Shown in pieces: positions 1 to 41,205 of a stretch of 41,205 nucleotides of DNA (position 1 is the stretch's first letter; the number at the start of each line of letters is the position of its first letter). The stretch is from Candidatus Cloacimonadota bacterium (GTDB lineage: Bacteria; Cloacimonadota; Cloacimonadia; Cloacimonadales; Cloacimonadaceae): positions 1-41,205 of the forward strand of contig JAJBAV010000026.1 in NCBI GenBank assembly GCA_020532085.1. The letters run 5' to 3'. The notes below the pieces were generated by a model. It was not told the DNA's origin. It did no database searches and saw only the letters and a list, made by a program, of their open reading frames with translations. The translations under genes were made by a program, and so were the position numbers.

Positions 1-2
1 TC

Positions 3-116
3 TGCCAAGTGATCAGAATCTGCCTGCAACGCGTCACCCACTACAACAAGTCACCATATAGAGCCGATCTGATCGAACCATGGCAAATGAAAATCAGGCT
101 GGTATAAAAAAATGGG
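3..116 (+). CDS. possible C-terminal tail of a protein starting left of the window
   Basis: One plus-strand frame is open from the window edge to a TAA at 114-116 and reads as 37 residues ending in MKIRLV. It is rich in basic and hydrophobic residues and could be the end of a real protein, but no motif is recognisable. The frame is short enough to be open by chance. It would end 87 bases before the next gene. This is offered only as a candidate for the edge. Confidence 0.22.
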
Positions 117-138
117 GGAATGCCAGAATGATTTTCCC

Positions 139-144
139 TTGACA
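139..144 (+). promoter_or_regulatory. TTGACA box (-35-like) upstream of the solenoid gene
   Basis: An exact TTGACA begins 65 bases before the ATG at 204. No convincing TATAAT-like hexamer lies 16-18 bases downstream (the bases there read CCTTTG). It is listed because the same box recurs at nearly the same distance from several other gene starts in this window. The rest of 1-203 shows nothing else that I can support. Confidence 0.45.
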
Positions 145-203
145 TTTTCCTGCCCCAATGGCCTTTGGCATTTTGAGAAGAAAACCATTGAAAAGGAGAC
201 AAG

Positions 204-1013
204 ATGCTTACCATCGACTGGAAGGAAAGGCTGAAAAAGGACACGGCCGAATATCTGGAAAAGAAGCTGCCAAAAAACGATTTTGACTTTGAAATAATCT
301 TCATCGCCTATCCGGAACGGGTCAATGGCAAGATACCTCCCGAAGTGATCGTGCACGTGGCCAACAGCATCGTGCAGAAGCTGGGCAAGAACCACGAAAA
401 ATACCTTCCCTTCTACAAGTATCTTTGGGATAAGAAAGGCGAGAACGGCAGAACGGCCTTCATCGCCATCATGGCCAAGCTGGCCGGGAAAAAACCGGCG
501 GTGTACCTGCCCCTGGTGCAGAGCGCCGTGAACAACGCCCAGGACGCGCAGCTGGCCTCCCTGCTGGAAAAGGTGATGCTGCCCCTGATGCGCAAACAGC
601 CGGACAAGTATCTGGCTTACGCCTACGACTGGGCACGCTCCGGCAAGGAACTGGTGCGCAAGCAGGCTGTGAACCTGCTAATCAAGCTTTTAAGAAAGAA
701 TCCCGAACTGGGCGGGGAGGTGGTGCAGCATTTCATCAACCAGTGGCTGCAGCCCCTCGGAGACCTCGCCTCGACCCATGTGGCGCTGCTCAAGGCGGTT
801 TACAAGCTGGACGGGGAACTGTATCTGGACGTCTGGCGCCAGCACGTTCACAGCCGCGATCCCCAAAGCGCGGAGATCCTCTGCGCCTCCCTGCAGGGTT
901 ACCATCCGGAGATCGAGGCGATTGTGGATCCCTGGACCAAAAGCGGCAACGCCAGGCTGAAAAAGGCCGCTGTGGCCGCTCAGCGCGTATTGCAAAAGAA
1001 GAAGACAGCCTGA
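204..1013 (+). CDS. alpha-solenoid (HEAT-like) protein, function unknown
   Basis: The 269-residue protein has no signal peptide and is probably cytoplasmic. It is almost entirely helical in character, with repeating amphipathic helices such as those around residues 95-120, 125-160 and 165-190, and a basic C-terminus ending KKKTA. This resembles HEAT-repeat or DNA-alkylation-repair-type solenoids, but I see no catalytic motif and name no substrate. The ATG is preceded by AAAAGGAGA at good spacing, and a TTGACA box lies 65 bases upstream. The stop is directly followed by the ATG of greA, so the two are probably cotranscribed. The family assignment rests on helical pattern only. Confidence 0.7.
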   Translation: MLTIDWKERLKKDTAEYLEKKLPKNDFDFEIIFIAYPERVNGKIPPEVIVHVANSIVQKLGKNHEKYLPFYKYLWDKKGENGRTAFIAIMAKLAGKKPAVYLPLVQSAVNNAQDAQLASLLEKVMLPLMRKQPDKYLAYAYDWARSGKELVRKQAVNLLIKLLRKNPELGGEVVQHFINQWLQPLGDLASTHVALLKAVYKLDGELYLDVWRQHVHSRDPQSAEILCASLQGYHPEIEAIVDPWTKSGNARLKKAAVAAQRVLQKKKTA

Positions 1014-1493
1014 ATGGATTTGAGCATACTGATCACCCCCGCGGGCATGGAAGCCATCCAGCGCCGCATCCAAACGCTGATGGGCGAACGCCCGGAAGTG
1101 GTGAAGGCGATCGTGATCGCCAGGGAATTCGGCGATCTGAGCGAAAACGCTGAATACAAGGCGGCAAGGGAAAAACAGCGCCAGATCGACGGCGAGATCG
1201 ACCACCTGCGCCGGCGCTGCGCGCACCTGAAAGTGATCGACATCGACGCCATCCCCAAGGACAAGGTGCGCTTCGGCTGCGTCTGCCACACCCGCGACAA
1301 CGGCAGCGGCGAGGAGATCACCTTCCAGATCGTGGGCGTGGACGAGCTCAATTTCCACGACCGGGAAGGCATCCAGCCGGTTTCGGTGCTTTCGCCGATC
1401 GGCCAAGCGCTGCTGGGCAAGCAGGCTGGCGAAATTGCCGTGGTGAAAGCCCCGATGGGCGACCGGGCCCTAAAGATCCTGAAAATATCCTGA
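1014..1493 (+). CDS. greA: transcription elongation factor GreA/GreB family
   Basis: This 159-residue protein matches the usual GreA length. GreA enters the RNA polymerase secondary channel and stimulates cleavage of backtracked transcripts. The N-terminal coiled coil (about residues 1-75) carries the expected tip GDLSENAEYKAA, including the conserved acidic Asp and Glu that position the catalytic metal. The C-terminal FKBP-like part (about 85-159) contains the typical SPIGQALLGKQAGE motif. The ATG abuts the stop of the preceding gene with no gap, implying translational coupling. GreA and GreB are not separated here with certainty; the moderate charge of the coiled coil fits GreA. Confidence 0.93.
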   Translation: MDLSILITPAGMEAIQRRIQTLMGERPEVVKAIVIAREFGDLSENAEYKAAREKQRQIDGEIDHLRRRCAHLKVIDIDAIPKDKVRFGCVCHTRDNGSGEEITFQIVGVDELNFHDREGIQPVSVLSPIGQALLGKQAGEIAVVKAPMGDRALKILKIS

Positions 1494-1513
1494 CAAGCAT
1501 AAACGGAGTATTG

Positions 1514-2932
1514 ATGAAAGCAAAGAAAGAGACAACCAAAAACGCCCTGATCTATGAGCGGAAGAACTTCTGGAAAGAGGCTCCCGCCGCGCAGATCAAA
1601 GCGGCCCTGGCCTTCGCCGGACCCTACAAGGATTTTCTGAACAAAGCCAAAACCGAGCGCGAAACCGTGCTCTGGACGGAAGCGCTGCTCAAGGCGCACA
1701 AATTCCAGCCGATATCCGCCGCCAAGGCCGGGAAACGCGTCTATTCCATCTTCCGCGGCAAGACCATCGCCATGGCCGTGATCGGCAGCGAGCCCGTGGG
1801 CAACGGCGTGAACATGGTGGCCGCGCACGTGGACGCCCCCAGGGTGGACCTCAAGCAAAACCCTCTCTACGAGGATAAAAACAGCGACATGGCCTGCATG
1901 CGCACCCACTACTACGGCGGGATCAAGAAATACCAGTGGGTTTCCACCCCGCTGGCGCTGCACGGCATCATCGTGAAGGCCGACGGCTCCCTGCTGAAAG
2001 TAAGCCTGGGCGAGGCAGAGGACGAACCGGTCTTCATCATCCCGGACCTGCTGCCCCATCTGGCCCGCAAGGAGCAGTACACGAAGAATCTCGCCGAAGC
2101 GATCGACGCCTCGAAGATGAACCTGATCTTCAGCGGCATGCAGGAACCGAACGGCGAGGAAAAGGAAGCCCTCAAAGCCTACGCGCTGAAGCTTTTGAAC
2201 CAGAAATACGGGATCAGCGAGCGGGACTTCATCTCCGCCGAACTGCAGCTAGTGCCAGCCACTCCCGCCCGGGACGCGGGCTTGGACGCTTCGATGGTGG
2301 TGGGCTACGGCCAGGACGACCGCATCTGCGCCTACGCCGGCCTGCAGGCCATGCTGGCCAATCTGGACGCCAAACCCAAACGCACCATGGTGGTTTATTT
2401 TTCGGACAAGGAAGAGGTGGGCAGCCAGGGCAACACCGGCGCCCATTCCGTCTTCATCCAGGATTTCGTGGCCTCCCTGCTGCGGCACAACGGCGAAAAG
2501 GACAGCAGCTCGAACCTGCGCCAGACCTTCATGAACTCCATGATCCTCTCCGGCGACGTCACCGCGGCCGTGGACCCCAACTATCCGAACGTGCACGAGC
2601 GCCAGAACGCCGTGCTCTTCAACCACGGCATCGGCATCTCCAAATTCACCGGCAGCGGCGGCAAATACAGCTGCAACGACGCCAACGCGGAATTCACCGC
2701 CAAGGTGATCCGCATCTTCGCGGAAGCCGGGGTTTTCTGGCAGATGGGCGAGCTGGGCAAGGTGGATGAAGGCGGCGGCGGCACCATCGCCTACATTCTG
2801 GCAAACCTGGGCGCGGAAGTGATCGACTGCGGCACCGGCCTGATGGGCATGCACTCGCTCTACGAGCTGTGCAGCAAGGCCGACCTCTGGTCCACCTACG
2901 CCGGATACAAAGCTTTTTTGACAGCGAAATAA
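1514..2932 (+). CDS. M18 family zinc aminopeptidase
   Basis: The 472-residue cytoplasmic protein is typical of M18 (aspartyl aminopeptidase-like, clan MH) enzymes, which remove N-terminal residues from peptides with two metal ions. Metal-ligand motifs appear in order: AHVDAPR near 105, GYGQDDR near 265-270, DKEEVGSQG near 299-305, LSGDV near 346-350 and MGMHS near 446-448. The ATG at 1514 is chosen over the in-frame TTG three bases upstream because GGAG at 1505-1508 is better spaced for it. The gene lies 20 bases after greA and 24 before a lipoprotein gene. Substrate preference cannot be read from sequence. Confidence 0.93.
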   Translation: MKAKKETTKNALIYERKNFWKEAPAAQIKAALAFAGPYKDFLNKAKTERETVLWTEALLKAHKFQPISAAKAGKRVYSIFRGKTIAMAVIGSEPVGNGVNMVAAHVDAPRVDLKQNPLYEDKNSDMACMRTHYYGGIKKYQWVSTPLALHGIIVKADGSLLKVSLGEAEDEPVFIIPDLLPHLARKEQYTKNLAEAIDASKMNLIFSGMQEPNGEEKEALKAYALKLLNQKYGISERDFISAELQLVPATPARDAGLDASMVVGYGQDDRICAYAGLQAMLANLDAKPKRTMVVYFSDKEEVGSQGNTGAHSVFIQDFVASLLRHNGEKDSSSNLRQTFMNSMILSGDVTAAVDPNYPNVHERQNAVLFNHGIGISKFTGSGGKYSCNDANAEFTAKVIRIFAEAGVFWQMGELGKVDEGGGGTIAYILANLGAEVIDCGTGLMGMHSLYELCSKADLWSTYAGYKAFLTAK

Positions 2933-2956
2933 AACACTATCTCAAAGGAGGAAAAG

Positions 2957-4318
2957 ATGAGAAAAATGTTATTCGCGCTGCTGATCGTGATGCTGGCCTT
3001 GTCAGCCTGCGTAAGCAACAAGACCTACAAGGCGCAACAAGCCAAGGTCCAGATTCTGGAGGCCCGGCAGAACAATCAGGATGCCGAACTGGAAATGGCG
3101 CGTAAAGACATCATCAACAACCGGGAGAAGCTGGACCAACTGGTCATCCGGGTCAACGGCGTGGACGAGCAACTGCTGGTGCTGGAGCCGATGCAGGACG
3201 AGATCGTGACTTCGGCCACGGCCCTGGTGAACCTGCAGGGTGAGGTGGCAGCCATCAACACCCAGCTGAATGAGGCCATCGCGGCCAACGCCAAGCTGGA
3301 GCAAAAGCTCACCGCTCTCACCACCGATACCAACGACACCTTCGACGCCTATTCGGATTACCTGAAACAGATGAAGGACTCCCAAACCGGATTCGCCACC
3401 AAAGCCGAAGTTGCGCAGTTGGCCGAGGAAAGCACCCAACTGGCCCAGGTTTTGGATGACCTGACCACCGAAGTGGAATCCATCGCCCTCTATCTGGACG
3501 AACAGGACGCCATCCTGGAACAACTGGGAGAATTTGCCGAGGACCAGGCCACCTTCAACCAGAACATCGCCCTCGAGAACGAATCCCTGATGGACTTCCA
3601 GGCCACCCAGACCGCCCTGAACGAAGAACAGGCCAGGCTCAACGCCGATCAGCTCGCCCTGGTGGACGGCCAGCACAAGAGCGCTGCCCAGGAAAAGGAA
3701 GAGCTCTGGACCGAGATCACCCGCATCCGCGGCGAACTCACCACTTCCCAGGAAGAGCTCTACACCATCCGCCAGGCCCTGAGTTCCGACGTGGACGAAC
3801 TGAAGCAGAACGACGCGGAAGTGCTGACCGAAATGAGCGATCTGCGCGACCGGGTTTACACCGTGAACAGCGACCTCACCAGCCTCACCACGGACCTGCA
3901 GGCAGTGATCGTGAAAGAGCGGGCCGCGGCTGAAAAACGCCGTCTGGAAGCCCTCAGAAAGCAGTACAAGGCCGCCCTCACAGAATACAACAAACGCCGG
4001 CACGAAAACTCCATCGTGCTGTTCGAGGAGTTCCTGAAAGCAAATCCGGATTGCGAACTCAGCCCCAACGCCTACTACTGGATCGGCGAGAACTATTACA
4101 GCGCCGGCAATTTCCCCAAAGCGCTGCGCCAGTTCCAGGAAGTGGTTGACCGCTACCCGGGCCACGCCAAAGCTTGGGACGCCCAGCTGAAGATCGGTCT
4201 CACCTATTTTCAGATGAAAGATTACGAATCCACCTACAACGAACTGATGGTGATCAAGAATTACAATCCTGCCTACCCTCAGATGAAGATCGTGGACAAG
4301 TATCTGAAGAAGATCTGA
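2957..4318 (+). CDS. coiled-coil/TPR lipoprotein, YbgF (CpoB)-like
   Basis: The 453-residue protein begins with a lipoprotein signal peptide (MRKMLFALLIVMLALSAC), with the lipobox Cys at residue 18. A long coiled-coil region rich in Gln, Glu and Leu follows (about 25-335), then two or three TPR units at about 345-450, including YYWIGENYYSAGNFPKALRQF. This order is that of the Tol-Pal partner YbgF/CpoB, but the coiled coil is much longer than in E. coli. An exceptionally strong AAAGGAGG at 2944-2951 precedes the ATG, suggesting high expression. It is followed by an unknown exported protein and another TPR lipoprotein, consistent with an envelope role. No tol or pal genes are in the window. Confidence 0.85.
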   Translation: MRKMLFALLIVMLALSACVSNKTYKAQQAKVQILEARQNNQDAELEMARKDIINNREKLDQLVIRVNGVDEQLLVLEPMQDEIVTSATALVNLQGEVAAINTQLNEAIAANAKLEQKLTALTTDTNDTFDAYSDYLKQMKDSQTGFATKAEVAQLAEESTQLAQVLDDLTTEVESIALYLDEQDAILEQLGEFAEDQATFNQNIALENESLMDFQATQTALNEEQARLNADQLALVDGQHKSAAQEKEELWTEITRIRGELTTSQEELYTIRQALSSDVDELKQNDAEVLTEMSDLRDRVYTVNSDLTSLTTDLQAVIVKERAAAEKRRLEALRKQYKAALTEYNKRRHENSIVLFEEFLKANPDCELSPNAYYWIGENYYSAGNFPKALRQFQEVVDRYPGHAKAWDAQLKIGLTYFQMKDYESTYNELMVIKNYNPAYPQMKIVDKYLKKI

Positions 4319-4325
4319 ACCCACT

Positions 4326-4904
4326 ATGCGAATGATCCTGGTCCTGTTGCTGGCGCTTGCGTGCCTCCACCTCGCGGCGGAGGAGCAATATGCCAGCGCG
4401 GAACCGGAATTCATCAGCGAGCGGATCGTGGAACTGATCGACGTTTCCCGGCCGCTCATCCTGAACATTCAAGCCGGGGACCTCACTCCCCGGCTTGACT
4501 TTCTGATCCGTGGTCTGCTGCTCTCCCAGGGAGCGGATCTGCGGGAAAGCGATCCCCTGGCGGGATCGGCCTTCTCCGCCGTGGAGGGAGACAGCCTGGA
4601 CGGCCTTGCCCCCTTCGCGCTGCAAAGCCTCAATCTGGTTAGCATCGGCCTGGAACTTGGCGGCACCACGGTCGAGTATAAGAATTTTCTCTCTTACCGC
4701 AGCGAACGGTATCCCCTCTACACGTTCCAGGTGAAGCAGATCAGCTTGCCAGGCTACAAACTGCTGCATATCGACGAACTCAGCTTCACCGGCAGCGAAC
4801 ACGGCAGCGCCGGCCCGTCACTTTCCAGCCTCAAATGGTTCGAACCTGTGCTGGCCACCACCGCCCTGGCCTCGCTGATCTATCTGCTCTGGACGATCGA
4901 ATAA
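4326..4904 (+). CDS. exported protein of unknown function with C-terminal membrane segment
   Basis: The 192-residue protein starts with a hydrophobic signal sequence (residues 1-18, ending near HLAAEE) and has a probable C-terminal membrane anchor at about 171-190 (LATTALASLIYLLWTI). The middle part has no motif that I recognise and looks like alternating beta strands. It sits between two TPR lipoprotein genes, 7 bases after the first and 9 before the second, so it may be part of the same envelope complex; that is inference from position only. A second in-frame ATG at 4332 is an equally possible start. Confidence 0.72.
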   Translation: MRMILVLLLALACLHLAAEEQYASAEPEFISERIVELIDVSRPLILNIQAGDLTPRLDFLIRGLLLSQGADLRESDPLAGSAFSAVEGDSLDGLAPFALQSLNLVSIGLELGGTTVEYKNFLSYRSERYPLYTFQVKQISLPGYKLLHIDELSFTGSEHGSAGPSLSSLKWFEPVLATTALASLIYLLWTIE

Positions 4905-4913
4905 GGAATCCGC

Positions 4914-5633
4914 ATGAAATTTCCCCTTGCCCTGATGATCCTGATCTTGTTGCTGACTGCCTGCGCGCAAAACCAAACCACGCTCACCACCGAAGAAAAA
5001 CTGGCCAAGGCCGACGAGCTTTATGAACTGGGCAAATACGCCCGCGCCGCCGACCTCTATGGCGAGGTTTACTTCGAGCGCCAGTCAGCTTCTTCGGCCC
5101 GCGCCCTGCTGCGCCAGGCCGATTGCCTCTTCAAGACCAACAAGTTTGCCGAAGCCCGCCTTCTCTATCAGGAGTTTTCGGATTCCTTTCCCACCCATCC
5201 CGATGTTCCCACCGCCGTTTTCAGATACGCCGTCTGCCTGTTCGAGGAATCCCTCGGCCCCCAGTATGACCAGACCGAAACCCTGCAGTCCATCGACGCC
5301 TTCCGCCGGTTCATCGACAAATATCCAAACAGCGATCGCTACGCCGACGCCATCGGCTACATTCAGAAAGCCCAGTACAAGCTGATCGAAAAGAAATACC
5401 TGACCGGCTACATCTACTACAGGATGAAGGACTACAGCTCCGCCCTGATGTACTTCAGGGAGGTCACCGAGCTCGGCAACACCGACCGGCTGGACCGCGA
5501 AGCCCTGTATTATTCGGCCCTTTTGCTCTACAAACAGAACCTGCAGGACCAAGCCAGGACCGAGCATGACCGGCTGGTGGCCAAATATCCCGGCTCGAAG
5601 GAAGCGAAGAAACTGGCCAAGTACTTGCCATGA
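4914..5633 (+). CDS. BamD/YfiO-like TPR lipoprotein
   Basis: The 239-residue protein has a lipoprotein signal peptide with lipobox LLTAC (Cys at residue 17), then at least five TPR-like helical pairs, with repeat signatures such as ADELYELGKYARAADLY and YYRMKDYSSALMYFREV. Length and architecture match BamD, the outer-membrane lipoprotein of the beta-barrel assembly machine, which docks BamA and substrates. A generic TPR lipoprotein remains possible, since BamD lacks a diagnostic catalytic motif. An AAGGAATCCGC ribosome site precedes the ATG. Its last four bases overlap the start of nadD (ATGA), so translation is coupled. Confidence 0.82.
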   Translation: MKFPLALMILILLLTACAQNQTTLTTEEKLAKADELYELGKYARAADLYGEVYFERQSASSARALLRQADCLFKTNKFAEARLLYQEFSDSFPTHPDVPTAVFRYAVCLFEESLGPQYDQTETLQSIDAFRRFIDKYPNSDRYADAIGYIQKAQYKLIEKKYLTGYIYYRMKDYSSALMYFREVTELGNTDRLDREALYYSALLLYKQNLQDQARTEHDRLVAKYPGSKEAKKLAKYLP

Positions 5634-6214
5634 TCCGCCAGGCCTTGCTCGGAGGCAGCTTCGACCCCGTTCACAACGGACATCTGCACATCGCCCGGGA
5701 AATCCTCCGCAGCGGCAGCGCCGAGAGCGTGGTTTTTTTGCCCAACGCCCGCCACAACTTCAAGCGGGACAGCGTGTTGCTGGATTATGAACGGCGCCGG
5801 GAGCTGGTGGCCGCCGTGCTGGAGCCGGGCATGGAAGTCTGGGACGATGACGCCCAAGGCAGCGGCTATACTTCCGACCTGCTCAAACGACTTTACCAAA
5901 AGCATCCGGACCGCTGCTTCCTTTGGGTGATCGGCTCTGACAATCTGGCCGGACTGCCTCGCTGGCACGACTTCAACTGGCTGAAAGGCCAGGTGCGGTT
6001 CCTCATCATCCCCCGTCCGGGCTATCCCGCCGCTGAGGCAGTGCTGAAAAGGATCCGCCGCAAAACCCTGAAGATCACGCCCAGCGAGGTTTCCTCGACC
6101 CTTGTCCGGGCCCGGATCAAAACCGGAGAGAGCATCACGGACCTCGTGCCGCAGCGGATCGCGGAACGCGTGAAGCAGCTTTACCTGCCGCTTGTGGCCA
6201 GCCATGACAGCTAA
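5630..6214 (+). CDS. nadD: nicotinate-nucleotide adenylyltransferase
   Basis: The 194-residue enzyme transfers AMP from ATP to nicotinate mononucleotide, giving deamido-NAD in NAD biosynthesis. The nucleotidyltransferase signature GGSFDPVHNGH is at residues 7-17, and the C-terminal motif TPSEVSSTLVRARI corresponds to the family's ISSTxIR element. FLWVIGSDNLAGLPRW matches the conserved GxDxxxxLxxW segment. The ATG overlaps the preceding stop as ATGA. L-aspartate oxidase (nadB) lies elsewhere in the window at 36.1 kb, so de novo NAD synthesis is split between two loci. Confidence 0.95.
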   Translation: MIRQALLGGSFDPVHNGHLHIAREILRSGSAESVVFLPNARHNFKRDSVLLDYERRRELVAAVLEPGMEVWDDDAQGSGYTSDLLKRLYQKHPDRCFLWVIGSDNLAGLPRWHDFNWLKGQVRFLIIPRPGYPAAEAVLKRIRRKTLKITPSEVSSTLVRARIKTGESITDLVPQRIAERVKQLYLPLVASHDS

Positions 6215-6896
6215 GAAAAACATCCCAAAAGAGGAGAAATCCCGCTGGCTGGACCGGGTTCCCCTGGCCGCCAAACAGAGCTTGGGCGAGGAGATCGCCA
6301 ACAGCATCACCCACGGCACCGGGGTGGGCCTCAGCATTGCCGCGCTGGTGATCCTGCTCGTGTTCGCCGCCCGCCAGGGTGATACCTGGAAGACGGTTTC
6401 GTTCAGCATTTATGGCGCCACCCTGATCATCCTCTACCTGGCCTCAACCCTCTACCACGCCATCCCGCATCCAGGTTTCAAACGCTTTTTCCGCGTCCTC
6501 GACCACTGTTCCATTTTCCTGTTGATCGCGGGCACCTACACCCCCGTGACCATCGGTGTGATGCGCGGGGCCTGGGGCTGGACGCTGTTCGGTGTGATCT
6601 GGGCTTTGGCCATCGTGGGGATCAACCTGAAGGTCTTCGCCCTGGACCGCAGGAAAAAACTCTCCCTGCTGATCTATCTGCTGATGGGCTGGATGATCGT
6701 GATCGCCGTGAAACCACTGCTGAGCGTCCTGGAACCCGCCTCCCTGGTCTGGCTGCTCATTGGCGGCGCCTGCTATACTCTGGGCATCATCTTCTTTGTG
6801 CTCAAAAAGATGCCCTACGCCCACAGCGTCTGGCATCTCTTCGTGCTGGGGGGCAGCGTCTGCCACTTCTTCGCCATGCTCAAGCTGGTGGCCTGA
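6204..6896 (+). CDS. hemolysin III / PAQR family membrane protein
   Basis: The protein is 230 residues from the ATG at 6204; a TTG four codons upstream is less likely. Seven hydrophobic segments fit the hemolysin III/YqfA branch of the PAQR superfamily. Conserved elements include EEIANSITHGTG near residue 30, STLYHAIPH near 80, DHCSIFLLIAGTYTP near 100 and HSVWHLFVLGGSVCHFFA near the C-terminus, with the Asp and His residues proposed to bind a metal. Biochemical function of bacterial members is uncertain; hydrolase-like membrane-lipid roles have been proposed. The start overlaps the end of nadD by 11 bases. It is the last gene of the first plus-strand block. Confidence 0.9.
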   Translation: MTAKKNIPKEEKSRWLDRVPLAAKQSLGEEIANSITHGTGVGLSIAALVILLVFAARQGDTWKTVSFSIYGATLIILYLASTLYHAIPHPGFKRFFRVLDHCSIFLLIAGTYTPVTIGVMRGAWGWTLFGVIWALAIVGINLKVFALDRRKKLSLLIYLLMGWMIVIAVKPLLSVLEPASLVWLLIGGACYTLGIIFFVLKKMPYAHSVWHLFVLGGSVCHFFAMLKLVA

Positions 6897-6918
6897 GCGG
6901 AAACATCTAAAGCCACAT

Positions 6919-7229
6919 AAAAATTGGCTCTCATCCAAACTGAGTGGAAACAGCCCGTGAGGGCGACAGAATGATAGCGAGGGTGTGGAGGCGCGGCTTC
7001 AGCCGCGACGGAACCCCTCGTACACCGTGCAGATCAAACCTGATTTTCAAGGCCACCAACCCACCCCGAAACGCGGTGCGCTTCGGAGTGGGTTGGTGGC
7101 AATTTTCATTAATCCTCGTGCTGTCGCGCAACGAGGGGCTTACGCGCCCTCGCCATGACCTGTCGCCCTCCGGGCTGCCTTATGGTTGATCACTTCCACC
7201 CACTCGGCTTGAAGAGAGCCAAAAATTAG
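6919..7229. repeat. ~310-bp imperfect inverted-repeat element
   Basis: Most of the intergenic space 6897-7289 folds back on itself. The ends match inverted (AATTGGCTCTC near 6920-6933 against GAGAGCCAAAAATT near 7214-7227, continuing into a shared GAGTGG block). Inner blocks pair in the same order: CAGCCCG..GAGGGCGACAG at 6951-6969 with 7160-7177, GCGAGGG near 6977 with 7148-7154, CCCCTCGT near 7014-7021 with 7131-7138, and a 19-bp near-perfect arm at 7052-7070 with 7082-7100. No protein is encoded. It could be a MITE-like element or two inverted copies of a ~150-bp repeat; no transposase is nearby. Confidence 0.72.
7052..7100. repeat. central hairpin of the inverted-repeat element
   Basis: The arms 7052-7070 (GCCACCAACCCACCCCGAA) and 7082-7100 are complementary at 18 of 19 positions around an 11-base loop. 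The arm is GC-rich and would form a very stable stem in RNA or a cruciform in DNA. It is the centre of the larger inverted repeat and is not followed by a T-run, so it is not a classical terminator. Confidence 0.8.
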
Positions 7230-7257
7230 GGTGAAAGCCAGTACCTGGCCTTCACCC
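7229..7257 (-). terminator. intrinsic terminator of the minus-strand lipoprotein gene
   Basis: Arms GGGTGAAAGCCAG (7229-7241) and CTGGCCTTCACCC (7245-7257) pair at 12 of 13 positions around a 3-base loop. On the minus strand the hairpin is followed by TAATTTTT, as expected for termination after the gene ending at 7290. On the plus strand it is followed by GTTTT, so weak bidirectional function is possible. Confidence 0.7.
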
Positions 7258-7289
7258 CGTTTTACTGCTTCTTATTGCAGGATATAATG

Positions 7290-7934
7290 TTACAGAACTG
7301 AAACAGAGCCCTTGAGTTCCCGCAGGCTGATCTTCTGCATCCTGTCGGGGGCGTTGGGATCGGTCTTCACGCGGCCTTGCCCGAACTGCCACCACTGGTG
7401 GTCAGCCTTCCCCGGCACACAAAGGTTGAAGGGCTGGGAAGTGTGGTCCAGCGGATCGTTTCCTCCCACCATGGCCCGCGATACCAGCACAAAAACGTCA
7501 CCTGGGGCCAGGTCCAGCTCAGCCAGCGGGATCACCTGCGTGTACACGCTCTCGCATTGGCTCAAAGTGGCTTTGTACCTGAATTTCTCCGGCTGGGGCA
7601 GGCCTTGCCAGTCGGCAGGGATCTCCGCCTCGGAACGGGCAATGTTCAGATCCAGCCCCGCCAGTTGCCAGTTTTCGGAAAGATAGTAAGAAACATAGAG
7701 GTTTTGGGCATCGTTGGCCACAAAGATGTAGCCGGGTTCCACCCTGCTCCCCTCCCAGGCAGGAAGATCGATCAAGTCGCCAGATACGGCGCCCTTTACG
7801 TCAACTGTCTGAACCGCTTCGTTCTCCGCAGGTTGGGAAACATCCAAAGCGGTGATCTTGTTACCTTCCTGGCAGGCGGTGAGTACCACCAAGGCCAGGA
7901 CCATCAGCAGGCTTGTCTTTATCGCGTTGTTCAT
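7290..7934 (-). CDS. lipoprotein of unknown function
   Basis: The 214-residue protein has a lipoprotein signal peptide with lipobox LTAC (Cys at residue 21). The mature part is beta-rich with aromatic patches such as YIFVANDAQNLYVSYYLSENW and HQWWQFGQG, reminiscent of small carbohydrate-binding-like sandwich domains, but I cannot assign a family. The ATG has AGGAG (TAGGAGATTAAA) at good spacing. The gene stands alone between repeat elements, with its own predicted promoter and terminator. Isolation among repeats could reflect acquisition, but base composition does not look different by eye. Confidence 0.85.
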   Translation of the reverse strand: MNNAIKTSLLMVLALVVLTACQEGNKITALDVSQPAENEAVQTVDVKGAVSGDLIDLPAWEGSRVEPGYIFVANDAQNLYVSYYLSENWQLAGLDLNIARSEAEIPADWQGLPQPEKFRYKATLSQCESVYTQVIPLAELDLAPGDVFVLVSRAMVGGNDPLDHTSQPFNLCVPGKADHQWWQFGQGRVKTDPNAPDRMQKISLRELKGSVSVL

Positions 7935-7967
7935 TTTAATCTCCTATGAAAATGGTATGCTATGGCT

Positions 7968-7995
7968 ATAATAATCAGGGGCTCGAGGGAGGCAA
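7968..7995 (-). promoter_or_regulatory. predicted promoter of the 7290-7934 lipoprotein gene
   Basis: On the minus strand TTGCCT (7995-7990) and TATTAT (7973-7968) are separated by 16 bases. The first base of the -35 box lies 61 bases upstream of the start codon, the same distance seen for the TTGACA boxes of other genes in this window. Confidence 0.45.
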
Positions 7996-8079
7996 ATAAT
8001 ATTTCAATGTTTGGGTGATTATTTTTGTAAGCCGGGTCAGCCTGCCAGGCTTATCTATCTCATATTCAAAATGTTAGAG

Positions 8080-8246
8080 TTCATTGCGCAAACAAGGGCA
8101 CAGGATTATAGATCAGTGGGGTAGATCAGAAACATTCTTGCGGAGCCCCTCCGGGTGTAATCCTCAGGCTTTGCCGCGCTTTCAAGTATAGGTGCCTTGA
8201 TCTTTGCAAGATCATTGTGATATCGCGAGATATTCACTGCGCAAAC
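8080..8246. repeat. short direct repeat flanking a gene-free segment
   Basis: TTCATTGCGCAAAC at 8080-8093 and TTCACTGCGCAAAC at 8233-8246 differ at one base and bracket about 140 bases with no believable gene. The intervening sequence also contains TAGATCAG twice, near 8109 and 8121. The second copy ends just left of the palindromic element at 8251. No function is evident. Confidence 0.4.
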
Positions 8247-8250
8247 CCCA

Positions 8251-8437
8251 TGTCCCGCCCTGAGCCCTTTCCCCTCCGCCTCTTCTCCGCCTCCCGCATA
8301 CTTCCCGCCTGACAGGGGGGAAGTATGCGGGAGGCGGAGAAGAGGCGCATCGGAAGTGTGATGAGGGCGGGGCCTGGCCGATCTGCCGGAAAAGTGACGC
8401 GGCAACTCCGCACACATCCTCTTGTATAGTGGGTAAC
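8251..8437. repeat. dispersed palindromic repeat, copy A
   Basis: This ~187-bp unit begins TGTCCCGCCCTGAGCCC and ends TATAGTGGGTAAC. It is homologous to copy B at 25326-25509, which begins TATCCCGCCCTAAGCCCC and ends CATAGTGGGTAAC. At its centre is a perfect 30-bp stem (8277-8306 with 8318-8347) around an 11-base loop containing CCTGACAG. The two copies share ends, loop and the inner stem CTTCCC..GGGAAGTA, but differ in the outer stem. This is the pattern of a palindromic intergenic repeat family (REP/MITE-like). No coding function. Confidence 0.85.
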
Positions 8438-8485
8438 GGTTCCGGGCATGAGAAACGAGGCCTCCCTCCACTCCTTTACAAGGCG

Positions 8486-8512
8486 CAAAAAACCCGCCAG
8501 AGGTGGCGGGTT
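8486..8512 (-). terminator. intrinsic terminator of the 8541-9071 gene
   Basis: Arms 8491-8499 (AACCCGCCA) and 8504-8512 are perfectly complementary around a 4-base loop. On the minus strand the stem runs into six T residues. It lies 29 bases beyond the stop codon of the minus-strand gene. Confidence 0.88.
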
Positions 8513-8540
8513 CGAATTCTGGCGGTTTGGTAAAGGAATC

Positions 8541-9071
8541 TTACTGGTTGAACCAGCTTTCCTTGATCTGCGGCCGGGTACTGGCATTGGGGTCCTCGAC
8601 GGTGTAGGAATCCCCTTCCACGTCGTAACTGATCTTGACGCCCTCTTTGCCGAATTGCTCGGTTGTGGTCATCACCACCGAGCCGCTTTCCGACCAGTCG
8701 AAAGTGTACTCTTCGGTTTTGAGTTTGGCGGGATCCATGTTCAACTCATCGAGGGCAAGGGGCCAGGCGCCAAAGGGATCGTTGGCCTTGTACTGTTTAG
8801 CGTTTGCTGCAATTTCCATGAAGGCCGGTTTCAATTCCACGATTTTCTGCTGCATGGCCAGTTCCAGTTCTTTGTCGCGTTTCTGCTGTTGCATTCCAAA
8901 GATGAAGATGAAGACCACCCCTGCCAGCAGCAGGAACATTAGGATCTCCACGAGGCCCAGTTTGTGGCGGGGCTTATCGGCTTCCGTTTGGCTAAGCTGG
9001 GGTTTGCGCTCGGGTTTCAGCGCGGGTTTGGTCACTTCGGCCTGTTTATCTTTGATCTCTTTATCGGGCAT
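8541..9071 (-). CDS. single-pass membrane protein with pseudopilin-like layout, function unknown
   Basis: The 176-residue protein starts at the ATG preceded by GGGAGGAAACC; a longer open frame (to 9209) lacks such a site. Residues 1-38 are charged and cytoplasmic-like with many Lys and Glu, a single membrane helix spans about 42-62 (GLVEILMFLLLAGVVFIFIF), and a soluble domain follows. The helix with Glu near its start followed by an amphipathic helix (QKRDKELELAMQQKIVELKPAFMEI) resembles type IV pilin-like proteins, but Glu is not at the canonical +5 position and the leader is long, so this is only a resemblance. It has its own TTGACA box and terminator. Confidence 0.8.
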   Translation of the reverse strand: MPDKEIKDKQAEVTKPALKPERKPQLSQTEADKPRHKLGLVEILMFLLLAGVVFIFIFGMQQQKRDKELELAMQQKIVELKPAFMEIAANAKQYKANDPFGAWPLALDELNMDPAKLKTEEYTFDWSESGSVVMTTTEQFGKEGVKISYDVEGDSYTVEDPNASTRPQIKESWFNQ

Positions 9072-9124
9072 GGTTTCCTCCCTGGTAATTATCGTTTTTT
9101 TCATCATTTCCAGATGGCGTATTT

Positions 9125-9130
9125 TGTCAA
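9125..9130 (-). promoter_or_regulatory. TTGACA box upstream of the 8541-9071 gene
   Basis: On the minus strand TTGACAAAATA begins at 9130, just after the tamB stop and 59 bases before the start codon at 9071. AATGAT follows with a 16-base spacer, a weak -10 match. The same 11-mer TTGACAAAATA occurs at 25585 and 41172 on the plus strand. Confidence 0.5.
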
Positions 9131-9138
9131 AGCTTTTG

Positions 9139-12100
9139 TTACAAGCCCCAGAATTTGAATGACCTCTGGAGCATGAGTTCGTGGGACAGCTGCTCGTCCC
9201 AAGGCACATATTTGAAGGTGTAGGCCAGGCGAAACTGCACCGGCAGATACCAGCGCAGCGAGGCTTCGTGCGAGACCACGATCTCGGTGCGGTTTTGCAG
9301 ATCGGTGGCTTCCTGCAATCCCAGGGCGTAGTCTAGGAAGAACTTGCGGCCCAGGTATTTGCTCATGTAGATGGAAAGGTTGTTCAACAAGATGGAAGAG
9401 CTGAATTGGGAGATGTTGCCGGCGAACTGGTTAAGGTCGGTGTAGCCGGCCAGCTGATTGGGATTGGTGGTGTATTCGGTGAAGAGGTTTTCGATGAAGC
9501 CGGCGCGGATACTGAAATCGTCTAGTCGCAGCAGGCGGCGGATGTTGTTTTCCAGCGGATAGAGCAGCGGCGAAAGCAGCGAGGTGTTCAGGTTTTCCGA
9601 GATCAGGCCGAGCGCCTCGTCTTGCAGCAGATTTCCCTGCTGGGTGGTGGAAAGCTGTTCGGAACTGGCGTTGTAACGCATGCGGCTGAGGATGCTGGAC
9701 GCGTTGTCGTCGTCGGGGTTGTCGCTGTCAAGCGTGAATTTGACGCGTTTGAAGATCGACTGGCTGGGGTTTTCCTTGTCTGTATCAACGTTGAGGGTAA
9801 CGATGGTGCCGTCGGCCGTTTCGTGGGTGAGAACGCCTTCGATGACCACCATTTTTTGCGCGCCGGTGATGCTGAAATCCAGCTCTTCCATGGTGAACTT
9901 GGTGCCGAAGAAATCCATCGTGCCCTGTTCGGAGGTGATGGTGGATTCCTGGGGTCGCCAGATGCTGCCGTCGAAAAGGATATGCATGTAGCCGCCGGGC
10001 ATGAGCACAAAGCTGGTGGGATAGGTGGCGTACTTGACGTTGTCCTGCACGAGCACCTTGAGGTCCAGGTTGAAGGGCAGAGAGATGGGCTCTCCCCGGG
10101 GTTCGGAATCCACGCCCAGTGTGCCGCGGAAGCTGTAAATGAGGTTTAGAAGGTTATTGGTTCTGGGCGGATAGACGATGCTGGCTTCGCTCACGAGCGC
10201 CTCGGCCGTGATCAGCATATCGTCGAATGGGCCTGTAACGGTCGCGTATTCAGCATTCTGGCCCCGCAGCACGATCCGCGACCGGCTGCGCGGAGTGGTG
10301 ATATCCGGCACGTAGAGCAGGGCTCCGGGTTCATCCACTTTCACCAGCAGGGTGCCCAGATCGAGCATGGCGGCCTTGAGATGCGCTTCGGGATCGTCGT
10401 CAAAGTGGTTGGTGGCGTGCAGCACCCCGTTGCCCATCTGGGCAGTCAGGTTCTGGATCAGCACCCGGTTTTCCTCGATGTCCGCCCTAAGCTCAATGTT
10501 GCGGATCTCCTCCGGCTGCTCGTTCAAGACCAGCCGGCCTTCGCTGACGCGCAGCTTTCCGCTCTGCACCATCAACTGGTCATCGAGGGTCCTGATGCTG
10601 CATTCCAGGCTGGCCTTTCCGCTGGCATCGCGCACATACTCATAACTGTTGTCCAGCCATTCGAACAGCAAGCCCTCCGCGCGCAGGTCGAGGGTGTGGT
10701 TGCCTTCGTAAATGCTGCGGTTCAGCAGGTTGTAATCCAAAGCCCCGGAACCGCTTAAACTGCCGAACTCGGTGGTGTGGACGTAGAGGGTGTCCACGAT
10801 CAGCAGGTTTTTGGTTTGGGCCACCGAGACGAGCACGTCATCCAGATCGGCGATATCGGGGATCGTAAACCGCGAAGACAGCAATCTGGCATCAAAGGAC
10901 AGCTCGCGCTCCCTGGTGAGCACATCCGCGATGAAGAGACCGACGTTGCCGGATATCGAACCCTCCGCCGGTGGCGCATACATCAGTTCCGCCATCTTCA
11001 GTTCGGTGGCCAGGGCGTTCAAACGCAGATTCCAACCCTGGTCGAGTACGGCATCACCGGCCAGATCGACCAGCCGAGTGGTCTCGTTGCTGATCTTGCC
11101 CAGAACATTCACCTGGCGCGGGTCCCCCAGCAGCGTAAGCTCAGCCGACAGGGGCCTCAACCCGGGGATCTTGACCTCCCCGACGCTCAGCATTGCGTCC
11201 AGATTATCGTTTCCCCGGCTGGAATAATTGGCAGTGAGGTTCACGCCGCTGATCTGCGGCAACTGCAAGTTGGGGAAAAAAGTGGTGAGCATCTCGCTGC
11301 CGATGTCGGCCAAGACCACTTGGAACTGCATGATCTGATTGTCCTTGAGGTCCATCTCACCGCTGGCCATGATCTGATCGTTGAGTTTGAAAGAGCTTAT
11401 CTTCAGGGCCTGAGCGTGGATCCCGGCCACCAAATCCAGGGTGAAAGGCTGTCCGTTAAGATTGGCAAATGGCGCGTCCAGCACCAGATCGCCCTGTTTG
11501 GTTTTTAGGTCGTAAGACGCTACCACATCGAGGTCCGCGTTGAGGTTCATCCCCTTGGTGAAATTAACCGACAAAGCAGAGGAAAGCACGGCCTTGGATC
11601 CCGTGAGAAAAGCGGAAATCCCGCCGCTGAGCACAGGTTCGTACTGCTCGATGCTCTTATCCGGATAGGCGGAGGCCAGCCGCACCGAGTTGAGATCGGC
11701 TTCCAGCAGGAAGTTTGAATCGTTTACATCTCCCACCAGGCTTAGATCGATGCCCAGGGGCGAGTTTAGCTCCGCGTCCACCAGGAAGTTCTGGCCGGTC
11801 TCGGTGATCAGCGGAACGAGGTTCGCGTAGCCGGAAAGACCGCGGTAGTCCAGCTTGTCCTGGGCGAAGTCCAGATCGTGGACCAGGGCCCGGACTTCCG
11901 GCACAGGGCCGTAGAAATTCAGTTCCAGATCGGCGGAGGCGGTTACTTTTAGTTCAGCCGGGCCAAGTCGCACCGGCTCTGTGTCCAGTTTACCCAGCAG
12001 TTGCCTGTCTTTGGGGCTGAAAGTTCCTGTCAGGTCCACCCTCTGGTTCTGCCAGATCGCGTCCCGCAGGGCCAGATCGACCATCTCGCTTTTGTATGAG

Positions 12101-13218
12101 GCTGTAAGCGCCAGGTTTTGCACGGTTTGCCCGGAAAAGGAAATCTGGTTCGAACCCGCCACCAGTTGCAGGACGGGGTCGGACAAGGTTCCCTCCGCGT
12201 TCAGAGTGCCGTCAACCCAACCGCTGAAACTCGCCCCCAGCATGGCAAGATCAAGCCGGAGGTCCAGTTGGCTGGGGTCTATGATCGTTTCTCCGAAAAG
12301 GTCGCGGGCGCGGATGTCGCCGCCGATGCTGCTGGATCCGACCATGCTCTGGGCGAGGCTGGCGTTCAACCTGCTGCCGTCGGTGGTGAGGTCCAGCAGC
12401 GGTATGTTCACTGGATACTGCTGCCAAACGAACGCGGATGCTTCTTTAACGGTCAGGTGTGCGTTCAAGACCGGGTTCGCGCCTTTGCCCGGTTGCGAAA
12501 AATTCGCCACCAAGTCCAGCTTGCCGCGGAAATCGCGGATCAAGGAATGGCTCAGGTAAAGGGGTTCAAAGTTCCGCAATTCCGCCCGGGAAGAAACGAT
12601 CCGGCCCTTATCCAGAACGCCTTTCAGGCTTAGGGTGCCCCCGCTTGAGGTGGCGGCGGACAGGCTGAGGTTGGAAACATCGGTGTTGAGCACTGTCAGA
12701 TTCAGCCTGCTGAGTTCCTCGAGCGCTGTGAGCATACCATCTTCGCCCAGCTGGAGCGGGATGTTCACATCCGCCTGCAACCGGGAGTTGGTGATGATCA
12801 GATCGTTGAAAATGGGTTTGAGGTCCGGGATCTCGAACTTCTTTTTGGCTTTTTTGGCCTTGGGCGCCACGGCCAGCCGCACGTCGGCTTGGTCTATCTC
12901 GATGTGGTCCATCAGGTTGCGCATCTTGAACCCGGAGAAGATGAAGCGCAGCAGGTTGAAGCGCACCCGGGCGTTGTCCACCGTGAAACTTAAGGAGCTG
13001 TCCGCCGCGGCGAAAGTGATCTTTTCAGCGTAAACCTGCTGGTCGCTGATCGTGAAGGAGCCGATCCTGAAATCTCCTTTCAATGCTTTTCCCGCTTCGT
13101 TTTCCACTATCCCCTTAACCCTTCCCTGGGCGTCAAAGACGTACCAGGCCACAAAAAACAGGGTGTTGATGACCAGCAGGACAACTATGAAGCTTAGAAA
13201 TTTGCGGGAACGTCGCAT
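9139..13218 (-). CDS. tamB: TamB-like (DUF490) inter-membrane protein
   Basis: At 1359 residues this is the largest gene in the window and close to usual TamB size. It has one N-terminal membrane anchor (about 8-28), then a very long repetitive beta-rich region typical of the AsmA/TamB bridge proteins that form hydrophobic grooves for lipid passage between inner and outer membranes. The C-terminal third (from about 1010) has the DUF490 character, including FDGSIWRPQESTITSEQGTMDFFGTKFTMEELDFSITG and a strand-rich terminus ending in Leu. Its ATG is 4 bases after the lolD stop. Partner TamA/BamA is not in the window. The symbol follows domain architecture; sequence conservation in this family is low. 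Confidence 0.88.
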   Translation of the reverse strand: MRRSRKFLSFIVVLLVINTLFFVAWYVFDAQGRVKGIVENEAGKALKGDFRIGSFTISDQQVYAEKITFAAADSSLSFTVDNARVRFNLLRFIFSGFKMRNLMDHIEIDQADVRLAVAPKAKKAKKKFEIPDLKPIFNDLIITNSRLQADVNIPLQLGEDGMLTALEELSRLNLTVLNTDVSNLSLSAATSSGGTLSLKGVLDKGRIVSSRAELRNFEPLYLSHSLIRDFRGKLDLVANFSQPGKGANPVLNAHLTVKEASAFVWQQYPVNIPLLDLTTDGSRLNASLAQSMVGSSSIGGDIRARDLFGETIIDPSQLDLRLDLAMLGASFSGWVDGTLNAEGTLSDPVLQLVAGSNQISFSGQTVQNLALTASYKSEMVDLALRDAIWQNQRVDLTGTFSPKDRQLLGKLDTEPVRLGPAELKVTASADLELNFYGPVPEVRALVHDLDFAQDKLDYRGLSGYANLVPLITETGQNFLVDAELNSPLGIDLSLVGDVNDSNFLLEADLNSVRLASAYPDKSIEQYEPVLSGGISAFLTGSKAVLSSALSVNFTKGMNLNADLDVVASYDLKTKQGDLVLDAPFANLNGQPFTLDLVAGIHAQALKISSFKLNDQIMASGEMDLKDNQIMQFQVVLADIGSEMLTTFFPNLQLPQISGVNLTANYSSRGNDNLDAMLSVGEVKIPGLRPLSAELTLLGDPRQVNVLGKISNETTRLVDLAGDAVLDQGWNLRLNALATELKMAELMYAPPAEGSISGNVGLFIADVLTRERELSFDARLLSSRFTIPDIADLDDVLVSVAQTKNLLIVDTLYVHTTEFGSLSGSGALDYNLLNRSIYEGNHTLDLRAEGLLFEWLDNSYEYVRDASGKASLECSIRTLDDQLMVQSGKLRVSEGRLVLNEQPEEIRNIELRADIEENRVLIQNLTAQMGNGVLHATNHFDDDPEAHLKAAMLDLGTLLVKVDEPGALLYVPDITTPRSRSRIVLRGQNAEYATVTGPFDDMLITAEALVSEASIVYPPRTNNLLNLIYSFRGTLGVDSEPRGEPISLPFNLDLKVLVQDNVKYATYPTSFVLMPGGYMHILFDGSIWRPQESTITSEQGTMDFFGTKFTMEELDFSITGAQKMVVIEGVLTHETADGTIVTLNVDTDKENPSQSIFKRVKFTLDSDNPDDDNASSILSRMRYNASSEQLSTTQQGNLLQDEALGLISENLNTSLLSPLLYPLENNIRRLLRLDDFSIRAGFIENLFTEYTTNPNQLAGYTDLNQFAGNISQFSSSILLNNLSIYMSKYLGRKFFLDYALGLQEATDLQNRTEIVVSHEASLRWYLPVQFRLAYTFKYVPWDEQLSHELMLQRSFKFWGL

Positions 13219-13222
13219 GGGG

Positions 13223-13888
13223 TCAGATCAGCTTGCCGTCCCTCAGCTCGTAGGTTTTGGGACTTTGTTTGGCCAATTCACGATCGTGGGTGACGATCAC
13301 GAAAGTTTGTTTCAGCTCGCGGTTGAGTTGTTGGAAAAGGTCCCAAACCTCCGCGCTGTGCTGGGGATCGAGATTGCCGGTGGGTTCGTCCGCCAAAACG
13401 ATGCGGGGACGGTTGATCAGGGCACGGGCCAGAGCCAGGCGCTGCTGTTCGCCGCCGCTGAGTTGGTTGGGATAGTGGTTGCCCCGGTCCGATAAGCTCA
13501 ATATTTCCAGCAAGTTGTCGGCTTCCTCCCTTACTTTTTGCTTCGCCGTTCCGGCGATCAGCATGGGCAGGGCAACGTTTTCGCGGGCATTAAGGTCCTC
13601 GATCAGGTAGTGAAACTGAAAAACGAAACCGATGTCCCGGTTGCGTATCTGATGGGCGTTGGCGTGCCGGGCGGAGACTTCGGCCCCGTTGATGAACACC
13701 TTCCCGCTATCGGGATCGTCCAGCAGTCCCAGAATATGGAGCAGCGTGCTCTTGCCGCAGCCGGATTTCCCCGTGATGCAGACCAGTTCGCCGTCTTCCA
13801 CTTCCAGGCCGGCATCGATGAGCACGCGGATGTCCTGGCCTTTGTCGGCGTAGGTTTTATGCAGCGAGTAACCAGCAAGACAGATCAA
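13223..13888 (-). CDS. lolD: lipoprotein-releasing ABC transporter ATPase LolD
   Basis: The 221-residue ATPase powers extraction of outer-membrane lipoproteins from the inner membrane. Walker A is GKSGCGKS (residues 40-47), the Q-loop is Q91, the signature LSGGEQQR is at 143-150, Walker B is VLADEPTGNLD at 164-174, and the His switch lies in VTHDRE. These fit the LolD/MacB/FtsE subfamily; the adjacent permease favours LolD. The start is a TTG with GGAGGTGAGAA directly upstream and no alternative ATG nearby, so TTG initiation is likely. It is 10 bases downstream of the permease. Confidence 0.92.
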   Translation of the reverse strand: MICLAGYSLHKTYADKGQDIRVLIDAGLEVEDGELVCITGKSGCGKSTLLHILGLLDDPDSGKVFINGAEVSARHANAHQIRNRDIGFVFQFHYLIEDLNARENVALPMLIAGTAKQKVREEADNLLEILSLSDRGNHYPNQLSGGEQQRLALARALINRPRIVLADEPTGNLDPQHSAEVWDLFQQLNRELKQTFVIVTHDRELAKQSPKTYELRDGKLI

Positions 13889-13898
13889 TTCTCACCTC

Positions 13899-15116
13899 CT
13901 AGGTATTGCGCAGCAGGTCGATAGTGCGCATCCGGTCGATCCTGCGCAGGGGGATCCGCACGCAGAGGGTCACCAGCAGCGCGGCAACTGCAAAGATCAG
14001 GACCTGGTTGAAGGGCGACACGTAAAGCTCGAGCCGGTCGATGAAGTAAACATCTCCCTTGAGTTTATAGATGTTTTGCCTTACGATCAGCCAAGAAAGC
14101 AGAAACCCGAACAGCTGCCCCAAAATCACCGAGGCGAGGCAGACCAAAGTAATCTGGTAGCCCAGGATGTTGCGCACCGTGCCAGCTCCAGCCCCCAGGG
14201 CCTTGAGCACCGCGATCTCGTTGCGTTTGTCCAGGATCAGGGTCAGTACGCCGCTGATCACGTTTATCCCGGCGATCAGCACCAGAAAGCTGAACACGAT
14301 GAAGATCAGCCATTTCTGCATCTTCACCATGCTCAACAGGGTGGTGTTCACCACCGGTGCCGCGTAAACGGCGGGACCGATCAACTGGTCGTATTCCGCG
14401 GCCAGGCGCTGGGCGTCATCCGCGAAAGCGTTGCCAAGATGCAGTTCGATGTTGCTGAACCCTGAGGCCAGGCCGGAAAGAGCGCGCAGGTCGGCCAGGC
14501 TGCCGATCATGAGGCTGCGGTCGTATTCGTAAAAACCCGAGTTGTAGATGCCTGTGACTTTTAGTGAACGCTGGTTGGGATACATGCCCAGCGGAGTGAT
14601 CAGATCGAGGCGCGGAAAGGATACCAGCACAGTGTCTTCCAAAGCCAGGCCAAGGTCACGGGCCAGATAATGCCCCAGTATCACTTCTCCCGGGGCCACT
14701 TGAGCGGAACCCTGGGCCACATATTTGGCATGGATCGCGGCCTCCCCCTTCCCCGTGGCGTAGGCTTGCATCATGCCACCCCGGGCCTTGCCGCCATTTT
14801 GGGCCATAAGGTTGCTGCTCAGCACCGGCACGGCTGATCTGATCTCCGGGCGCGGAGACAGTTTTTCGAGGGTGGCGGTGGCCAGCGAATCCGGCAGCGA
14901 TCCGGCCCCGGCCCCATATACGCGGATGTGGGCGAAAGAATCGAGCAGCACCGATTTCAGGGCCCGTTCGTAACCCTCGAAGAGGTTCAGCGCCGCAGTG
15001 AGGATACCCACGGAGATCACTATGCCCAGGATCATGAACAGGAAGCTGAAACGGAGAAGATTCCTCTTGGGATCGCTTATGTAGCGCCCGATGAAGAGCC
15101 GTTCAGCAGGATTCAC
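13899..15116 (-). CDS. lipoprotein-releasing ABC transporter permease (LolC/LolE family)
   Basis: The 405-residue permease has the LolC/E topology: one N-terminal helix (about 22-46), a large periplasmic domain (about 47-265) and three C-terminal helices with the FtsX fold, including the coupling segment LDKRNEIAVLKALGAGAGTVRNIL at about 292-315. The family motif RFSFLFMILGIVISVGILTAALNLFEGYE is at the N-terminus. Only one permease gene is present, so the transporter is probably a homodimer, as in LolF-type systems. Translation starts at GTG, with GAGG 6 bases upstream inside the end of the glycosyltransferase gene (14-base overlap). Confidence 0.92.
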   Translation of the reverse strand: MNPAERLFIGRYISDPKRNLLRFSFLFMILGIVISVGILTAALNLFEGYERALKSVLLDSFAHIRVYGAGAGSLPDSLATATLEKLSPRPEIRSAVPVLSSNLMAQNGGKARGGMMQAYATGKGEAAIHAKYVAQGSAQVAPGEVILGHYLARDLGLALEDTVLVSFPRLDLITPLGMYPNQRSLKVTGIYNSGFYEYDRSLMIGSLADLRALSGLASGFSNIELHLGNAFADDAQRLAAEYDQLIGPAVYAAPVVNTTLLSMVKMQKWLIFIVFSFLVLIAGINVISGVLTLILDKRNEIAVLKALGAGAGTVRNILGYQITLVCLASVILGQLFGFLLSWLIVRQNIYKLKGDVYFIDRLELYVSPFNQVLIFAVAALLVTLCVRIPLRRIDRMRTIDLLRNT

Positions 15117-16059
15117 GCAGTTCCTCCGCGCTGACGTTCACGGTCTTTTCCACCGAAACGGGCAATCCCCGCAGGGGCGAGATGCGGTTGACGATGAGCT
15201 CAGAGATCAGGCCCAGCGAGATGAACTGCAGGCCACCCAGGATCAGGGTGATACCCAGGAACAGCGGCAGCCGGTTGGAGATCGGCTGACCGTAGAAGAT
15301 CTTAAGAACAGCCATCCAGAGCATGATCGCCGTACCCAGCAAGGTGGATAATAGTCCTGCCCGGCCAAACAGGTAGAGCGGGCTTTTCACGTATTGGGTG
15401 ACCATCTTCACGGTGAGTAGATCGAAAAAGCCGCGCAGATAGCGTTCCAGGCCATATTTGGAACGGCCGAACTCCCTTTTGCGGTGCTCCACCGGGATCT
15501 CGGTGATGCGGTAGCCGAGGGAGTTGGCCAGGGCGGGGATGTAGCGATGCATTTCCCCATACAGGTTCAGCTCTTTCACCACCTCGCTGCGGTAGGCCTT
15601 GAAACCGCAGTTGTAATCCTTGAGTTTGAGGCGGAAAGTGCGTGCGGTTACAAAGTTGAAGAACCGGGAGGGGATCACCTTGTGCAGGGGATCGTGGCGT
15701 TTCTGTTTCCAGCCGGAAACCAGGTCCCAGCCCTCATCCAGCCTGGCCAGGAATTTGGGGATCTCCACAGGATTGTCCTGCAGATCGGCGTCGAGGGTGA
15801 AAACGACCTCGCCCCGGGCCAGCCTGAAACCATACTGCAGGGCGGCCGCCTTGCCAAAATTGCGGCGAAACTTAACGATCCGGATGTGGGGATCGGACGC
15901 GGCCAGTTCCTCCATGACGGCGAAGCCATTATCGCGGCTGCCGTCGTCGATGAAAATGATCTCATGGGCGTGGGGCTGGCAGTTGGCCACGATCTCGGCG
16001 GTGAGCCGGCGCAGGGAGTCCTCTTCGTTCAAAACCGGGATCACAAAAGAAAGCAACAT
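15103..16059 (-). CDS. GT2 glycosyltransferase with two C-terminal membrane helices (DPM1/ArnC-like)
   Basis: The 318-residue enzyme has the GT-A fold of family 2: FVIPVLNEEDSLRRL at residues 5-19, FIDDGSRDN near 36-44, and the DxD motif TLDADLQDNP near 88-97. YNCGFKAYRSEV is also characteristic. Two membrane helices follow (about 233-255 and 267-292). This architecture is that of polyprenyl-phosphate glycosyltransferases (dolichol-phosphate-mannose synthase, ArnC, GtrB), which load a sugar on undecaprenyl phosphate; the sugar is unknown. AGGAG precedes the ATG. The adjacent dolichol-kinase-like gene makes a shared polyprenol role attractive but unproven. Confidence 0.9.
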   Translation of the reverse strand: MLLSFVIPVLNEEDSLRRLTAEIVANCQPHAHEIIFIDDGSRDNGFAVMEELAASDPHIRIVKFRRNFGKAAALQYGFRLARGEVVFTLDADLQDNPVEIPKFLARLDEGWDLVSGWKQKRHDPLHKVIPSRFFNFVTARTFRLKLKDYNCGFKAYRSEVVKELNLYGEMHRYIPALANSLGYRITEIPVEHRKREFGRSKYGLERYLRGFFDLLTVKMVTQYVKSPLYLFGRAGLLSTLLGTAIMLWMAVLKIFYGQPISNRLPLFLGITLILGGLQFISLGLISELIVNRISPLRGLPVSVEKTVNVSAEELRESC

Positions 16060-16070
16060 ACATGCTCCTG

Positions 16071-16676
16071 TCAGAAGATGATCTTGGCGAGGGTCATCGC
16101 CAGCGCCGATACGAGCGGCATTTCCACGTTATCGTCCACCGGCAGGCGGCTCAGTTCGGCCAAGGTGGCAGCCAGTGCCCCGGTGAACGCCACCACCGGG
16201 TGCAGATAGAAATCCGGATGGAGACCGAAGAGCAGGGCGTAACTGAAGCAAACCACAAAGCAGGCCAGGCTGCCTTCCAGCGATTTTTTGCCATTGCCAA
16301 CCTTGCGCCTGCCCATATTTATGCCCACCATGGCGGCGAAAGTATCCCCCAAAGCCAGGAATGACAAGGCAAAGAACACGATCACCGGCTCGAAAAAGGC
16401 CACACAAAGCATGGCCGAAAAGAGCAGATAGGTGGCGCCGGTGAAGTCGCGCAGTTCATGGCGGCGCAGCATCAGGCCGAAGATCCACCAGAATGTTTTG
16501 CGAAAACTCTTCTGCCAGAAGCGGTAAAATTCTATCACCAGCATTATCGCGAGAGCCGCGAGCATGACGTAGAACATCAGCTTGCGGTTGTCTTTCAGGA
16601 TAAACCTGTACCCAAAAGGGATCACCAAGGAAAAGAGGTGAATGCTTTTACGCAGGGTTTCCTTTACGTGGAGCAT
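16071..16676 (-). CDS. dolichol kinase / CTP-dependent lipid kinase-like membrane protein
   Basis: The 201-residue protein has about six hydrophobic segments. The C-terminal half carries the pattern FLALGDTFAAMVGINMGRRKVGNGKKSLEGSLACF, matching the conserved GDxxAxxxGxxxGxxKxxxxKSxEGSxA signature shared by SEC59/VTE5 (dolichol and phytol kinases) and phosphatidate cytidylyltransferases. The likely reaction is CTP-dependent phosphorylation of a polyprenol or other lipid alcohol. The ATG at 16676 is chosen; a TTG at 16700 overlapping the recJ stop (TTGA) is an alternative giving 209 residues. It lies 12 bases before the glycosyltransferase gene. Confidence 0.85.
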   Translation of the reverse strand: MLHVKETLRKSIHLFSLVIPFGYRFILKDNRKLMFYVMLAALAIMLVIEFYRFWQKSFRKTFWWIFGLMLRRHELRDFTGATYLLFSAMLCVAFFEPVIVFFALSFLALGDTFAAMVGINMGRRKVGNGKKSLEGSLACFVVCFSYALLFGLHPDFYLHPVVAFTGALAATLAELSRLPVDDNVEMPLVSALAMTLAKIIF

Positions 16677-16696
16677 GGTGTCTTTCCGCTTAAGCC

Positions 16697-18256
16697 TCAA
16701 GCGGGGGCAGCGGCTGGATCAAAAGAAAGGATCTTCACCAGCTTGGGACCCCTCCAGTGCAGCAGCGCGTTACCGGTTTGGCCCAGGGGCAGGGAAGCAC
16801 TGCCGTGTTCAAATAGGAAAAGTTTCTGCAACTCATCCAGCCGGGTGTCCCGCACCAGGATGCGGGGTTCCTGATGCTGCTGGCCGAAGGGGAGCAGCTG
16901 TTCCAGGCCACGCCAATTGTCCAGGGTGAACTGGTCCAGGCCCAGGCAGGCATCCGGCTCCTCCTGGGACGGAGTGGGGCCGGAACCCAGGTTCACCGCC
17001 AGATAGTGGTTGTAACACTCCAGAAAGGCGTCGTAACGGTCAGGTTCCAGCGTGAAGCCAGCCGCTTTCACGTGACCGCCGAACTGTTTCAGGTGTTCCC
17101 TGCAATACGCGAAGGCTTCCACCATGTTGAAACCGTCTCCGCAGCGTCCTTCGCAAACTATGCCGCCGTTGTGCTGCTTGAGCAGGATGGCGGGGATCCC
17201 CAACTTACCCAGAACGTAGGTGGCGCCTGTACCCAGCAGGGGATATGGGATCACGCCCTCGTCGTCGAAATAGATGAAAGCGTGGCTGGAGAAACCGGCG
17301 GTGACGCTGTCCAGAAAACTGAAGACCCGGTTCAACTCGCCTTCCCATTTCTTTTGCTGGGCTTCCATGGATTGGAACAGCTCGGCCTTGGCATCGCCCA
17401 TCTGCAAAATAAAGCGCATCGCGGTGTGCTGGCCGTTGCTCTCGCGGCCGTTGGCGATCAGCCGGGAGGTGTATTGCATGAAATTGAACACATCCATGTC
17501 GCTTTCGATACGTTTGTGGTTACGCAGCAAAAAGTCGACGCTGGGATCGTTCATTTCGTCCCAATGATCGATCACGTGCCGGATTATGATCCGATTCAGG
17601 CCGGTCATCGGAACCTTGTCCGCGATTGAGCCCACGGCCGTCCAGAAGTAGGAGGACAGAGGAACCTTGTGCTCCAAAGAGCGTCCCAGCCAGCGGGCAA
17701 GCATCAAGGCGACGCCCACTCCGGCCAGGGCTTTGAAGGGATACTGGCAGCCCGGTAACTGAGGGTTTAGAATGGCATGGGCGTTGGGCAGGGTTTCCGG
17801 CTGGATGAGGTGGTGATCGGTGATCACGACCTCACAGCCAAGCTGGTTCAGCTTTTCCACCCCCTGATAGCTGGAAATTCCGTTGTCCACAGTGATTACC
17901 AGTTTATAGCCGCCTTCACGCACGAAATTCACGAAGCTGTCCTGGATGCCGTGGGACTCCAGGTTGCGGTTGGGGATGAAGTAATTGTGCCTCTGATACC
18001 CGCAGGCATTGAAAAACTGGTACATCACGTAGGTGCTGGTGATGCCGTCCGGATCGTCATGGCCGAAGATCACAGTGGGTTCGTTGTCAAACATAGCCCG
18101 GGAGATGCGTTCCGCCACAGGCTTGATGTTTGCCAGCAGAGCCTCGTCGGGCAGGGTTTCCAAGCCGGCGGACAAGCTATCAAGGCTGATGCCGCGCTTC
18201 AGGCAGATCTGGCGTAAAAGACTGTTGGGATCCGAGTCTGGATGAGCGTCTACCAT
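16697..18256 (-). CDS. recJ: DHH-family single-strand DNA exonuclease, RecJ-like
   Basis: The 519-residue protein has the RecJ arrangement: motif I GHDDPDG at residues 65-71, motif II VDNG at 123-126, and motif III TDHH at 146-149, all metal ligands of the DHH domain. The DHHA1 signature GGHVKAAGF appears at about 405-413, followed by an OB-like C-terminal domain. RecJ degrades single-stranded DNA 5' to 3' in recombination and repair. It is somewhat shorter than E. coli RecJ (577 residues), as many RecJ-like proteins are. The ATG overlaps the preceding stop by 7 bases. Its place among envelope genes is likely just operon packing. Confidence 0.88.
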   Translation of the reverse strand: MVDAHPDSDPNSLLRQICLKRGISLDSLSAGLETLPDEALLANIKPVAERISRAMFDNEPTVIFGHDDPDGITSTYVMYQFFNACGYQRHNYFIPNRNLESHGIQDSFVNFVREGGYKLVITVDNGISSYQGVEKLNQLGCEVVITDHHLIQPETLPNAHAILNPQLPGCQYPFKALAGVGVALMLARWLGRSLEHKVPLSSYFWTAVGSIADKVPMTGLNRIIIRHVIDHWDEMNDPSVDFLLRNHKRIESDMDVFNFMQYTSRLIANGRESNGQHTAMRFILQMGDAKAELFQSMEAQQKKWEGELNRVFSFLDSVTAGFSSHAFIYFDDEGVIPYPLLGTGATYVLGKLGIPAILLKQHNGGIVCEGRCGDGFNMVEAFAYCREHLKQFGGHVKAAGFTLEPDRYDAFLECYNHYLAVNLGSGPTPSQEEPDACLGLDQFTLDNWRGLEQLLPFGQQHQEPRILVRDTRLDELQKLFLFEHGSASLPLGQTGNALLHWRGPKLVKILSFDPAAAPA

Positions 18257-19485
18257 GTTCCCAAGTCTTCCTTTTCCGGAATTTCCCGCGGCGCGGTGCG
18301 GTCGGGGGCCTTGGAGAGGATGTCGAAGCCGGTGAAACCGAACATCAGCAGGTAGGAATTGTCCAAAAGCTTGTTCTGATCGAGATCGCCGCGGCGGCTG
18401 TACTGAAAGCCGATATCAATGCGGTTTACCTCACCTTTGAGAGGCAGGCTCACCCCCAGGCTGAGGGCAAGTTCATTCACCTCGTGGCCGGCTGCCTGGA
18501 AAGGCAGATGACGCCAGGAGCCACCCGCGCGCAGCGGCAGGCTGAGAACACCCTGGCGCTCCTCCCGGACTGCAGGCTCATAAGCCAAGCCCAGGGCGGC
18601 TTTCCAGCTGTCGGTGTATTTCACGGCGTCGATCGCCTGCCAGGGCTCATAGTGGAAGTCCGCCGCAAGCTTGAACTCCGGATAGGGCAGTGCCGTCACG
18701 CTGGCCGAATAAACTGGCGGGATCCTGTGCTCGTAGGGCAGGGGATCTTCAGTGGCGTGGATCGATGTGCGCACCTCCTCGCCCTTCATGTTCACGCCCA
18801 GGCTATAGTAAGCCCCCAGCGCGAACCTGTCTTGGCGCCGGATATAGCCCAGAGTGAAACCGGGATTCTTGTAATCCCGCACGATCTCCTCTTCAGTATT
18901 GAAATCCTCGAAACCCGCGTCCTGCTGGAAATTGCGGATCTCATGCCCCAGATAGTAGTTGCCGCTGATCCCCACGCTGTTGCGTCCCCAGGCGAAACTG
19001 TAGATCAAGTCCGCGCGGTAGATGTAGCGGTCCATCGAATGCTTTTCCGTAACCGTTAGCGTATCAGGCGCTTCTATGATGGCGAACTCGCGCTGGTTGG
19101 CCACCACTCCCGAGGAGTGGGCACTGAACTGAAATCCCAGCCGATGTTGCTTGATCGGGATGCTCAGGCTGAAATAGGGAAAGTCCAGCGAATTGTCCAG
19201 ATGGCTGTACTTGTTGCCCAGCGAGTCTTTGGAGCTGTAATGGTTGTAGCCCGGTATCAGGCCGGTGGAAAATAGGCTGCGGTTGTTCAGATTGTGCATG
19301 GCGGGGTTGCCATAGCCGGAGTTGAGCCGAAACACGTCGCTGGCCCCGGTATCCCCCATGCCCAGGCTGTAGATGTCGTTGCCGTAATAGCGGAGAGCGT
19401 TGCCCTCGAAGGCGAAGGCGGAGTTCCCAGCCAGCAGCGGCAGGCTGATCAGAAGCAGCAGAGGTAGCAGAAGCTTGGTCTTCAA
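18250..19485 (-). CDS. outer-membrane beta-barrel protein (PorV/FadL-like)
   Basis: The 411-residue protein has a signal peptide (about 1-25, ending SAFA) and then alternating strands with many aromatic residues. Near the N-terminus RYYGNDIYSLGMGDTGASDVFRLNSGYGNPA resembles the GxGxAGxAxxxDxxAxxxNPAxL element of FadL and PorV/PorQ-type barrels. A specific ligand is not evident. The C-terminus is a short charged tail after the final strand rather than a terminal Phe. The start appears to be TTG at 19485, four bases after the tatD stop region, because the signal sequence begins exactly there; the ribosome site is weak. Confidence 0.82.
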   Translation of the reverse strand: MKTKLLLPLLLLISLPLLAGNSAFAFEGNALRYYGNDIYSLGMGDTGASDVFRLNSGYGNPAMHNLNNRSLFSTGLIPGYNHYSSKDSLGNKYSHLDNSLDFPYFSLSIPIKQHRLGFQFSAHSSGVVANQREFAIIEAPDTLTVTEKHSMDRYIYRADLIYSFAWGRNSVGISGNYYLGHEIRNFQQDAGFEDFNTEEEIVRDYKNPGFTLGYIRRQDRFALGAYYSLGVNMKGEEVRTSIHATEDPLPYEHRIPPVYSASVTALPYPEFKLAADFHYEPWQAIDAVKYTDSWKAALGLAYEPAVREERQGVLSLPLRAGGSWRHLPFQAAGHEVNELALSLGVSLPLKGEVNRIDIGFQYSRRGDLDQNKLLDNSYLLMFGFTGFDILSKAPDRTAPREIPEKEDLGTW

Positions 19486-19489
19486 GATA

Positions 19490-20356
19490 TCACTTGTCCT
19501 TTTTCTTGTCTTTGGCTTTGGCTGTGGTTTTGCCCGTTTTGGCCGTCTTGGATGACTTGCCGCCTTTGGAACCGCTTTTTTTGGACAGCGGACGCACTGG
19601 ATCTGGAGGCACCCGGAAAAAGCGGAAGGCGTTGTCGTAGGCGGCTTGGGCCACTTCCAGCGGGGTGATGCCCCTGATCTCGGCGATCTTATCCGCCACC
19701 AGATGCAGATAGAGCGGGCTGTTGCGCTTGCCGCGGTGCGGATGCGGAGTCAGGTAGGGACAGTCGGTCTCGATCATGAACTGGTCCATCGGCATCATGC
19801 GTACCACATCTTCCAGATTGGCGTTCGGGTAGGTCACGTTGCCGGTGAAGGAGATCAGCCAGCCCTCATCCAGCACCTGCTGGGCAAAGATGATGTCGCC
19901 CGAAAAGCAGTGAAAGACCACATCTTTGGCCTGCACTTCCTTGAGGATGCTGTAGCATTCCTGGTGCGCTTCGCGGTTGTGGATCACCATGGGTTTGTCA
20001 TAATCCACGGCCAGGTAGGCTTGATTGCGAAAAACCTCGCGCTGGACAGGAAAGGGCGAGTAGTTGCGGAAAAAATCCAGCCCGATCTCTCCGATGGCCA
20101 GCACGTTCTTGTCCCGCACCAGACGCTTGATCAGTTCAGCGTCAAAATCCGTGGCGTCGTGGGGATGAAAGCCCACCGTGGCGAAGACGTGCAAGTGTTT
20201 TTTGGCCAGTTCCAGCGAGTTGAGCGAGGTCTCTTTGTTGAAACCGATGTTGATGATATATTCGATCCCGCTATCGAAGCATTTATGGATCAGGCTCTCC
20301 CGGTCGGCGTCAAACTCCGGCAGATCGAGATGGGCATGCGTTTCGAACAGTTTCAT
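19490..20356 (-). CDS. tatD: TatD family metal-dependent hydrolase with Lys-rich C-terminal tail
   Basis: The 288-residue protein carries all TatD-family metal-site motifs: HAHLD at residues 7-11, GFHPHD near 62, GEIGLDFF near 93, VIHNREA near 124, FHCFSG near 148 and ETDCPYLTPHPHRGKRN near 197. TatD-family enzymes act as DNA exonucleases or D-aminoacyl-tRNA-type hydrolases. The domain ends at about residue 250. The final 30 residues are low-complexity with 13 lysines, a tail that standard TatD proteins of ~260 residues lack. It leads the minus-strand block and has a TTGACA box 64 bases upstream of its ATG. Confidence 0.93.
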   Translation of the reverse strand: MKLFETHAHLDLPEFDADRESLIHKCFDSGIEYIINIGFNKETSLNSLELAKKHLHVFATVGFHPHDATDFDAELIKRLVRDKNVLAIGEIGLDFFRNYSPFPVQREVFRNQAYLAVDYDKPMVIHNREAHQECYSILKEVQAKDVVFHCFSGDIIFAQQVLDEGWLISFTGNVTYPNANLEDVVRMMPMDQFMIETDCPYLTPHPHRGKRNSPLYLHLVADKIAEIRGITPLEVAQAAYDNAFRFFRVPPDPVRPLSKKSGSKGGKSSKTAKTGKTTAKAKDKKKDK

Positions 20357-20414
20357 TTACAGCGTTTTATCCCTGATTTAGATTTAAAACAAGAAAAACA
20401 AGACACCGCTTTCT

Positions 20415-20420
20415 TGTCAA
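20415..20420 (-). promoter_or_regulatory. TTGACA box upstream of tatD
   Basis: On the minus strand TTGACA begins at 20420, 64 bases before the tatD start. The bases 17 further on read TTTTCT, a poor -10. It faces away from the TTGACA box at 20638 that serves ompA, so this 342-base gap contains divergent promoters. Confidence 0.45.
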
Positions 20421-20482
20421 TTGAAAAGAAATCCCGGCCCGGTTTGATGCCGGGGCATCATTAACCGTGCAGACCCAAGCGG

Positions 20483-20522
20483 TCTTACAAACCCCGGGAG
20501 CGCCCCGGCCCGTCTTGTAAGA
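20483..20522. repeat. hairpin in the tatD-ompA divergent intergenic region
   Basis: TCTTACAA (20483-20490) is exactly complementary to TTGTAAGA (20515-20522), and the inner bases CCGGG and CCCGG can extend the structure. No T-run follows, so it is not an obvious terminator. It sits between divergent promoters and could be an operator or a repeat. The rest of 20357-20698 holds only a small GATGCC/GGCATC inverted repeat at 20446-20459 and the two promoter boxes. Confidence 0.5.
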
Positions 20523-20637
20523 ATGCGCGAAACAGGGCAACGATCCCGTACCCGGGCAGGGCTTGATTAAGTGGCCTTAAACCGGCTTGCAGAATGCCTT
20601 GCACAGACCACCTAAAATGTCGAAAGAAAAAATTTGG

Positions 20638-20643
20638 TTGACA
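20638..20643 (+). promoter_or_regulatory. TTGACA box upstream of the OmpA-family gene
   Basis: TTGACA begins 61 bases before the ATG at 20699. No good -10 hexamer is found at 15-19 bases spacing (the region is G-rich). The distance to the start codon matches the other boxes in the window. Confidence 0.5.
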
Positions 20644-20698
20644 GAAAAGCGAGTTTGGGGGAGGAAGATTCGATATTTAAAACACTACGAGGTACAAA

Positions 20699-21727
20699 AT
20701 GAAAAACACCAGCAAGATTCTATTAATAGCCCTTGCATTGATGGCCTTCTCCACGGCCATGTTCGCCCTTGAACAAACTGTCGGCCTGCGTTTTGGCTGC
20801 AGCCACCCGCTGAACGATTACAATGACACAAACAACAGCCATGATAAAGACGTCCATTTCATGGCCGGCTTGAACTACGAAGCCTGGCTGAAAGACTACG
20901 TCAGCATGGGTATTTACCCCTACTACACGAGATTGGAAGCCACTGGAACTACTCCTGTGTTGCCTCCTTACGCAACCGACATCGTCGGCGCAGAGATCCA
21001 GGCCCGTTTCCGTCCCACCAAGGGTGCCGTCATCAATTTCAAAGATGGCGCTCTCCATCGCATCGCCCCCTATGCACAAATCGGCGTTGGTGCGGCTTAT
21101 GTTGACAACAATGACGCAGTACAGGGCATCGATGGCGGATTCGCCTTTTTGGCCCCCACAGCCGGTCTTGGCCTTTCCTTCCAAACCAAATGGAATATCG
21201 ACCTGGATCTCGGCGTGCAGCTTGATCACGCTGTCAGTGACAAAGTTGACACTTGGACTGAACCGGACCCTATATTCCAGGATGCCCATTTCATGCCCTA
21301 CCTGGGCATTGGCTACACCTTCGGCAAGAAGGGCGGCAGCAGCAATGCCATCGTTTCCCGCCTGCTGCGCAACGTGGTGAGCATGGAACAGGACTTCACC
21401 CTCGACGGAGTGCAGTTCGAGTTTGACAGCTCCAAGTTAACCAGCGACGCCAAAGTGGTGCTGCAGGAAGTTATCGAAGCCATGAAAAAACACCCGAACG
21501 TGCGACTGGAGATCCAGGGCCACACCGACAACGTTGGCGATCCCTCCTACAACATCACCCTGTCTCAGGAACGCGCCCAGGCTGTTAAAGACCACATGGT
21601 CGAAAACGGCATCTCCGCCACCCGCCTTACCACCAATGGCTTTGGCGAAAACAAGCCGATCGCCAGCAACGCCACTGCTGAAGGCCGCGCTCTCAACCGC
21701 CGCATCGAGTTCGTGATCGTTAAGTAA
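20699..21727 (+). CDS. OmpA family outer-membrane protein
   Basis: The 342-residue protein has a signal peptide (about 1-22, ending TAMFA) and a beta-barrel-like N-terminal domain (about 25-215) with aromatic-rich strands. The C-terminal OmpA/MotB peptidoglycan-binding domain (about 235-342) contains VQFEFDSSKLTSDAK, GHTDNVGDPSYN, LSQERAQAVKDHMVENG and NRRIEFVIVK; the conserved Asp and Arg for binding diaminopimelate are in place. It would tether the outer membrane to the cell wall. It is a single-gene unit with GAGGT ahead of the ATG and a strong terminator behind. Base usage is less GC-rich near the start than in neighbours. Confidence 0.94.
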   Translation: MKNTSKILLIALALMAFSTAMFALEQTVGLRFGCSHPLNDYNDTNNSHDKDVHFMAGLNYEAWLKDYVSMGIYPYYTRLEATGTTPVLPPYATDIVGAEIQARFRPTKGAVINFKDGALHRIAPYAQIGVGAAYVDNNDAVQGIDGGFAFLAPTAGLGLSFQTKWNIDLDLGVQLDHAVSDKVDTWTEPDPIFQDAHFMPYLGIGYTFGKKGGSSNAIVSRLLRNVVSMEQDFTLDGVQFEFDSSKLTSDAKVVLQEVIEAMKKHPNVRLEIQGHTDNVGDPSYNITLSQERAQAVKDHMVENGISATRLTTNGFGENKPIASNATAEGRALNRRIEFVIVK

Positions 21728-21750
21728 GCTGTTTAAACCCCAGCTTCACA

Positions 21751-21782
21751 GAGGCCCCCTGATCCGGGGCCTCTTTTTTTTC
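21751..21782 (+). terminator. intrinsic terminator of the OmpA-family gene
   Basis: GAGGCCCC (21751-21758) and GGGGCCTC (21766-21773) form a perfect 8-bp stem with a 7-base loop, followed by nine T residues. It lies 23 bases after the stop codon. Confidence 0.95.
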
Positions 21783-21849
21783 GTCCTCGCCCAGACCGTC
21801 TGCAAATGGCCTGGAGGCACGTTCACACGCAAGCCTGATAAAAAAATCC

Positions 21850-21878
21850 TTGACGTCAAATTCATCCTCTGTTAGTTT
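21850..21878 (+). promoter_or_regulatory. predicted promoter of the exported GyrI-like gene
   Basis: TTGACG (21850-21855) and TAGTTT (21873-21878) are spaced by 17 bases, the best sigma70-like pair in the window. The box begins 62 bases upstream of the ATG at 21912. Confidence 0.6.
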
Positions 21879-21911
21879 GCCGGCTGTCATGAAATGATAG
21901 TGGAGGATACC

Positions 21912-22535
21912 ATGAACAAGCGTGTCTTGATTTTTCTGGCGGCTGCGTTGGCCGTGGTTTCGCTGGCGGGGCAGGCTGTTGCCGCCGAGGCAACAGAACC
22001 TCTGATGAAGACCCGGATGGAGGCGCGCGAGCCCTTCATCGTGATGGGGCTGGAGGCGCAAAACGCCTTGGAAGGCGAGGCCATGATGGAGCTCTGGACC
22101 AAGTTTTTCTCCCTGCACGAAAAATTGCCGGAGCCAGTGAACAACAGCTTCTACGGGATCTATTATCCCGGCGAGAAGTTCGATCCTGCCACCATGCAGG
22201 GCTACAACTATTTTGTGGGTCTGGAGGTGAAGGAGCAGGTGGAACTGCCGGAAGGCTTGCAAATGCACAAGGTCCCGGGCGGAAACTACGCCGTGTTCGA
22301 ATACGTGGGGCCCGTCCAGGAGATCGGCAAAGCCTATGAATACATCTACGGCGAATGGCTGGCCACCACCAATTACAAACCGGCGTCACTGGAAATGTTT
22401 GAAGTCTATGATGAACGCTTCCAGGAAGATTCCAAGGAATCAGTGGTGGAGATCTGGGTCCCCGTGCAAAAACCCGAGCTGGAGGAAGCTCCGCGGGATG
22501 CTGAGCTCCGGGAACTGAAACAGATCCAGGAGTAA
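21912..22535 (+). CDS. exported GyrI-like (effector-binding fold) protein
   Basis: The 207-residue protein begins at the ATG preceded by GGAGGATACC and has a cleavable signal peptide (about 1-25, MNKRVLIFLAAALAVVSLAGQAVAAE). The mature domain (about 35-185) has the GyrI-like pattern: a MEAREPFIVMGLEAQN strand, WTKFFSLHEKLPEP, YFVGLEVKEQVELPEGLQMHKVPGGNYAVFEYVGP, then IYGEWLATTNYKPA and FEVYDERF. GyrI-like domains usually bind small hydrophobic molecules in the cytoplasm as parts of regulators or as hydrolases; here it would be periplasmic. It is followed 95 bases later by the transmembrane kinase. The ligand is unknown. Confidence 0.85.
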   Translation: MNKRVLIFLAAALAVVSLAGQAVAAEATEPLMKTRMEAREPFIVMGLEAQNALEGEAMMELWTKFFSLHEKLPEPVNNSFYGIYYPGEKFDPATMQGYNYFVGLEVKEQVELPEGLQMHKVPGGNYAVFEYVGPVQEIGKAYEYIYGEWLATTNYKPASLEMFEVYDERFQEDSKESVVEIWVPVQKPELEEAPRDAELRELKQIQE

Positions 22536-22630
22536 CAGCCCGGCCTGGCGTTCAAGCCTGCCCGGATGGCGCCAAACCGTTTGTGGCAGACAGGGGATGG
22601 GTGCATCAAAATTCAGCACAGGAGTAACAG

Positions 22631-24373
22631 ATGAATATAAACCCGGGGTTCCGGATAAGGGATTACATCGTCGTCAGGCAGCTGGGCAAGGGCGGCATGG
22701 GAGAGGTTTGGCTGGCCCGGGACATCTATCTGGACCGGGAGGTGGCGATCAAATTTCTGGATCCCGCCCTTACCGGCGACCCCAGATTTTCCGAGCGTTT
22801 CAAACACGAAGCGCAGATCCAGAATCTGCTCACCCACACCAACATCGTGGGTTTCAAAGACTTTTTCCAGGAAGACGGAAATTGGTTCCTGGTGCAGGAG
22901 TACGCCCGCGGGATCACTCTGCGTGAGCTGATCAACGCCACCGGCCCCATCCGCGAGGAACGGGCCCTGAACATCTTCCACCAGATCACTGACGCCCTGT
23001 CCCATGCCCACGCCAAAGGCATCATCCACCGCGACGTGAAGCCCTCCAACATCATGGTGGACACACAAAACGGCGATACCGTGAAGGTGATGGATTTCGG
23101 CATCGCCCGCCTCATGAACGACATCCACCTCACCCAAACCGGCGACACCATCGGCACAGTTTATTACATGAGCCCGGAGCAGGTGATCGCCGCCAAGGAC
23201 ATCGACCACCGCAGCGACATCTATTCCGCCGGCATCGTCCTCTACGAAATGCTCAGCGGCAAGCTGCCCTTCAATGTGGACACCTCCAGCACTTTTCACA
23301 TCCAGGATGCCATCGTCAACAAGGATGTTCCCGACCCCCGCGATGTTTATCCCAACATCAGCGAACGCGCCGTGGCCCTGCTGCGCCGCCTCACCGCAAA
23401 GGACAGGGAACAGCGTCCGCACACTTTTTCGGACCCGAACACTTTCCAGGCTCCCAATCCCGCCAGCCAGCCCCAGCCCCTGTACCCGCAACCGGAGCCA
23501 ATTCCCAGCGAGCCCGAAGCCGCTTTCACCGAAAAGAGGAAAGGTGGCAAAACCGGTTTGTGGATAACGCTCGGGTTGGTTCTGGCCGTCGGTTTGGCAG
23601 TGTTTTTCGCGCTCAGAGACCAATCTGGCGCCCGTGAACTGGAGCGGGTGCGCCAAACATCAACTTTCGTGGCCGTGCAGGGCGGCGAGTTCGAGATGGG
23701 CTCGGAACAGGGCGATCTGGACGAACTGCCGGTGCACAGCGTTTTGGTTTCCGGTTTCCACATCGCCAATTATGAGGTCACCCAGGACCTTTGGGAAACC
23801 GTGATGGGTAACAATCCCTCCCAGAATCAGGGAGGGGCGCTGCCTGTGGAAAACGTCTCCTGGGAGGATGCGCTGGAGTTTTGCAACGCCCTCAGCGAGC
23901 GTGAAGACCGCGAACCTTGCTACAGGATCAAAGGCGCCAGCACCACCTGCGACTGGAAGGCCAACGGCTACCGGCTGCCCACTGAAGCGGAATGGGAATT
24001 CGCCGCCCGCGGCGGAAACTACAGCCAGGGTTACATCTACAGCGGCTCCAATGATATCAGCGAAGTGGCTTTCTCCAACTCCTCAGACGCCGGCCGCACC
24101 CGTCCCGTGGGCAAAAAGAGCCCCAATGAGCTTGGCCTCCACGACATGAGCGGAAACGTTTGGGAATGGTGCTGGGACAGCTACGGTGAGGATTATTACA
24201 GCGCCAGCCCCTACGAAAACCCCCGCGGGACCAAAGCGGATCATATACGTTGCATGCGCGGCGGAGCCTGGAACAGAAATGAAGGACGTTGTCGCACATC
24301 AGACCGCGGTAAAGGTTCATATGATTACAAAAACTCCAACCTGGGCTTCAGACTGGTACGCTCCAGCATATAA
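22631..24373 (+). CDS. transmembrane Ser/Thr protein kinase with external SUMF1-like domain
   Basis: The 580-residue protein fuses a cytoplasmic Hanks-type kinase to an extracytoplasmic FGE-sulfatase (SUMF1-like) domain. Kinase motifs: GKGGMGEV at 19-26, catalytic Lys41, HRDVKPSN at 133-140, DFG at 155-157 and SPEQ at 181-184. A Pro-rich linker (about 265-300) leads to one membrane helix at about 309-327. The SUMF1-like domain spans about 345-578 with YEVTQDLWETVMG, YRLPTEAEWEFAARGG and GNVWEWCWD. At the catalytic region RGGAW (543-547) the first copper cysteine position is Arg549, while Cys554 matches the second. A sensory role is more likely than formylglycine formation. AGGAG precedes the ATG. 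Confidence 0.93.
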   Translation: MNINPGFRIRDYIVVRQLGKGGMGEVWLARDIYLDREVAIKFLDPALTGDPRFSERFKHEAQIQNLLTHTNIVGFKDFFQEDGNWFLVQEYARGITLRELINATGPIREERALNIFHQITDALSHAHAKGIIHRDVKPSNIMVDTQNGDTVKVMDFGIARLMNDIHLTQTGDTIGTVYYMSPEQVIAAKDIDHRSDIYSAGIVLYEMLSGKLPFNVDTSSTFHIQDAIVNKDVPDPRDVYPNISERAVALLRRLTAKDREQRPHTFSDPNTFQAPNPASQPQPLYPQPEPIPSEPEAAFTEKRKGGKTGLWITLGLVLAVGLAVFFALRDQSGARELERVRQTSTFVAVQGGEFEMGSEQGDLDELPVHSVLVSGFHIANYEVTQDLWETVMGNNPSQNQGGALPVENVSWEDALEFCNALSEREDREPCYRIKGASTTCDWKANGYRLPTEAEWEFAARGGNYSQGYIYSGSNDISEVAFSNSSDAGRTRPVGKKSPNELGLHDMSGNVWEWCWDSYGEDYYSASPYENPRGTKADHIRCMRGGAWNRNEGRCRTSDRGKGSYDYKNSNLGFRLVRSSI

Positions 24374-24449
24374 AGCTGTAAGCCCCTCGGAGAAAAGTTT
24401 TCGGGAGTTGTGGCCCGGTGCGGTAGGCCCGGCCAATCCCGCGGTGGAT

Positions 24450-25235
24450 TTAAAATTCCAGGCTTAGTTTGATCCCCTTCAGATCGGGGGCGGGCGTCAA
24501 CGCCATGCGGGGAGTGCTGTTCAAGGTCAGCCGCGCGGAGAGGTAACCGATCACGGCACCGCAAAAAACATCGCTGGCCCAGTGCTCATCCCCGTTCACC
24601 CGGGACCAGGATGCCAAAACTGCCAGACCATAGACCAAAGGGGCAACCCAGGCTTGTTCGGAATACTGCTCCGCCAGTACCGGCGCCACGCTCCAAACCA
24701 ACGTGCTGTGGCCGGAGGGAAAGGAATCGTGGCGCAGGGAAAAACCACCTTCGGGCCAGAAATCTCCGTCACTGGCCCCGCCAGGACGCTGCCTCTGGCT
24801 GGCCAGCTTCAGGCCCTCACTGGCCGCGGAGGCCAGGAGCATGCTTTTCAGGCAGAGCAAACCGGTGTCCACGCTTTTGTCGGAACCGGCCAGACAGCCG
24901 GCCAAAGCCGTTACCCCCGCCGCGGGGAAGAGGATCCACTTGTCGCCCGCGTAGCCCAAGCCGTGCAAGGCGGCGTCGTTCCAGCCGATCCTGTGGTTCT
25001 GGGTGAAATCCCTGATCTGGGGGTCGGCCCAAACCAGGCTTCCTGCCACCAAGACCACTCCGCCCGCCGTGAGCCAATCCTGGGTTTGCCAGCGCGCCGG
25101 GGCCGTTGCAGCCTCTTTCACGCTGAACGGATATGAGGCCAGATACCGCCGGAAATGGCCGCTCTCCGCCTCCCCGCTCAAAGCGGAAGCGCAGAGCAAG
25201 TTCACAGCCAGGACCACGATCCATCTTCTTGTCAT
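24450..25235 (-). CDS. PAP2 family lipid phosphatase
   Basis: The protein is 261 residues from the ATG at 25235, which opens a signal-like hydrophobic segment (MTRRWIVVLAVNLLCASALS). The three PAP2 motifs are present: KLASQRQRP near residue 155, FPSGHSTL near 185 and SRVNGDEHWASDV near 220, giving the catalytic His pair and Arg residues for phosphatase chemistry on undecaprenyl pyrophosphate, phosphatidate or similar lipids. Several hydrophobic helices fit an integral membrane enzyme. It is convergent with the kinase gene, 76 bases away. A longer TTG-started frame reaching 25322 lacks a ribosome site and is not preferred. Confidence 0.9.
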   Translation of the reverse strand: MTRRWIVVLAVNLLCASALSGEAESGHFRRYLASYPFSVKEAATAPARWQTQDWLTAGGVVLVAGSLVWADPQIRDFTQNHRIGWNDAALHGLGYAGDKWILFPAAGVTALAGCLAGSDKSVDTGLLCLKSMLLASAASEGLKLASQRQRPGGASDGDFWPEGGFSLRHDSFPSGHSTLVWSVAPVLAEQYSEQAWVAPLVYGLAVLASWSRVNGDEHWASDVFCGAVIGYLSARLTLNSTPRMALTPAPDLKGIKLSLEF

Positions 25236-25264
25236 GCCCCACCCCTTTTCCACCTCTGCTATTT

Positions 25265-25270
25265 CGTCAA
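25265..25270 (-). promoter_or_regulatory. TTGACG box near the PAP2 gene start
   Basis: On the minus strand TTGACGAAATAG begins only 35 bases before the chosen ATG, closer than the 59-65 bases seen for other genes. If functional it would give a very short or absent leader. Weak call. Confidence 0.25.
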
Positions 25271-25325
25271 GCAATAATCCTGCCGAAGGAGGCACAAAAC
25301 GTTTTAACTTGATATTTAGCAATAA

Positions 25326-25509
25326 TATCCCGCCCTAAGCCCCATCCCCCTCACTTCCCCTTGACTTCCCGCTTACTTCCCGCCTGACAAGCGGGAAGTA
25401 AGCGGGAGGCGAGTGAGAGGCGAATGGGACAGGGCAAAGGAGGGGGACGGCAAAGAGCCGGTGAAGATCCCGCGGCGCTTGCGACCACCCCTCATCCATA
25501 GTGGGTAAC
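25326..25509. repeat. dispersed palindromic repeat, copy B
   Basis: This ~184-bp unit has the same ends as copy A at 8251-8437 (TATCCCGCCCTAAGCC at the left, ATAGTGGGTAAC at the right) and the same loop CTGACA. Its inner stem 25367-25383 (TCCCGCTTACTTCCCGC) pairs perfectly with 25391-25407; the outer stem is degenerate. It fills most of the gap between divergent PAP2 and der, left of the der promoter box. No believable gene is inside. The two copies, 17 kb apart, define a repeat family in this genome. Confidence 0.85.
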
Positions 25510-25584
25510 AAATTCCCGGAAACCCAGGCCTTGACAAGCTGGGAAGGATCGGGAACCCGGGAGGGCGCGTAAACCATTATGGGA

Positions 25585-25590
25585 TTGACA
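25585..25590 (+). promoter_or_regulatory. TTGACA box upstream of der
   Basis: TTGACAAAATA begins 61 bases before the der ATG. No good -10 is visible at standard spacing. As the only such box at this distance in front of the 17-gene block, it is the likely main promoter. A second TTGACA at 25531 is 115 bases away from the start. Confidence 0.5.
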
Positions 25591-25645
25591 AAATACCCCC
25601 TTTGAAAAGACTGGCGCCAAAAGCAACCGGGAAGTAAACCGCCGA

Positions 25646-26983
25646 ATGAGGAAATACATCGTATCGATCGTGGGTCGTCCGAATGTGGGCAAATCCACGC
25701 TGTTCAACCGCCTTTGCAGAAAGCGCTCCGCCATCGTTGACCCGGAAGCGGGGATCACCCGCGACCGCAAATACGAGGACGTGGAGTGGAACGGCAAAGT
25801 GTTCAAACTTGTGGACACTGGCGGGATCATATTCGACAGCAGCGAAGCCATGGACAAGATGATCCGCCACCAAGCCCAGCTCGCGATCGACGAATCTGAC
25901 CTGATCATCTTCATGGTGGACGCCCAGACCGGCACCACGGACATCGACAAGGCCATCGCCAAGATCCTCTTCCCGCACCGCGACAAGGTGATGCTGGTGG
26001 CGAACAAGGCCGACAACGAGAAATTCGAGTGGGAACTATACGATTTTCTGCAGCTGGGTTTCGGCGATCCCTTCCCCATTTCCGCCTCGCAGGCCCGCAA
26101 CACGGGAAATTTCAAGGATGAACTGCTGGCCCTGATCCCGGAAACGCAGAACGCTTACGACAACGACGAGCCTCACAACACCCGCATCGCCGTGGTGGGC
26201 AAGCCGAACGTGGGCAAATCCTCGATCGTGAACCTGCTGCTGGGCAACGAAAAACAGATCGTCACCGATGTTCCCGGCACCACCCGCGACGCGGTGGACA
26301 GCGTTTTTCGCTATCACGGCAAGGAATACGTGCTGGTGGACACCGCCGGCCTGCGCCGCAAGACCAAGGTCAATTACGGCGTGGAATACTACAGCGTGAT
26401 GCGCACCATCGAAGCCGTGGACAGATGCGACGTGGTGGTGCTGGTGCTCACCGCGGACGAGGCCATCTCCGATCAGGACGTGAAGATCGCCTCCTATGCC
26501 AAACGCCGCATGAAGGAGATCCTGGTGGTTTTCAACAAGTGGGACCTGGTGGACAAAGACAACAAGACCACAGGCAGGTTCATCGCGGACCTGCACGAAA
26601 TGATGCCCTTTCTGCAATTCGCGCCGGTGCAGTTCATTTCCGCCAAAACGGGCCAGCGCATCAACCGGATCATGGAGATGGTGGTGAAGATCGAGGAGGA
26701 GAGCGAAAAACGCATCTCCACCAGCGAGCTGAACCGCTTCATGGAAACCGTGGTTGAACATCGCCCCCCCACCCACAGCACCGGCAAGCATGTGAAAATT
26801 TATTACCTCACCCAGGTGGCCGTGAAACCTCCAACCTTCGTCTTTTTCTGCAACCAGCCCGCTTTGATCAGCGAAAACTACCGGCGTTTTCTGCACAATC
26901 AGATCCGGGAAATGTTCACCTTCGAGGGCGTGAGCATCAAGCTCATCTTTCGCGGCCGGAAGGAAGGAGAGGTGGAGCAGTGA
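25646..26983 (+). CDS. der: ribosome-biogenesis GTPase Der (EngA)
   Basis: The 445-residue protein has the tandem GTPase domains unique to Der, required for 50S subunit assembly. The first P-loop is GRPNVGKS (10-17) with DTGG (57-60) and ANKAD (119-123). The second is GKPNVGKS (185-192), with DTAG and FNKWD further on. A C-terminal KH-like domain follows (about 360-445). The ribosome site before the ATG is weak (GGGAAG 12 bases upstream). It leads the large plus-strand block and its stop overlaps the plsY start (GTGA). Confidence 0.97.
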
Positions 26984-27642
26984 CGTCGATCGTGGCGTGG
27001 ACGCTGATTTGCCTGCTGGCCTATCTGATCGGCAGCATCCCCTTTGGCTGGCTGGCCGGAAAGCTGTTGCACAAAAAAGACATCCGCGCCGGCGGCAGCG
27101 GCAATATCGGCGCCACCAACGCCCTGCGCCAATATGGTGTGAAGACCGGTGTGCTGGTGCTGCTGCTGGACCTGCTGAAGGGTTTTGCCGTGGCCTGGCT
27201 GCTTCTGAACGTTGTCCCCGGCCTGCTGGGCAATTTTGTGCCCGCGCTGCCCACCGAACGCAATGTGTTTCTGCTGCCTGCTTTGGCGGTGATCCTGGGA
27301 CACATGTTCCCCGTGTGGCTGAATTTCAAAGGCGGCAAGGGCGTTGCCACCGCCGCGGGAGTCTATCTGGCGCTGGCACCGGTGCCGCTGTTGGCGGCAC
27401 TGCTGGTTTTTCTGCTGGTCACGGCGCTCAGCCGCTATGTGTCGTTGGGCTCGATCCTGGCCGCGGCCTTTCTGTTTGCGGCAGAGCTTTTGTGGAACAT
27501 CTTTGTGCTCCGCGAACCGGAATTTCCCTGGCTGACGCTGATCGTGGCCTTGCTGGTGATCTACAAACACAGCCCGAACATCCTGCGCCTGCTGGAAGGC
27601 AGGGAAAACAGGCTGAGTTTCGGCAATAGGAGCAAAGCCTGA
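26980..27642 (+). CDS. plsY: glycerol-3-phosphate acyltransferase PlsY
   Basis: The 220-residue integral membrane enzyme transfers acyl from acyl-phosphate to glycerol-3-phosphate, the first step of phospholipid synthesis. Conserved PlsY motifs are AYLIGSIPFGWLAGKL near 12-27, DIRAGGSGNIGATNALR near 33-49 and LGHMFPVWLNFKGGKGVATAAGV near 106-128. Five to seven hydrophobic segments are visible. Translation begins at GTG overlapping the der stop. The next stop/start TGATG joins it to purF. PlsX is not in the window. Confidence 0.96.
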   Translation: MTSIVAWTLICLLAYLIGSIPFGWLAGKLLHKKDIRAGGSGNIGATNALRQYGVKTGVLVLLLDLLKGFAVAWLLLNVVPGLLGNFVPALPTERNVFLLPALAVILGHMFPVWLNFKGGKGVATAAGVYLALAPVPLLAALLVFLLVTALSRYVSLGSILAAAFLFAAELLWNIFVLREPEFPWLTLIVALLVIYKHSPNILRLLEGRENRLSFGNRSKA

Positions 27643-29009
27643 TGTGCGGGATCATGGGAGTTTTCGGCAGCCCGGAAGCCGCCAGCCTGGCCGCTTTGGG
27701 GATGTTCGCCGAGCAGCACCGAGGCCAGGAAAGCTGCGGCATGGCGGTTTGCGACGGCAAGGTTTTGCGGCTGCACAAGAGCATGGGACTGGTGAAGGAA
27801 GTGTTCACCCCTGAAGTGCTTCAAACCCTGCCGGGAAACATCGCCATCGGCCATGTGCGCTATCCCACCAAGGGTTCCGCCACCGCCTTCAATTCCCAGC
27901 CCCATCTGGTGGAGACGCTGTTCGGCCCTTCCTACGCGCTGGCCAGCAACGGCGACCTGGTGAACTACGCCTCCGTCCGGGCCGGTCTGGAAGCTGAAAA
28001 CGTTTATTTCAAGAGCGACAACGACGGCGAGCTGCTGGTTAAATTCATCGCCTGGCGGATCGCCCAGGGCGACGATCCGGCCGATGCCATCCGGGCCCTG
28101 ATGCGCGGGATCAGGGGAGCTTATTCGTGCGTATTCGTCACCAGGAGTGAACTTTACCTCTTCCGCGATCCGCTCTCCATGCGTCCCATGGTTTGGGGCA
28201 AAACCGCGGAGGGAGCTGTGGTGGTGGCCTCCGAAAGCTGCGCGCTGGACACTTTGCGGGTGAGCGAACGCCGGGAAGTGCCGCCCGCCGGGATCATCCG
28301 CGTAAGCCAGGCCGGGATCACGATCCTGGAAAATGACCCCAACCTCTACCGGACCCGGCGCCACAACAGCTACTGCGTTTTCGAACACATCTATTTTTCC
28401 CGGCCGGACAGCTTTCACTTCGGCGAAAACGTCTTTGCCGTGCGCGAAAAGATCGGCGCCCTGCTGGCCAAGGAAGACGCAGGCCTTGAAGCGGATTGCG
28501 TGGTGCCAGTGCCGGACTCCTCGAATTTCATGGCCGTGGGCTACGCCGCCGCCAGCGGGATACCGCTGTCGCTGGGCCTGATCCGTAACCACTACATCGG
28601 CCGCACCTTCATCAAACCGGAACAGACCATCCGCGACGAGAGCGTGCGCCAGAAATTCAACCCCCTGTCCAACTTCTTCGATGGCAAAAAGGTGGTACTG
28701 GTGGACGATTCGATCGTGCGCGGGACAACCATCCGCAAGATCGTGCGGATGATCAAGGACGCCGGGGCGAAAGAGATCCATCTGCGCATCGGCTCACCCC
28801 AAGTGAAGTTTTCCTGCTATTTCGGGATCGACACACCTCATCCCGAGGAACTGGCCGCCAACCGCTATTCCCTGGACGAGATCCGCGAACGGACCGGGGT
28901 GGACAGCCTGAAACACCTGTCTTTGGCCAGCCTGGCCATGTGTTTGAACAAACCTGAAGAATACTGCTACGCCTGCTTTGACGGGCATTATCCCCTGGAG
29001 AAGGAATGA
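27642..29009 (+). CDS. purF: amidophosphoribosyltransferase, iron-sulfur type
   Basis: The 455-residue enzyme makes 5-phosphoribosylamine from PRPP and glutamine, the committed step of purine synthesis. Catalytic Cys2 follows Met1 directly, so no long propeptide is present. The PRPP loop VVLVDDSIVRGTT is at 351-363. Cys245 (SYCVFEHIYFSRPDS), Cys392 (SCYFGID), Cys442 and Cys445 (CYAC) match the four ligands of the [4Fe-4S] cluster in Bacillus-type PurF, implying an oxygen-labile, cluster-containing enzyme. No other pur genes are in the window. A purine riboswitch was not seen upstream, as the gene is internal to the block. Confidence 0.96.
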   Translation: MCGIMGVFGSPEAASLAALGMFAEQHRGQESCGMAVCDGKVLRLHKSMGLVKEVFTPEVLQTLPGNIAIGHVRYPTKGSATAFNSQPHLVETLFGPSYALASNGDLVNYASVRAGLEAENVYFKSDNDGELLVKFIAWRIAQGDDPADAIRALMRGIRGAYSCVFVTRSELYLFRDPLSMRPMVWGKTAEGAVVVASESCALDTLRVSERREVPPAGIIRVSQAGITILENDPNLYRTRRHNSYCVFEHIYFSRPDSFHFGENVFAVREKIGALLAKEDAGLEADCVVPVPDSSNFMAVGYAAASGIPLSLGLIRNHYIGRTFIKPEQTIRDESVRQKFNPLSNFFDGKKVVLVDDSIVRGTTIRKIVRMIKDAGAKEIHLRIGSPQVKFSCYFGIDTPHPEELAANRYSLDEIRERTGVDSLKHLSLASLAMCLNKPEEYCYACFDGHYPLEKE

Positions 29010-29977
29010 TCGGCGAACTGCTTGAAAAGTTTGGCGGACAGCGCGTGCTGGTGTTGGGTGACGTGATGCTGGACCAGTATGTGTGGGGACGGGTGGACCG
29101 CATCTCGCCGGAAGCGCCGGTTCCCGTTCTGGAAGCGCAAAGCGAGGAGCTGCGTCTGGGCGGCGCGGCCAATGTGGCCCTGAACATCCGTTCCCTGGGC
29201 GGGATCCCCCTGCTGGTGGGAGTTACGGGCGCGGACAATGCCGCCGCGGAACTCAAACGGCTGCTGGAGGCCAGAGGCATCTCAGCCGACGGACTGCTGA
29301 GCGACCCGGAGCGCTCCACCACTCGCAAAATGCGGATCGGGGCAGCCAATCAGCAGATCGTGCGGATCGATTATGAAAACGAGGACGAGGTGGGCAACGC
29401 GCTGCGGGAAAAGGTTTTGGCCAAGGTAAAAGCGCTTCTGGAGGATTGCCGGGCGCTGATCATCGAGGATTACGACAAGGGCCTGCTGACCGGCGAACTG
29501 ATCAGCCAGGTCTTACGGCTGGCCCTCGATCAGGGTGTTCCCGTGTCCGTGGACCCCAAACTGAAGCATTTTCAGGCCTACGCCGGAGTGGACATTTTCA
29601 AGCCCAACTACAAAGAACTTCAGGCGGTGAGCGGCACGGTCTTCAGCTCCGACGAGGAATTTTTCCAGGCCGCCCGGAACCTGCGGCGGGAGATGCGGAT
29701 CAGACATCTGATCGTAACCCGGAGCAGCCTGGGAATGTACATCTTCAGCGGCGATGACGCCCCGCGGCGCATCCCCACTTTCGCCAGAGAGGTTTTTGAC
29801 CCCTCCGGCGCCGGCGACACCGTGATCTCCGCCCTCACGCTGGCTTGGATCAGCGGAGCGGACATCGATCTGGCCGCCGAACTGGCCAACCACGCCGCCG
29901 GTGTTGTCTGCGGCATCAAAGGAACGGCTAGCGTAACGCCGGCTCAGGTTTTGCAAAGCTACCATGAGCAAAGATAA
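29006..29977 (+). CDS. rfaE1: D-glycero-beta-D-manno-heptose-7-phosphate kinase
   Basis: The 323-residue PfkB-family kinase corresponds to the N-terminal half of bifunctional HldE. It phosphorylates heptose-7-phosphate at C1 for lipopolysaccharide inner-core synthesis. Diagnostic segments are LVLGDVMLDQYVWGRVDRISPEAPVPV at residues 15-41, LGGAANVALNI near 51-61 and the catalytic DPSGAGDT near 269-276. The kinase and adenylyltransferase are separate but adjacent genes with a 14-base overlap, the HldA/HldC arrangement. It implies heptose-containing surface glycans, so an LPS-type outer membrane. Confidence 0.95.
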   Translation: MIGELLEKFGGQRVLVLGDVMLDQYVWGRVDRISPEAPVPVLEAQSEELRLGGAANVALNIRSLGGIPLLVGVTGADNAAAELKRLLEARGISADGLLSDPERSTTRKMRIGAANQQIVRIDYENEDEVGNALREKVLAKVKALLEDCRALIIEDYDKGLLTGELISQVLRLALDQGVPVSVDPKLKHFQAYAGVDIFKPNYKELQAVSGTVFSSDEEFFQAARNLRREMRIRHLIVTRSSLGMYIFSGDDAPRRIPTFAREVFDPSGAGDTVISALTLAWISGADIDLAAELANHAAGVVCGIKGTASVTPAQVLQSYHEQR

Positions 29978-30458
29978 GATCAAAAGTTGGGAGGAGGCAG
30001 CCTTCCTGGCCGGCGAGCTGAAAGCGCAGCAAGCCCGGATCGTTTTCACCAATGGCTGTTTCGATCTTCTCCACGTGGGCCACGCCCAGTATCTGGAACA
30101 GGCCAAAGCCCTGGGAGACATCCTGATCGTTGGCCTGAACAGCGATGCCAGCGTGAGCCGCCTGAAAGGCGAGGGACGCCCGGTGATCGCTGAAGCCGAC
30201 CGGGCCCTGCTGCTGGCGGCCCTCGAAAGCGTGGACATGGTGGTGATCTTCAGCCAGCCCACGCCCCTGGATCTGATCGAGCTGCTCAGACCGGACGTTT
30301 TGGTGAAGGGCGGCGACTGGAAACCTGAAGCCATTGTGGGCGCGGACATCGTTTTGGCCGGAGGCGGCGAAGTGCAAAGCCTGCCTTTCAAGGAAGGATT
30401 TTCCACCAGCATGCTGATCCGGCGGATCGGGGAACTGCCCCGGGAGCGGAAATTATGA
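29964..30458 (+). CDS. rfaE2: D-glycero-beta-D-manno-heptose 1-phosphate adenylyltransferase
   Basis: The 164-residue cytidylyltransferase-fold protein equals the C-terminal half of HldE and makes ADP-heptose. It has the nucleotide-binding motif FTNGCFDLLHVGH at 28-40, SDASVSRLKGEGRPV near 55-69 and the C-terminal FSTSMLIRRI motif. Its start lies inside the end of rfaE1, and its stop overlaps the start of the RseC-like gene as ATGA. The isomerase, phosphatase and epimerase of the pathway are not in this window. Confidence 0.95.
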   Translation: MSKDKIKSWEEAAFLAGELKAQQARIVFTNGCFDLLHVGHAQYLEQAKALGDILIVGLNSDASVSRLKGEGRPVIAEADRALLLAALESVDMVVIFSQPTPLDLIELLRPDVLVKGGDWKPEAIVGADIVLAGGGEVQSLPFKEGFSTSMLIRRIGELPRERKL

Positions 30459-30874
30459 GCGAAGAAACGAAGACAGCCCAGGAAGACGTGGGCACCGTCG
30501 TAACGGTGAACGGAACCAGCGTGAAAGTGGAATTGGTTCGCGGCGCCAGCTGCAAATCCTGCTCCATGCGGGGTATGTGCTTCGGGCGCAACACCCCGGC
30601 GGTTTTCGACCTGGAAAGCGACTTGGACCTGAGTCCCGGCGACAGGGTGCAGTTGGAAATATCTCCCTCAACCCGGGTGCTGACGTCATTAATGGTGTTT
30701 GGGCTGCCTTTGCTCAGCCTCTTCGCCGGATATCTGATCGGGAGCCGCTGGCTGGCGGAGCTTCCCGCCATCGGAATTGCTTTTGGCGCCACGGCGCTTA
30801 GTTTTTTACTAATGAAACAGATAGACAAGAAATATGGCAACCGGCTGCAGGTGCGGATCGGGAGAAAGCTATGA
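30455..30874 (+). CDS. RseC/MucC family membrane protein (SoxR-reducing-system type)
   Basis: The 139-residue protein has an N-terminal cytoplasmic domain with a cysteine cluster (SCKSCSMRGMC, about 32-42) and two membrane helices (about 77-95 and 98-120). This is the RseC family, associated with RnfABCDGE complexes, SoxR reduction and sigma-E control in other bacteria. No rnf or rpoE gene is nearby, so its partner here is unknown. The last four bases overlap folB. Confidence 0.85.
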   Translation: MSEETKTAQEDVGTVVTVNGTSVKVELVRGASCKSCSMRGMCFGRNTPAVFDLESDLDLSPGDRVQLEISPSTRVLTSLMVFGLPLLSLFAGYLIGSRWLAELPAIGIAFGATALSFLLMKQIDKKYGNRLQVRIGRKL

Positions 30875-31230
30875 TCATCAGACTGAACGAGATGGTTTTT
30901 TATGGCTATCACGGCGTTCACGACGAGGAACGCAAACTGGGACAGCGCTTCATAGTGAGCCTGGAAATGCAGACCCGTCCGGAAACCGACGCCGCCATCA
31001 GGCAGTTGGAAGACACGGTGGACTACACCAAGGTCTATGCCCAGATCCGTGAGATCATGGAATCTCACCAATTCCAGTTGTTGGAAGCCTGCGCCAACAT
31101 GCTGGCAGACAAGCTGCTGGCGGATTTTCCGCTGATCTGGCAGCTAACCCTGCGCATCCAGAAACCCTCTGTACCGATCCGGGGGATCTTGCGCAGCGTG
31201 GAAGTTGAACTAACAAGGAGTCGCTCATGA
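30871..31230 (+). CDS. folB: dihydroneopterin aldolase
   Basis: The 119-residue protein matches the FolB/FolX size. Characteristic residues include FYGYHGVHDEERKLGQRF near 10-27 (catalytic Glu in the GVxxEE-like motif), TVDYTKVYAQI near 49-59, LLEACANMLADKLL near 69-82 and RIQKPSVPIRG near 97-107 with the catalytic Lys. It cleaves dihydroneopterin to the pterin precursor of folate. It overlaps folK by 4 bases, and the pair encodes consecutive steps. Confidence 0.94.
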   Translation: MIIRLNEMVFYGYHGVHDEERKLGQRFIVSLEMQTRPETDAAIRQLEDTVDYTKVYAQIREIMESHQFQLLEACANMLADKLLADFPLIWQLTLRIQKPSVPIRGILRSVEVELTRSRS

Positions 31231-31700
31231 TCGCCTGGCTATGCCTCGGATCAAATCAGTTGAAACCCCGCACCCAAGTGCAAAAAGCGGTGAGGATACT
31301 TGCCGCCGATCCCAAGATCCGCGTACTTCGCAAATCGTCGATGGTGCGCACGGAAGCCTATGGCAACGAAGACCAACCGGATTTTCGCAACCAAGTGATC
31401 GAGATCGATACCAAATATTCGCCTCTGGACCTTTTGCAGAAAGGCCTCACCGTGGAAATGGAGATGGGCCGGGCGCGCAAGGAACGCTGGGGGCCCCGGG
31501 TGATCGATATCGACATTTTGCTCTACGAGGACGAGGTGATGCAGACAATGTCCCTCACCCTGCCTCATCCGGATTTTCATAACCGCCGCTTCGTGCTGGA
31601 ACTGCTCTGCGAGGTGGACCCAGAACTGAAACATCCGGTGCTGGACAAAACCATGGCCGAACTGCTCGAAGACCTTGGCCCCGCCGAGGAACAGCAATGA
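31227..31700 (+). CDS. folK: 2-amino-4-hydroxy-6-hydroxymethyldihydropteridine diphosphokinase
   Basis: The 157-residue enzyme transfers pyrophosphate from ATP to the pterin made by FolB. Motifs are WLCLGSNQLKPRTQVQKAV near 4-22, QPDFRNQVIEIDT near 49-61 and ERWGPRVIDIDILLYED near 87-103, which contains the paired metal-binding Asp residues, then LTLPHPDFHNRRFVLELL. Every signature block of HPPK is present. The ATG overlaps the folB stop as ATGA, and folK in turn overlaps the GlmU-like gene. Confidence 0.96.
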   Translation: MIAWLCLGSNQLKPRTQVQKAVRILAADPKIRVLRKSSMVRTEAYGNEDQPDFRNQVIEIDTKYSPLDLLQKGLTVEMEMGRARKERWGPRVIDIDILLYEDEVMQTMSLTLPHPDFHNRRFVLELLCEVDPELKHPVLDKTMAELLEDLGPAEEQQ

Positions 31701-32725
31701 CGGAACCAGCCGCGCTCATCCTGGCCGCCGGCAAAGGCACCAGGATGAAATCCAACCGGGCCAAGGTGACCTTCCCCATCGCGGATAAACCCATGGTCCA
31801 AAGAGTGGCGGACAGCGCTTCAAAGGCAGGCTGCGCAAGGATATGCGTGGTGGTTGGCTATCAAAAGGAAAGCGTGATCGCCTGCCTGGAAAATGACAAG
31901 CGCCTGGAATTTGTGGAACAAACCGAGCAACTGGGCACCGGCCACGCCGTGATGATGGCCCGGCCCCTGTTCACAGACCCGGACCAGGACGTGCTGATCC
32001 TCAGCGGCGACGTGCCCCTGCTCAGCGCGCAAACTCTGCAGCGGATGCATCAGGAACATCTGGCCTCGGGCTCAGTTTGCACGGTACTCACCGCAGTCCT
32101 GGACGATCCGGGCAAATACGGCCGCATCCTGCGCGACGCGGACGGCCGGATCAGGGGGATAATGGAGTTCAAAGATGCCTCGGAGTCGCAACGCTCCATC
32201 CGGGAATGGAATACGGGCATCTACTGCTTCCGCTCCGGCGATCTTTTCCACGCCCTGGACCAGATCTCGAACGCCAACCAGCAACAGGAATACTATCTCA
32301 CTGACGTGGTGGCCATCCTTCACCAGGCCGGGAAAAAAGTGGCCGGGGTGGAGCTGGAAAATCTGGTGGAAGTGGCTGGGGTTAACTCCCAGGAACAGCT
32401 GGCCGCCTTGGAAGACCAGTTCGTGGATGCCATCCGCAAGCGCTGGCTGAACAACGGGGTGATGATCCACAATCCGCAAACCGTGTTCATCGGTGACGAC
32501 GTCGTCCTGGAACAGGACGCGGAGGTCTGCCAGAACACCGTGATCAAAGGCCACAGCCAAATCTGCGCCGGCGCCCACATCGGCCCCGGTTGCTTTCTGG
32601 CAGATAGTTACGTGAGTGACAACGCCATTCTGGAAGGGCACAACGTCTTGGTGGACGCCCATATCCCGGAAGGCCACATTTTGGAATTTGGCGAGCAAGT
32701 GATCGAAGAGACCTTCAATGACTGA
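31697..32725 (+). CDS. GlmU-like uridylyltransferase lacking the full acetyltransferase domain
   Basis: The 342-residue protein has a complete GlmU-type nucleotidyltransferase domain (about 1-230): LILAAGKGTRMKSNRAKV at 7-24, QLGTGHAVMMA near 79-89, SGDVPLL near 102-108 and NTGIYCF near 175. It continues into a short left-handed beta helix (about 250-330, with IGDDVVLEQDAEVCQNTVIKGHS) and then ends. Full GlmU has about 450 residues, and the part with the acetyltransferase active-site His and acetyl-CoA site is missing. It probably makes UDP-GlcNAc (or a related UDP-sugar) but cannot acetylate glucosamine-1-phosphate itself. The next gene starts within its last bases, so no frameshifted remainder follows. 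Confidence 0.88.
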   Translation: MTEPAALILAAGKGTRMKSNRAKVTFPIADKPMVQRVADSASKAGCARICVVVGYQKESVIACLENDKRLEFVEQTEQLGTGHAVMMARPLFTDPDQDVLILSGDVPLLSAQTLQRMHQEHLASGSVCTVLTAVLDDPGKYGRILRDADGRIRGIMEFKDASESQRSIREWNTGIYCFRSGDLFHALDQISNANQQQEYYLTDVVAILHQAGKKVAGVELENLVEVAGVNSQEQLAALEDQFVDAIRKRWLNNGVMIHNPQTVFIGDDVVLEQDAEVCQNTVIKGHSQICAGAHIGPGCFLADSYVSDNAILEGHNVLVDAHIPEGHILEFGEQVIEETFND

Positions 32726-33218
32726 CGGTTATCTCTACTCCCCCTGGCGGCTGGATTACATTCAGGGCGAAAAACCTGAGGACTGTGTCCTTTGCCGCTT
32801 TCGGGAAACGGGGCGGGACACCGAAAACCTGATCGTTTTCCGCGGGGAGCACTGCTACGTGATGCTTAACCGCTATCCCTACAACAACGGCCACATCATG
32901 CTGGTGCCCTACCTGCACGCGAAAACCCTGGGCGAACTGCCGCCCGCAGTGATGACCGAGCTGGGGCGACTGCTCCAGAGCAGCGAACAGGCTCTTACCC
33001 AAGCCTACAACTGTGACGGCATCAACATCGGCATAAATCTGGGCCGCGCGGCAGGCGCCGGGATCGATGAACACCTGCACATCCATCTGGTGCCGCGCTG
33101 GAACGGGGATTGCAACTTCATGAGCGTTGTGGGCGGAAAACGCGTGATCCCGGAAGCCTTCGAGATCACTTGCGAGCGCCTGCGCCAAGCCTTCGCGAAT
33201 CTGCCGGGACAGGAATAA
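32718..33218 (+). CDS. HIT family nucleotide hydrolase/phosphorylase
   Basis: The 166-residue protein has the histidine triad HLHIHLVP at residues 119-126, with upstream GHIMLVPYLHAKTLGEL and GINIGINLGRAAGAGI, as in the bacterial AP4A-phosphorylase-like HIT branch. A zinc-type CVLC pair at 23-26 is also typical. It likely cleaves dinucleoside polyphosphates or adenylated compounds; the exact substrate is not determined by sequence. It overlaps the GlmU-like gene by 8 bases. Confidence 0.92.
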   Translation: MTDGYLYSPWRLDYIQGEKPEDCVLCRFRETGRDTENLIVFRGEHCYVMLNRYPYNNGHIMLVPYLHAKTLGELPPAVMTELGRLLQSSEQALTQAYNCDGINIGINLGRAAGAGIDEHLHIHLVPRWNGDCNFMSVVGGKRVIPEAFEITCERLRQAFANLPGQE

Positions 33219-33219
33219 A

Positions 33220-33663
33220 TTGGCCGGTTCACGCAAGCGCTTGCGAACCCATTCCCTGAAAATGCCCCTGCTGTGGCTGGCGGTGGTTTTGCTCAGCCTG
33301 GTGCTGGCTTATCTGATCTATGTCCAGATCATAGTTCCGGGCAGAAATTCAGCCAGCCTTCAGGAAGAAAACCTGCCCGCCCTCAAAGTGGTGGTGAAAA
33401 ACGGCTGCGGAGTGGAAAACCTGGCCACCGACTATTCTGACTACGTCAAAGACAAAAACATGGATGTGGTAAGCATGGGCGACACGCCTCAACCCATCTG
33501 GAACAAAAGCGTGATCGAGGTGAAAACGGACGATAAACAGGACCTCGCCCGCCTGCAGAAAATGACCGGCATCAAGCGCTACACGCTGGCTGTGGATCCT
33601 GATGCCCCCGCCCCCTTCGTGATCATTTTGGGGGACGATTTTGAAGAGTACATGAAACCATGA
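33220..33663 (+). CDS. membrane-anchored LytR_C-domain-like protein
   Basis: The 147-residue protein has a basic N-terminus, one membrane helix (about 17-36) and an extracytoplasmic domain. The domain segment LPALKVVVKNGCGVENLATDYSDYVKDKNMDVVSMGDT (about 49-86) fits the LytR_C (cell-envelope-related, C-terminal) fold, in which a V-x-N-G-x-G strand-turn precedes a helix. Standalone LytR_C proteins are known, but their role is unclear. The start is probably the TTG at 33220 with AGGA upstream; an ATG at 33262 would cut the basic segment. It lies between HIT and rsfS. Confidence 0.75.
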   Translation: MAGSRKRLRTHSLKMPLLWLAVVLLSLVLAYLIYVQIIVPGRNSASLQEENLPALKVVVKNGCGVENLATDYSDYVKDKNMDVVSMGDTPQPIWNKSVIEVKTDDKQDLARLQKMTGIKRYTLAVDPDAPAPFVIILGDDFEEYMKP

Positions 33664-34049
33664 ACAAGGAGACAAATTTGGCGGAAAACGCTAAACTCGA
33701 AGCCGTGCTCACCTGGCTCGCGGAAAAACAAGCGGAGAACATCCGGGTCTATGATGTAGCCAAAAACAGCGCTTACACCGATTTCATCGTTGTCTGTGAA
33801 GGCTCCGCGGACCTGCACAACAGGGCCATTGCCAACCACGTTTTGGACATGGCCAAAGAAAACAAGCTCCAGGTGCTGGGCAAGGCCGGCCTGGATTTCG
33901 GCGTTTGGGTGCTGTTGGACCTCGGTGACGTGGTGATCCACATTTTCCTGCCCCAGAAAAGAGAATACTACAAGATCGACGAGTTCTTCACCGAGCTGGC
34001 CGGTCTCAGCGATAAAGAGAAGCCACATGATCAAGCACCTACTGCATGA
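33660..34049 (+). CDS. rsfS: ribosomal silencing factor RsfS
   Basis: The 129-residue protein binds uL14 and blocks subunit joining under starvation. Conserved RsfS elements are KAENIRVYDV-like (AENIRVYDVAKNSAYTDFIVVCEG, residues 25-48), LGKAGLDFGVWVLLDLGDVVIHIFLPQKREYYKIDEFF at about 73-110, in which the usual W..D.GD.VVHvF motif is clear. It overlaps argS by 23 bases and starts at an ATGA overlap with the LytR_C-like gene. Confidence 0.95.
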   Translation: MNKETNLAENAKLEAVLTWLAEKQAENIRVYDVAKNSAYTDFIVVCEGSADLHNRAIANHVLDMAKENKLQVLGKAGLDFGVWVLLDLGDVVIHIFLPQKREYYKIDEFFTELAGLSDKEKPHDQAPTA

Positions 34050-35679
34050 CAACATCCGGGAAATCCTGACAGCTCTGGAACTTATCTGCAGCCGCGATTT
34101 CACGGTGGAAGTGCCCAACAATCCAGAGAACGGAGATTATTCCACCAACGCCGCCATGGTTTTGGCCAAGGAAAACAAAACTGCGCCAAAAAAGCTGGCG
34201 GAAAAGCTGGTGAAAGAACTGCGCAAGAATAAGTTTTACAAATCGGTCGAGATCGCCGGACCCGGTTTCATCAATTTCCGGCTCTCCACTTCCCTGTTCC
34301 AGAAGATGCTGTGGGACGTTCACGAGTCCGGCGCGGAGTTTGGCGGCTCGGAATATGGCCAGGGCGCCAAGGTGCTGCTGGAATTCGTGAGCGCCAATCC
34401 CACCGGTCCGCTCAATATCGTCAGTGCCAGGGCCGCTGCTTACGGCGACACCCTCTACCGGGTGATGAAAAAGGTGGGGTACCAGCCCGCGCGGGAGTTT
34501 TACATCAACGACGCCGGCAATCAGGTGGACATCCTGGCGGAAAGCCTGGAGCTCCGTCTGCGCGAGATCCACGGCGAGAACATCGGCGAATTCCCTTATG
34601 AAGCCTATCACGGCGAATACGTGAAGCACCTGGCCCACAAGCTGAACGCGGCCGAAGGCGTGCGCATCTTCATGCTGCCGGAAAAAGAACGCACGGAACG
34701 CCTGAAGGAATTCGCGCTCAACGAACTGCTGGAAATGCAGCGTCTCAGCCTGGAAAAATTCGACGTCTTCTTCGAAAGTTGGGTCTCGGAAAAGACCCTG
34801 CGCGCGGAAGGCGTGGTGGAAGAGGTGCTCAGCTACCTCACGGAGGCTGATTGCACCTATGAAAAGGAAGACGCCATCTGGTTTTCCTCCACCAAATTCG
34901 GCGATGACAAGGACCGCGTGCTGATGAAAAGCGACGGCTCCATCACCTATTTCGTGCCGGACCTGGCCTACCACCTCACCAAGATCCAGCGCGGCTACAC
35001 CCAGTTGATCGACGTTTTCGGCCCCGACCACCACGGCTATGTGCCCCGGCTCAAAGCCGCCTTCCGGGCCCTCAAATACGACGAGGACATGCTGGAGATC
35101 ATCTTCCTGCAGCAGGTGAATCTCTTCGAGAGTGGCGAGCGCGTGAAAATGAGCAAGCGCGCCGGCAAGATCGTAACCATGGACGACCTGCTGAACGTGG
35201 TGGGCAAAGACGCCGCCCGCTATTTCTTCATCGCCCGCAAAGCCAACGCCCATCTGAATTTCGACCTCGAGCTGGCCTTGCAGCAGAACAATGAAAACCC
35301 GGTTTACTACTGCCAGTATGCCCACGCCCGCATCTGCTCCATCCTCAAAAAAGCGCGCAAGGATAAAGTCTATCCCCGCTCTTACAAACCGGAGCTCACC
35401 CACAAGCTGAACAAACCGGACGAACTGGCCCTGATCCAGAAACTCACCGATCTGCCCGAACTGCTGCAGCTGATCGCCCAGCATCGCGAACCCCACCGCC
35501 TGGCAACCTACACTGAGGAACTCTGCGGCCTCTTCCACCGTTTCTACAACAAATACCAGGTGGTGAGCGCCAAGAATAAGGAACTCTCACAGGCCCGCCT
35601 GCTGCTCATCGAAACAGTTAAAGACGTTCTGGCCCTTTGCCTCGACCTGATGGGCATCAGCGCACCGGAAAAAATGTAA
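34027..35679 (+). CDS. argS: arginyl-tRNA synthetase with non-canonical HIGH motif
   Basis: The 550-residue class I synthetase charges tRNA-Arg. It has the N-terminal additional domain (about 1-95), the catalytic core with EFVSANPTGPL at 119-129, the KMSK loop at 374-377, FGPDHHGYVPRL near 331-342 and the C-terminal anticodon-binding helical domain (about 430-550) ending in ApEKM-like APEKM, the expected ArgRS terminus. Where the HIGH signature normally follows PTGPL, residues 130-133 read NIVS, so both histidines are absent. The nucleotide sequence there (34414-34425) is in frame and unambiguous. Everything else argues for a functional ArgS. Confidence 0.95.
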   Translation: MIKHLLHDNIREILTALELICSRDFTVEVPNNPENGDYSTNAAMVLAKENKTAPKKLAEKLVKELRKNKFYKSVEIAGPGFINFRLSTSLFQKMLWDVHESGAEFGGSEYGQGAKVLLEFVSANPTGPLNIVSARAAAYGDTLYRVMKKVGYQPAREFYINDAGNQVDILAESLELRLREIHGENIGEFPYEAYHGEYVKHLAHKLNAAEGVRIFMLPEKERTERLKEFALNELLEMQRLSLEKFDVFFESWVSEKTLRAEGVVEEVLSYLTEADCTYEKEDAIWFSSTKFGDDKDRVLMKSDGSITYFVPDLAYHLTKIQRGYTQLIDVFGPDHHGYVPRLKAAFRALKYDEDMLEIIFLQQVNLFESGERVKMSKRAGKIVTMDDLLNVVGKDAARYFFIARKANAHLNFDLELALQQNNENPVYYCQYAHARICSILKKARKDKVYPRSYKPELTHKLNKPDELALIQKLTDLPELLQLIAQHREPHRLATYTEELCGLFHRFYNKYQVVSAKNKELSQARLLLIETVKDVLALCLDLMGISAPEKM

Positions 35680-36122
35680 TGCCCGAACCGCCCATCATCC
35701 GGCCCCTGCGGGAATCCGACCTTCCCGCCATCCTGCGGATCGAAAACCTGGTGTTTCGCCCGCCCTGGCCGGAAGAGGCTTTTCAGGCCTCCGAATGCAC
35801 TCAAAGCTGGGTGATAAGCGCCGGGGATGACTTGCGCGGCTACATCATTTACCACGTGGTGCCGGATGAGGCCGTGATCGTCAATTTCGCCATCGCCCCG
35901 GAGTTCTGGCAGCAGGGGCTGGGCGCGCAATTGCTGGAACACACGCTGAACATAATGCAGGAAAGCGGCATCAGCGCGGTATATTTGGATGTGCGCCGTT
36001 CCAATCTCGCCGCCTTGGTGCTTTACGCCAAGTACGGCTTCAGAACCCTGGGCGTGAGGAAAAACTATTATTCCGAGCCAGTGGAAGACGCTCTGGTGAT
36101 GGTGCGGCACACCCATGGATGA
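35679..36122 (+). CDS. rimI: ribosomal-protein-alanine N-acetyltransferase (RimI-like GNAT)
   Basis: The 147-residue protein starts at the ATG overlapping the argS stop (TAATG). The GNAT acetyl-CoA loop lies in VNFAIAPEFWQQGLGAQLLEHTL (about 68-90), and YLDVRRSNLAALVLYAKYGFRTLGVRKNYYSEPVEDALVM (about 104-143) is the RimI-type C-terminal signature. RimI acetylates the N-terminus of ribosomal protein bS18. Other GNAT substrates cannot be excluded. It overlaps nadB by 8 bases. Confidence 0.92.
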   Translation: MPEPPIIRPLRESDLPAILRIENLVFRPPWPEEAFQASECTQSWVISAGDDLRGYIIYHVVPDEAVIVNFAIAPEFWQQGLGAQLLEHTLNIMQESGISAVYLDVRRSNLAALVLYAKYGFRTLGVRKNYYSEPVEDALVMVRHTHG

Positions 36123-37725
36123 AAGAATGAGAGATTACGATTTTCTGGTGTTGGGCAGCGGGATCGCCGGTCTGGTTTACGCCCTGCAGGTCTCCCGGCT
36201 GGGCCGGGTGGCTGTGGTCACCAAACGCGGGTTGTTCGATTGCAACACCGACTACGCCCAAGGCGGCATCGCGGCTGTTCTGGATGCCCAGGATTCTTTT
36301 GTGAAGCACTGCGAGGACACTTTCGCCGCAGGCGCCGAACTGGGCAAAAAACAGGTGATCCGCCAGATCATCACAGAAGGCCCCAAACTGATCCAGTACC
36401 TCATCGACCTGGGCACCGATTTCACCCTGCGCGACGAAAGTTACGACAACCGCCTGGAAAACCTCTCCCTCACCCTCGAAGGCGGCCACACCCACCGCCG
36501 GGTGGCCTACGCGGCCGATTCCACGGGTCATCAGATCATGGAAGCCCTGATCGAGCGTTGCCGCGAAAATTCAAATATTGACATCTTTGAGAACAGCATC
36601 GCCATCGACCTCATCACTCAGCACCATGTGGTGCAAACCCACGGCTTCGTGCCCGGCATTTCCTGCTGGGGTGCCTACGTGCTGGACGAAACAACCAACG
36701 CTGTGCACATCTTCCGCGCCCGCAAGACCATGCTGGCCACCGGCGGCGCTTCCCAGATCTATGCCCACAACACCAATCCGGCGGTCTCCACCGGCGACGG
36801 CATGGCCATGGCCCGCCTGGCCGGGGCACGGCTGGCAAACATGGAATTCGTGCAGTTTCACCCCACCGCCTTTTGGAGTCCTGGCGGCGAAACCTTCCTC
36901 ATCAGCGAAGCCGTGCGCGGAGAAGGGGCCATCCTGCGCCTTCAGGACGGTACCGCCTTCATGGAAAACTACCATCCCAAGGGCAATCTGGCCCCCAGGG
37001 ACATCGTTTCCCGGGCGATCGACGCCGAGCTCAAAAAGCGCGGCGAGAAATTCTGCTGGCTGGACGCCACCGGCATCCCGGCCGAAAAACTCCACACCCA
37101 TTTTCCCTACATCGAAAAACGCCTCCAGGATAATGGGATCGATTTCACCCGTGACCCCATCCCCGTGGCCCCGGCCGCCCACTATTTCTGCGGCGGAGTG
37201 CTTTCCACCATCGACGGCATCACCGACATCCACAACCTCTTTGCCGCCGGTGAAGTGGCCTGCACCGGGCTGCACGGCGCCAACCGCCTGGCCTCGAACT
37301 CGCTGCTGGAAGCCCTGGTGATCGGCTGGCGCGCCGGCAACCATCCCTCAAACCTGGACACCGTGGTCTTTCCGGAGCTGCCGCCCTGGAAACTGATGGA
37401 TGTCTTCAATGAAAATGAGTGGGTGGTGATCTCCCACAACCGCGAGATCATCGGCACCATCATGGACGGATATGTGGGCATCCGCCGCTCCCGGCGCCTG
37501 CTCAAATATGCCCTTTCCCGCATCGAGAACATCTACAACGAAGTGAACAACTTTTACCAGCACAATGCCGTCCGCCGGGAAGTGGTGGAAACGCGCAACC
37601 TGGCCATCATCGCCATCGCCGTGATCCGCAGCGCCCTCTCGCGCCGGGAAAGCCGCGGCGCCCACTTTCTAATCGACAATCCCGGGCGCGACGACGCCCT
37701 CTACAAGATCGACACCATCATTTAA
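36115..37725 (+). CDS. nadB: L-aspartate oxidase
   Basis: The 536-residue FAD enzyme oxidises L-aspartate to iminoaspartate for NAD synthesis. The dinucleotide motif is VLGSGIAGLVYAL at about 11-23; GGIAAVLDAQDS, the substrate-loop region THRRVAYAADSTGHQIM near 127-143, ATGGASQIY, and the C-terminal catalytic HYFCGGV and GEVACTGLHGANRLASNSLLEALV follow. The succinate dehydrogenase/fumarate reductase relatives are excluded by these NadB-type segments and the absence of companion subunits. An internal ATG at 36127 is an alternative start. NadA and NadC are not in the window; nadD is at 5.6 kb. Confidence 0.95.
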   Translation: MDERMRDYDFLVLGSGIAGLVYALQVSRLGRVAVVTKRGLFDCNTDYAQGGIAAVLDAQDSFVKHCEDTFAAGAELGKKQVIRQIITEGPKLIQYLIDLGTDFTLRDESYDNRLENLSLTLEGGHTHRRVAYAADSTGHQIMEALIERCRENSNIDIFENSIAIDLITQHHVVQTHGFVPGISCWGAYVLDETTNAVHIFRARKTMLATGGASQIYAHNTNPAVSTGDGMAMARLAGARLANMEFVQFHPTAFWSPGGETFLISEAVRGEGAILRLQDGTAFMENYHPKGNLAPRDIVSRAIDAELKKRGEKFCWLDATGIPAEKLHTHFPYIEKRLQDNGIDFTRDPIPVAPAAHYFCGGVLSTIDGITDIHNLFAAGEVACTGLHGANRLASNSLLEALVIGWRAGNHPSNLDTVVFPELPPWKLMDVFNENEWVVISHNREIIGTIMDGYVGIRRSRRLLKYALSRIENIYNEVNNFYQHNAVRREVVETRNLAIIAIAVIRSALSRRESRGAHFLIDNPGRDDALYKIDTII

Positions 37726-37733
37726 GGGATATC

Positions 37734-38366
37734 ATGAGAGGTCTTTTCATCACATTTGAAGGCATCGAGGGCAGCGGCAAAAGCACCCAGATGGTGCTGC
37801 TGGGCCAAAAACTCACGCAGCGCGGGCTGCCTGTGCTGCTTTCCCGCGAGCCTGGCGGACCGCCCATCGCCGAAGCCATCCGCTCTTTGCTGCTGGATCC
37901 CCAGCGCCGCGAGATGCTGCCCGAAACAGAACTGCTGCTCTACTGCGCCAGCCGCGCCCAGCATACCGGCGAGTGGATCCTGCCCGCCCTCAAAGAGGGA
38001 AAAACCGTGCTCTGCGATCGCTATTACGATTCCACCTTTGCCTATCAGGGCGCCGCCCGCGCCCAAAACCTCGAATTCATCCGCCTCCTCACAGATTTTG
38101 CCACCTTCAGCACCGTTCCCCAGCTCACTTTTCTCATCGACCTGCCCGTGGCCGCAGGGCTGGCCCGCATCAACCACCGCCAGCTCGACCGCCTCGAACA
38201 GGAGGACATCTCTTTCCACGAACGGGTCCGCGCCCAGTATCTGGACCTCGCCAGGATCCATTCCGACCGCTTTGTGGTGCTGGATGGCTCCCTCCCCATA
38301 GCGGATATCCATACCTCTGTAATCACAACTGTTTTAAGCCACTTAGGAGAATCCAGTGAACAATAA
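37734..38366 (+). CDS. tmk: thymidylate kinase
   Basis: The 210-residue enzyme phosphorylates dTMP to dTDP. The P-loop FEGIEGSGKST is at 8-18, the DR(Y/H) motif is CDRYYDSTFAYQGAAR near 93-108, and TREPGG-like SREPGGPPIAEAIRSLLL lies near 36-54. The lid region is short. The ATG at 37734 directly follows the nadB stop; a longer open frame upstream runs through nadB and is ignored. The end overlaps the protease gene by 11 bases. Confidence 0.95.
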   Translation: MRGLFITFEGIEGSGKSTQMVLLGQKLTQRGLPVLLSREPGGPPIAEAIRSLLLDPQRREMLPETELLLYCASRAQHTGEWILPALKEGKTVLCDRYYDSTFAYQGAARAQNLEFIRLLTDFATFSTVPQLTFLIDLPVAAGLARINHRQLDRLEQEDISFHERVRAQYLDLARIHSDRFVVLDGSLPIADIHTSVITTVLSHLGESSEQ

Positions 38367-39954
38367 AAAACAAAAAACCGCCCTGATCACCATCGCCGCC
38401 GTGTGGCTGCTCTCCGCGGTGATGCTCTTCACCGCCACCAGCGTCTTTGCCCAAACCCAAACCAACGGCACCGACCTCTATTCCCAACTGGGGCTCTTCA
38501 GCGAAGTGCTCAGCAAACTGAAGCAAAGCTACGTCACCGAGCTCAGCGACGAAGAACTGATCAAGGCCGCCATCATCGGCATGCTGGGTTCCACCGACCC
38601 CCACACGAACTACTTCACCAAAAGCGAATACGATGATTTCACCACCTCCACCAAGGGTTCTTTTGGGGGACTCGGCATCCAGATCGACAAGATCGGCGAC
38701 TACGTTACCGTGATCTCGCCCATCGAGGGTACCCCCGCTTTCAAGATGGGCATCACCGCCGGCGACAAGATCATCCGCGTGGACGACAAGAACATCGTGG
38801 GCGTCACCACCGACGAGGCCATCAAATACATGCGCGGCGAGGTGGGCACCAATGTGACCATCACCATCAGCCGCCCCGGAGTCGCCAAGCCCCTGGAATT
38901 CCGCATCACTCGCGAAACCATCAAGATCAAAAGCGTGCCCTACAGCTTCAAGCTGGATAGCGGCGCCGGCTATCTGCGCCTCAGCCAGTTCAACGAAAAC
39001 ACCGCCCAGGAACTCCGCGCCGCCCTCACCGCCCTCGAAGCCGAAGGCATCAACGGCCTTATCATCGATCTGCGCTGGAATCCCGGCGGCCTGCTCGACC
39101 AGGCGGTGGACACCGTGAACGAATTCATCGGCGCCAACAAACTGGTGGTGGAAACCAAGGGACGCATGCCCTCGGCCAACCGCCAATACCTCACCCGCAA
39201 CCCCACCAAGACCCGCGACTACCCCATCATCGTGCTGGTGAACGAAGCTTCCGCCAGCGCCTCCGAGATCTTCGCCGGTTCCCTGCAGGATTGGGACAAG
39301 GGCCTGGTGCTGGGCAAAACCACCTTCGGCAAAGGCAGCGTGCAGCAATTGATCCCGCTGATCAACGGCAACGGCATCAAGATCACCACCGCCTATTACT
39401 ACATCAAATCAGGCCGCTGCATCCACAAGAAGAGCAACGACAAGATCCTGCTGGGCAAAGAGATCTCCGCCTCGGACATCAGCGCCGAGGAAGAGCTCAA
39501 CCTCAAGCAGATCTACAAAACCGTGAACAACCGCGAAGTTTACGGCGGCGGCGGCATCACCCCGGACATCGAGGTCGAGGGCGAGCCCATGACCAATTTC
39601 GCCGTGGAACTGCGCCGCCAGAACACTTTCTTCAATTTCGCCGTGGACTACATGGTGGAGAAAGACCACAGCATCAGCCGCAACTTTGTGGTGGACGACG
39701 CCCTCCTGAACCGCTTCCTCTCCTACGCCTCAGCCCACGACATCAAATACACCGAAGCCGATCTGGACAGCACCCGCGCCTACATCCGCACCGTGCTGAA
39801 AAGCGAGCTGCTGCGCAACGTCTACGGCGACCTTGAGGCCTACAAAACCACCATCCAGCTTGACAAGCAGTTCCAGGAGGCCGTGGCCTTGCTGAACCGG
39901 TTCCGCTCCATGGAGGATCTTTTCGCCCACGCCACGGAGATAAACAAAAACTGA
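38356..39954 (+). CDS. S41 family C-terminal processing protease
   Basis: The 532-residue protein starts at GTG with TAGGAG upstream and has a signal or anchor helix (about 9-32). A PDZ domain spans about 100-175 (GSFGGLGIQIDKIGDYVTV), followed by the S41 catalytic core: LIIDLRWNPGGLLDQAV at 235-251, the nucleophile Ser301 in EASASASEIFAG and the general base Lys326 in TFGKGSVQ, 25 residues later as in Tsp. A long C-terminal helical part follows (about 430-532). It would cleave exported proteins from their C-termini. It ends the large plus-strand block. Confidence 0.94.
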   Translation: MNNKKQKTALITIAAVWLLSAVMLFTATSVFAQTQTNGTDLYSQLGLFSEVLSKLKQSYVTELSDEELIKAAIIGMLGSTDPHTNYFTKSEYDDFTTSTKGSFGGLGIQIDKIGDYVTVISPIEGTPAFKMGITAGDKIIRVDDKNIVGVTTDEAIKYMRGEVGTNVTITISRPGVAKPLEFRITRETIKIKSVPYSFKLDSGAGYLRLSQFNENTAQELRAALTALEAEGINGLIIDLRWNPGGLLDQAVDTVNEFIGANKLVVETKGRMPSANRQYLTRNPTKTRDYPIIVLVNEASASASEIFAGSLQDWDKGLVLGKTTFGKGSVQQLIPLINGNGIKITTAYYYIKSGRCIHKKSNDKILLGKEISASDISAEEELNLKQIYKTVNNREVYGGGGITPDIEVEGEPMTNFAVELRRQNTFFNFAVDYMVEKDHSISRNFVVDDALLNRFLSYASAHDIKYTEADLDSTRAYIRTVLKSELLRNVYGDLEAYKTTIQLDKQFQEAVALLNRFRSMEDLFAHATEINKN

Positions 39955-40014
39955 TGCAGGCTTCGCCCTCCGGGGCGGTATAACCTGTGGAGTTACATAG
40001 AGTGATACATATAT

Positions 40015-40058
40015 GGAATGGCCTGTCCAGGCCTTACAACGGCCAACCGGGCCATTCC
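40015..40058. repeat. inverted repeat between the protease and the small exported gene
   Basis: GGAATGGCC (40015-40023) is exactly complementary to GGCCATTCC (40050-40058), and an inner AGGCC/GGCC pair adds to it. No T-run follows. It lies 46 bases upstream of the next ATG, where an operator or a leader structure could sit; it might also be part of a repeat. Confidence 0.5.
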
Positions 40059-40104
40059 ATGCTTTAACAGCCAGTTACATGAAACATACAAGGAGTTTGA
40101 AGCC

Positions 40105-40443
40105 ATGAAACATCTGCTCATCAGCATCGCCCTTCTGGCCCTCAGTTTCGGCGCTTTCGCCCATCCCGCCAGCGAACTGCAGGCCTCCTACACCGCTTCC
40201 ACGCAAACTTTGAAGCTCAGCTTCGAACACAGCGTGAAAAACCCCCTGGACCACTACATCCAAAGTATCGAGATCCGCCACAACGGCACCATGATCATCT
40301 CGCAGGTGGCCAGCGCCCAGGATACGGCCTCCGGGGGCGAATACATCTACAAGATCCCCAACCTGAAAAAGAACGACAAGATCGACATCACCCTCATCTG
40401 CAACAAAAGCGGCAGGAAAACCGCTTCCATGGTTTTAAAGTAA
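40105..40443 (+). CDS. small exported beta-sandwich protein, distantly superoxide-reductase-like
   Basis: The 112-residue protein has a signal peptide (1-19, ending GAFA) and begins at the ATG preceded by AAGGAG (9-base spacer). The mature domain alternates short strands: LKLSFEHSVKNPLDHYIQSIEIRHNG, then YKIPNLKKNDKIDITLICNKSGRKTASMVL. The order H-x(n)-HYI..I and a late CNxxG recall the desulfoferrodoxin/superoxide-reductase (SORL) fold, where His and Cys bind iron, but the His after the Cys motif is replaced and not all ligands are visible. I treat it as a fold resemblance only. It is a single gene with its own terminator. Confidence 0.82.
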   Translation: MKHLLISIALLALSFGAFAHPASELQASYTASTQTLKLSFEHSVKNPLDHYIQSIEIRHNGTMIISQVASAQDTASGGEYIYKIPNLKKNDKIDITLICNKSGRKTASMVLK

Positions 40444-40477
40444 TCAATTCCCATCCATCTCCCCATTCAAAATCCGG

Positions 40478-40505
40478 GACGGCCTCCCCAAGGCCGTCTT
40501 TTTTT
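40478..40505 (+). terminator. intrinsic terminator of the small exported gene
   Basis: GACGGCCT (40478-40485) and AGGCCGTC (40491-40498) form a perfect 8-bp stem with a 5-base loop, followed by seven T residues. Confidence 0.95.
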
Positions 40506-40638
40506 GCTCTTTTTCAAACCGAGGGGGCGGATGGATCGGCTGGATACGTAACTTTCAACCACCCGCTCCCGCTCCGCTGGAGTCGAGCGACGCGGGAGCA
40601 TCGACTACAGCGGTCAAAGGAAGTGGCAGACGTCCCCG

Positions 40639-40658
40639 CCAGCCATGGCCATGGCTGG
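40639..40658. repeat. perfect 20-bp palindrome
   Basis: CCAGCCATGGCCATGGCTGG is its own reverse complement. It lies in the gene-free right end next to REP-like units. Function unknown. Confidence 0.7.
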
Positions 40659-40670
40659 TTATTCCCGCCA

Positions 40671-40773
40671 GGCCTGGATTCCGTCACTGCGTTCCAAAAT
40701 GACGCGGGTTGGGGGCGAGGCGGTGATGGCCTGGATTCCGGGGCCCCGGCGTTGAAACGCCACCCCGGAATGA
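40671..40773. repeat. REP-like repeat pair with GGAATGAC-type ends
   Basis: GGCCTGGATTCCG occurs directly repeated at 40671-40683 and 40728-40740. The second unit folds: ATTCCGGGG (40735-40743) pairs with CCCCGGAAT (40763-40771), with an inner GGCG/CGCC pair. This CTGGATTCCGG..CCGGAATGAC design is a common form of bacterial REP/intergenic palindrome. Confidence 0.7.
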
Positions 40774-40817
40774 CAGTCAGTTTGGAACCCTGTAACCAGT
40801 CCGCGTGAACCATTTCC

Positions 40818-40949
40818 ATCCGTGGAATCTGTGCGAGCCCCTTCTATATCCGCGTGAATCATGATGATCCGCGTCATCCGCGTTCAATTGATACCGCGTG
40901 CTTCCACGCTAAACATTTTCATCTGTGAAATCCGTGGGATCTGTGCGAG
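40818..40949. repeat. degenerate short-period repeats (ATCCGTGGA-type)
   Basis: A 20-base unit ATCCGTGGAATCTGTGCGAG at 40818-40837 recurs with one change at 40930-40949. Around the second copy a 9-base period is visible (ATCTGTGAA, ATCCGTGGG, ATCTGTGCG at 40921-40947). TCCGCGT occurs several times between them. There are no spacers of regular length, so this is not a CRISPR. The rest of 40506-41171 contains no gene that I can support. Confidence 0.65.
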
Positions 40950-41171
40950 ACTCCCTTCCCCTTCCTGCTTCCACTCCAGTTTCAGCCTTTTGCGCCGCCC
41001 GGAAGCCGCCCGCACTCGGCGCGGGGATCATGCGGGAGCGATGTGGGGCACATATTCACGCGCTTAAACATAACCCTCTAGATAAGACCTTTGCACATAA
41101 TCCTCAGGGTCTGGTTAAAAAGTAAGAGCATTTAGGATCAAAAAGTAGTTTTTGAAATCTGCAAATAATTC

Positions 41172-41198
41172 TTGACAAAATAGATAGGCTCATATTTT
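41172..41198 (+). promoter_or_regulatory. TTGACA box at the right edge, probably promoter of the next gene
   Basis: TTGACAAAATA at 41172 matches the boxes at 25585 and 9130 (minus). TATTTT at 41193-41198 gives a short 15-base spacer. By the spacing rule seen elsewhere, a plus-strand start codon is expected at about 41231-41237, outside the window. Confidence 0.5.
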
Positions 41199-41205
41199 GT
41201 CACTC

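Follow-up and report, generated by a model that had tools for sequence, protein, structure and literature searches.

Dispersed bacterial palindromes for which a driver is known are mostly explained by RAYTs. Long palindromic repeats of other kinds, such as the Correia/NEMIS elements, the Rickettsia palindromic elements and BOX, are 100-200 nt long, non-coding and present in many copies. In parC, 11-bp direct repeats that all face the same side of the helix are bound by ParR.

The repeats described here were noticed as two palindromes, copies A and B, in a stretch of 41,205 nt of Candidatus Cloacimonadota DNA (below, the window), which is the entire contig C26 of a 2.81-Mb genome with a completeness of 99% (G000). 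The family to which they belong is ordinary in kind, being one of dispersed palindromic repeats. With MITEs and other long palindromic repeats it shares size, palindromy, copy number and non-coding nature; it differs from MITEs in that no target duplication was seen and no parent transposon was found (Y1_Tnp alone was searched for), and in that its period and architecture outlast sequence turnover between species. As for the parC iterons, the present units are instead dispersed and inverted into palindromes, and no ParR-like protein was identified. The REP/REPIN-RAYT systems are similar in combining genome-specific dispersed intergenic palindromes with one related gene family in the genome, as described in PMC3116915. 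However, the REP/REPIN unit is 20-40 nt long and bears a GTAG/CGTC tag, whereas our elements are of about 120 nt and consist of units phased at 11 nt; besides, REP copies flank a Y1 (HUH) transposase, whereas the product of the gene linked to our hairpins has no known domain. PMC3733652, which deals with REP and RAYT, uses neither "11 bp" nor "periodic" as a term. Titles and abstract openings that we searched, subscription papers being outside the scope, contained no hairpins of this type in Cloacimonadota. What is unusual about the family is its one-turn phasing, kept despite sequence turnover, its homogenization in place, and its tie to a new small protein family and not to RAYT-type genes.

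Copies A and B

Copy A (positions 8252-8372, plus strand) is a palindromic repeat of about 120 nt, recognized both as a match to model R1 and as an inverted repeat. The outer stem of the copy is CCGCCCTGAGCCC..GAGGGCGG. Its arms (8269-8311 and 8313-8355), of 43 nt each, show 91% complementarity and include a mismatch-free run of 30 bp, CGCCTCTTCTCCGCCTCCCGCATACTTCCC; the right arm is an exact repeat of 30 bp from the left arm of the same copy. Copy B (25327-25446, plus strand) also matches model R1 and has a perfect inner stem of 17 bp (25367-25407), outside which it is degenerate, its 58-nt arms being 71% complementary. The orientation of copy B was taken from its tail, as the element is a near-palindrome that matches model R1 on both strands, slightly better on the minus one. 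The two copies can be aligned without gaps over 105 nt with 77% identity. Thus, arm analysis confirmed the stem lengths given in the earlier note, and the left end, loop, inner stem and right end that it had described as common to A and B are indeed present in both.

The right end, or tail, of copy A (8426-8437, minus strand) reads ATAGTGGGTAAC on the plus strand and promoter-like GTTACCCACTAT on the minus strand, as seen in the tail alignment, and is directed through the hairpin towards a hypothetical-protein gene (7290-7934, minus strand). The product of this gene has a lipoprotein-like start and no Pfam match. The tail of copy B (25498-25509, minus strand) is directed towards a PAP2-superfamily gene (24450-25217, minus strand), whose called start is at 25217 and whose longest frame reaches 25322. 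On the other side of copy B lies a gene (25646-26983, plus strand) which we take to encode a der/EngA-like GTPase; the best full-length match of its product is 86%, and one further genome has matches of 90% over 343 residues and 97% over 76 residues. A conserved promoter-like block, TTGACAAAAT...AAAAGACT, precedes der at 25585-25612 of the window and in many relatives and is a candidate for a general Cloacimonadota promoter.

The window contains three hairpins scoring at least 16, A and B included, as compared with none in one block-shuffled version, and ATAGTGGGTAAC occurs in the genome 20 times in exact form, as compared with zero occurrences of its reversed control; chance is therefore excluded. 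A search of the window against Rfam yielded no matches above the gathering score, and a search for tRNAs in it yielded none.

A Dispersed Repeat Family

The family to which copies A and B belong is dispersed, non-coding and REP/MITE-like. A search of the genome with copy A gave 59 matches, counted by strand, and the covariance model derived from 26 copies recognizes at least 38 distinct places in G000 (a lower bound, 61 candidates having been scored), so that the family, initially believed to consist of two copies, is far larger; many copies were also found in five congeneric genomes. Outside inward, the terminal stem (CCGCCCTTAGCCCC / GGGGCTAAGGGCGG) is followed by the arms, which are composed of 11-nt units (GGGA(A/G)G(T/C)+4 in G000) and enclose a small loop. 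The whole element is thus one imperfect palindrome with a terminal stem, i.e., terminal inverted repeats are present, and the G000 consensus ends are CCGCCC/GGGCGG. The mean column identity of the 26 aligned copies is 77%. This alignment (A1) goes back to 33 places, of which C3d and C41 were left out of the placement analysis (31 places), three weak places (C12b, C2c and C15b) also of a set of 28, and C12a and C4 also of A1; the weak matches L129 and L130 were not used.

According to our own gene caller, none of the 31 hairpins lies inside a called gene. Thirteen are placed between convergent, 14 between tandem and four between divergent genes (divergent vs. convergent, p 0.049). The right end shared by A and B had been considered a fixed end of the family; however, ATAGTGGGTAAC occurs in exact form within 260 nt of only 10 of the 31 copies and is missing from 21, with one further copy carrying it with two mismatches. 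This shared end is promoter-like in sequence and not a constant terminus of the element. Only five of the 10 tails of solo copies are aimed at a gene read in the same direction, and regulation of unrelated genes from their leaders was for this reason rejected as a general role.

Homogenization within Genomes

The G000 model has many matches in G002, G006, G008, G010 and G012, a smaller number in G001 and G004, and two in G005; nothing was found with it in G003, G007, G009 and G011. The consensus sequences differ from genome to genome, a given unit sequence being confined to one genome or to a few that are related. When 26 copies from G000, 21 from G002, 20 from G006 and 20 from G008 were compared, together with one from locus L108 (three copies scoring below 30 bits against the G000 profile were kept), the nearest neighbor of a copy belonged to its own genome for 77 of the 87 copies of the four genomes.

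Hairpins are present at the sites of both A and B in the sister genome G002, and at site B also in L108. The same-site identity between G000 and G002 is 0.667 for A and 0.672 for B, the mean of all G000-G002 pairs being 0.672. The mean identity of A and B to copies of their own genome is 0.690 and 0.675 in G000 and 0.780 and 0.764 in G002, with mean within-genome identities of 0.692 and 0.764, respectively. Since same-site copies of the two genomes are no more alike than any others, they must have been replaced or converted in place; scattered 120-nt elements are under concerted evolution. The small protein linked to the family (see below) offers a direct test of the mechanism.

The tails have fared differently at the two sites: that of copy B is identical in G002 amid diverged surrounding sequence and absent from L108, and that of site A is degenerate in G002. 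In G010 the genes flanking copy A are present with no hairpin between them, so that the same site is occupied in G000 and G002 and empty in G010, the flanks being too diverged to show a duplication; locus L080, inspected by eye, seemingly has the PAP2-der arrangement without hairpin B. Of the mobilized unit proposed in the earlier note, the dispersed copies, their common architecture and the hairpin-free site in G010 are thus borne out; neither movement itself nor any insertion or transcript was seen.

Pairing of the Arms

The perfect stem of copy A had been attributed either to gene conversion within the palindrome or to selection for the fold. When arms were shuffled among copies in aligned columns, the own arms of a copy proved generally no more complementary than the arms of other copies from the same genome, and slightly less complementary for the outer portion of the elements in G000 and G002 and the inner portion of those in G006. 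They exceeded the arms of other copies in two regions only: in G000 over the inner 11 bp (0.853 vs. 0.794, permutation p 0.0004) and in G008, weakly, over the terminal stem (p 0.016). RNAalifold reported five pairs with changes on both sides. Disagreements between arms are of the G.T/A.C kind vs. the rest in 60 vs. 27 cases in the mid stem and 106 vs. 32 in the outer stem, 12 vs. 30 in the inner stem and 32 vs. 69 in the terminal stem. It is the consensus of each arm, and not the pairing of each copy, that is conserved, and general selection for the fold is not supported, as arm shuffling shows no overall excess of own-arm pairing. The former alternative fares better for copy A itself, whose exact 30-bp arm repeat is as expected from recent copying between arms.

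The 11-Nucleotide Period

The identity of arms to themselves at a lag of 11 nt, which is about one helical turn, is 0.56 in G000, 0.595 in G002, 0.472 in G006 and 0.458 in G008, the next best lag giving 0.376, 0.386, 0.396 and 0.295, respectively. In G021 and G028, which represent other genera of the same family, stretches of 400 kb and 210 kb surveyed de novo contained 11 and 12 hairpins, respectively (N was excluded in G028 as well as in G003). Their lag-11 identity is 0.465 in G021 and 0.481 in G028, as compared with shuffled maxima of 0.332 and 0.340, and lag 11 is the best one in 7 of the 11 and 11 of the 12 hairpins, as it is in two of the three hairpins of the window and one of the two found in 237 kb of G003, one of which is built of 11-nt units. 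The units of G021 and G028 (examples are ATTCCCATATC and CACCCTTGTCT) differ from those of G000, and the G000 model finds no match in G021 and 23 weak matches in G028 (best E 7e-7). Architecture and the 11-nt period thus persist family-wide while the sequence changes between species. As to the control from another family, G043, its 367 kb contained two hairpins with stems of 14-15 bp, lag 11 being nominally the best in one of the two and in the mean (0.424); with such a small sample this control is informative about the number of hairpins and not about their period.

In G005 and G011, the leader of a gene for a protein of about 148 aa supplied the unit GCTTATGTCCA. Counted in 36 genomes as two tandem units with one mismatch allowed, it has 68 matches in G005, 79 in G009 and 89 in G011, numbers that include the leaders and several matches per array. 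None of the 33 other genomes has more than one match, and the control gave 0 in G005, G009 and G011. The protein subclade encoded behind the GCTTATGTCCA leader (86-100% identity) occurs in these three genomes as well, represented in G009 by two partial matches; outside them the best near-full-length protein match is 52%, with short fragments of up to 62%. Close kinship or common descent of G005, G009 and G011 may account for their sharing of unit and subclade. A second unit, CTTGATTAAGG, was counted as two units with up to two mismatches. Its counts are high (20 to 130) in G001, G003, G004, G008, G017 and G020, low in some other genomes (16 in G009) and zero in G000, G002, G006, G010, G011 and G012; its distribution is patchy and crosses genera.

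The Linked Gene Family

The gene for the protein of about 148 aa belongs to a multi-copy family present in all 36 genomes of the same taxonomic family and in 5 of 23 outside it. The tail in its promoter-like form, GTTACCCACTAT, lies upstream of a member in 5 of 20 cases in G000, one of them cut by a contig end; a tail upstream of the gene was also found in two of four cases in G001, where both genes are broken or truncated, and in two of four in G003. In these leaders the palindrome stands between a promoter-like motif (about GTTACCCACTATATATRGAGGGG) and the gene downstream, and a TTGAC-like stretch is common 18-14 nt before the promoter-like motif. With a profile of dispersed copies (E<0.01), a hairpin was found at 6 of the 13 loci of the gene in G000. 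Over the 44 of 50 leaders that have the full 380 nt, a hairpin (score of at least 11) precedes 13 of the 44 gene copies, as compared with 24 of 155 other genes with at least 200 nt of upstream space (p 0.047); with hairpins frequent between these genes in general, the enrichment is modest. C7:19592 is the only one of the 38 best model matches listed that is situated at a copy of the gene, and none of the 31 hairpins has it as the nearest called neighbor; the members of the repeat family in the leaders of the gene are diverged ones.

All 38 members of A2 were searched against Pfam and NCBIfam with nothing below E 0.05, two members gave no match in PHROGs, and the best match to PDB sequences had E 0.13. 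The structure of the protein, predicted with confidence (pLDDT 90.1, pTM 0.72), consists of beta strands followed by helices, and for this model Foldseek found nothing at E<=0.001 in PDB (best E 2.1) or BFVD, with a best Z of 2.6 in VIA. As the model matches no solved fold at this threshold, no DNA- or RNA-binding fold backs a role of the protein in recognition. Two unit patterns, the tail motif and one family protein gave zero matches in viral contigs.

Several further features of these loci were observed. The leaders upstream in L151-L154 lie amid other dispersed repeats, of the ATTCGTGTAATTCGTGGACA and CTCTGTGCCTCTGTG types. Of the broken genes, that in L161 retains the leader hairpin and that in L065 the tail. 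In L157, L202 and L204 (in G000, G033 and G021) two divergent members stand in tandem, the second one with MKVKFK/MKVIFK...TYSGT, which suggests a functional pair. Three loci of G028 (L058, L068 and L074) share an identical stretch of more than 100 nt that holds GTTACCCACTAT without a hairpin less than 50 bases from a contig end; it looks like a different mobile repeat breaking the assembly.

Possible Origin and Role of the Repeats

The reading that we tentatively prefer, and consider quite possible, is that of a two-part, REP/MITE-like system, tied to the new protein family, in which solo hairpins are copied leader-like elements and the 11-bp units are recognition sites for some factor. Leader-like elements would have been copied around the genome, and their phased units would be putative recognition sites, either in DNA or in the leader RNA. 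The recognizing factor could be the protein of about 148 aa, whose specificity would then shift along with the units. Homogenization might proceed by repeated short copying between places, through gene conversion or single-strand templated copying, and in copy A such copying would have taken place between its own two arms. Both the binding and the mobility of the repeat system are what we infer from these comparisons. Against this reading count the nearest-neighbor result for the 31 hairpins, the single gene copy among the 38 best model matches listed, the modest enrichment of hairpins before the gene, the divided direction of the solo tails and the missing fold match. A stricter form of it, which would make a new class of repeat system, is that the small protein of unknown fold, found in all Cloacimonadaceae-like genomes examined, recognizes 11-bp-phased palindromic arrays, foremost those in the leader of its gene, and is the agent of their spread or conversion, unit and protein co-diverging. 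We regard this form as doubtful; if it is true, each species acquires its own hairpin through co-divergence of unit and protein. Were the repeats functionless and selfish instead, alike through recent spread from a master situated in a leader of the gene, with the gene linked by hitch-hiking, one would understand the grouping of copies by genome, the patchiness of hairpin types among genomes, the empty site in G010 and the position of most copies away from the gene. Yet the sites of A and B are common to G000 and G002 without any extra likeness, and therefore in-place replacement is needed, not only new insertion; very different unit sequences, moreover, retain the 11-nt period, and we place this explanation on the unlikely side.

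It is unlikely that the repeats are sites useful to the host, kept by selection for a nucleoid, chromosome-organizing or RNA-processing factor, with the 148-aa gene as one user among several: copy number and unit type differ greatly between congeners, the G000 model finds nothing in four of the genomes named above (G003, G007, G009 and G011), and the tail has degenerated at site A in G002 and been lost at site B in L108, although one-turn phasing, strong architecture, intergenic placement and the tail of copy B, unchanged in G002 within diverged sequence, are what such sites would show. Mobilization of REPs by a RAYT-type Y1 transposase, for which the earlier note had recommended a search, agrees with genome-specific intergenic palindromes that are less frequent between divergent than between convergent genes, and seven Y1_Tnp matches are indeed present in G000. 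However, none of these seven loci (about 3.2 kb each) has a hairpin of this family at E<0.01, the best E being 0.036; set against the 6 of 13 loci of the 148-aa gene this gives, with few loci, a Fisher p of 0.051. The elements are also long, about 120 nt, the GTAG/CGTC end is absent from the G000 consensus, CGTC being confined to some G002 copies, which have it on the left, and PMC3733652, as said above, uses neither of the two period terms; this origin is quite unlikely. That the copies are ordinary intrinsic terminators or attenuators of convergent sequence is very improbable, even if many of them lie between convergent or tandem genes, as they are homologous over 120 nt, inspection by eye showed no T run after either end in the inspected copies, and copy A adjoins a separate terminator-like sequence, CCCGCCagaggtGGCGGG, at about 8493-8513 (also judged by eye).

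One more dispersed repeat was noticed in the window at about 6918-7225. It is of about 305 bp; its ends (TTGGCTCTC...GAGAGCCAA) are inverted, and a hairpin lies inside it at 7052-7100. Elsewhere in the genome there are about ten more copies, complete or partial, with 74-91% identity. Two of the seven Y1_Tnp matches (L285 and L283) have a copy or a part of it at a distance of about 0.5-0.6 kb, and this repeat, rather than the hairpin family, may be the RAYT-linked one.
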